Position numbers and translations under genes: made by a program. From NCBI RefSeq assembly GCF_003001995.1, contig NZ_PVNB01000032.1, positions 1-43,506 of the forward strand: a DNA stretch of 43,506 bases. Direction: 5' to 3'. Below, piece by piece: positions 1-43,506 of the stretch (the stretch's first letter is position 1; each line of letters starts with the position of its first letter). Under the pieces are notes generated by a model. The model ran no database searches, was not told where the DNA came from, and saw nothing but the letters and a program-made list of their open reading frames with translations. Source of the stretch: Orenia metallireducens (GTDB lineage Bacteria; Bacillota; Halanaerobiia; Halobacteroidales; Halobacteroidaceae).

Positions 1-147
1 AACAACCTTTACTGGAATTTCTTCTGAAGCATCAAAATATTTAGCAATCTCCTCAGAATTTTGTGCAACCTCTTTTAATACATCATCACCATATAAATGT
101 TGACTTCCTGTTAAAAACCATACCTCTAAATTTTTAAATGGTTTCAT
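1..147 (-). CDS. araA: L-arabinose isomerase, N-terminal 49 residues (runs off the window)
   Basis: Reading minus from the ATG at 145-147, the peptide begins [20 protein letters not shown]. The [12 protein letters not shown]-type motif is the hallmark N-terminus of L-arabinose isomerase, the cytoplasmic enzyme that converts L-arabinose to L-ribulose. A strong GAGGAGG site (155-161) stands 7 nt before the ATG, so the start is well supported. The rest of the gene lies outside the window. Upstream are two promoters and five palindromes of the AraR operator type, followed by araR, which fits repression relieved by arabinose. The identification is by recognised motif plus context. Confidence 0.93.
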
Positions 148-238
148 TATTTAGCCTCCTCTTATAATTAAGTTTAAAATCAATCAGCTAACCTTTAGAA
201 CTTACTTTGCTTATAAATAGTACAATAAGTATATTGTA

Positions 239-256
239 ATGTTGTACGTACAACAT
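239..256. promoter_or_regulatory. AraR-type operator 1 (perfect palindrome)
   Basis: ATGTTGTACGTACAACAT is a perfect 18-bp palindrome resembling the known AraR operators of Bacillus (TTGTACGTACAA core). It is the operator nearest to araA. Confidence 0.8.
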
Positions 257-270
257 CCATAAATAAAGAA

Positions 271-323
271 CCCACATTTAGCCAAGGTAATTCTAATTTA
301 TCTGCTCTTGCTAGTAATGTGGG
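271..323 (-). promoter_or_regulatory. Leader hairpin, copy 1 (araA-proximal)
   Basis: On the minus strand CCCACATT pairs with AATGTGGG, and an inner stem pairs TAGCAAG with CTTGGCTA. The same two-stem layout occurs at 451-502 and 844-894 with different inner-stem bases that still pair, which suggests a selected RNA structure in the araA leader. The minus-strand 3' side runs into TTCTTTATTT, so an attenuator or weak terminator is possible. Confidence 0.45.
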
Positions 324-417
324 CTCTTATAATGATTGTTATTAGATTTTAGCCACCTATATTTTATTGTATTATACTAACTATACTTATTTTAGAAGCT
401 CACCTAAAAAGATTGTA

Positions 418-435
418 ATGTTGTACGAACAAGTT
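418..435. promoter_or_regulatory. AraR-type operator 2 (imperfect)
   Basis: ATGTTGTACGAACAAGTT keeps the TTGTAC half of the operator; the right half is imperfect. It lies in the equivalent position to operator 4 of the duplicated unit. Confidence 0.65.
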
Positions 436-450
436 ATTGAAATAAAAATT

Positions 451-502
451 CCCACATATAGCCTAAAGGAATCCTAATAATACTCCTCTTAGCAATTGTG
501 GG
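451..502 (-). promoter_or_regulatory. Leader hairpin, copy 2
   Basis: Same structure as at 271-323: outer stem CCCACA/TGTGGG and inner stem CTAAGAGGA/TCCTTTAG on the minus strand, followed by AATTTTTATT. It belongs to the proximal copy of the tandem duplication. Confidence 0.45.
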
Positions 503-613
503 TTCTTGTAATAGTTGTTATATAGCTTATAACCACTTATATTCAATTATATAGTTATGGTAATTCTTCTTATGAAATGGTTGTTATACTAAATTTATTC
601 TCTTATTATAATC

Positions 614-631
614 ATGTTGTATGCACAACCA
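614..631. promoter_or_regulatory. AraR-type operator 3
   Basis: ATGTTGTATGCACAACCA is a near-palindrome (TGTTGT/ACAACC). It is centred about 23 bp downstream of the -10 box at 646-651, a position suited to blocking transcription. Confidence 0.7.
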
Positions 632-645
632 TATCTGTTACTTAC

Positions 646-674
646 ATAATACATTATATCCTTCTCATTGTCAA
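646..674 (-). promoter_or_regulatory. araA promoter, proximal copy (sigma-A type)
   Basis: Reading minus: -35 TTGACA at 669-674, 17-nt spacer, -10 TATTAT at 646-651. Operator 3 lies just downstream. Confidence 0.8.
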
Positions 675-810
675 GAATAGATTATAAATATTCTAATAAT
701 GCTAAAAACTATACTATTTAATAGTTAATCTACCAGCTTGAACACTTAATTTAAATAACGTTACATAGAGCTTGATTTAGCTGTAACTATAGTAAATAAA
801 TCATATTGTA

Positions 811-828
811 ATGTTGTGCGTACAAATC
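811..828. promoter_or_regulatory. AraR-type operator 4
   Basis: ATGTTGTGCGTACAAATC is an imperfect palindrome with the GTACAA half intact. It is equivalent to operator 2 in the duplicated unit. Confidence 0.65.
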
Positions 829-843
829 ATTGGAATAAAAATT

Positions 844-894
844 CCCACATATACCTAAAGGAATCCTAATAATACTCCTCTTAGCAATTGTGGG
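844..894 (-). promoter_or_regulatory. Leader hairpin, copy 3
   Basis: Third copy of the CCCACA/TGTGGG two-stem structure, almost identical to copy 2. It sits between operators 4 and 5. Confidence 0.45.
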
Positions 895-1005
895 TTCTTG
901 TAATAGTTGTTATATAGCTTATAACCACTTATATTCAATTATATAGTTATGGTAATTCTTCTTATGAAATGGTTGTTATACTAAATTTATTCTCTTATCA
1001 TGATC

Positions 1006-1023
1006 ATGTTGTACGCACAACCA
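1006..1023. promoter_or_regulatory. AraR-type operator 5
   Basis: ATGTTGTACGCACAACCA is a near-perfect palindrome just downstream of the distal promoter. Confidence 0.75.
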
Positions 1024-1037
1024 TATCTGTTACTTAC

Positions 1038-1066
1038 ATAATACATTATATCCTTCTCATTGTCAA
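1038..1066 (-). promoter_or_regulatory. araA promoter, distal copy (sigma-A type)
   Basis: Reading minus: -35 TTGACA at 1061-1066, 17-nt spacer, -10 TATTAT at 1038-1043. The core is identical to the proximal copy. Confidence 0.8.
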
Positions 1067-1221
1067 GAATAGATTATAAATATTTTAATAATAAAAACTA
1101 TAACATTTGCAAGCACAGCTAGATTAAGTTTTAGAATCACAATCCTACACATAGATATCCAACTTTAGAATGAAATCCAAATATGAAGTTATGTAGAGAT
1201 AATGGGACACTTTTTACTTTG

Positions 1222-1296
1222 GTAGTTAGGTAGTTTGGGGGTAGATAGTTAGGAAAACCTAAACATCCAACCACCTATCCACCTAATTACGAAATT
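1222..1296. repeat. Imperfect inverted repeat downstream of araR
   Basis: Runs such as GGTAGTTAGGTAG and TAGTTAGG on one side are partly complementary to CCTAA...CCACCTA...CCACCTAATTAC on the other. It could form a long imperfect hairpin in the 290-nt gap between the distal araA promoter and the araR stop. It may act as an araR terminator or be a decayed small repeat. Nothing else is evident in this gap. Confidence 0.35.
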
Positions 1297-1383
1297 ATCG
1301 CTCTATCCTCATTAACTTTCACTTTGGATTTAGAATCTATAGAGATGTTTCAATACAGATCCCTCTATTTTTCAAATAATCAT

Positions 1384-2496
1384 CTACTCTCTTAATTCTT
1401 TTACAGAATTCCGTTCAATAATTTTAGGGTTGAAGATAACGTTTTCATTCAAATCAGAAACTTCATCATTAATCTTATCTAAAATAATCTCTCCTGCTTT
1501 TTGTCCAGCTTTTATCTTAGGATGAGTAACAGAAGTAATCGATATATGCCTTAGCCTTACTAATTTTGAATCATCAAAACCTATAATAGATATATCCTCT
1601 GGTATCTTATAGTTTAAATCATCTAGTATTTCCTTTAATAAGATAGCTATTTGGTCATTAAAGCAGAATATAGCTGTTGGAGGAGTCTTAGCTTTTATCA
1701 ATTCAATTGCTAGAGATCTTATCTCTTCTTTGAATTTTTTTGGGTTTTCAAATTCAGAAACATAATACTTTTTGACATAGTCATTATAAACTGGAATACT
1801 ATTCTCTTTTAATGCTTGCTCATAACCTTTAAACCGATTAATAGATGGCTTATGAAGCCCCTTATAGATAATAGCAATATTAGTATGACCCTTATCTATA
1901 AAGTATTTTGTAGCTAAATACCCACCTTGCTGATCATTTACTGTAATATAATTAAACTTATCATTCTCAAAATTACTGTCAATAATCACCACTGGTATCT
2001 TATTATCTACAAAACGCTCTAATAGACCAATATTTGGATAGTTGTAACCACTTTTAGCAGGCTCGATAATTAAACCATCGACATCCTTTTTCAAAAATTC
2101 ATTTAGAATTTCTCGCTCTCTATTTTGATCATCCTTAGAATTACCCAAGATTATTTGATAGCCATTTTCATGTAATATACTATCAATTCCAGATAAAATA
2201 TCAGCAAAGATATAATCATGTAAACTGATACTGATAAATCCTATATTATAAGTCTTCTGCTTTCTATTTTCAGAGCAAAAAGTTCCTAAACCTTGCTTTT
2301 TATATACCAAGCCATCTTGCTCTAAGATATCAAGTGCTTTTCTTACAGTGTGCCTACTAACACCATACTCTTCACATAAGTCACTCTCTGTAGGTAATTT
2401 ATCCCTAGGCTTTATCTTACCACTATGAATCAATTCTTCGATATTATTCTTTACTTGAATATATTTAGGTAAACCATTAACATTCATTATTATCAT
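1384..2496 (-). CDS. araR: Arabinose operon transcriptional repressor AraR
   Basis: A cytoplasmic DNA-binding repressor of 370 aa. Residues ~8-75 form a GntR-type winged helix (LPTESDLCEEYGVSRHTVRKAL, then DGLVYKKQGLGTF). Residues ~80-365 form a LacI/periplasmic-binding-like effector domain (GFISISLHDYIF, VIIDSN, GYLATKYFIDKGHTNIAIIYKG, IIGFDDSKLVRL). This GntR-plus-LacI fusion is diagnostic of AraR, which releases DNA on binding L-arabinose. It lies upstream of araA and faces the same way, with palindromic operators between. The start at 2496 follows AAAGGAAGGGG; the ATG at codon 4 (2487) is also possible. A candidate operator upstream (2584-2599) suggests autoregulation. Confidence 0.92.
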   Translation of the reverse strand: MIIMNVNGLPKYIQVKNNIEELIHSGKIKPRDKLPTESDLCEEYGVSRHTVRKALDILEQDGLVYKKQGLGTFCSENRKQKTYNIGFISISLHDYIFADILSGIDSILHENGYQIILGNSKDDQNREREILNEFLKKDVDGLIIEPAKSGYNYPNIGLLERFVDNKIPVVIIDSNFENDKFNYITVNDQQGGYLATKYFIDKGHTNIAIIYKGLHKPSINRFKGYEQALKENSIPVYNDYVKKYYVSEFENPKKFKEEIRSLAIELIKAKTPPTAIFCFNDQIAILLKEILDDLNYKIPEDISIIGFDDSKLVRLRHISITSVTHPKIKAGQKAGEIILDKINDEVSDLNENVIFNPKIIERNSVKELRE

Positions 2497-2929
2497 ACCC
2501 CTTCCTTTAATAACTCAAAGTTTTTAACCTGCTTTTAGCAATTTTCTTACTTGCTTAATTATATATTTAAGAATACTAATGCAGTTATCCGTACAATTTT
2601 TAGTTGATTAGGAGAACAAACTTTTAAAAGTTTATCTATTAAATTTATCATTTTAAATAGTCTGACTTGTTCTCCTCCATTATAAGCCTACTTAAAAAAC
2701 ACCTACTTCAGATATATAATTATTCTTTTAATAATTTCGGATATAAAATTATCTAATTATATTAATCATACCATATTAACGCTTCTTTGTCTAAATCTAT
2801 TAAAATTTTCATAGACAATTTATTATATAATTCTTGTAGTATTGAGCTACTCACCTCAAAATCAAAGTAATATTATATCTACAATTCAAATATTAATAAA
2901 TAAGGAATCTCAATAAAGGAGGGAGCCCT
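2497..2929. other. araR-ylbJ divergent intergenic region
   Basis: No gene seen. It holds the operator-like site at 2584-2599 and an inverted repeat of GGAGAACAA (2611-2619) with TTGTTCTCC (2669-2677). AT-rich DNA before ylbJ must contain its promoter. I found no convincing sigma-E promoter match there by eye. Confidence 0.5.
2584..2599. promoter_or_regulatory. Possible AraR operator upstream of araR
   Basis: On the minus strand AAATTGTACGGATAAC resembles an AraR operator with one good half. It lies about 90 bp upstream of the araR start. The match is weaker than the araA operators. Confidence 0.45.
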
Positions 2930-2932
2930 TTG
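2915..2932 (+). promoter_or_regulatory. ylbJ ribosome binding site and TTG start
   Basis: AAAGGAGGG at 2915-2923 is followed after 6 nt by TTG at 2930. This fixes the non-ATG start of ylbJ. Confidence 0.8.
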
Positions 2933-3364
2933 AAAAATGATATTAATAAAAGAGCAATCAATACAAAGGCTCTAATTGCTATCCTATTTACAATCTCTTT
3001 GATTATATTTTCAGAACAAGCCTTTGATGCCGCTGTAAGTGGCTTGCATACCTGGTGGGAAGTTGTATTTCCAGCACTCCTACCTTTCTTTATTATGGCA
3101 GAGATCTTAATGGGCTTGGGAGTAGTCCATTTTATGGGAACATTATTAGAACCCCTGATGCAGCCTATCTTTAAAGTTCCTGGAGTTGGTGCCTTTGCTT
3201 TTGCTATGGGTCTAGCTTCTGGATATCCTATTGGTGCTAAGATTACTGGTAACTTAAGAAGAGAAAAGCTCTGTACCCAAGCTGAAGGTGAGAGGTTGGT
3301 ATCTTTTACCAATACTGCTGATCCGTTGTTTATGATTGGAGCGGTGGCAAAGGTAACAATATGA
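2930..3364 (+). CDS. ylbJ: YlbJ, N-terminal part, interrupted by the element
   Basis: Encodes the first 139 residues of YlbJ, a multi-pass membrane protein made in the mother cell during sporulation (in Bacillus subtilis under sigma-E and needed for normal cortex). Visible features are a membrane segment near residues 10-28, then a Gate-type membrane domain with WWEVVFPALLPFFIMAEILMG, GFAMGLASGYPIGAKIT-like residues and LVSFTNTADPLFMIGAVA. Host coding sequence ends at the GT of 3344-3345; the last few codons to the stop at 3362-3364 come from the inserted element. Reading across attL/attR joined at GT gives MIGAVAVGMFGN, as in intact YlbJ. The frame is otherwise undamaged, which argues against long decay. 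Confidence 0.93.
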   Translation: MKNDINKRAINTKALIAILFTISLIIFSEQAFDAAVSGLHTWWEVVFPALLPFFIMAEILMGLGVVHFMGTLLEPLMQPIFKVPGVGAFAFAMGLASGYPIGAKITGNLRREKLCTQAEGERLVSFTNTADPLFMIGAVAKVTI

Positions 3365-3372
3365 TATAAAAA
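3318..3372. promoter_or_regulatory. attL, left attachment site of the element
   Basis: The crossover dinucleotide is inferred as GT at 3344-3345. To its left is ylbJ; to its right, after exactly 10 nt, begins ACAATATGATATAAAAA (3356-3372). This is the perfect inverted complement of 42458-42474 at the right end, also 10 nt from its GT. Two half-sites equally spaced about a 2-bp core is what large serine recombinases use. The site was found by reconstructing the intact ylbJ frame. Confidence 0.88.
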
Positions 3373-3389
3373 AACAATTTGAACAAGAT

Positions 3390-3615
3390 GACCTTTTTAA
3401 AGATTATCTCATATATTAAATATCGTATCTTTAATATTTTCTACTTCTTTTTCATTCAAGTTAGTTATTTTAACTATAACTTCTACTTTGATTCTATTTT
3501 TTGTATTTTCATTAATATTTCTTTTCTAACTTTCTTTATACCTTACTTGGTCCATACCTTTTCTTTCGGCTTTCTTTAATACCATCTTCTCATCTCTTAA
3601 CCATTCTAACTTAAC
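3390..3615 (-). pseudogene. Decayed C-terminal piece of an Rpn/PD-(D/E)XK-transposase-like protein
   Basis: The minus strand reads EWLRDEKMVLKKAERKGMD, then past a stop a piece ending VKITNLNEKEVENIKDTIFN. Lysine-rich helices ending in a 'T-x-L-x-x-E-E-I' hairpin are typical of the C-terminus of the Rpn family of recombination-promoting nucleases. There are internal stops and no start, so it is not functional. The identity rests on general resemblance only. The plus-strand open frame in this stretch is T-rich and phenylalanine-heavy and is not credible. Confidence 0.35.
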
Positions 3616-3687
3616 CCAGTTTCATAAGTTCTCTCTTTTTTTGGTTAAGCTTATTGTAACTAATACTTTAATTGTTTTTTTTGAATG

Positions 3688-6600
3688 CTTTTAACCTCAA
3701 CTAATAGAGTGGGGTTTGTAATATTATTCGTTCTTGCATAAGACCAAAAGTTAAGACTATCTTTCAGTCTCCTAGTTAATGGAGTATAGTTTGTAACGAG
3801 TTTATTACAAATAGACGATAATTATATTTATGTCTTTCAGTCTCCTAGTTAATGGAGTATAGTTTGTAACTTTTTAGGTTTACCACAGGACACACCTGCT
3901 TTTTCTTTCTTTCAGTCTCCTAGTTAATGGAGTATAGTTTGTAACAACTAATGAAAGCAAGGTCAATACTGTTGACAAAGCTTTCAGTCTCCTAGTTAAT
4001 GGAGTATAGTTTGTAACTTATTGTGCTCTGGTGTTCTATAGGATGAATTGATTATAAGCTTTCAGTCTCCTAGTTAATGGAGTATAGTTTGTAACAACAG
4101 AGCAATCAAATATTCCATCTAAATCAAAATACTTTCAGTCTCCTAGTTAATGGAGTATAGTTTGTAACTATAATGGTATGCCATACAGAAATAGAAGATT
4201 CAAACTTTCAGTCTCCTAGTTAATGGAGTATAGTTTGTAACCAAGGAGGTAATAATTTATGCAAAAATGCAGATATTGCTTTCAGTCTCCTAGTTAATGG
4301 AGTATAGTTTGTAACTGAAATGCAATGCTTGAGTGCAGGTAGTGAGCTGATCTTTCAGTCTCCTAGTTAATGGAGTATAGTTTGTAACTATCTAAGAATC
4401 CACCGTAATATTGAGTATTACCCCAAACTTTCAGTCTCCTAGTTAATGGAGTATAGTTTGTAACAAAAACACGATAATACAGTTAATCTCATTTGTACAT
4501 GCTTTCAGTCTCCTAGTTAATGGAGTATAGTTTGTAACCAGACTCTATATATATTCTTCTTCCTATGTCGATGAGCTTTCAGTCTCCTAGTTAATGGAGT
4601 ATAGTTTGTAACGAAGTCCATCCTGCTTTTAAAGTTAATGGAGAAATTACTTTCAGTCTCCTAGTTAATGGAGTATAGTTTGTAACGAAACCAGGTCGTG
4701 CTGCTTTAAGTAGATATATCAACTTTCAGTCTCCTAGTTAATGGAGTATAGTTTGTAACCATGGGATTGATTGCAGAAAAGCTAACGGAGATATACTTTC
4801 AGTCTCCTAGTTAATGGAGTATAGTTTGTAACTTAGCTCCCTTGACCCCTCTGTCTGCTCTATTGGTCACTTTCAGTCTCCTAGTTAATGGAGTATAGTT
4901 TGTAACATATTACCATCCTCCTTTGTATAGGTTGTACTATTTTCTTTCAGTCTCCTAGTTAATGGAGTATAGTTTGTAACATATAACCACCCCTTAAAAC
5001 ACATAGAAATGTCTAGCTTTCAGTCTCCTAGTTAATGGAGTATAGTTTGTAACTGGAACCGTAGGAGATACAAAAATAGACGCTTTGAGACTTTCAGTCT
5101 CCTAGTTAATGGAGTATAGTTTGTAACTATGTTGGGGGCTACAGGGAAAACAGTCAGGAGGTGGTCTTTCAGTCTCCTAGTTAATGGAGTATAGTTTGTA
5201 ACAAAAGAAAGATGGATTAGTAAGCAAGATGTTGGTACTTTCAGTCTCCTAGTTAATGGAGTATAGTTTGTAACTACCTTTGTATTAGATTTATTTTATT
5301 TTGAGGATGCCTTTCAGTCTCCTAGTTAATGGAGTATAGTTTGTAACTTCCTAATTATGTTGATGATATAGAAGATTATTATAACTTTCAGTCTCCTAGT
5401 TAATGGAGTATAGTTTGTAACTTTGAGCCAGACAAATCCTCCTTTTGAAGCAACTGCACTTTCAGTCTCCTAGTTAATGGAGTATAGTTTGTAACGGTAT
5501 TCCAGTTTCTCTGCTTACATCCTCGAATGCTTCTTTCAGTCTCCTAGTTAATGGAGTATAGTTTGTAACAACACATCTAGTGCTGATAAAGCTAGACTAG
5601 GAATGACTTTCAGTCTCCTAGTTAATGGAGTATAGTTTGTAACTTCTAAAACCCAATCTGCATCTATTGACGGAATAGCGCTTTCAGTCTCCTAGTTAAT
5701 GGAGTATAGTTTGTAACGAGAAAAGAAATTAATCCATCGTATATAAAGATATGCCTTTCAGTCTCCTAGTTAATGGAGTATAGTTTGTAACTTGATTGGT
5801 TGACAGCTATTGAAGCTTTAAGTAATGACTTTCAGTCTCCTAGTTAATGGAGTATAGTTTGTAACTCTTCTTCAGGGTGTTGCCAACATCTATATTCTTT
5901 CTTTCAGTCTCCTAGTTAATGGAGTATAGTTTGTAACTGCTAATCTCCCAGCCATTGCCGATAACTCTTGACCTTTCAGTCTCCTAGTTAATGGAGTATA
6001 GTTTGTAACGCAGAAGCCGCACAGAAAGCCGCAGAGGAATGGCGGACTTTCAGTCTCCTAGTTAATGGAGTATAGTTTGTAACTTCTTATAGTCAGGTGG
6101 TGGGTTCTGTATCATCCCTTCTCTTTCAGTCTCCTAGTTAATGGAGTATAGTTTGTAACCTATGATATTCGTGTTAGAGGTACGTTGATAAATGGCCTTT
6201 CAGTCTCCTAGTTAATGGAGTATAGTTTGTAACTCTTAAGTCTGTGTCTGCTACTGTAATGTTTCCTACTTCTTTCAGTCTCCTAGTTAATGGAGTATAG
6301 TTTGTAACTCCAAGAAACCGCCGTCAAACAATATGCTCTAAGCAACTTTCAGTCTCCTAGTTAATGGAGTATAGTTTGTAACCGTTAATTATCCATGTGT
6401 TAGTTTTGATTGTTATTTTCTTTCAGTCTCCTAGTTAATGGAGTATAGTTTGTAACAAGGTTCAGCAATCAAGGCAGCAGTGGCTATATGTACTTTCAGT
6501 CTCCTAGTTAATGGAGTATAGTTTGTAACGTAATCAAGAATTAGCAGAACACGAGACGATACAAGTCTTTCAGTCTCCTAGTTAATGGAGTATAGTTTGT

Positions 6601-8971
6601 AACAATCAAATTTTCAGCTATAGTTGTTTTTCCCATACCCTTTCAGTCTCCTAGTTAATGGAGTATAGTTTGTAACCATAGTCAACCAAGTGCCGACATG
6701 GCGTAATTATGACTTTCAGTCTCCTAGTTAATGGAGTATAGTTTGTAACTGGTATAGTAATGAGAACGGTTTATATAGCTACGATGACTTTCAGTCTCCT
6801 AGTTAATGGAGTATAGTTTGTAACTTATCCACTTGACTTATCGCCCCATCAAAGGACGGGTCTTTCAGTCTCCTAGTTAATGGAGTATAGTTTGTAACTC
6901 AACGCTTATTGTGGCGACCCCACTTATGTAGAAGACTTTCAGTCTCCTAGTTAATGGAGTATAGTTTGTAACAAAGGTAACTGGCAGGTCTTTCCGACTT
7001 ATGAACGCTTTCAGTCTCCTAGTTAATGGAGTATAGTTTGTAACTCTTCTAATTCTTTGTTGTAGTCTTCAATCATACAACAACTTTCAGTCTCCTAGTT
7101 AATGGAGTATAGTTTGTAACAATTTTGATATGGTTTTTCAGGCAGGTTTAGAAAAAGCTTTCAGTCTCCTAGTTAATGGAGTATAGTTTGTAACTGTTCT
7201 TCTGTTATCCTGTACCCTCTGCCAACCTTAGCTTTCAGTCTCCTAGTTAATGGAGTATAGTTTGTAACCAATAGCTTTTGCTCTTGAACTTATAGGCAGA
7301 ACCTCTTTCAGTCTCCTAGTTAATGGAGTATAGTTTGTAACCTACAATAGGACAAACAGTAAACGAAGGACCACGAGCCTTTCAGTCTCCTAGTTAATGG
7401 AGTATAGTTTGTAACTCAAGACCGGCACGGTTCTAATCCGACACGGATGAAAGCTTTCAGTCTCCTAGTTAATGGAGTATAGTTTGTAACGAGTGGATGG
7501 CAACCCTAAAAGATACATTTGACCCGTTCTTTCAGTCTCCTAGTTAATGGAGTATAGTTTGTAACAGACTTAAATCTTTTTCCACTCTTCTTTTTTTGAT
7601 TCTAGTCTTTCAGTCTCCTAGTTAATGGAGTATAGTTTGTAACAATTTCCAAACACATATCTGGCAAGCAGGTGCGAATGTCTTTCAGTCTCCTAGTTAA
7701 TGGAGTATAGTTTGTAACCCCTAACTACCGTTAAGTTAGGGATTTGCTTCTTGATCTTTCAGTCTCCTAGTTAATGGAGTATAGTTTGTAACATGTATTC
7801 CCAAAATGCTAAAGCAAATTAGGGATAATCTTTCAGTCTCCTAGTTAATGGAGTATAGTTTGTAACTATGTTTGTCGGACTATTAATAAGGAGGGTAAAA
7901 ACTTTCAGTCTCCTAGTTAATGGAGTATAGTTTGTAACTGATTGCTCCACTCTTCTAGCTCTTCATTTTTCTCCTTTCAGTCTCCTAGTTAATGGAGTAT
8001 AGTTTGTAACCAAAGTAACAAGAAACAGAACGGTTTTTACAGAAGATCTTTCAGTCTCCTAGTTAATGGAGTATAGTTTGTAACAAAGATAATAGAGATG
8101 CTGATGTGGTTATTCCTATCACTTTCAGTCTCCTAGTTAATGGAGTATAGTTTGTAACCTAGAAGAGGCAATTAATAGATTCACAATAGAAGATCTTTCA
8201 GTCTCCTAGTTAATGGAGTATAGTTTGTAACGGTGGCGGAATTGGATATTCTGGTGGCGGCATCTTCGGCTTTCAGTCTCCTAGTTAATGGAGTATAGTT
8301 TGTAACGTATCAAAAGGATAGAGATACATGAGAGCTGGATTGACCTTTCAGTCTCCTAGTTAATGGAGTATAGTTTGTAACCTAATAATTCATTTATTAA
8401 TGCTACTGGTTTTTGAGTCTTTCAGTCTCCTAGTTAATGGAGTATAGTTTGTAACCTTTATTTGATTCTAACCTGTCGATTATTCCACTACTTCTTTCAG
8501 TCTCCTAGTTAATGGAGTATAGTTTGTAACACTTTGTGGATTCTCAGAGTGTATTGTCTGGTGGTGGTCTTTCAGTCTCCTAGTTAATGGAGTATAGTTT
8601 GTAACGGAAGTGATGTGATGCCTAACACTAAAGAAGTAGCTTTCAGTCTCCTAGTTAATGGAGTATAGTTTGTAACTGCTTAATGCGGTATTATCAGACT
8701 TGAAAGACCCGACTTTCAGTCTCCTAGTTAATGGAGTATAGTTTGTAACGAATCATTCCCGCAATTTGAAAAATGGTTGTATGATTTCTTTCAGTCTCCT
8801 AGTTAATGGAGTATAGTTTGTAACAATAGACCTTAATGCTACTCAGTCAGCGGTTAGAGCCTTTCAGTCTCCTAGTTAATGGAGTATAGTTTGTAACCTC
8901 CTTTTAGATTGCTGATAGCTTGATTATAAGTAGTCTTTCAGTCTCCTAGTTAATGGAGTATAGTTTGTAAC
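3688..8971 (-). CRISPR. CRISPR array 1: about 71 repeats of 37 bp plus one degenerate terminal repeat
   Basis: The minus-strand repeat starts GTTACAAACTATACTCC and ends CTAGGAGACTGAAAG (37 nt). By eye there are about 71 essentially perfect copies from 3761 to 8971 with spacers of roughly 34-40 nt (mean period 73.9). A degenerate repeat at 3688-3722 marks the old, leader-distal end. The leader lies at the high-coordinate end, so newest spacers are near 8.9 kb and transcription runs minus. Every intact repeat begins with G, whereas array 2 repeats begin with A. The internal TACTCCATTAACTAGGAG part forms the short repeat hairpin expected to be recognised by Cas6. Some spacers look phage-like in coding content, but no source was identified. 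Confidence 0.98.
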
Positions 8972-9095
8972 CGCAAATTTTAAAAAGTAAGAAGCCTATT
9001 GTATCAAGGGTTTATAGCACCTATGATATTACAAATTGCTCACAATTTTTCGCAAAGCAATTCTTGCAGAAAAAGCCTAGGGTTTTGCGAAAGCA
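8972..9095 (-). promoter_or_regulatory. CRISPR leader 1
   Basis: This stretch next to the newest repeat is conserved with the one at the same end of array 2 (25995-26116). Shared features are CGCAAATTT beside the repeat, a CAAGGGTTTAT block, and TTTCGCAAA / TTGC(A)GAAA arms further out. A -10-like TACAAT (minus strand, 8998-9003) corresponds to TATAAT in leader 2. No clear -35 is seen. From 9096 to 9250 I see no further gene. Confidence 0.85.
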
Positions 9096-9250
9096 CCTTC
9101 AACCCTTTATACTACTAGACTTTTAAGCACTTTAAGATTATTCCTTCTTTTCAATGTACAAATACAAAGTGTTATTTATAATAGGTTTGCGAAATCCTAC
9201 TCTTATTATTTTCTATACTAAACAAATAATTCCTTTATAAAAAGTAAATT

Positions 9251-10207
9251 TTAACCTTTTATTATCTTATAATTCCCCAATCCAAAAACTGTATTCTTGC
9301 CAATATGAGTGTACTGTCCCAATATTAGATATGGTAAAAACTCTGCCAGTTCTCCTTGATATTCTAGTTCTCCTATTACTCCATACATCTTTATTCTTTG
9401 TTTTTGTTTATTTGAATATCGCTCCCAATCTTCCCACTTAGTATGATCTTTGACTAATTTAATACCCTTAGCTCTTTCTAAGTATTCAGCAAACTTGATA
9501 TCCAATTTCTCTTTTCCATAAAAATGACTTAACTCAGATATCCTTCTAAATAAATTCTTCATTAAAGGATAAAACTCTATCTTATTAAGATAGTCTCCTT
9601 TATGTTTGAGTAACATTGGTGTAATTAATTTCAATCGTAAATGCTTATCAGATAGATTCTGCTCTAAATTACTAACATCATCCTTTTTAATCTTTAGCTC
9701 TGAATTATGAACCATATTTGCATATTCAGAATAGATACGTTCTGCTTTGCCAGTTAAATCATTGATATTCCAAATTTCTGATAGTATAAACTTACCTCTA
9801 CCTAACCCTATCCCTTGATTCTGTAGATACTTCCAACTTTCAATAATATAAGGCAAGAATTGATTAGTGTAGCCAAATAGATTAAGATTAAATCTAATTT
9901 CTTGACCTGAATAAAAGACTTGTTGTCCGTTAGTCTTGGGTTCAAAGATAAAGGGGCGTGGTTTGTGGTTGAAACGGTTTGAAGTATTATCTTTTTCTTC
10001 TTCTGTTAAATGCGGATTAAACAGCTGAGAATAAGGACACATTTCATTGAGATTACAATCTTTACACTCTTCTTGCTTGATATTACAAGATAACTTCTTT
10101 AAAGCATTACCAAAAGCACCCCGGAATGTTGAACCGGGATGTAATGGTAATTTTATTGTTTGAGTTGCAATTAATGTAATTGTTAGTTGAGTAATTGGTA
10201 GTTGCAT
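9251..10207 (-). CDS. cas6: CRISPR endoribonuclease Cas6 (type I-D)
   Basis: Cas6 cuts the long array transcript within each repeat to give crRNAs with an 8-nt repeat-derived 5' handle (here probably ACTGAAAG). The 318-aa protein shows HPGSTFRGAFGNALKKL near residues 22-38, a cysteine cluster CNIKQEECKDCNLNEMC (~42-58) as in Cas6 proteins of I-D and III systems, LGRGKFILSEI mid-protein, and a C-terminal glycine-rich loop THIGKNTVFGLGNYKI that fits the RAMP fold. It is the last gene of the effector operon, 11 nt after csc1 with AGGAGGG before its ATG, and directly precedes leader 1. Confidence 0.88.
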   Translation of the reverse strand: MQLPITQLTITLIATQTIKLPLHPGSTFRGAFGNALKKLSCNIKQEECKDCNLNEMCPYSQLFNPHLTEEEKDNTSNRFNHKPRPFIFEPKTNGQQVFYSGQEIRFNLNLFGYTNQFLPYIIESWKYLQNQGIGLGRGKFILSEIWNINDLTGKAERIYSEYANMVHNSELKIKKDDVSNLEQNLSDKHLRLKLITPMLLKHKGDYLNKIEFYPLMKNLFRRISELSHFYGKEKLDIKFAEYLERAKGIKLVKDHTKWEDWERYSNKQKQRIKMYGVIGELEYQGELAEFLPYLILGQYTHIGKNTVFGLGNYKIIKG

Positions 10208-10218
10208 AGCTAACCCTC

Positions 10219-10998
10219 CTAGTCTAATCCTAAATATTTATCCACAAAAAACTTAGGCAGATTAATTTTATTCAAATCCTTGAAATCTAAATCCCATCTA
10301 TAATTATCACCTAGCTTGGTCTTACCTTTAAGTAAAATGTACCTTTGAGTTAACGTCATAATACTATAATAATTAAAATTATCTACTTCATTATGATTAA
10401 CTTGAATTGGTAAAAATAGCTCTGCTTCTTCTTCAATTAAATCTCCTTTAACTATATCAGACATCTCTTGAATCTGAAACATAGTTCTCTTTTTACCCAT
10501 ATAGAAGGTTTGTCCACTATAGTATTTCTCAAGATAGTCCTTATCAGTTGAAAAAGCTATCGTTAAGAAATAATTATTAGTAAGCATTGATTCTATATTA
10601 CCAAACTTAGGCAATTTATTATTATCTTGTACTCCTGCATTTGTTTCATCAATCGAATTAAAGTCATTAATATCAGAATTATCTCGATTCTTATTCCAAA
10701 GGTCTATCTTCTTTTCCTCTTTACACTTCTTCTTATCTATTATATAAGCACAAGTAAAATATCTACCATTAGGTAATTTATATCTATTATTAAACTCATA
10801 TTCATCTGGAACAATGCCTTTTTCTATCTGTAATTTCTTATCTCCAATCAATTCATTCTCTCTAGTTAAACCTGCATAAACCATCTGTTCAGTCAAAAAG
10901 GGATGAGTTTTGTATTCAGAGCCAAAATCAGATGCTATATTCAAAAATCTACCACAATTTTTAATTATAATAGCCCTACCATAAACTACTTTATCCAA
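10219..10998 (-). CDS. csc1: Type I-D Cascade subunit Csc1 (Cas5 family)
   Basis: A 259-aa protein, expected to cap the crRNA 5' handle in the type I-D effector. The N-terminus (SDFGSEYKTHPFLTEQMVYAGL, ~24-45) matches the Csc1 pattern in which an early E/T-x-P-F/L motif precedes an aromatic helix. Residues ~92-125 are a lysine/asparagine-rich, probably disordered insertion. The position between csc2 and cas6 is canonical for I-D. The start is TTG at 10996-10998, behind AGGGGGTGA. Identification is from weak motif resemblance plus gene order. Confidence 0.78.
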   Translation of the reverse strand: MDKVVYGRAIIIKNCGRFLNIASDFGSEYKTHPFLTEQMVYAGLTRENELIGDKKLQIEKGIVPDEYEFNNRYKLPNGRYFTCAYIIDKKKCKEEKKIDLWNKNRDNSDINDFNSIDETNAGVQDNNKLPKFGNIESMLTNNYFLTIAFSTDKDYLEKYYSGQTFYMGKKRTMFQIQEMSDIVKGDLIEEEAELFLPIQVNHNEVDNFNYYSIMTLTQRYILLKGKTKLGDNYRWDLDFKDLNKINLPKFFVDKYLGLD

Positions 10999-11010
10999 TT
11001 AACTCACCCC

Positions 11011-11976
11011 CTACTTAATTAATTCATCAAAATACTTTTTAAACTCTCCCTCAAATTTATCTTCTAATTCTTCAATCTCACTATTTTCATATATAGAATT
11101 TCCTTCAAATTTAATTAACTCCTTAAAATTATCAACTTTAATTTCATCTATTTCCTTAGCCTGTTCTAATATATCTAATACTGAAAATTTAGGATGACCA
11201 TTACCTATAGCCCAAATCCTAGTCTGGAACTTTCCATTTCTAGCACTATATTTTCCATAACCATGATTATCAGCCCAGCGAATTGCCTTTAAGTAGGAAG
11301 CTACATCAAATAAAGTAGCTCTCTCTATCATCACTATAAAAGGAAAGTATACTCCTGCCTTTACTGTTTCATAATAATGAAAGTTAGAGGAAGTAGCCTT
11401 TGAACTATCTTCTGCTACTTGATTTCCTATCTTCATACCATTAATTGCTTCATCATTAACAATACAGTCATCATCTGTCTGAATGGAATAAGTATCAAAA
11501 CTTCTCACACGAGAGAAATTCTTTTTACCACTATTAGAATTCCAACCACCAAATAATGAGCAATTTGGGCAAGCTATGCATAAACTTTGAGGAATTATAC
11601 ACTCATTCCCAAATAATACTTTCCATTGTTTATTAAAATCATCTGCTTTAATAAATTGTTTAACTTTCTTATTATCTTTATATGTATCTTCTTTAACGAA
11701 TTCATTGATTTTATTTCTAATTAGATTAATATGTCCTCTTCTTTCAATTCCTTCCTGCTTTCTAGCAATAAATTCTGCTCTTACTCCATCCTTTTTCCCA
11801 AGCAGACCCTCCACCTTATCTACATAAGTCTCATTTCCTTCTCCATCATGAGAAACAGGTAAAAAATTACCTACTGTTCTCTTCATACCTACAATTGTAA
11901 CCACAGGTGAATTCCCTAATTGTGACTCTTCTCCTACCTTTAATAAACTCTCAATATTATTAAATTTTAAATCCAT
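11011..11976 (-). CDS. csc2: Type I-D Cascade backbone subunit Csc2 (Cas7 family)
   Basis: The 321-aa Cas7-type RAMP that should polymerise along the crRNA. The diagnostic stretch is CIACPNCSLFGGW (~133-145), the C-x2-C-P-x-C-x2-F-G motif of Csc2. RHGHINLIRNKI-like basic residues and GKYSARNGKFQTRIW follow the Cas7 pattern of a basic palm and thumb. Cas7 proteins impose the every-sixth-nucleotide flip on the crRNA, which matters for the pseudo-spacer match at 19121-19136. It lies 12 nt before csc1, with a G-rich AGGGGGAT ribosome site before its ATG. Confidence 0.85.
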   Translation of the reverse strand: MDLKFNNIESLLKVGEESQLGNSPVVTIVGMKRTVGNFLPVSHDGEGNETYVDKVEGLLGKKDGVRAEFIARKQEGIERRGHINLIRNKINEFVKEDTYKDNKKVKQFIKADDFNKQWKVLFGNECIIPQSLCIACPNCSLFGGWNSNSGKKNFSRVRSFDTYSIQTDDDCIVNDEAINGMKIGNQVAEDSSKATSSNFHYYETVKAGVYFPFIVMIERATLFDVASYLKAIRWADNHGYGKYSARNGKFQTRIWAIGNGHPKFSVLDILEQAKEIDEIKVDNFKELIKFEGNSIYENSEIEELEDKFEGEFKKYFDELIK

Positions 11977-11992
11977 ATTATTTATCCCCCTT

Positions 11993-12577
11993 TTATTTTT
12001 TAGACTTCTTATAATAACTAGTATTATTTAATAATACTTCTTTAGCTATCTCAAAATTCTTTTCAAAGTCATAATTCATATCTTCAAATTTCTGTTTTAT
12101 CTTATTTAATTTATCTGAATCTTTCACCTGATTAATTTCATCTTCTTTATAAATTTCTATATTTAAATTAATTTCTTCAACTAAAGAGTATAATGGATAT
12201 AGAAATTCAGTAATCCATCCAAATAAACTCCTTTTTAAATAAAGTAGATTACTCTTTTTAGATAATACTTTTTCATTCTTTACCACGCTCTTTTTAATCT
12301 CTTCTGTTATTTCTGCTATCTTCTTCTTATCCTTATCATAAAATCCCTTAGCTGAATGAAGTATCTTAGTAGACCACTCCCTATAACCTGCTAATACATC
12401 CTTACCCTCTTCAGCATCATACTTTAAAATCTTCTTAATTAATAATCTAGGATATTTCTCAAATTCAGTTGGTGCTTTATGAAAGTTTTTAGGAAATACT
12501 CCACTAATTAAAACAAGTTGCGAAAATAAATCTTCAGTAAAAGCTTTTAACTTCTGAGTATCAATCTTTTGTCCCAT
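11993..12577 (-). CDS. cas11d: Predicted internal ORF for the small subunit Cas11d (same frame as cas10d)
   Basis: In-frame ATG at 12575-12577, preceded by GAAAGGAAGTGG, would give a 194-aa helical protein beginning MGQKIDTQKLKAFTEDLFSQ. In studied type I-D systems the small subunit is translated from an internal start near the 3' end of cas10d, and no separate small-subunit gene is present here. The ribosome-site-like sequence and the size fit; expression is inferred. Confidence 0.6.
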   Translation of the reverse strand: MGQKIDTQKLKAFTEDLFSQLVLISGVFPKNFHKAPTEFEKYPRLLIKKILKYDAEEGKDVLAGYREWSTKILHSAKGFYDKDKKKIAEITEEIKKSVVKNEKVLSKKSNLLYLKRSLFGWITEFLYPLYSLVEEINLNIEIYKEDEINQVKDSDKLNKIKQKFEDMNYDFEKNFEIAKEVLLNNTSYYKKSKK

Positions 12578-15115
12578 AAAATCCACTTCCTTTCTAATTT
12601 TATTTGAAATCTTGATTAATGGAAATAAATTTGGTGAAGAAACTTTTCTATTCCAAATATTGCTTAAATTATTATAATTTGAACCTTTATTATCACCTAA
12701 TAATTCTCTATAAATTTTAGATATAGTTATTAAAGGCAAATTCTCTAAATCTCTTGCTAATTTCAATCTCTTTTTAAAAGCATTTTCTTGTCTATCCATA
12801 AATGTTCTACCACTTACACTTTGTGGATTAATTAATTTCCAGGCAACTTCAGTTAACAGTTCATATTCTTTTAAAGAATCTTCTTTTCGTTTATCCTTAT
12901 AATAGAAAAAGTTTTCTTTATTAATTTCATCTGTTAACTTTGGAGTAGATAAATAATAAAAACTCCCCTTTACTCCAGCTAAACTCGATAAGAAACTAAG
13001 CATAGAATAAACTGACACTCTATTTTGGGAAAACTTCTTCTGAATTCCATCTGACCTATTTAAGGCATAAGGTAAAACAAAAGTATATAGCTTATTCTGA
13101 CCTTGTCCCAAACTAAAGATATGTGTATTAACCTTATCATTCTGCTGACCATTCTTATACCAACTCCAAATTGTAGGAGGTACTTTAACTGGTTTCTCTT
13201 TTTTATTCTCTTTATCACTATCTATTAATTCTTGCAATAAATCATCTACATCAGGGCTTTTTCCCTCTGAGTTCTCCTGTTCTAATTCTCCTATAGAATC
13301 ATTTATCATTTCATGAGTATAAACACTAGGCTTTTGCGTACAGTAATAAAGAGAATTTAAAATTCCTTGAATCTTATTAATTCTTTCTTGTGGAATTTGA
13401 CCATAAAAGAAAACTAAATTTCTTTTTTCAGGAAATACATTACCTGAATAGTATGAACCAAGATATTTTAGCTTTAACCATAGATAAATCCCACAACTAA
13501 CACATATTTTTTTATGATTTTCTATTGTTGCCTCTTGATTAACAAATTTAAATGATTCAAAACCTGTAATTACATTTCTCGCAATAATATGAGTACTCTT
13601 TTTAAAACAAATAAAACATTTATTTTTACTATTATTCTTATTTAATGCTATACTTTGAGTTAACTGTGGAAAAATTATTTTACTATAACTTTCTCTTTCT
13701 ATATCTATAAGTAAAGTAACTTTCTCTGCGATTTTACAGCTTTTTATAGAATCTAATAGTTTTTCTTTTATACTTTCTGGAACAGAACTTTTAATTTCTA
13801 AATAATCATTAAAAATCACTTTATAAATAGAATTTTGCTTAAAAAATTCTTTAAAAAAGTTCTCCATATCACTTATATTAATAGCAAAATAATCTAAAAA
13901 TTCTTTTGTCTCATTTAATTCTTTAACAATTTCCCAACAATTAGCAACTGAATTCATTATCTCTATTATTAATTCTTCCTTCTTATCACTCTTTTTAAGA
14001 CTATCAACAAACCTCTGTAAAAAATTTAATAATTCTATACTATATCTTTCAGTTTCAAAATAATATTTTATATACTTGCTGTATTCTCCTTTAGGTTTCT
14101 TAGTTAATTCATTAACTTCTAATAAATCAAATTTATTTTTCAATTTTTTTAATTGTGATATTAATTTTTGATTAGAACTTATTTTAATAAATAACTCAAC
14201 TATACTAACAAAATTATTTTCTTCTTTAACTTGTTTAATAAAATTTATTATGCAATTATTCAAGTCTACTTCTATTAATTTATCTTTCATTTCTTTAAAA
14301 TCTAATTTATCATTTAAATAATTTTTAATAACTTTCTTATCTTTGGCTTTAATCTTATTATTATAACTAATGACTTTAACAAGTAAATCAAATTTAAAAT
14401 CAGTATCATAATTAAATTCGACTACATCTTTAAATAATTCAATATCAGTAATCTCATTATTAATTAACAATTTAGATATAAAAGATTGTAAACTCTGATT
14501 TTCATAATTCATAGTACTCACATTAAAATATTGAGTAAATAACTTGAAATTATCCTCAATAGTGTAATTGGCTTTACCTTTTTCAATCATATTTTTCTTA
14601 AATTCTTCTTCTAAAAATTTAGGTAATATTGTAAGGGGTAACGATAAATAATTATATCCTTGACATAAAAGCAAATTATCAATTTTACCATATATTCCTC
14701 TCTCTAAATCCTCATCGGCAAAAAATAACTCTTCCAGATTCTCTGCAAAATAATCTTTAAAATCCTTTTCCAACTCTTCTAAAGAAAATTTCTCTATATC
14801 ATCCTGTTTTACTATATAATAAAAATTCTCTAAATCATTATAAACTAACTCTATCTTACCATCATCCTTTTTCTTCTCTTCATAGAGTCTTAATAACAAC
14901 TTACTAATATAGTCATTAAATAAAACATTACCTATAAAGACCTCTTCCCTTTCTGATACTGCATTAAATAATCTAAAGACAACATAATTATCAAACTTTT
15001 GATACTGACCATTATTTCTTATAAACTCTGAAATAAAATCTAAATTCTGCTCTTCCATCTCATCAAATTTGGCTTTAATATTTTCTCTTATTAACCCTAT
15101 AGAACTCTCTGTCAC
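11993..15115 (-). CDS. cas10d: Type I-D large subunit Cas10d (Csc3), without its HD domain
   Basis: A 1040-aa Cas10-family subunit, expected to recognise the PAM and hold the R-loop. Zinc-ribbon cysteines CFIC (~498-501) and CVSC (~538-541) sit mid-protein. The C-terminal ~200 residues are helix-rich and probably the small-subunit-like domain. No GGDD cyclase motif is seen, as in other Cas10d. Family members usually begin with an HD nuclease domain; here that activity is the separate gene upstream (cas3''), and the protein lacks any H-x-x-x-H...HD signature. The GTG start overlaps the cas3'' stop (GTGA), with AGGAGGTG upstream, so translation is coupled. Middle residues are very lysine/asparagine rich. 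Confidence 0.83.
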   Translation of the reverse strand: MTESSIGLIRENIKAKFDEMEEQNLDFISEFIRNNGQYQKFDNYVVFRLFNAVSEREEVFIGNVLFNDYISKLLLRLYEEKKKDDGKIELVYNDLENFYYIVKQDDIEKFSLEELEKDFKDYFAENLEELFFADEDLERGIYGKIDNLLLCQGYNYLSLPLTILPKFLEEEFKKNMIEKGKANYTIEDNFKLFTQYFNVSTMNYENQSLQSFISKLLINNEITDIELFKDVVEFNYDTDFKFDLLVKVISYNNKIKAKDKKVIKNYLNDKLDFKEMKDKLIEVDLNNCIINFIKQVKEENNFVSIVELFIKISSNQKLISQLKKLKNKFDLLEVNELTKKPKGEYSKYIKYYFETERYSIELLNFLQRFVDSLKKSDKKEELIIEIMNSVANCWEIVKELNETKEFLDYFAINISDMENFFKEFFKQNSIYKVIFNDYLEIKSSVPESIKEKLLDSIKSCKIAEKVTLLIDIERESYSKIIFPQLTQSIALNKNNSKNKCFICFKKSTHIIARNVITGFESFKFVNQEATIENHKKICVSCGIYLWLKLKYLGSYYSGNVFPEKRNLVFFYGQIPQERINKIQGILNSLYYCTQKPSVYTHEMINDSIGELEQENSEGKSPDVDDLLQELIDSDKENKKEKPVKVPPTIWSWYKNGQQNDKVNTHIFSLGQGQNKLYTFVLPYALNRSDGIQKKFSQNRVSVYSMLSFLSSLAGVKGSFYYLSTPKLTDEINKENFFYYKDKRKEDSLKEYELLTEVAWKLINPQSVSGRTFMDRQENAFKKRLKLARDLENLPLITISKIYRELLGDNKGSNYNNLSNIWNRKVSSPNLFPLIKISNKIRKEVDFMGQKIDTQKLKAFTEDLFSQLVLISGVFPKNFHKAPTEFEKYPRLLIKKILKYDAEEGKDVLAGYREWSTKILHSAKGFYDKDKKKIAEITEEIKKSVVKNEKVLSKKSNLLYLKRSLFGWITEFLYPLYSLVEEINLNIEIYKEDEINQVKDSDKLNKIKQKFEDMNYDFEKNFEIAKEVLLNNTSYYKKSKK

Positions 15116-15846
15116 AAATTCACACCTCCTAGCGTCAACTTTAAAATCTCTTTTAAAGCATCTGTCATTCTAGCTTCTTTTTCTTTCTCAGCAACTAAAG
15201 CTTCATCAGCAAAGTATTCTTCAATAAAACCTAAAATAGATTCATTATCACTCAATTCTTTTATTTTCTTTCGATAGTCAACACCTTTTGCCAATGAATA
15301 GGAATGAATTAAATCCGCTAATACAATAAAACCACCTGCTGGATGATATTCAAATAATAAATCTGTTAAAGTAATCCTACTCTGTTCTTCTGGGGAAAAC
15401 TCAGTCCAATACTTTTTAACTTTATATTTATATTCATCTTCATCAACTTTACTCAGAAAAAATAGACCATGATGACTAACTGCAAAAGCAAGAATATCTT
15501 CCAATACTTCCTCAGAATAATCTAATTCTAAATCCAAATGAGCTAAAATCTTATCCCAGTTAGATTTAATATCATCTATATAATCTAAAGTCTTAACTTC
15601 GTGCTTAAGATAATTTTTTGACTCTCCTTTTAAAACCTGTTGAAACTCTTTATTCTTCTTTCCTATATCATGTAAATAACCTGCTATTTTCATAACCTTC
15701 TTCTTATCATCATCTAAATCTACTTTTTCTAAAAGATAGCTTAAAATCTTATAAACTCCCCATGAATGACCTTCTAAAGAAACATCTGCTCCCTCAGCAA
15801 CATAATCTTCTGATTTAGCTAGTTTATCAATTGTAAATATGCTCAT
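15112..15846 (-). CDS. cas3'': Stand-alone HD nuclease Cas3''
   Basis: A 244-aa HD-superfamily nuclease, the likely DNA-cleaving enzyme of the system. Metal ligands are visible: GHSWG (His27), GYLHDIGK (His59-Asp60), KHEVKTLDY (His82) and SHHG (His125-His126). The family shreds single-stranded DNA exposed by the helicase Cas3'. It overlaps cas3' by 4 nt (ATGA) and cas10d by 4 nt (GTGA), so all three are translationally coupled. In most described I-D loci the HD domain is fused to Cas10d; a free HD protein is the notable difference here. Confidence 0.88.
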   Translation of the reverse strand: MSIFTIDKLAKSEDYVAEGADVSLEGHSWGVYKILSYLLEKVDLDDDKKKVMKIAGYLHDIGKKNKEFQQVLKGESKNYLKHEVKTLDYIDDIKSNWDKILAHLDLELDYSEEVLEDILAFAVSHHGLFFLSKVDEDEYKYKVKKYWTEFSPEEQSRITLTDLLFEYHPAGGFIVLADLIHSYSLAKGVDYRKKIKELSDNESILGFIEEYFADEALVAEKEKEARMTDALKEILKLTLGGVNL

Positions 15847-18773
15847 AATAACTCACCTTCTTTCTGAGCATTAATCAGTCTTTTATATAAGTAAAATAAA
15901 GCTCCATTGATATTCTCTAATAGAACAATTCCTCTAGGATTTCTTCCTTTATGTTCTTCGTTTAATTGATTTTCATAAGTAGTATCATCAACTATGATTT
16001 CACCATAATCAAATATTCTATTCTCTTGTAGCCACTTCATATAATTTTTTTGCTCATCTTCATTTCCAGCTAAGAATAAGAAAAATTGATTAGGAATATT
16101 TAACCTTCTATCTTCAACCATTACTGCGCCACTATCTTTATGTAAAAATATATCTCCAAATCCTAGTACAAATCTGTAGCTATCAGTTAATAAATAATTT
16201 AACATTGCTTGGTCATAGTCTTCTAAATTTTGATACTTATCACTACTAACAAATTTTTTGCCTATATCTCTAAAACTCTTTTCTTTCCTTAAAAATTGCC
16301 CCTCATATCTCTTGCAAATTCCCTCTCTTACATAAGGCTTTAACATTCCTTCTTCTTTAACAAACATTAATTTACTATGTTTAAGAGTAGAGTTAATATC
16401 CACATAAACATCCTCGCTATCTTTATAACTCATCCAAATCAGGCTATCAAAGCTCTTATCAGTATAAGCAATTTCAAAAGGAGAGTCAGAATCTAATAGA
16501 TCTCCATTTCCCAAAAATCTTAAAATATAAAATGGGTTTTTAGTTACTCCACCTTTTAATGAAACTGATGGCATAGTTCCTCGTAATCCATAATTTAAAT
16601 TAACTTCTGCTCTTAACTTATCACCTAAATCTTTGATATTTTTATCTAGTTGATTGTTTAGTTCTTTACCAATTCTCCCTAAATTCTGATTAATAATATA
16701 ATGATATGCTTTCAAAAACTCTTCATCTTCAATTCCTTTAATTTCTTTAAATATACCTTTGATTTTTTCTGTAAATTTCCCTCTCGATATTTGTTTTTTA
16801 TCTCCCAAACTAGTATTAATTTTTACATAGCTATCATCAGATACGAATAACTTTACTTCACTATCTTTTCCACTTCTTCCGGCTCGTCCAAATCGCTGTA
16901 AAAACGAAGCTACATTAGTCTCTTCTGTAATCAATAAATCACAATTAAAATCAACCCCAACCTCTACCGCAGATGTAGATAATAGAATCTTTTTCTTATA
17001 ATCAGCTTGATTAAAAAATTCCATTAACCCTTCTCTTACATAGTTAGACATACTACCTGTATATAAAACTACTAAAACATCCTTATTCTCTTTCCAGTTA
17101 GCAATATAACGCAGAACCTTAACCTCTTTAATCCAAGAATTATCAAATTCATCTCCTAAAATCTCTTTAAAGATATCAACCTCAAACTCTACCTCTTTAA
17201 TATCTTCAAAAACCTCTTCAAATTCATCTTTTGCTTTTACATCTTTTAACTTTAACTCTCTAATTAGTTTATTAGCTAATTTAGGACTATAATTAAAATA
17301 CTTCTTATCATCAACAACTTTAATTGTTTTAATATCAAAATAATTATCTTTACATTCTATAGTAAACTTTTCTTTGTTTTCTATTTGATTAATAAAAATA
17401 TCTTTAATCCTATCTATAGCAGTTTTAACTTTACTTAAAACTATTTTTTTATCATCATAGATAGATATATCCCTATCTATTCTTAAACTATTATAAATTT
17501 CTTTTACATAATTATCTCCAGCTATCTTCTCTTCCAAATTATCAATCAAGTCTCCATCTTCTCTAGCAGACTGTTCAATTACCTTCTCAAATCTATTATA
17601 GCCCTCTTCTAAATAATCGGAAATTATAGCAAATACTTGTTCATTATTTAAATCTAATTCTATGTCAGCTTTAGTAATCTCTAAATATTCCCTTACTAAA
17701 ATATTATCAAGTAATACATCCAAACTATCTTCACTTTTCAATAATTCTTCTATCTCTTTATTCTTCTCTTCCTCTTTAATATTCTCTAATAACTTATTAA
17801 TGCTAATTTTAACACTATTAATAGTAAATCGTTCTATATCTTCCTTTGATAGACTATCTGTATCTATCCCTTCAGTATTACTGTAAAATAACTGATGAGC
17901 AATCTTAGCAGAATTTAAAATAGCTACACTACTTAATTTTTCATCAACTTCCACTACATCTTCTTTTAAACTTTTTTCAAATAATTCACCACTAAATTCA
18001 TCTTCTTTATTTATTATTTTTAAATCTATATTTCCACAATTTGATTTACCCGTTATTTCATCAATATTATCTTTATTTTTGTATATATTTTTCAATGATT
18101 CATTAGCAGTTGCAGTTAAAATATGATATCTCTGTCCCCTTTTACTGTTCTCTTCCTTACTAATCATCTCAGCTAACTTCTTCATCCTATCAATTAAAAA
18201 GATAAGGTTATTAAGCACCAATCCTGTAAACAAATGTGCTTCATCAATTACTACCTCATCAACTTGAGCTAGCCCATAAATTAAAAATGAGCTATACTTA
18301 ATATTTTTGTTAAAGAACCAATAAATCGAATCGGGAGTAGCAATAATTATTTTCTTATTTAGTGCTTTTATTACCTGACCTCTACTCATACCACCTTTTA
18401 TCTCGGTTACTTCATCTTCTAGCTCATATTCTTTGGCTAATTTATCCATTACTCCCTTCTGGTCTTGTAATAAAGCACGTGTTGGATAAAGTAATAGTAT
18501 TTTATCTATTGCACCATCTTTAACTTTATAAAATAAAGGTATAGCATGAGATAAAGTCTTACCAGCAGAAGTTCCAGCAGTCAACAGTATCTCTTCATTA
18601 TTCATTATCCTTTTAAATGTTTCATGCTGATGACTATAAGGTAAAAAATCAGCCTTTTTCCCATCTTTACTCATATATTTTTGAAAATAATTAATTAATG
18701 GCTTAGTTTCTTTAGTGATATCTTCTTCTTTACAACTGTCTATCTTATTCTTCTTAACAGTTACTTCTATCAT
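15843..18773 (-). CDS. cas3': CRISPR helicase Cas3' (type I-D)
   Basis: A 976-aa superfamily-2 helicase that unwinds target DNA after Cascade binding. Motif Q-like YSHQ (~46-49), Walker A AGTSAGKT (66-73), DEAH box VVIDEAHLF (177-180), motif III TATA (~220-223), then after a ~400-residue charged, helix-rich insertion the C-terminal helicase half with STSAVEVGVDFNCD and QRFGRAGRSGKD (motifs V and VI). No HD domain; it is supplied by the next gene. The start ATG at 18771-18773 follows AAAGGAGAG. It is the first clear cas gene of the effector operon, 26 nt after the OrfA-like gene. Confidence 0.9.
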   Translation of the reverse strand: MIEVTVKKNKIDSCKEEDITKETKPLINYFQKYMSKDGKKADFLPYSHQHETFKRIMNNEEILLTAGTSAGKTLSHAIPLFYKVKDGAIDKILLLYPTRALLQDQKGVMDKLAKEYELEDEVTEIKGGMSRGQVIKALNKKIIIATPDSIYWFFNKNIKYSSFLIYGLAQVDEVVIDEAHLFTGLVLNNLIFLIDRMKKLAEMISKEENSKRGQRYHILTATANESLKNIYKNKDNIDEITGKSNCGNIDLKIINKEDEFSGELFEKSLKEDVVEVDEKLSSVAILNSAKIAHQLFYSNTEGIDTDSLSKEDIERFTINSVKISINKLLENIKEEEKNKEIEELLKSEDSLDVLLDNILVREYLEITKADIELDLNNEQVFAIISDYLEEGYNRFEKVIEQSAREDGDLIDNLEEKIAGDNYVKEIYNSLRIDRDISIYDDKKIVLSKVKTAIDRIKDIFINQIENKEKFTIECKDNYFDIKTIKVVDDKKYFNYSPKLANKLIRELKLKDVKAKDEFEEVFEDIKEVEFEVDIFKEILGDEFDNSWIKEVKVLRYIANWKENKDVLVVLYTGSMSNYVREGLMEFFNQADYKKKILLSTSAVEVGVDFNCDLLITEETNVASFLQRFGRAGRSGKDSEVKLFVSDDSYVKINTSLGDKKQISRGKFTEKIKGIFKEIKGIEDEEFLKAYHYIINQNLGRIGKELNNQLDKNIKDLGDKLRAEVNLNYGLRGTMPSVSLKGGVTKNPFYILRFLGNGDLLDSDSPFEIAYTDKSFDSLIWMSYKDSEDVYVDINSTLKHSKLMFVKEEGMLKPYVREGICKRYEGQFLRKEKSFRDIGKKFVSSDKYQNLEDYDQAMLNYLLTDSYRFVLGFGDIFLHKDSGAVMVEDRRLNIPNQFFLFLAGNEDEQKNYMKWLQENRIFDYGEIIVDDTTYENQLNEEHKGRNPRGIVLLENINGALFYLYKRLINAQKEGELL

Positions 18774-18799
18774 CTATTCTCTCCTTTCCATAAATCCGC

Positions 18800-19060
18800 T
18801 TATAAAAGTATATTTAGAGCTTTTTTCAAAATCTCTACTTCTTGTTTTAATTGTTTATTTTCTTTTTTTATAGCTAATAATGCTTCAATATTAATATTAT
18901 CTTCTATAAATATTTCTCTCTGTTCATAAAGTTTAATCCAATTATTTATAGAAACTATAGAAATATCATATTTATAAGCAATCTCTGATTTAGGTACTCC
19001 TAATTTGTAAAGTTCTACTATTATTTGTTTAAAAATTTCAGTATGAGTTTTTTTATTCAT
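18800..19060 (-). CDS. IS3-type OrfA-like HTH protein at the head of the effector operon
   Basis: An 86-aa protein with a helix-turn-helix (VPKSEIAYKYDISIVSINNWIK, ~20-41) and a C-terminal leucine-zipper helix (IKKENKQLKQEVEILKKALN, ~65-84): the complete layout of IS3-family OrfA. No OrfB follows; cas3' starts 26 nt later. A good AAAGGA site precedes its ATG, and the promoter targeted by the pseudo-spacer lies just upstream, so it is probably co-transcribed with the cas genes. It may be an insertion-sequence relic or a domesticated DNA-binding regulator of the operon. The frame is intact and starts well, which mildly favours a kept function. Confidence 0.7.
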   Translation of the reverse strand: MNKKTHTEIFKQIIVELYKLGVPKSEIAYKYDISIVSINNWIKLYEQREIFIEDNINIEALLAIKKENKQLKQEVEILKKALNILL

Positions 19061-19113
19061 GTTAAAATTCCTTTCTTTATCTGTATTCTCAATAAGAAAA
19101 TCTGGATGTATTT

Positions 19114-19143
19114 ATTATATAAATTCAAAATACATATGGTTTA
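19114..19143 (-). promoter_or_regulatory. Effector-operon promoter, overlapping the pseudo-spacer target
   Basis: Minus-strand TATAAT at 19114-19119 lies about 55 nt before the OrfA-like start; the -35 region (about 19137-19143, TTAAACC-like) is poor. The strand segment 19136 down to 19121 reads TATGTATTTTGAATTT and fills the spacer between -35 and -10. CCA (minus, 19139-19137) stands immediately 5' of it. The flanks also form ATGTATTT / AAATACAT arms. Confidence 0.55.
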
Positions 19144-19258
19144 AATTTATTATTGATTTCTTATTATATTTTTATTCATTAAATTAAATATACTTTTTAA
19201 GAATAAAAATAAGATTTCAAGGTAAAATAACATAGATGCATTAAATAATAAATAAGAA

Positions 19259-19354
19259 CTTTACTAACTTTCCTCCGAAAATAGGAGACTGAAAATATGT
19301 TTTTTGTATTTGATATCCAAATAAAACCTACTCCCATAATTAGGAGACTGAATC
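19259..19354 (+). ncRNA. crRNA-like regulatory RNA: two degenerate repeats around a 22-nt pseudo-spacer
   Basis: On the plus strand, opposite to the arrays, lie pseudo-repeat 1 (19259-19295, ending TAGGAGACTGAAAA) and pseudo-repeat 2 (19318-19354, containing TACTCCCATAATTAGGAGACTGAAT). Both keep the 3' GGAGACTGAA that gives the crRNA handle. Between them is a 22-nt pseudo-spacer beginning TATGTTTTTTGTATTT. It matches the effector-operon promoter at 15 of the first... more exactly at positions 1-5, 7-11 and 13-16, missing only 6 and 12. A possible -10 TATACT is at 19189-19194. This fits crRNA-like regulators (CreR, CreA) that guide Cas complexes to cas or toxin promoters. Expression and processing are inferred. 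Confidence 0.72.
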
Positions 19355-19368
19355 ATTTTAAAATCATA

Positions 19369-19395
19369 CCACTTCCATCTTATTGAAGGAGGTGG
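19369..19395. terminator. Possible bidirectional terminator between WYL gene and crRNA-like RNA
   Basis: CCACTTCC (19369-19376) can pair with GGAGGTGG (19388-19395, one G-U pair). It lies right at the WYL stop and after the pseudo-repeats, but neither side has a strong T run. Confidence 0.35.
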
Positions 19396-20379
19396 TTACT
19401 TATATACCTCCATCATCCCCTTAATTTCATCCTTAATCTCCTCTCGTAAACTCTCAGGCTCCAACACCTCAGCACTAGCTCCATATTTCAAAATCCAACC
19501 TTTAACCTCACTCAAACCAGAAGTCGTAAAACTCATTATGATACTACCACCCTCTAACTCTTCAACCTCCTGAGTTGGATGATAATTATTCTCTTTAATC
19601 CATCTAGCTATATCACCACTAAACTTAACTTTAACCTGTACATCCTTCTCACCACGCATTGTTCCCCAGGAATTACCCATATATTTTTTCAAAGAAAAAT
19701 CATCTGGATACTTAAATTTATCCCTAGTAATCTTAATCTCCTTAATCCTATCTACTCTAAACATTCTAGTCTCATTTTTATTATGACAATAGGCAATTAG
19801 ATATAAAAATCCCTTTTTAAAATCTAATATATATGGAGATACAATTCTCTCACTAGTCTTATTGCTTTTATGACTATAATATTTAATCCAAACATTTGTT
19901 TCTTTATGAATAGCATTATCCAGCAAGGTATATATTTCTCTACACTCACTATAATCAACCAATGAATTTAAACTAAAGTGAATTCTACTTTTCAATGGTT
20001 CTAAAACAGCTTGTACTTTACTGGGTAAGGTAGCAGTTATTTTAGCCAAAGAACTGTTTACTTCCTCATAATAAGGTAATTCACTGTTATTTAAGATACT
20101 GTTACTACTTGCTATCAATGCAAGTGCTTCTGATAAAGTTAAATTAGGTGGTTTAAGGTGACAGTCTTCTCTTATTTTATAGGCTTTTAATTTTCTATTA
20201 TAATAAATAACTATCCCCGCTTCTTCTAAACAATTCTTATAACGAAAAAAAGTATTTTTCTTAATATCTAATAAGTTTTGAATCTCCTCTCTATTATATC
20301 GAGAATGTTTTCCTTCAATTAGATTTACCATCTTTATCATCTTCCAAGCTTTATCTGCAACTTTCCCCACATTAAACAC
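19396..20379 (-). CDS. HTH-WYL transcriptional regulator
   Basis: 327 aa. An N-terminal winged-helix region (~15-70: SRYNREEIQNLLDIKKNTFFRYKNCLEEAGIVIYYN) is followed by a WYL domain (~140-235: NVWIKYYSHKSNKTSERIVSPYILDFKKGFLYLIAYCHNKNETRMFRVDRIKEI) and a C-terminal WCX-like extension (VKVKFSGDIARWIKENN...). WYL proteins bind nucleic acid or nucleotide ligands and often control CRISPR and other defence loci. It follows the adaptation genes in the same direction and precedes the effector operon, so it is well placed to control either. The palindrome before cas1 (23466-23485) is a candidate site, but this is inference. Confidence 0.85.
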   Translation of the reverse strand: MFNVGKVADKAWKMIKMVNLIEGKHSRYNREEIQNLLDIKKNTFFRYKNCLEEAGIVIYYNRKLKAYKIREDCHLKPPNLTLSEALALIASSNSILNNSELPYYEEVNSSLAKITATLPSKVQAVLEPLKSRIHFSLNSLVDYSECREIYTLLDNAIHKETNVWIKYYSHKSNKTSERIVSPYILDFKKGFLYLIAYCHNKNETRMFRVDRIKEIKITRDKFKYPDDFSLKKYMGNSWGTMRGEKDVQVKVKFSGDIARWIKENNYHPTQEVEELEGGSIIMSFTTSGLSEVKGWILKYGASAEVLEPESLREEIKDEIKGMMEVYK

Positions 20380-20440
20380 CCCAATCTAATAACTACAATT
20401 CTATATGTAATTCTTGATAAAAATTTATCTTCCTGCAAAA

Positions 20441-20626
20441 TTATACATATAATCTTATTATATCCATATAATCTTCATTTAATTCCTTTATTTTCCATTT
20501 GCCCGTAGTCGCTAAATTATCATACTTTACTTTTTCTAAGCTACAGAAAGGACAATTTTCTACCTTTTTATTGTCTTCTGGAGTAAAATAATAAGCATCA
20601 CATTTATAACAGTAATTTTGTTCCAT
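20441..20626 (-). CDS. Small zinc-ribbon protein
   Basis: 61 aa with C-x2-C (CYKC, residues 6-9) and C-x2-C (CPFC, ~25-28), a rubredoxin/zinc-ribbon arrangement, and an unremarkable C-terminus. AAGGAG stands before its ATG. It sits between csa1 and the WYL gene in the same direction, 38 nt after csa1, so probably in the adaptation operon. I do not recognise a family; it could be a regulatory partner of the WYL protein or a nucleic-acid-binding accessory. Confidence 0.6.
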   Translation of the reverse strand: MEQNYCYKCDAYYFTPEDNKKVENCPFCSLEKVKYDNLATTGKWKIKELNEDYMDIIRLYV

Positions 20627-20664
20627 AATTCATACTCCTTATAAAATAATAAATTTAACTCAAC

Positions 20665-21582
20665 CTAATGACATTCCTCATAGTAAGGACAGCTCTGATA
20701 ACAATTATTAGATACACCTGGGTCAATTTCCTCAGCAACTATTCTCATCTTCTCATCACGTTCTTCAATAAACCATTGGCGTAATTCTTCATCAATAATA
20801 TGGAACTCTTTCTCTATTAACAATCTTCCATCTTTGAACTCAGGATAAACTAGACACCCTACTGAAACAGGAAAAGAATAAATACTCTCCATCACCATTG
20901 CATAACCTGTAATTGTTAGCTTATGAAAATCTCTAGGTTTTCCAAACTTCAAATCTAAAATCATTGGCTCACAGAAATTAAAAGCATCTGCACTTAAATG
21001 AGAACTAAGTCCTAAAAAACTACCATCTAATTTTTGCTCTACTACAACTGGAATGGTTAGATTAGCTAAAGAATCAACTCCAATATAAGGTTGCTTAGCT
21101 AATAACTCCTGCATTCTAAAAATCAAACGATTATATTCAAACTGCCAGATTATCTCCACCTTATCTTTCAGTTCTAAATAATAATCTTCATCCAACATTC
21201 TTTTTCTCTTATCTAAATGTTTAAAATTAGGTTTTTGCAATTCTTCTATGACTAAGCTCTGCTTATCTACTCCGTGTGAGTAGATTAACCTCTTAGCAGT
21301 TACCAATAATTCTGCTAAAGTATCATGTAAGATACTCCCCTGCAACATTGCTTGATTCCACTTACTCTTTACACCTACCACCTTTCTTAAATATAAATCT
21401 CTGCCTGTAGGACAATACTTACCTGCTATCTCATACAAAGCTAATTTATTATCATAAATCGGCTCTAGAGGTGGCTGATTCCAATTCCACCCTCGTAATT
21501 CATCAGTGATTCCTATCCTTCTTGACTTTGGCAACAGTCCTCTTACTAGCTTTTGTCTCTCTTCTTCAGTTAAAAAGTACAT
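20665..21582 (-). CDS. csa1: CRISPR adaptation nuclease Csa1 (Cas4-like)
   Basis: 305 aa, of the Csa1 family known mainly from type I-A and I-D loci: a Cas4-related PD-(D/E)XK protein thought to trim prespacers. The N-terminus has FLTEEERQKLVRGLLPKSR and the WNWNQPPLEP stretch; Cys58 (GKYCPTGRD) and the C-terminal cluster CYQSCPYYEEC (~293-303) are the iron-sulphur ligands. SADAFNFCEPMILDLKFGK carries the nuclease D and E/DLK residues (MILDLKFGK). It overlaps the cas4 stop by one base (TAATG). Confidence 0.85.
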   Translation of the reverse strand: MYFLTEEERQKLVRGLLPKSRRIGITDELRGWNWNQPPLEPIYDNKLALYEIAGKYCPTGRDLYLRKVVGVKSKWNQAMLQGSILHDTLAELLVTAKRLIYSHGVDKQSLVIEELQKPNFKHLDKRKRMLDEDYYLELKDKVEIIWQFEYNRLIFRMQELLAKQPYIGVDSLANLTIPVVVEQKLDGSFLGLSSHLSADAFNFCEPMILDLKFGKPRDFHKLTITGYAMVMESIYSFPVSVGCLVYPEFKDGRLLIEKEFHIIDEELRQWFIEERDEKMRIVAEEIDPGVSNNCYQSCPYYEECH

Positions 21583-22148
21583 TATACATCACCACAAAAA
21601 TTATAATATTCACAATCCTTACACTTCCCTTGCTCCTTAACAGGAGGTGGCAGTTCTTCACTATCAATCAATTCTCTAATTCCTTTAATTATATCTTTAA
21701 CTTTTCTTCTTAAATTAGCAGTTATCTCTACTTCAAAAGTATCTTTTCGAGGTATGAGATGAATTATCCCTTTTCTTACCCTAGTCTTGTATTGGTCTTC
21801 TACTAATAAACAATAAGCTGATAATTGGTATTTATGATGTAATCCTGGATCTCTAGTGGAATACTTTAATTCAACAGGTATGTATTTTTTCTCTTGTACT
21901 ATTAGCAAATCCATCTTTCCCCTTAACCCTAGACGCTTAGATATCAACTCTACACCATATCTCTTCTCTCCAGCTTCTAATCCATACCTCTTTAATGTTC
22001 TTTTTGGCTCCAATCTATCATTACGGTCATGTTCTCTTTTACCATATTTCATCTTATATGTCTTCTTTCTGATTATAGGCATACAATATGTAAAATAAAT
22101 AATACGCTTACAATACATATACTGCTTAATATCAGTTACAGTAATCAT
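21582..22148 (-). CDS. cas4: CRISPR-associated exonuclease Cas4
   Basis: 188 aa. YCKRIIYFTYC near the N-terminus supplies the first cysteine (Cys13), GKMDLLIV and YIPVELKYS are the D and E-x-K of the PD-(D/E)XK core, and CKDCEYYNFC (~176-185) completes the iron-sulphur cluster. Cas4 sets PAM-selective trimming of prespacers during adaptation. It starts 3 nt after cas2 and is coupled to csa1, giving two Cas4-type nucleases in one operon. Confidence 0.92.
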   Translation of the reverse strand: MITVTDIKQYMYCKRIIYFTYCMPIIRKKTYKMKYGKREHDRNDRLEPKRTLKRYGLEAGEKRYGVELISKRLGLRGKMDLLIVQEKKYIPVELKYSTRDPGLHHKYQLSAYCLLVEDQYKTRVRKGIIHLIPRKDTFEVEITANLRRKVKDIIKGIRELIDSEELPPPVKEQGKCKDCEYYNFCGDV

Positions 22149-22151
22149 TTT

Positions 22152-22403
22152 CTAATCACCTACTCTATTAATCTCACGAAATAATTTCATATCCTTACTA
22201 CAGATAGGATATAATCTTATATTACCTCCACTACCTCCTAGAGCTCTACTTATCTTTAACATCAACTCTTCTCTCAAATTATGATTCAACTTACCAGTAA
22301 AAGCACTCCACTGTATTCTATGTAATCCAAAATCTTTACAAGTCTCAGCTACCTTATTTCTAACCTTATCCTCAGATATATCATAAATTAATAAGACATC
22401 CAT
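22152..22403 (-). CDS. cas2: CRISPR adaptation protein Cas2
   Basis: 83 aa from the ATG at 22401-22403: MDVLLIYDISEDKVRNKVAE, with the ferredoxin-like fold and Asp8 of Cas2, then WSAFTGKLN and a C-terminal strand RLYPICSKD. A GTG four codons upstream lies inside the cas1 3' end and is less likely; GGGTGG before the ATG serves as ribosome site. Cas2 dimers bridge two Cas1 dimers in spacer integration. Confidence 0.93.
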   Translation of the reverse strand: MDVLLIYDISEDKVRNKVAETCKDFGLHRIQWSAFTGKLNHNLREELMLKISRALGGSGGNIRLYPICSKDMKLFREINRVGD

Positions 22404-22404
22404 T

Positions 22405-23421
22405 CTACCACCCACTTACAAAAGGAATATATTTTTTACCTGTTTTAACATAAGAAGCTATATTTCTAGCTTGGCGTTGCAATATTACTTCCAATCTATA
22501 CTTTTTACCATCATATCTCTCTTTGCTCTCTAATCTATTTAAAATCTTAGTAGCTAACATTCTTCTATCATCATCAGCTATCCTGCCATCTTCTATCTGA
22601 AACTTAACCCCTTTATTAAGTAGACCAATAATTGTTCTGTCTACTACAGTCTGTCTAAATTCTTCAACTAAATCTAAGGCTAATGATGGTTTACCAGATC
22701 GATCAGCATGTAAAAATCCACCATATAAATCAAGACCTGCTCTTAAAATAGCAGAAGAAACTTTAGAATATAAGATTCCATAACCATAATTTAATAAAGA
22801 ATTAACCAAATCAGTAGCTCCTTGAGTCTTACGACCTTTAAACTCAATTTCTTCAGGCAAGATCATCCTTACTAACTTCCAGTATTCTCTGGCTGATCTT
22901 CCCTCACTAGATAGAATTAATTCTCTTACTTCATCTATACATTCTCCTTTTATATTCTTTAGCTCCGCTTTAATCTTTTCTATCTTAGCGATACCATCAT
23001 AAATTAAATTATATAACTCTCGGTCTTTGTTCTTTCTATACTTGGCTAAATACTTTAACAGAATAATTTGATTGTCAATCTTACCTTCAGCAAAAGCAAT
23101 AGCAAGTTCTATTCCGCGCTTGTCACTATAAGCAAGTAATTGTTCTCGACGTGTCTTAACAGTTCCTGTCATAGCAGATGAAGAAATTTGAGCTAAATGT
23201 TTACCTGTATACGTAAGTAAATGGATCTGTATTCCTGTTTTAGCACATTCTTTTATCACATCTGATGATAAAGATACGCCTGAACTACTAACCAATATCC
23301 CTTTTACTTTAAAAAAGGGTACTTCCTTAAATATCTTCTTATTTTTCTTTAAAACAACCCTTTCACCCTTCTTGCCAATAAACACTCCATAATCATCAAC
23401 TACTAAAGCTTCTTTATCCAA
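22405..23421 (-). CDS. cas1: CRISPR integrase Cas1
   Basis: 338 aa, the metal-dependent spacer integrase. Visible are the N-terminal beta domain (LVVDDYGVFIGKKGERVVLKK, GILVSSSGVSLS), the catalytic Glu in ELILSSEGRSAREYWK (~174), the His in GFLHADRSGKPSLALDLVEEFR (~238) and the following Asp/Glu pair. It starts with TTG at 23419-23421 behind GGGAGGTG. First gene of the adaptation operon, directly downstream (minus strand) of array 2. Confidence 0.95.
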   Translation of the reverse strand: MDKEALVVDDYGVFIGKKGERVVLKKNKKIFKEVPFFKVKGILVSSSGVSLSSDVIKECAKTGIQIHLLTYTGKHLAQISSSAMTGTVKTRREQLLAYSDKRGIELAIAFAEGKIDNQIILLKYLAKYRKNKDRELYNLIYDGIAKIEKIKAELKNIKGECIDEVRELILSSEGRSAREYWKLVRMILPEEIEFKGRKTQGATDLVNSLLNYGYGILYSKVSSAILRAGLDLYGGFLHADRSGKPSLALDLVEEFRQTVVDRTIIGLLNKGVKFQIEDGRIADDDRRMLATKILNRLESKERYDGKKYRLEVILQRQARNIASYVKTGKKYIPFVSGW

Positions 23422-23450
23422 TTTAGCACCTCCCTTAAGAATCTGAATCT

Positions 23451-23485
23451 AGTATAACACAGTAGATTCCCAACAGGGTGGGAAT
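23451..23485 (-). promoter_or_regulatory. Putative cas1 operon promoter with inverted-repeat operator
   Basis: Minus-strand TATACT at 23451-23456 could be the -10. The palindrome ATTCCCA-N6-TGGGAAT (23466-23485) covers the -35 position, so it is a plausible operator, perhaps for the WYL protein. Confidence 0.45.
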
Positions 23486-23510
23486 GAAAATGAGAAAGTT
23501 TGATTTAGAT

Positions 23511-23554
23511 AAAAAAACAGAGCTAATCATCTGTATCAAACAGATAATTAACTC
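23511..23554 (-). terminator. Intrinsic terminator of CRISPR array 2
   Basis: On the minus strand an arm starting GAGTTAATTATCTGT (23540-23554 side) pairs with ACAGATGATTAGCTC (23520-23534), followed by a run of seven T (23511-23517). It lies between the last repeat of array 2 and cas1. Confidence 0.8.
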
Positions 23555-23588
23555 TAATCAGTTATATCTATATCTCATAGCATTTATT

Positions 23589-25994
23589 AACACAATCTCC
23601 TAGTTAATGGAGTATAGTTTGTAATGTACATTTTCTTTCTATTTCTCTATAATACTTGCAATTCTTTCAGTCTCCTAGTTAATGGAGTATAGTTTGTAAT
23701 TATGAGATTAATCAAGCTTGGAGCATTATCATATACTCTTTCAGTCTCCTAGTTAATGGAGTATAGTTTGTAATTCTACCTAAAAGCTCAAGGGGATTCC
23801 ATGGTCGGGGCACTTTCAGTCTCCTAGTTAATGGAGTATAGTTTGTAATTTATCAATCTAAGACATTAGAAGTAATGCAGAGAATAGCTTTCAGTCTCCT
23901 AGTTAATGGAGTATAGTTTGTAATTTACCAACTTTACCTGACGAAGCCTTTCCTGAAGATCTTTCAGTCTCCTAGTTAATGGAGTATAGTTTGTAATTAA
24001 AAGGGATTAGGCTAAAGGATGAATTGCTAGAATGGCTTTCAGTCTCCTAGTTAATGGAGTATAGTTTGTAATTATGTAGCTTAATAGACATACCTATGGG
24101 TTATGATGGCTTTCAGTCTCCTAGTTAATGGAGTATAGTTTGTAATACTTCGATTGCTGGATAGCCATATCGAACTGAAATCTCTTTCAGTCTCCTAGTT
24201 AATGGAGTATAGTTTGTAATTTAAGAAAGAACTAATAATTAAAAATGAGGAACTGGACTTTCAGTCTCCTAGTTAATGGAGTATAGTTTGTAATGGCTAA
24301 CATTTCTGCTTCTGTATCTATCTGTGATGTACCTTTCAGTCTCCTAGTTAATGGAGTATAGTTTGTAATGAGAGTTGCATGGGTATTTAGAGGTAGAGAC
24401 TAGATTTCTTTCAGTCTCCTAGTTAATGGAGTATAGTTTGTAATAATATAGGAGGGTAGTTGATTCTACCCTCGTTTACAAGGCTTTCAGTCTCCTAGTT
24501 AATGGAGTATAGTTTGTAATTAAAGCTAAAAAGAAATTAGCTAAGGTTCACGAAACTTTCAGTCTCCTAGTTAATGGAGTATAGTTTGTAATAACGGTGG
24601 CGACACGCTAGATTTAAAACTACCATAAGCTTTCAGTCTCCTAGTTAATGGAGTATAGTTTGTAATCAAACCTCGTAGGCTTGCCCCGAGGATAGAGCAG
24701 ACTTTCAGTCTCCTAGTTAATGGAGTATAGTTTGTAATTGCAGAAGGATGGAGTATGAGAACCAGTACAAAAGGCTTTCAGTCTCCTAGTTAATGGAGTA
24801 TAGTTTGTAATTAAATCAGCAAATAAACTTACAGGAGAGTGATAAAACTTTCAGTCTCCTAGTTAATGGAGTATAGTTTGTAATTCTAACTTTGAATAAT
24901 TTATATTCACAAAGTAAAGCTTTCAGTCTCCTAGTTAATGGAGTATAGTTTGTAATCGAGGAAATAGCAGAGAATTATGGCTATAGCATAACTTTCAGTC
25001 TCCTAGTTAATGGAGTATAGTTTGTAATTTTTGAACGCTTAGATTACATCATGGAGTATATAGAACTTTCAGTCTCCTAGTTAATGGAGTATAGTTTGTA
25101 ATTTCTATAGCTATAATTGGACTTGCAGAATATGAAGAACTTTCAGTCTCCTAGTTAATGGAGTATAGTTTGTAATTTGAGAGGGTTGCAGCAAAAAGGA
25201 AAGAGGTTAAAATCTTTCAGTCTCCTAGTTAATGGAGTATAGTTTGTAATTCAGAAACCACCTACTCCCACGATCAGCAATGTCATAAGCTTTCAGTCTC
25301 CTAGTTAATGGAGTATAGTTTGTAATAATATAGTCAGGTCTGTCCCAAGTGATTTTTACGCCCTTTCAGTCTCCTAGTTAATGGAGTATAGTTTGTAATT
25401 AGGAGGGGATAACAAGACTATTTACATAGGTGAAGAGCTTTCAGTCTCCTAGTTAATGGAGTATAGTTTGTAATTTAACTGACCACCTTTTAATGTAGTA
25501 AAGGTAAATATCTTTCAGTCTCCTAGTTAATGGAGTATAGTTTGTAATTAACTTATATTGAGAGAGTCAATCGTGCAGCTGGTGAACTTTCAGTCTCCTA
25601 GTTAATGGAGTATAGTTTGTAATTATCTAATGCATTAAGCAATATCTATAATTATGACGAGCTTTCAGTCTCCTAGTTAATGGAGTATAGTTTGTAATAT
25701 GATTATATCAAGGTGGTTCCTGACGAAGATGGAAACTTTCAGTCTCCTAGTTAATGGAGTATAGTTTGTAATACATGCCGACAAAACAGGCTCTTTCTTC
25801 TGTTGATATCTTTCAGTCTCCTAGTTAATGGAGTATAGTTTGTAATAAGTAGCTTATTTATAAGTGAAATAGGACACTATGAATTCTTTCAGTCTCCTAG
25901 TTAATGGAGTATAGTTTGTAATCATCTTAGCTCTTACCACGGTTTGGTCTTTAGAGACTTTCAGTCTCCTAGTTAATGGAGTATAGTTTGTAAT
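23589..25994 (-). CRISPR. CRISPR array 2: about 33 repeats of 37 bp
   Basis: Minus-strand repeat starts ATTACAAACTATACTCC and ends CTAGGAGACTGAAAG, identical to array 1 except for the first base (A instead of G in every copy). By eye, about 33 repeats and 32 spacers, mean period 74. The low-coordinate repeat (23589-23625) has lost its last seven bases and marks the old end. The leader is at 25995 onward, so newest spacers are near 25.9 kb. Confidence 0.98.
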
Positions 25995-26116
25995 CGCAAA
26001 TTTCCAATGGTAAGAATCCTATTATATCAAGGGTTTATATCACCTAAGCCTTCATAAATTGCTTGGAATCTTTCGCAAACCAATTCTTGCGAAAAAACAC
26101 TAGTGGTTTTCGAAAC
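25995..26116 (-). promoter_or_regulatory. CRISPR leader 2
   Basis: Homologous to leader 1: CGCAAATTT next to the repeat, the CAAGGGTTTATA block, and TTTCGCAAA / TTGCGAAAA arms. Minus-strand TATAAT at 26021-26026 is a probable -10, placing transcription start about 20 nt before the first repeat. A short open frame here runs through the leader and is not counted as a gene. Confidence 0.85.
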
Positions 26117-26247
26117 ATATGGACTAAAAATAAATATGGAGCTAATATGTATGTATTAATTCTATACTGATGAATTTTTTCCTTTAAAAAATCTAAACTA
26201 TAAAATTCTATATCAAAAGATCTGAGATGGAATTGAGATTTCCCCAT

Positions 26248-26472
26248 TAAATTAAATATATAGTTTAGTGTTTTTCTCTCGTTTTGGTACTTTTCTTGAT
26301 TGTTATAATTTAAAGTTATATGCCTTCTAAATCTGTTATAAAAAGCTTTAATATGTCCAAATATATCTCGCCTTACTTATTCTAATTGGATAAACTTTAT
26401 GATAGATTAACTCAGTTTTTAATGTATCCAAAAATCTTTCTATTAAAGTATTATCCCAACAGTTTCGTATTA
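26248..26472 (-). pseudogene. IS3-family transposase OrfB, C-terminal remnant with frameshift
   Basis: The minus strand reads CWDNTLIERFLDTLKTEL, then after a frameshift AFYNRFRRHITLNYN and EKYQNERKTLNY. This is the conserved end of the IS3 OrfB integrase domain (CWDNA-x-E-x-FF-x-x-LK, YN-x-x-R-x-H-x-x-LNY). No upstream part or IS ends are visible. It abuts leader 2. Confidence 0.85.
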
Positions 26473-26564
26473 TAAACATAAGCTAAAAACTAACTATATT
26501 TATAATCATAATAACATCTTTTTTGAGCCTAACCTTATTTCTTATAACATTTTAAATTATTGCT

Positions 26565-28235
26565 TTAATCTCTACTTAATACCAATACTCTCTTCCCTTG
26601 AAAAGCTAATCCTATCTCTAAAATCTCTGTTATCCCTTCTTCCATTAAGTTACTCCTATAATTTCTATCTTTAATCTGTTCTAATGCTTGTTTAGCTCCC
26701 TCTTCCAAGCTATCACTATTACCTACCTTCTTAAATTCCATCACAATCCCTAATTGCTCCTTATTATTAGGAATTAACATCACATCATACCTTCCATATC
26801 CACTCTCACGATTAGATTTAACTTGGTACTCTCCCCGTAGATTTACCATTAAACCTAAGACAAAGGCATGATAAAAGTTCTCCGAATTACCTCTTCCAAT
26901 ATCAAAGTAACTAAATGAAGATTCTACTATCTCTTTAAAAATCTTAGTAAAGGTCTCTATATCACCTTCAGTCAGACTTTTTAGCATCCATTCTAACTCT
27001 TCATTTCTTAGATTTTCTTTAAACCAATCCAAAATAATACTACGATAAATATATTCGACTTCTATATTAGGAATCTCTAATTCACAATATAGATGACCTA
27101 ATTTTCTCTCCTGTTTGCTGGCTTTTAAATACCCACTTAATAATAGAAAGCTCCAAATAGTGTTATTACTCTTCTCTAAATCTGAAAAAATAATGTTATC
27201 ATCAATCTCTTTTTTAACACTACTTCCTTCTAACAAATGTTCTAAATCTTTCTTTACACCACTACCTGATTCAGTAATCAGCCTTTTAATTAATTCATTA
27301 CCACTAGTATTCGCCCAGTAAGGTCTGAGTTCTCCTTGTTGGTAAATACAGTTTATTATTGACCAAGGGTTATAAACAATCTTCTCTCCAAACTTATAGC
27401 CATTATACCAAGATTTAATCTCTTCTACTTTATAAGTAAGGTTATAATAATCAAATATCTCCTCCACTTCTTCTTCTAATAGACCAAAATAAGAGTCATA
27501 AGGTATATCTAATAGGGTACTTACTAATAAGTTATTCAAACCAGAAAAGATACTTTCTTTAGCTACTCTTAAAATACCTGTTAAGACCCCTTTGTTTAGG
27601 TTAGGATTATCCTTTAGTCCTCCACTTAGTATATTACGCATAAAGCTCATTACTTCCTGATAAAAACCTTTTAAATACCCTTGCTGAATTGGCTGGTCAT
27701 ATTCATCAATTAAAATTATAGTCTTTTCTTGATGATAATTAGCCAGATACTCAGAAAGATTCCTTAAAGCGTCTTCATAAAAAGGCAATTCAGCTTTTAA
27801 AGATATAATTTCATGAAACTGCTCCTTATCATACTTATCTAAAAGGTCACTATCTAGTAAATATCTATGTCTTTTATACTCTCTAGCTACAACTTGCTTT
27901 AACTTGATATAGGTTCTCTCCCAAGTCTCCTCTTTGATATCCTTAAATGTAATCATAATTATAGGGTATTTCCCCTGTTCTTGTAAATATTCTTCTCCTG
28001 CTTGCTGTATACTTAGTTCTTCAAACAAACTACTATTATCAAGTTCACCTTTTTCAAAAAAATAACTTAACATGGAAAGATTCAAAGTCTTTCCAAATCG
28101 TCGAGGTCTAGGTAATAAAATTACTTTTGAACCATCATCTATGATATCTTTAATAAGCAAACTCTTATCAACATAATAATAGTCATTCTCTATTATCTCT
28201 TTAAAATCACTCACACCTATCGGTAATTTATGCAT
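26565..28235 (-). CDS. AAA-ATPase-like / PD-(D/E)XK nuclease-like protein
   Basis: 556 aa from the ATG at 28233-28235 (AGGGGTGA upstream; a GTG nine bases earlier is less likely). The N-terminus MHKLPIGVSDFKEII...YYVDKSLLI, Walker A-like RPRRFGKTLN (~44-53) and ILIDEYDQPI (Walker B, ~176-185) define the AAA-ATPase-like family (PF09820). The C-terminus YGRYDVMLIPN...GIVMEFKKVG carries the D and E-x-K of a PD-(D/E)XK domain (PF08011). These large paralogous families are common in anaerobes; a cargo, defence or toxin role has been suggested for relatives but is not known here. Confidence 0.85.
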   Translation of the reverse strand: MHKLPIGVSDFKEIIENDYYYVDKSLLIKDIIDDGSKVILLPRPRRFGKTLNLSMLSYFFEKGELDNSSLFEELSIQQAGEEYLQEQGKYPIIMITFKDIKEETWERTYIKLKQVVAREYKRHRYLLDSDLLDKYDKEQFHEIISLKAELPFYEDALRNLSEYLANYHQEKTIILIDEYDQPIQQGYLKGFYQEVMSFMRNILSGGLKDNPNLNKGVLTGILRVAKESIFSGLNNLLVSTLLDIPYDSYFGLLEEEVEEIFDYYNLTYKVEEIKSWYNGYKFGEKIVYNPWSIINCIYQQGELRPYWANTSGNELIKRLITESGSGVKKDLEHLLEGSSVKKEIDDNIIFSDLEKSNNTIWSFLLLSGYLKASKQERKLGHLYCELEIPNIEVEYIYRSIILDWFKENLRNEELEWMLKSLTEGDIETFTKIFKEIVESSFSYFDIGRGNSENFYHAFVLGLMVNLRGEYQVKSNRESGYGRYDVMLIPNNKEQLGIVMEFKKVGNSDSLEEGAKQALEQIKDRNYRSNLMEEGITEILEIGLAFQGKRVLVLSRD

Positions 28236-28244
28236 AATTTTCAC

Positions 28245-28917
28245 CCCTACCCATTAATCTTAAACTTATTCTATAACCTACTTTGAATAATTAATCAAAG
28301 AACAAAAATAACCTTTTGTTATTTTCCTCTTTCTTAAATTAATCATCTGCTAATTTAAGTTAGAAATCAAATTATAATTTTCTCTTCTTATCTTATCCCT
28401 ATTACTTAAATTATACCTAATTTTGAGTGTATATCAAGTTAATCAATCTAGCAATAAGAAAATATCAAATTCTGCGTTTTTGTTTTTTGCTTTTAATATG
28501 ATTACATTCGTAATCAAAAATAGAAAAAAATGATTACATCTGTAATCATACTGAATTTAGATAGTAAATAAGTATTTTTATTGTAGATATCCACTCAGAT
28601 TGCTTACTGTTAAATTTGTATAAGTTAATTTAATTAATCTAGCTAAATTTAGTACCAATGGCTATTAATCAGTTATTCTTTACTAATCACTGTAAATCAG
28701 AAAAACCTTCTGTTAAAATAACAGAAGGTTAATCATATCTATTTAAATACTTTTATTTTTGATTACATTTGTAATCATATATGGAGATTTTAATCCCCTT
28801 CAAGACTATTTTTATGAGTTTCCTACTTTTTGATTACGCTTGTAATCGTAATAATTTATATTCTAAATTCTATTGGAATAATTTATTTAGCTTTAGGTTA
28901 TTTATGGGATGTCCTGA
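28245..28917. other. Intergenic region with GATTAC palindromes
   Basis: No gene seen. It contains four GATTAC-N4-GTAATC palindromes (28500, 28532, 28761, 28832) and a minus-strand terminator (28701-28730) in otherwise AT-rich DNA. Confidence 0.6.
28701..28730 (-). terminator. Rho-independent terminator
   Basis: AACCTTCTGTT and AACAGAAGGTT pair perfectly around a 5-nt loop, with a T run on the minus strand. It stands downstream of the small gene fragment at 28956. Confidence 0.75.
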
Positions 28918-28955
28918 TTTTTATTTTAGTCTAATATATTAGACTAAAATAAAAA
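28918..28955. repeat. 38-bp perfect palindrome
   Basis: Arms TTTTTATTTTAGTCTAATA and its complement meet without a loop, directly after the stop of the fragment at 28956. A diverged copy lies at 31083-31120. It could work as a bidirectional terminator. Confidence 0.7.
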
Positions 28956-29290
28956 CTAAGCTTCAATCTGAAATTGATAATTATCTATAAAAAACCAAGC
29001 CTCTTGACCTTCTCTTAATGAATGATAAACATCCATAATTAATAAATCCATTAATTTACTCTTAAACTGTTCATCTTGTAAGACTTTACCGTAAAAATTC
29101 TGATTCTTACTATATGAATCGACGACATTATCATCAAATATCTTCTCAAAAGCTAAACTGAAATCATCTAAGATATTAACCTTAGCTTTCTCTTTTAAGT
29201 CTTCATTCTTCTTCAAGCCACTTCTAATCTGGTCTATTGCTATCTTTTCAGCTTCACTGAAATTAGTCTGGAATCTTTGATTTATTTTCT
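28956..29290 (-). pseudogene. Fragment resembling the C-terminus of a type I restriction R subunit
   Basis: An in-frame stretch from ~29290 reads KINQRFQTNFSEAEKIAIDQ, then KKNEDLKEKAKVNILDDFSL and DSYSKNQNFYGKVLQDEQFK, with a stop at 28956. The last 60 residues (FYGKVLQDEQFKSKLMDLL, then a helix) resemble the helical C-terminus of HsdR. Upstream the frame closes inside the GATTAC palindrome at 29293, so the piece is bounded by that repeat. A TTG at 29214-29216 would allow an 86-aa product. Family assignment is tentative. Confidence 0.4.
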
Positions 29291-29308
29291 GTGATTACAC
29301 TCGTAATC

Positions 29309-30200
29309 TTAATATAATTCTCAACAATAAGGAACTTTCTTCAAAAGCTCAACATTGAGCTTATTCTATCTAAAATCAACCTCTTCAAAATCCATAAAAA
29401 TGACTACAAATCAAGCTTTTATTACTATATCAGTTAAATCAAAACTACTCTCTACTACAAATTAACAACCTAAAAATATACAAGTTTAATTATGATTACT
29501 TTTGTAATCATAAGTTATATATATTTAATAAATCAGAGCTATTTTTGACCTGAATTTTACTATTAGATTACAAATGTAATCAATATCTTGGCAATTAATA
29601 ATCAATCACTAATTAATCTTATACTATCTTAGCTACTAGTTAATAATCAGTTGAATATTGAAATAACAATCGATTGATAATTAATCTATTACTATTGGCT
29701 AGTTGTATACTTATAACTCTAGCATGAATTCTTAATAATTTTCCTACCGATAAACTCTAAGCTAAAGATAAAATTATCTCTATTTTTATTCAAAAGCCCA
29801 AAAATACGTCATATAACCTCTAAAACTATCTTTTAATGTTTTATACCATAACAAGTATAAATATCCTTTATACCCAGCCACAGAGCCTCTCAAGCATGTT
29901 TCTAACTTGACAATAACCCCAAATATCAAATTAACCTCTTAAAATTAATATTTTGCTGAGATTATCTTATTACCTAGAATTAGATTCTTGACTTTAAATA
30001 TAATTCAACTTCAATAAGCTAATCTTCTGTATCACTCATAATCTGTTTACTTAACTGCTTCTTTTTTAATCTTGTAGAATATTAATCACACTAAACTCAA
30101 TTACTATTACTGGGAAAGTAAGCGATATTATATGATAAATATCTAATTTACCTTTATCTATTGCATCTTTCTTATAAGCATTATAATTTCAATTCAGAAA
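29309..30200. other. AT-rich non-coding region
   Basis: No credible gene. It holds GATTAC palindromes at 29494 and 29566 and many short TTAATCA/TGATTAA runs. From about 30165 it shows weak similarity to the initiator gene. Confidence 0.5.
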
Positions 30201-30407
30201 AAGCGACTTTCCCCTATTGTCTTTAAGAGGGTTTGTATTCTCTGTAGTAGTCTCTGTAATGGAACGTGACGTTTTGACAACATCGACCTTGTCATTTTGA
30301 CATCATCTTATAGTGACAAGGGTTTGCAGTGGTTTTTTGACTGTTTTTTAGCCAATTTAATCAATTTTTAGGATTACATGTTGTCATTTTGCCAACATTA
30401 ATTTTTA
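30201..30407 (-). repeat. Duplicated segment of the replication-initiator gene, copy A
   Basis: About 205 bp nearly identical to 32191-32399. Part of it (30201-30300) is clearly homologous to the initiator coding sequence at 37400-37510: the minus strand still reads QNDKVDVVKTSRSITETTTE. It lacks an open frame across its length. It begins in the last codons of the 167-aa gene. Confidence 0.85.
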
Positions 30408-30901
30408 CTTTTATTGATTGGAAAGGGAATTACATTATCTTTATGCTTTAACTTATCTTTACTTCCTAATTGACTGTTACCCATATTGTCCAACATATAA
30501 TCAAATAGAGTCTCTTGATCTGCATTCTCTAAAATATCGACTGGAATTTCAAAATCAAAGCTTGCTATCTCAGTAAACCTATCTGAAAATATTATGCTAT
30601 GCAACTCTAATTCCTTCTTACTTAAAATTTGAAATAGATCTTCTTCTTTTTCTACTTCCATAATCTCCATCTTATCCTTTAAACTATGATAAGCTCTTCT
30701 TTGAATATCAGATAATCTTTCCTTAATATTCTCTTCTATAACAGTAGTGAGAAAGTCTCTTGCTCTCACCAATTCTTCTATACTCCAATCTCCTTCTATT
30801 ATATCTGAAGGCATTGTCTCACCTTTATTAATACAATGAGCTATTACCTTCTCGCACTTTAAATTTCTATCTGTTAAATTAATTTCAATACTATTATTCA
30901 A
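30398..30901 (-). CDS. Hypothetical protein, 167 aa
   Basis: Not recognised. It starts with TTG (30899-30901) behind AGGGGGT, is acidic and helix-rich (DWSIEELVRARDFLTTVIEENIKERLSD, ~39-66), and ends in a basic tail (KDKLKHKDNVIPFPINKSKN) that runs into repeat copy A, so the original 3' end may have been replaced. No membrane segment or signal peptide. Confidence 0.6.
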   Translation of the reverse strand: MNNSIEINLTDRNLKCEKVIAHCINKGETMPSDIIEGDWSIEELVRARDFLTTVIEENIKERLSDIQRRAYHSLKDKMEIMEVEKEEDLFQILSKKELELHSIIFSDRFTEIASFDFEIPVDILENADQETLFDYMLDNMGNSQLGSKDKLKHKDNVIPFPINKSKN

Positions 30902-32190
30902 CTATACGACCCCCTATTTATCAACCAATTCCCACCATATCTAAATTTTTATTAATTTATCACACTGTGATTCCTTAAGGTTTATTATTCTAATCCAGAT
31001 AATCTTCATAGCTTTCTGAAATATACCTTATTCAAAATATCCCATTATATTCAAAGTCTTTAAATTTAAATCAAAAGCCCAATTTTTATTTTGGTCGTAT
31101 AAGGTAGACTAAAATAAAAACTGCGCCTCAATATTGAAGAAAAGAATCTTTATAAATAACAAATTAAATGATCTTAAGCTCTAAAACTATATTATATAAA
31201 TTTATCTCCCAATTAAAAATATCCTTTTATTTCTTAGTATGATTACACCTGTAATCATACTTTGATAACTCAATTATTAACTGATAAATAAAATAATAAT
31301 CAATTAACTCATTAATTGCTAATCTAATTACTAATGTTCTCACATCATATAATTTTAAAGAAAATCAGTGTAAATATCATAATACTATTTATTCATACTA
31401 TCTTAGCTGGCACATATATCAAATAAGTAGCTATCGGTTCTAGACTTCAAGTATATTATTCTAATCCAGATTACTCACACTAGAAACCCAATGTAGTATC
31501 CTTAATATCTATTTCTACTGTTACCCTATCATTTCTTATAACCCCTACAATATTAGTCTGTTAATCTATCATTTAAGAACTTATATTTTATTAAAGAGCT
31601 GAGCACAACATAACGTTTTGACAACACCCCATAGTATCAAGGGGTTATAGGTGGTTTTGAGGTATTATCTTAAATTCTAGTTTTTAATCGCTACAATGTT
31701 AACTATTTTCTTAAAATAAGTCTTTAGCTTAACTGAGAACTTATCTTTTAAAAAGTTATAGTTTAAATTTATTGCTATCTTCTCAACAGACTATCAACTC
31801 TAAGATTTATAAATTTTAAGCCTTAGCTGATATATTGACAAAGTTAGTATATTCCTGTCATAGTTAATGGTTGCAGAAACACCTCTTTAAGAAGCTTATC
31901 TTCTTGGTTAATGGTTTTATACCAAAAGAGGGATCAGAACAATTTAAGGTACATTCTTGTCTTTTTGAGGGGTATCTATATACCATAATAAGAATGTAAT
32001 AATATAATTGTAAGACAAAATTGCAATTACTCTGAAACAAACTGTCTAACTTAACTGCTGATCTTATCTCTTAAATTGAAGATAAATAGCACTTTATTAT
32101 AACTGGGAAATGAAGCTTGTCTTATATAAGCAGATAATTTAATTTATCAACTCTATCTTTCGTATAAGAAATAAACTCACTATTAAGCAA
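30902..32190. other. Long non-coding region
   Basis: No gene seen. It contains the diverged 38-bp palindrome (31083-31120), the last GATTAC palindrome (31241-31256) and a short initiator-gene fragment at about 31604-31665 (minus strand, matching TATGGGATGTTGTCAAAA of the gene). Another inverted repeat, AAGAAGCTTATCTTCTT, lies near 31890-31910. Confidence 0.55.
31083..31120. repeat. Diverged copy of the 38-bp palindrome
   Basis: TTTTTATTTTGGTC...GACTAAAATAAAAA keeps the arms of the perfect palindrome at 28918-28955; the centre has changed. The following bases (ACTgcGCcTCAAT) also resemble the end of the restriction-like fragment, so a longer unit was duplicated. Confidence 0.65.
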
Positions 32191-32399
32191 AAGCGAAGTT
32201 TCCCCTATTGTCTTTAAAAGGGTTTGTATTCTCTGTAGTAGTCTCTGTAATGGAACGTGACGTTTTGACAACATCGACCTTGTCATTTTGACATCATCTT
32301 ATAGTGACAAGGGTTTGCAGTGGTTTTTTGACTGTTTTTTAGCCAATTTAATCAATTTTTAGGTCTGCATGTTGTCATTTTGACAACATTGATTTTTAT
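32191..32399 (-). repeat. Duplicated segment of the replication-initiator gene, copy B
   Basis: Near-identical to copy A (30201-30407) over ~200 bp and in the same orientation. It lies directly downstream of the protease gene, as copy A lies downstream of the 167-aa gene. It ends in the palindrome ATGTTGTCA-TTT-TGACAACAT-like sequence. Confidence 0.85.
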
Positions 32400-32409
32400 T
32401 CTTATAGAT

Positions 32410-32442
32410 AAAAAACCATCAACAGATTTTATCTGCTAATGG
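32410..32442 (-). terminator. Terminator of the first protease gene
   Basis: Minus strand: CCATTAGCAGAT pairs with ATCTGTTGATGG, followed by TTTTTT (32410-32415), about 60 nt after the protease stop. Confidence 0.8.
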
Positions 32443-32499
32443 CTTAAAATTAAATTTATATAGTCCTCACAGTCTATATATTAAAATATAGCTTCTAGA

Positions 32500-34821
32500 C
32501 TATATATAGTCCTTTTCAAGTGGACTTAACTCAATATTACCACTATCATATTCACCTAGATAATCACCTAAATCAATAGTTCCATTATCATTAATATCTA
32601 ACCAAGCAAAGATAGAGTAATCATTAGTAGCAATTGTTTCAGTAATAGCAAACTCACCTTTATCTGATAAGTTAGTAGGATGATCTACAGTTACATTATA
32701 TTCTTCACTTAAACGCTCTACCTTATCTCCTTGACGTTTACCTACAAATACTATTATATCTTCAACGGATTTTTCACTTAGGATATGATAAGCATTAGGT
32801 AATCCATAACCTGTATATTCATCCCAACCTTCAGTATTTAAATCAAAGCTATATTTCTTTAACTCCGCTTTAACTTGATCAGGGCTATAACTTGGATGTT
32901 TACCCAATACTAAAGCTGATAACCCTGCAATAATTGGAGACGCTTGTGAAGTCCCCTCTAAACTGTAATCTTCTCCATCGTTCCACGTAGAAACTATTCC
33001 AAAGGCAGGGGCTACAAAATCTAATCCTTCCCCCCAATGGGACATATTAAGCTTAGTTAAGTCAATAGTAACTCCACCTACTCCTAAAGTCTCTGGATAA
33101 CCAGCAGGGAAATCTAAAGAACTTGCTGAACTATTTCCACTACTAGCAGTAGTAACAATATTATGTGTATAGGTGTCTTGAATTGCGTCTTTTAAATGTT
33201 CGGTATCTAAAAGTCCTATACTGATATTAACAATATTCACATTTTGCAAAATAGCTTCTCTAATTGCTTGAACTACAATTGGCCCTCCTGTTAACCCATT
33301 ATCACTAACCTTTAACGGCATTATCTCTACATTAGGAGCTATTCCGATTACTCCATTATCACCACGTTCTGCTCCAATTAATCCTGCTACATGTGTGCCG
33401 TGTCCATTATTATCCTCCCAGTTATTAGGATCATATTCTAAAGTATCAGCGTCAGTAACATAATTTTTTCCTTCTATTAATCTGTCAACTAGTTGTGGAT
33501 GATCTATATCTACTCCGCTATCAATTACAGCTACTTTTACAGGAGCTAATCCTTCAATTAAGCTTGGATTATATTCATAGACCAAATTTAATCCAGTGGC
33601 CACATGATGCCAGAGGTATCCATTTAATAACCTGTTAGTCATTGCATCAGGGAAATATGGATTATAATCATATCCATTAATATCATCCCAAGTATGTTTA
33701 GGAACATGTAATGAAACCATTCCACTAGCAGTAATTAGCTTTTCTACTTCTATATTTAATGATACATTTTCGCTTTTACCATCTACATAATTAACAGTTA
33801 AAGTAATAGTATCTTGGCAAGGATGATCTGGCGCTGTATAAACTTCATTATTAATTTTTCCATATTCAGCAGTTAATTTTGTGTCTGTTACAAATTCATT
33901 ATCAATATTTGTAACATTTAAATTCAAGTTTTGGCCACTAACTAATTTACCACTATCAGCAGTTAAGGAAGCTCTATTTATAATATTGATTTCTATACTA
34001 CCTGCTTTGCTAGTATAATCTCCTATTACTTTAACACTAATAGTATCTATCCCAGTGCTGTTAGGTGCTTTATAAGCTACTTCTTGCCCCTCTCCTGTGA
34101 TTGTACCATTACTACTATTCCATTCAATAGAATTAATATTTTGATTACTATCAACACTTACAATTAACTTAGCTTCTTCACTAACAAATAAATAATTATT
34201 ACTATCACCAAGGTTAATATTCATATATGGCGCTTTAATACTTACATCAATACTTTCACTTTCCTCATTACCATCACTATCTTTAACAGTTAAGGTGATA
34301 ATGTCATTAACTTCTGTACTAGGAGCTATATAGGTTACTTCCTTACCGCTCCCTTCAATATTTCCTTGCTCTGCCGTCCAGCTAATCTCACTTGCCTCTC
34401 CTAAATCAGCAGTTAAGGTAGTCTTTTCTTCTGTCATCAAATTATTTTTAGCAATATTTAATGACCTAATCAATTTATCAATGATTTTAATTTGAAAACT
34501 TGTACTTACAGTTTCTTTCCCGTCATTCACCAATAAACTAACATTATCCACTCCTGCAGTACTAGGGGCAGTATAGGTTACACTTTTACCATTACCTTCA
34601 ATACTACCTTGATTAGCATTCCATTTAAAGGTTAACGCATCTCCATCCTTATCAACAGCTTCTACAGTTATTTTTTTACTTTCACCTACTGCTAACTCAC
34701 TAAAATCAGTTAATGATTTAATAGCTGGTTTATGGTTGCTCTCAGATGATGAACTTCCACCACCACAACCTGTTGCTATAATTGCAATCATCAAAATTAA
34801 TAATATAAGTATCTTTCTCAT
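32500..34821 (-). CDS. Subtilisin-family (S8) serine protease lipoprotein with Ig-like repeats, 773 aa
   Basis: A secreted, lipid-anchored protease. The signal sequence MRKILILLILMIAIIATGC ends in a lipobox with Cys19. Residues ~30-365 hold four Ig/PKD-like repeats, each with a variant of 'EGNGKSVTYTAPST-x-x-x-D'. The S8 catalytic domain follows: Asp in VAVIDSGVDIDHP (~434), His in NNGHGTHVAGLIG (~474), Ser in EGTSQASPIIAG (~624). The C-terminus has a calcium-loop-like DINDNGTIDLGDYLGEY. The substrate is unknown. A paralogue lies at 40438. It has its own terminator; no operon partner. Confidence 0.92.
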   Translation of the reverse strand: MRKILILLILMIAIIATGCGGGSSSSESNHKPAIKSLTDFSELAVGESKKITVEAVDKDGDALTFKWNANQGSIEGNGKSVTYTAPSTAGVDNVSLLVNDGKETVSTSFQIKIIDKLIRSLNIAKNNLMTEEKTTLTADLGEASEISWTAEQGNIEGSGKEVTYIAPSTEVNDIITLTVKDSDGNEESESIDVSIKAPYMNINLGDSNNYLFVSEEAKLIVSVDSNQNINSIEWNSSNGTITGEGQEVAYKAPNSTGIDTISVKVIGDYTSKAGSIEINIINRASLTADSGKLVSGQNLNLNVTNIDNEFVTDTKLTAEYGKINNEVYTAPDHPCQDTITLTVNYVDGKSENVSLNIEVEKLITASGMVSLHVPKHTWDDINGYDYNPYFPDAMTNRLLNGYLWHHVATGLNLVYEYNPSLIEGLAPVKVAVIDSGVDIDHPQLVDRLIEGKNYVTDADTLEYDPNNWEDNNGHGTHVAGLIGAERGDNGVIGIAPNVEIMPLKVSDNGLTGGPIVVQAIREAILQNVNIVNISIGLLDTEHLKDAIQDTYTHNIVTTASSGNSSASSLDFPAGYPETLGVGGVTIDLTKLNMSHWGEGLDFVAPAFGIVSTWNDGEDYSLEGTSQASPIIAGLSALVLGKHPSYSPDQVKAELKKYSFDLNTEGWDEYTGYGLPNAYHILSEKSVEDIIVFVGKRQGDKVERLSEEYNVTVDHPTNLSDKGEFAITETIATNDYSIFAWLDINDNGTIDLGDYLGEYDSGNIELSPLEKDYI

Positions 34822-34859
34822 AATTTCCTCCCATAAAATATTTCCTTGTATAAATTTAA

Positions 34860-35045
34860 CTATAAATTCAAAAACACCTTTATTTTTTTAATTATATCAG
34901 TACTTAGGATTTGATTATCTAATTACTAATCAATTAATCTAATAACCAGTTGTTAATAAAGTTATTATTTCTTAAACATATATTCTAAAGCCAATACCCC
35001 TATTAAGAGTATTCAATAAACTTATAAAGTAATTTAATCTTAGCA
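34860..35045. other. AT-rich upstream region of the first protease
   Basis: No gene; presumably holds the protease promoter. AT-rich repeats of TTAATC/GATTAA type are seen. Confidence 0.4.
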
Positions 35046-35358
35046 GGTAATTGATCAAAACTTTATTGCTCTTATTGAGAAAGAAGCGTTATATACTTAT
35101 GCTTATTATTACACTCAAAATTATCAAACAGACAAACAGATAATAGTTAAAATTGAATATTTAAAAGAAGGAAGAGCCTGCCAAGAACCAATCACACCTC
35201 AAAAGATAAAAGCAATCAGCACTAATATACAAGCAAATATGAAAGAAATGCAGAAACTATCTATAGATACAGATAAAAATCAACCTCTACCAATAGATAA
35301 GTTTAGTAAGTGTGAGGGGAACGCTTGCTATACTATAAAGAGTTATGCCAAATGGTAG
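35046..35358 (+). pseudogene. C-terminal remnant of a RecB/Cas4-like PD-(D/E)XK exonuclease
   Basis: Plus-strand frame reads DQNFIALIEKEALYTYAYYY, then IIVKIEYLKEGRACQEPITP, ending KCEGNACYTIKSYAKW and a stop. A 'Q-x-x-x-YA-x-x-Y' helix followed by 'V-x-x-x-EYL-x-x-G' and a terminal cysteine pair is the pattern of the last part of RecB-type nucleases. A stop closes the frame upstream and there is no start, so it is a relic, and one of few plus-strand coding pieces in the element. From 35359 to 35630 nothing more is seen except a possible weak hairpin. Confidence 0.5.
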
Positions 35359-35630
35359 AAAGCAAGCATCAAATAAGAGATATTGTCAATACTAAATAAT
35401 AAAAAAAGAGCCTAATAGATATTAAGCTGAATTCACCTTGATATCTGTAGTTTTACTTTCTCTTTAGTACAGTGTTATACCAACAATTAACCTGTCCTGT
35501 TTATATATGATTATAAATATTATCAATCTTGTTATGAAGACAGTATTATTCATAATTTTATACTTATTTTCAATAAAATTTATAATTATTTTATAAGATA
35601 TTTTAACAAATGATCTTCCTAATAGTAATA

Positions 35631-38069
35631 TTAACCCCCTTCCTTTTCCATTTCAGCCTTCATCTTCTCATAAGATAAAGTAGGCTCAATTTCAAATTTT
35701 TTCATTAGTCTTTGTTGTCTTTTTCGATACTCATTCATATTTACAACCCTTTGCTTAGGTACAAAGTTAAACCATTTTTCAGTATTCTCAATAGTCCTAA
35801 TAACCTGTTCTAACTCTCTGCTTCCGTTAGCAAACTGATAAGAGTTAGTGTAGTTATCAAAAGCTTTTTTAAGTTCGTCTAAGCTAAAGTGATTAAAAAC
35901 TAATTCTAACTTATGCTTTCTAGTAAAGGAGATAGTTCTAAGGTTTACACCACTAACGCGTTTAAAGTAAGCACAAGCCTTATAGATAGGGCAACTATCC
36001 TTCTTAGAGCAAGTTTTATTTAAACAATCTAAATTAGGGTTAGAACAGATATTAAAATCTTTTAGTTGACGTTTTTGGTGATGTTCTTTAATTACTCTTT
36101 TAGCATCTTCAATGGTCTTAACACCTTTGCTATACCAGTCTTCTAAGATACTAACAAAATACTGAACAGGTTGTTGATCTTTAGTCTCATTAAGGGCAAA
36201 GTAGATAACTTCTGTGTGCATATTATTCTCTAAGCAGTCAAAAATCAATTTATTAATCTTAGTGCCATACTTATTACCGCCAATATGCATTCTAAACTTG
36301 TTAAAGAAATCTATGGCGAATCGTTGCCAAAACTTAGTCTTATGTTCAGTGCTTGTCCAGCCTAATAAACTTTTTACACGTCGCTTACTTGTTAAAATTA
36401 CAGCAGGAACTAAGTGGTGTTCTTTAACTTTAGTGTATTCTGCTAAGAAAGCATCACTACTCATAACTATAATAGCTCTTAGTAGTTGTTGTGTAGAGAG
36501 GCCTTCATCTAAGCGGTCTTTAATTGCTCTGATATCTTGTTTAGTAAGGCTCTTGTTGCCTATAATTTCAATATAACCTGTTACTACCTCGTCAACAAGG
36601 GAATCTTGAATATTATTATCTTCAAAAACTTCATTTCCTGAAACATTATCTTCTAAATCTTCTGTTTTTTCTTTTTTGCCAAGAATAACCTCTTCAACTT
36701 GCTCTTTTTCAAGGATTATACTAGTTTCTTTTACATCAGCAGATGAATATCCCTCTATTTTTTCAATATTTTTGTATTTATTAACTAACTGCTTATAATT
36801 TTCCTGCTCTGTAAGATATAAATCGTGTAAACTTTTATTTTGATATAATTTATTCTTTGGGTCATTATAAATTTTAAAACAATATTCTGCAAAGCTAATG
36901 TCTTCAATAGTCAAACCTTCATCGTTACCTTGATAAAGTGTTGCAGAAGGATCATATAAATTCTTATACACACCTCTTATCTCTAAAGCAAATATATCTA
37001 TCAATTCATCAACGGTTAACTCACCATAACGTTCTGGCATATCCTTAGCAGATTTATCTTTTGTTTTGGTAGACTCACTTTCTTTAACATGCTTGTTACT
37101 AACAGGAGTATCTTCTTGGACAGTGGAAGCAGATGTGTTTTCTACTGTGCTACTTTGTATTTGAGACATAGTTTGATCTAAGACATCACCAATAGCAGAT
37201 GTATCTCCATCTCGCATATAATTAACCTCCTCAATTTCATTATTAAATAAAGGGTCAACTAACTGCTTGTCCTTTGAATTTGAAGAAGGAGTAGTTATCC
37301 CCTTATTTTTTATACTTGGGGTAGGAGCGTTTTTTGTATAAGCAGAAGAATTACTTTTAAAAACTCCCTTTTTCTTATAAGAATTAGAATTACAATTAAG
37401 CAAACGCGACTTCCCCTTATTGTCTTTAAGGGTATTTGTATTCTCTGTAGTAATCTCTGTAATGGAACGTGACGTTTTGCCAACATCGACCTTGTCATTT
37501 TGACAACATCCCATAATATCAGGGTTTTGGAGGCTATTTGTAACCTTTTTTCCCTCATTTAGCTCTCTTTGTAGGTGTTTAACCTTGTCATTTTGCCAAG
37601 GTTGGTCTAATTGCTTTTCTTCTTCTTTTTGTGTATCTAGTATAATATTATTTTCTTTAAAATGCTTGCTTAATTCGCTAATTAAAACATTTATATTTAA
37701 AACAAGATTAAGACACTTTTTACCTGCAAACATTCCTTGTGCTGTTGAAATTAAATTCTTATCTTCTAAATTTTTTCTAACGCGCAAAAATTGTCTGTGA
37801 CTTATCCGTAATTCATCACACCATTGAGCAATAGTTTTGGCAATACAGTATTCACCTTTCTTATTCTTAGCTCTCAATTTACTTCTACCCTTCTTATTAG
37901 GCAGATACCAATACACTATTTGACCCAATAGTATCCCGCTAATAAAGTCTTTCATCATATCTATGTATATCTTATTCACTCTATAAACTTCCTTGTTGTT
38001 TTCTTCAAACTTAACTAAATCTTTATAATCAATCAACTTAATTACTTCACTATTAATTGTTTTTTCCAT
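35631..38069 (-). CDS. Replication-initiator-like protein, 812 aa
   Basis: The N-terminal ~130 residues (VNKIYIDMMKDFISGILLGQIVYWYLP, then TIAQWCDELRISHRQFLRVRKNLEDKNLI) form a winged-helix of the type found in plasmid and phage replication initiators of Firmicutes. A long polar linker with QNDKV repeats and TEITTENTNTL follows (~150-230), a second helical part (~300-380), and a C-terminal region with CSNPNLDCLNKTCSKKDSC (~690-710), possibly metal-binding. It likely starts replication of the excised circle. Pieces of the linker region are duplicated at 30201, ~31604 and 32191. Exact family not recognised. Confidence 0.65.
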   Translation of the reverse strand: MEKTINSEVIKLIDYKDLVKFEENNKEVYRVNKIYIDMMKDFISGILLGQIVYWYLPNKKGRSKLRAKNKKGEYCIAKTIAQWCDELRISHRQFLRVRKNLEDKNLISTAQGMFAGKKCLNLVLNINVLISELSKHFKENNIILDTQKEEEKQLDQPWQNDKVKHLQRELNEGKKVTNSLQNPDIMGCCQNDKVDVGKTSRSITEITTENTNTLKDNKGKSRLLNCNSNSYKKKGVFKSNSSAYTKNAPTPSIKNKGITTPSSNSKDKQLVDPLFNNEIEEVNYMRDGDTSAIGDVLDQTMSQIQSSTVENTSASTVQEDTPVSNKHVKESESTKTKDKSAKDMPERYGELTVDELIDIFALEIRGVYKNLYDPSATLYQGNDEGLTIEDISFAEYCFKIYNDPKNKLYQNKSLHDLYLTEQENYKQLVNKYKNIEKIEGYSSADVKETSIILEKEQVEEVILGKKEKTEDLEDNVSGNEVFEDNNIQDSLVDEVVTGYIEIIGNKSLTKQDIRAIKDRLDEGLSTQQLLRAIIVMSSDAFLAEYTKVKEHHLVPAVILTSKRRVKSLLGWTSTEHKTKFWQRFAIDFFNKFRMHIGGNKYGTKINKLIFDCLENNMHTEVIYFALNETKDQQPVQYFVSILEDWYSKGVKTIEDAKRVIKEHHQKRQLKDFNICSNPNLDCLNKTCSKKDSCPIYKACAYFKRVSGVNLRTISFTRKHKLELVFNHFSLDELKKAFDNYTNSYQFANGSRELEQVIRTIENTEKWFNFVPKQRVVNMNEYRKRQQRLMKKFEIEPTLSYEKMKAEMEKEGG
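37373..37545 (-). repeat. Initiator-gene segment that is the source of the dispersed copies
   Basis: Coding sequence of the low-complexity linker (NPDIMGCCQNDKVDVGKTSR, SITEITTENTNTL) that is homologous to copies A and B and the short 31604 fragment. In some Firmicute replicons the origin lies within the initiator's linker-coding region, so these could be origin-related. Confidence 0.7.
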
Positions 38070-38199
38070 TAAACCTCTCCTTCGTCATTTATAAAATATA
38101 GTAATTTTCTATTGATAATATACGAGAATGAAATTATCAACCTCTGCTTATGCAACAAAGGTTGATATCAAATTAGATTTCAAATTAATAATAAGCCTC

Positions 38200-38376
38200 T
38201 TATTTAAGCTCTGCTTTCAAGTTAATTTCAATATTGTAAGCTCTTTCTAGCAAATTTTTAATATACTTAAAAGCTAACTTTTGAGTTTTTTCTGGATAAG
38301 CTTCACATATCTCTTCTGCAGTCATATCTGGAGTTAAAGTACCATCTTCCTGTTTAAAACAACCGACTACTTTCAT
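38200..38376 (-). CDS. Small protein of 58 aa, divergent from the recombinase
   Basis: MKVVGCFKQEDGTLTPDMTA starts at the ATG 38374-38376 behind GGGATGGTGATT; stop at 38200-38202. Mixed charge, with helices in the C-terminal half (EKTQKLAFKYIKNLLERAYN). It lies 225 bp from and divergent to the large serine recombinase. By position and size it could be a recombination directionality factor (SprB of SPbeta has a similar size), but there is no sequence evidence for that. Confidence 0.55.
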   Translation of the reverse strand: MKVVGCFKQEDGTLTPDMTAEEICEAYPEKTQKLAFKYIKNLLERAYNIEINLKAELK

Positions 38377-38470
38377 AAGTAATCACCATCCCTCATGGTG
38401 TTCTATTAACATTCTTATGCCAATAAGAACTTGTCATATGTTTATTTTATTTTCTCAATTAATTAATCGG

Positions 38471-38482
38471 GTATAGTATAAT
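38471..38482 (+). promoter_or_regulatory. Possible recombinase promoter -10 region
   Basis: GTATAGTATAAT contains TATAAT at 38477-38482, 120 nt before the recombinase start. No good -35 stands 17 nt upstream and I see no convincing sigma-E match, so the controlling sigma factor cannot be told. Confidence 0.35.
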
Positions 38483-38601
38483 CACATTGGATATAAACCG
38501 CAACTCATTTTAGGAATTTTTTTAAATTTTTTTATTTTAGCTATTTAATCTTTCATTATCAGATTAATTGAAATATAATTATGATTAAGGGAGTGATTGA
38601 A

Positions 38602-40098
38602 TTGAAAAATGTAGCAATCTATGTTAGAGTTTCTTCTCGAGAGCAAGCTGAAGAAGGAATGTCTATTCAAGCCCAAATTAAATTACTAAAAAAATACGCC
38701 ATAGATAATAATTTTATAGTCAGTCACGAGTTCATCGACCGTGGAGAGAGTGCTCGAACTGCTGATAGGCCAGAATTTCAAAATATGATTGCAACTGCTA
38801 AGCAGAATCCTAAGCCTTTCGAAGCAATTCTAATACACAAAACCGATAGATTTGCTAGAAATCGTGAAGATTCTATAATATATAAATCATTATTAAGAAA
38901 AGAATGTGGCATTGATGTAATTTCTATTACAGAACAATTTGGCGATGGTCCTCAAGGTAGAATGATGGAAGGAATTATGGAAGTAGTAGCTGAATTCTAC
39001 TCAGCTAATTTATCAAAAGAAGTTATGAAAGGAATGAATGAAAAGGCCAGCTCTGGAGGTGCCTTAGGGGAACCCCCTTACGGCTATAGTATCAATGATG
39101 ATACTGGAAAATTTGATATATATGAGCCAGAAGCAGAGGTAGTTAGATACATTTATCAAGAATATATCAAGGGCGGAAGCTTAAGAAGTATAGGTGTTGA
39201 TCTTCGTAAAAATGGAAAGAAACTATTTGGAGAAGTAGCTCTTACTAAAAAATCTAAAGCTATAGGCAATGAAGGAAAACATAAAGATCAGAAACTTACT
39301 TGGAGGGCCAATACTGTTAAGAGAGTTCTCAATAATAAGGCTTATTTGGGAGAATTTCATTGGAATGAACAAATAATTGAAGACAATCATCCTCCTATAA
39401 TTAAAATAAAGGATTTTGACTTAGTCCAAGAACTATTGGATAAGAATAAAAGATCAAGAAGACGAAATAGTAAGGATTATTTGTTAAAAGGATTGGTTAG
39501 TTGTGCAGAATGCGGTGGTTCTTTATCACAACTAACCCAAAAATATATTACTAGCACTGGAGAAGAAAGAACTTATCGCAAGTTAAGATGTTCTAATCAT
39601 GTTAGATTAGCTAACTGCTATTCTAATCTACATAAGATGGATGAAGTTGAAGATGAATTGTTACAATTTCTTAGAAAAATTATTAATATGCAGGTAGACC
39701 TAAAGACATTAGACATAAAACAAGTTAAAAATGATGATTTAACAGAAGAATATCTAAGACTACAAACTATATATGAAAGCTTTGATGAACAATTCGACAA
39801 ACAGATGGAAGCCTATCAAGCAGGAATAATTGATTTAAATCAGTTAGGAAGATATAAAGAAAAATTACAAGATGAACAAAAAGAAGTCAAAGAAAGAGTA
39901 GAGATATTGGAAGAAAAGATCAATAATCAAGAAGTAGACTATCAATCATTTATAGAAGAATTAAAAGAAGTTATAAAGACCATTGAAGATGAATCAATTG
40001 ACTTAAATCAGAAGAAGAATGCCCTATTATCCATTATCAGTGAAATACAGATATCTAAAAGAGAAGATATAATGAGAGTAGTCTTTAAGTCGAAATGA
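38602..40098 (+). CDS. Large serine recombinase (integrase/excisionase of the element)
   Basis: Likely 498 aa from TTG at 38602, preceded by AAGGGAGTGATT at 38587; an ATG seven codons earlier has no ribosome site. Resolvase domain with the catalytic Ser11 in AIYVRVSSREQ, then GESARTADRPEF and HKTDRFARN (~88-96); recombinase domain with GGALGEPPYGY (~153-163) and WRANTVKRVLNNKAYLG (~235-251); zinc ribbon CAECGG...LRCSNH...NC (~298-335); long coiled coil (~400-470). This is the layout of phage integrases such as phiC31 and of SpoIVCA, which excises skin in sporulating Bacillus. It is the only recombinase gene in the element and is expected to join attL and attR. Confidence 0.95.
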   Translation: MKNVAIYVRVSSREQAEEGMSIQAQIKLLKKYAIDNNFIVSHEFIDRGESARTADRPEFQNMIATAKQNPKPFEAILIHKTDRFARNREDSIIYKSLLRKECGIDVISITEQFGDGPQGRMMEGIMEVVAEFYSANLSKEVMKGMNEKASSGGALGEPPYGYSINDDTGKFDIYEPEAEVVRYIYQEYIKGGSLRSIGVDLRKNGKKLFGEVALTKKSKAIGNEGKHKDQKLTWRANTVKRVLNNKAYLGEFHWNEQIIEDNHPPIIKIKDFDLVQELLDKNKRSRRRNSKDYLLKGLVSCAECGGSLSQLTQKYITSTGEERTYRKLRCSNHVRLANCYSNLHKMDEVEDELLQFLRKIINMQVDLKTLDIKQVKNDDLTEEYLRLQTIYESFDEQFDKQMEAYQAGIIDLNQLGRYKEKLQDEQKEVKERVEILEEKINNQEVDYQSFIEELKEVIKTIEDESIDLNQKKNALLSIISEIQISKREDIMRVVFKSK

Positions 40099-40132
40099 TT
40101 AACTATAATTAAATAGGAGATTAAAATCTTAT

Positions 40133-40306
40133 TTAGCCACAATTCTACATGAATGAATAAAATTCAAACCCTATATAAAACACGAAAAAGAATTTAAATT
40201 CCTTTAGCCACGAATTAGCACGAATGAAATACGAATAAAATCAAAAACTAATTTAATATTTGAAATGATTTTGAAATAATTCGTTAAGATTAGTGCGATT
40301 CGTGGC
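40133..40306. repeat. Inverted repeat with GCCACGAATTAGCACGAAT arms (MITE-like)
   Basis: Left arm at 40207-40226, right arm at 40279-40306 (ATTCGTTA...TTAGTGCGATTCGTGGC). A diverged extra arm (TTAGCCACAATTC...) is at 40133-40150. It lies between the recombinase and protease stops, with no coding content. Confidence 0.65.
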
Positions 40307-40389
40307 AAAAAATTATTATTGTTTGCTCTTTTGATTTTAAAATTACTAATATAACATCTTTATCAGTTTATATATATATAAAGAATCGA

Positions 40390-40414
40390 CCCCTTACCTA
40401 TTAAGGTAAAGGGG
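40390..40414. terminator. Hairpin between recombinase and second protease
   Basis: CCCCTTACC pairs with GGTAAAGGGG around a short loop, 24 nt after the protease stop on the minus strand. The T run is weak. Confidence 0.55.
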
Positions 40415-40437
40415 GCAAAGTTAGAATTATATTTCAA

Positions 40438-42264
40438 TTACATTAAATTATAATCTTGTTTTGTTACATCTATCTTTAAATCTCCGTTACTACTTTCTCC
40501 TAAATAATCTCCCGCATTAATTTGACCGTCTTCGTTTACGTCAATCCAAGCGAATACACTATGATTTGGGGCGTCGGATACAAAATTAAATTCATAATTA
40601 ATTTGATTAGATAGGTTTGTGAAAACACTTAAACTATAATTTTTTGGATTTCCTAATACTTCGAGGTTGTTATTATCTTTTTTAGCTACAAAGACTTTAA
40701 CCTCTTTATCCAAGACTTTATTCATTAGAGTATATAAGTGTGGCATACCCCAACCAAATTGTTCGTCATAACCTTTAGTTCCTAAATCAAAAGAATATCT
40801 CTTTAATAGCTCTTTCATTTCACTTTGAGATATATTAGGATATTTTCCTTTGATTAAAGCAGTTATTCCAGTGAAAATTGCAGTAGCCCCACTGCTTTCG
40901 CCTGTAATTGTATATAGTTCGCCTTCTCTTAAATCATGGTGAGTAGAAAGATAAGAACTACCTGCTACAACAAAATCAACTTTATCACAATAGTTTGTAT
41001 CAGCATAATTATAAAATCTATCAATACCTCCAATTGCAAAAGTTTCATCATATTTAGCAGGATAGCCAGCGTCATTGACCCCTTGATTACCAATAGCAGA
41101 GTTCATAATTACTCCATTTACAGAAGCATTTTGAACTGAATTTTGAAGTTGTTCATTAAAATAAACATGTATAAAACTCATATTAACAATATCAATATTA
41201 TTATCAACTACAAAATCTAAAGCATTTGCTGTATCATAACTTGTATCGCTAGTTTTTAAAGCTACTAATTCAACATTTGGAGCTACTCCAACAAAATTAT
41301 TATCACTGTTAAAATCAGCACCAATCAATCCTGTCATTGCAGTTCCATGATAATTCATATCTAATATATCCTCGTCTCCATAATAATCTTGCCTAAATTT
41401 TTTAGATAACTCTACATTTACTTTAGAAAGATAAGGGTGTTCATAATTAACACCAGAATCTATGACTCCTACTCTGATAGTTTCTAAATTATCAAGCATA
41501 TATTGATTATATTCTCTTAAATTATCTACCCCAATCTGAACTAGTGGGAAAGGATAATTGAACTTTCCTGCTGAATATTGAGTTTTTGGATTTTCTAATC
41601 TTTCCATGTTTGGCAATTCAAATCCTATATTTCCTACAACATTCACTTCTCCAAATACTTTCATAACAAAACTCTTGCTCGCTTCTCCACTACCATTACT
41701 AGCAACAACCTTAACTTCTAAATCTCCAATAGATTTCGGAGTAATTATAGCTTTATTATCATTTGAAGTAATTTCTCCTTCTCCTTTAACAACATAATAT
41801 TCATAAGATAAATTATTTGTGTCACTTAGTACTTCTATTTCAATATTATCCCCTACCATAGCTTCTTTAACAGTTCCATTTAATTCAATATCAAAAGGGG
41901 GTGCATTGACATTGGTTGTCACAGTTTTAATAGTATTATCCTTGCCATCTTCAACCATAATCTTAACTGCTAATTCTCCTACTTGACTAGGAGTAACCTT
42001 TGCTTTATTACCATTAGCAACAATATCCCCCTCACCTTTTGCAATAACAAAAGCATAAGATAATTTGTCATTATCCGCATCTGTCGCTATAATCTCCAAA
42101 CTTAAACTTTCACCCAAATCAATTTCTTCTAGAAATCCCATTACTTCATTGATTATAGGTTTGGCATTGCTCTGGTCTTTACTTCCACTTCCTCCTGAAC
42201 TACTACAGCTAGTTAATAACATAACTAAGCTTATTAATAGCAATATTACTTTCTTCTTTTGCAT
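40438..42264 (-). CDS. Second S8-family serine protease lipoprotein, 608 aa
   Basis: Start chosen at the ATG 42262-42264 (GAAGGAGTAG upstream) rather than seven codons earlier; it gives MQKKKVILLLISLVMLLTSC with lipobox Cys20. Two Ig/cadherin-like repeats (~35-205, each with 'G-x-I/L-x-VKV-x-x-x-G') precede the S8 domain: Asp in VGVIDSGVNYEHP (~269), His in NYHGTAMTGLIGAD (~304), Ser in GESSGATAIFTG (~457). The serine motif differs from the usual GTS-x-A-x-P: the proline is replaced, so activity may be altered. The end carries DVNEDGQINAGDYLGES, like the first protease, showing that they are paralogues. It is the last element gene before attR. Confidence 0.9.
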   Translation of the reverse strand: MQKKKVILLLISLVMLLTSCSSSGGSGSKDQSNAKPIINEVMGFLEEIDLGESLSLEIIATDADNDKLSYAFVIAKGEGDIVANGNKAKVTPSQVGELAVKIMVEDGKDNTIKTVTTNVNAPPFDIELNGTVKEAMVGDNIEIEVLSDTNNLSYEYYVVKGEGEITSNDNKAIITPKSIGDLEVKVVASNGSGEASKSFVMKVFGEVNVVGNIGFELPNMERLENPKTQYSAGKFNYPFPLVQIGVDNLREYNQYMLDNLETIRVGVIDSGVNYEHPYLSKVNVELSKKFRQDYYGDEDILDMNYHGTAMTGLIGADFNSDNNFVGVAPNVELVALKTSDTSYDTANALDFVVDNNIDIVNMSFIHVYFNEQLQNSVQNASVNGVIMNSAIGNQGVNDAGYPAKYDETFAIGGIDRFYNYADTNYCDKVDFVVAGSSYLSTHHDLREGELYTITGESSGATAIFTGITALIKGKYPNISQSEMKELLKRYSFDLGTKGYDEQFGWGMPHLYTLMNKVLDKEVKVFVAKKDNNNLEVLGNPKNYSLSVFTNLSNQINYEFNFVSDAPNHSVFAWIDVNEDGQINAGDYLGESSNGDLKIDVTKQDYNLM

Positions 42265-42457
42265 ATATGTAACTACTCCTTCCATTAATAATTATAAAAA
42301 TTCATTAAATTATACTTATTAATTCATCATCTAATAAAAAATCCCTTTTATAAATCAATTTGTATATTACTTAATGACTATTGATATTCTATATTAATCA
42401 ATCCTCTAAACTCTTATCATAATCATTAATTGCTAAAATAAACTAAAAGGGAATAGA

Positions 42458-42512
42458 TTTTTATATCATATTGTTCATAGTGCTGTAGCTGTAGGGATGT
42501 TTGGCAATGCTA
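42458..42512. promoter_or_regulatory. attR, right attachment site of the element
   Basis: TTTTTATATCATATTGT (42458-42474) is the exact inverse complement of 3356-3372. Ten bases later is GT at 42485-42486, then ylbJ codons GTA-GCT-GTA-GGG-ATG in frame. It pairs with attL for the crossover. Confidence 0.88.
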
Positions 42513-43315
42513 AGCTAGGTACTACTTTAGCATTGGCCCATTATATCTCCTGTTTAATTGTTGGTATAGGTTTAAGATTCTATAATCCCAAAGAGAATAA
42601 TCAAGATGTAGTACGTAACACCAATACCGAAGGAAATATCTTTACTAGAGCTTTCAGTGAGCTATATCAAGCCAGAAGAAAGGATGGTAGAAGTTTAGGA
42701 CAACTGATTGGAGATGCCACTAAAGAGTCTCTTAATACTTTACTATTAATTGGAGGATATATTATCTTGTTCTCAGTCTTAACAAGAGTTTTAGCTTTAG
42801 TTGGATTTACTAAATTGATAACTGCTGGAATAGTATTTGTCTTAAAACCCTTTGGTTTTGATCAATCCCTTGTCTTACCTATTATCAGTGGATTATTTGA
42901 AATAACCAATGGTTCACATTTGGCTAGTCAGACTATGGCCCCATTAAGCCAGAAGATAATCATCACTAGTGGTATTATTGCTTGGAGTGGACTATCAGTT
43001 CATGCCCAGGTTGCTACTATGATCAATGGTACTGATCTGCGAATGAAACCTTACCTTTGGGCCAGAGTCTTTCATGGAATAACAGCTAGTCTTGTTACTT
43101 ACTTTTTATTTGAGCCTTTAGAAGCTATCTCTTCTAATTTAGTTACCCCGGTTACCTCTCTAGCCAATAGAGTCCATTATACTATCGGCTATTGGGACCA
43201 TTTTGCTAAAATGTCCAGTGGATTACTATTATTTTTAGGATTTTTAACCTTTACATCTCTAACTATCTATTTTATCAAGAAGATTAAGCTGGTGATGTTC
43301 CATTATTCAGAATGA
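42487..43315 (+). CDS. ylbJ: YlbJ, C-terminal part, separated by the element
   Basis: From the attR GT the frame reads AVGMFGNAKLGTTLALAHYI and continues to a TGA at 43313-43315, giving residues 140-414 of the reconstructed protein (B. subtilis YlbJ is of similar length). Hydrophobic segments near SLNTLLLIGGYIILFSVLTR, LITAGIVFVLKPFGF and the Gate-type GLFEITNGSHLASQT region show the second half of the membrane core. The internal ATG at 42497 has no ribosome site, so alone it is probably not translated. No stop or frameshift is present. Confidence 0.93.
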
Positions 43316-43317
43316 TT

Positions 43318-43346
43318 AAAGCAGAGTATAGAAACTCTGCTTTTTT
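43318..43346 (+). terminator. ylbJ terminator
   Basis: AGCAGAGT pairs with ACTCTGCT around a 6-nt loop, followed by TTTTTT, directly after the ylbJ stop. Confidence 0.92.
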
Positions 43347-43506
43347 AATGAAAATATTTATTTAAAGATAAATAATTGAAAAATGTAATAATAGGTAGCA
43401 AGTAACTAATACACCACTTTACAAAAATCAGATAAAACATTTACCTAAAAATAACAAAGTCAGACACCTAAATCCTAGAGATAATAATCATAGTCAATAA
43501 AAACTA
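43347..43506. other. Chromosomal intergenic end of window
   Basis: No gene or repeat seen. Confidence 0.5.

Follow-up and report, generated by a model that had tools for sequence, protein, structure and literature searches.

Eight GATTAC-N4-GTAATC palindromes in a skin-like element of Orenia metallireducens

Eight copies of a 16-bp palindrome, GATTAC-N4-GTAATC, lie close together on a contig of Orenia metallireducens, raising the question of what kind of protein might read them and to what end. The window analyzed here is the whole stretch of 43,506 nucleotides (assembly GCF_003001995.1, contig NZ_PVNB01000032.1). An initial annotation of the window had placed the palindromes in a non-coding zone and had offered a centromere-like parS cluster, origin iterons or a regulon of operators as possible explanations.

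Eight sites with invariant arms

A pattern search of the window for exact GATTAC-N4-GTAATC matches reproduced the eight palindromes of the initial annotation, with the same coordinates and centers (Table 1), and 100 dinucleotide shuffles of the window contained none. Sites 1-7 fall within 1.1 kb and site 8 lies another 1.7 kb along, giving a total spread of 2.8 kb with site-to-site spacings of 32, 229, 71, 461, 201, 72 and 1675 bp. Since allowing up to two mismatches added no site in the window, despite a chance expectation of about 2.5, the palindrome set is all-or-none. An exact-match search of the strain's own genome (4,104,971 bases; 95 contigs, 99.96% complete) found the motif only at these eight places and the reversed control pattern nowhere. 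The motif is thus confined to the element described below, and the concern that it might be a common repeat scattered genome-wide does not hold. Each of 198 other genomes had 0-3 scattered matches, like the reversed control pattern, and when 3.4 Mb of further DNA was scanned, only four other sequences had a palindrome with 6-bp arms at least four times within 3.5 kb.

The arms and the centers of the sites differ sharply in their conservation, as the initial annotation had observed. The mean pairwise identity of the eight sites is 100% in both arms and 46% in the four central bases; moving outward, it is 75% and 54% for the bases adjoining the arms, about 39% for the following nine positions and 34-36% for positions 11-20, with a composition expectation of about 31%. 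The half-site consensus (n = 16) is T(14/16) A(10/16) T(13/16) GATTAC R(15/16), with T at -3 and -1, and the extended consensus of the sites is TATGATTAC-R-N-N-Y-GTAATCATA (22-mer form, TATGATTACACCTGTAATCATA; duplex form, TGATTACACCTGTAATCA). Because the arms are identical and the centers and flanks are far nearer random, the sites did not arise by recent duplication of one another. All 96 arm bases are intact (96/96), placing the 95% upper bound on arm change at 3% per base, and the centers of the two arms are 10 bp apart, one helical turn. Invariant arms combined with variable centers and flanks argue for selection for binding by a homodimeric protein, a selection read from eight sites within one sequence and from one strain with this element. 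The eight palindromes are very probably genuine binding sites under recent selection, and, as a sequence-based reading, a cluster of symmetric protein-binding sites is well supported. The simplest reading of the site geometry is that the binder would be a homodimeric helix-turn-helix protein.

A mosaic zone within an element that splits a sporulation gene

The two outermost coding segments in Table 1 are the halves of a Gate-domain gene, and the joined protein is 97% identical to that of an intact gene in a same-genus genome; the element junctions were placed by DNA alignment. We identify the split gene as ylbJ, renamed spoVV, from its Gate domain and from what we take to be the sequence and neighbors of ylbJ; rsmD and coaD adjoin the gene in a relative. 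Since spoVV is split and a large serine recombinase gene lies inside it, the window consists mostly of a skin-type element of about 39 kb. Like the sigK skin element, SP-beta in spsM and gin in gerE, it combines a large serine recombinase with the disruption of a sporulation gene, whereas here the target is spoVV/ylbJ, uninterrupted in relatives, and the cargo includes a type I-D CRISPR system. The cargo comprises two CRISPR arrays, a type I-D-like cas set, a WYL regulator and an 812-aa DnaD-domain Rep. Near the CRISPR locus there are also an IS3-type OrfA-like ORF with a transposase match (18800-19060) and a short ORF resembling what is left of an IS3 transposase (26348-26479).

In B. subtilis, spoVV (ylbJ) encodes the mother-cell transporter of dipicolinic acid (DPA) (PMC5629000). 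Excision in the mother cell would restore spoVV and discard the CRISPR locus. The element couples a type I-D CRISPR locus to a sporulation gene, and its stability therefore bears on the discarding of immunity in the mother cell. If the palindromes are live sites, an as yet unassigned DNA-binding protein would become identifiable, and they could show how elements that split sporulation genes are kept or silenced in this group of spore formers.

Table 1 Features of the window that bear on the palindrome cluster
Feature	Coordinates	Strand	Remarks
spoVV (ylbJ), N-terminal part	2930..3348	+	element left boundary ~3339-3348
AAA-ATPase_like / PDDEXK_9 protein	26565..28244	-	start 256 bp from site 1
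Site 1	28500..28515		GATTAC-ATTC-GTAATC; exact pattern match
Site 2	28532..28547		GATTAC-ATCT-GTAATC; exact pattern match
Site 3	28761..28776		GATTAC-ATTT-GTAATC; exact pattern match
Site 4	28832..28847		GATTAC-GCTT-GTAATC; exact pattern match
C-terminal remnant of HsdR-like gene	28956..29301 (end ~29300)	-	homology; ~1000 aa in relatives
Site 5	29293..29308		GATTAC-ACTC-GTAATC; one arm within hsdR-homologous sequence (LSVIIE codons)
Site 6	29494..29509		GATTAC-TTTT-GTAATC; exact pattern match
Site 7	29566..29581		GATTAC-AAAT-GTAATC; exact pattern match
Rep linker region, decayed copy 1	30131..30440	-	TTGTCA-N3-TGACAA-like sites at 30289, 30381
167-aa ORF (ORF167)	30398..30901	-	TTG start after GGGGG stretch; family without assigned function
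Site 8	31241..31256		GATTAC-ACCT-GTAATC; symmetry reaches 11-bp arms AGTATGATTAC/GTAATCATACT
Rep linker region, decayed copy 2	32121..32430	-	TTGTCA-N3-TGACAA-like sites at 32280, 32372
DnaD/DnaB_2-domain replication protein (Rep), 812 aa	35631..38069	-	presumed iterons in linker at 37492, 37585
Large serine recombinase of the element, 505 aa	38581..40098	+	inside split gene
spoVV (ylbJ), C-terminal part	42480..43315	+	element right boundary ~42480-42489

The zone around the palindromes is a mosaic and not plain non-coding DNA. The initial annotation had placed the eight sites correctly, but the zone that it called non-coding contains the gene for ORF167 together with what is left of hsdR and, twice over, a decayed stretch of the rep linker. 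Of these, ORF167 alone is intact; it is a plausible small gene, belonging to a family with chromosomal paralogues and relatives within the same bacterial family. The two rep-linker copies match each other at 96% identity over 211 nt and the rep gene at about 70-80%, and their reading frames are broken. The HsdR name rests on sequence reading, the short remnant giving no Pfam hit. The hsdR homology extends across one arm of site 5; at that place the conserved LSVIIE codons of relatives have GAGTGTAAT. This suggests that site 5 arose at or after the decay of hsdR, although the overlap is only about nine bases. Site 5 was also considered as a recombination breakpoint, an idea that was dropped because the homology does not stop short of the site. 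At 28918-28955 there is a perfect palindrome of 38 bp, TTTTTATTTTAGTCTAATATATTAGACTAAAATAAAAA, and a degenerate copy of it lies 2.2 kb away at 31082-31120, both in the zone.

Six matches to TTGTCA-N3-TGACAA (at most one mismatch) were found in the window, all of them in the rep linker or its two copies. We presume that these are the Rep iterons, as related rep genes likewise carry linker repeats. The zone thus co-locates the GATTAC-N4-GTAATC palindromes with two extra copies of the presumed iterons. Of the three explanations offered for the palindromes, origin iterons rank lowest, given that the presumed iterons in the rep linker have another sequence. Origin iterons are direct repeats with near-regular helical spacing that the Rep of their replicon recognizes, and the palindromes are irregularly spaced, from 32 to 1675 bp apart.

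Search for a binding protein and weighing of the readings

The initial annotation had stated that neither ParA nor ParB is encoded in the window, and the present searches agree: profile and BLAST searches of the window gave no credible match to ParA, ParM, Spo0J, XRE or a known centromere-binding protein. The absence of a partner gene refers to these window searches and to one family search of the genome, in which the only ParB_N protein was Spo0J, encoded beside Soj with a near-canonical parS adjoining. On the element, a single intact regulator-like gene was found, that of the WYL-domain protein (19396-20379). ORF167 was rejected as the binder, since it has no domain hit and no recognizable DNA-binding domain, its relatives are chromosomal and its model is unreliable (pLDDT 52). 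The AAA-ATPase homologues were likewise rejected as partners, as the stretches compared around them in other genomes contain no palindrome cluster.

Pattern scans of relatives, 398 phylum members and viral contigs yielded no comparable cluster among the matches listed. By DNA similarity, no equivalent cluster was found in 61 genomes, and plasmid and phage DNA collections gave no match. Nor was a cluster found near homologues of the recombinase, Rep or the AAA protein in other genomes, and a literature search for the motif returned nothing relevant. Viral contigs encoding relatives of the Rep N-domain had no GATTAC-N4-GTAATC cluster, only in-gene repeats and the XRE-type control described below. 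The palindrome cluster appears to be a new, orphan member of a known feature class, with no comparable cluster found in these relatives. Two clusters with the same GATTAC/GTAATC arms were judged unrelated: one in a phage genome (L255, 11209-11506) with a nearly fixed CTAG center, and one in a viral contig (L432, 8137-8236) with an ATAA center in a 21-bp tandem repeat. A motif pair in another genome (G310) was set aside as isolated, near genes reading like pyrrolysine biosynthesis.

We tentatively favor, as a weakly held reading, a dispersed maintenance (centromere-like) cluster for the excised or replicating element. One sequence-specific homodimer would read the TGATTACR half-sites, which face the same side of the helix at a distance of 10 bp, and a complex seeded by the bound dimers would anchor or partition the circle beside the iteron copies of the replicon. 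We lean towards a maintenance function mainly because of the nearest structural parallel, a plasmid-like contig of 4252 bases (L307; G042 contig 23) that carries parA, a small acidic partner, a palindrome-rich non-coding stretch (TATTTACGTAAATA) and then rep. Its Rep has the N-terminal domain in common with the element Rep and a linker with TTACCA-N2-TGGTAA-like repeats. The palindromes also resemble parS (host parS, TGTTTCACGTGAAACA) and plasmid parS clusters in being 16-bp palindromes in several dispersed copies, mostly non-coding and near the replication functions of one replicon; they differ in sequence and in their free 4-bp center, and no ParA/ParB gene was found in the element. Against the maintenance reading stand the lack of ParA, ParM or a centromere-binding protein in the window and the fact that the only ParB_N protein is Spo0J. 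For the same reason, the cluster is not a demonstrated parABS system, and we do not claim ParABS membership, because the cognate proteins (ParA with ParB, or ParM/ParR) were sought on the replicon and not found. The lack of an equivalent cluster in the relatives compared and of a recognizable DNA-binding domain in ORF167 likewise weighs against this reading. In addition, a partition site would serve no purpose if the element stays integrated throughout growth, as it may do. The cluster could instead be the centromere of an unrecognized maintenance system without ParA, ParM or ParB, whose binder belongs to a family not yet linked to segregation, which we consider improbable.

Phage-type operators come close to the maintenance cluster and are nearly as likely, which leaves them doubtful in their own right. 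In such a case, an XRE/Cro-CI-like repressor would silence lytic or excision genes, its own gene having been lost or having diverged beyond recognition. The size and symmetry of the sites fit this class, several copies of one short palindrome lie on a phage-like element, and our positive control is alike: in L377, a phage locus, four perfect and two one-mismatch GATAC-N5-GTATC sites, short AT-rich palindromes with a variable center, cluster within 370 bp around an XRE gene and a divergent HTH gene. Sites 1-2 also lie in the region upstream of the AAA gene, close to a promoter-like match of 11/12 (28437-28410); the promoter scan gave as many hits as shuffles did. The control, however, surrounds its own repressor gene and has degenerate sites, as operator sets usually do, whereas the zone and its immediate surroundings yielded no repressor gene and no degenerate site accompanies the eight palindromes, which spread over 2.8 kb and mostly adjoin remnants rather than intact promoters. 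Of the explanations offered initially, a parS-like cluster and a repressor regulon are thus both still candidates.

The sites might also belong to another replicon's protein, mimicking a centromere or operators that belong to a helper, plasmid or phage, outside the assembly. SGI1 provides the model, an integrative element without its own parAB that carries two parS mimics, centromere-like sites bound by the ParB of its helper IncC plasmid (PMC10954446). The failure to find a candidate protein and the lack of any further site in the genome are in keeping with such a hijack, but the element has eight sites rather than two, no helper replicon with the motif was found among relatives or viral contigs, and the viral clusters with the same arms have fixed centers and look unrelated; we regard a hijack as quite improbable. 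It is very improbable that the sites are operators of the element's WYL regulator, tying the CRISPR locus to the genes at 28-31 kb. WYL regulators such as BrxR co-localize with defense systems, inverted repeats are discussed in a study of these regulators (PMC9122601), and the WYL gene is intact and regulator-like; however, no site, even with two mismatches, lies close to that gene, to the cas genes or to the leaders of the arrays. If the sites were left over from an earlier maintenance zone of a plasmid or phage, with the binder lost and the sites not yet decayed, the mosaic of decayed genes and the missing partner gene would fit, but the intact arms, without one- or two-mismatch derivatives and beside widely varying centers and flanks, make such a relic an improbable account. 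Finally, the repeats might act as RNA or single-strand hairpins instead of duplex binding sites; taken singly or as neighboring pairs, the sites do fold well (z -2.3 to -6.7), as any palindrome must. A purely structural role would tolerate compensatory changes, none of which is present in the eight copies with their invariant arms, and we therefore disfavor this role as highly improbable.

Other possible insertions in sporulation genes

The same genome encodes a second serine recombinase, 46% identical to that of the window (L294, 15748-17482; G000 contig 31). Its gene lies next to the apparent beginning of a sigK-type sigma factor gene, which suggests a further skin-type element. In another genome of the same genus (G002), spoVV is split at the same codon, with the halves on different contigs (6 and 7); the recombinase there is 53% identical, and no other element gene or zone is common to the two in the DNA compared. 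Extra, stop-bearing N-terminal fragments of spoVV were found in two further genomes that also have an intact spoVV (G006 contig 5, 63788-64231 and 79213-79653; G007 contigs 54 and 62). One of these fragments adjoins an AAA-ATPase_like gene, and the fragments are possible traces of repeated insertions.
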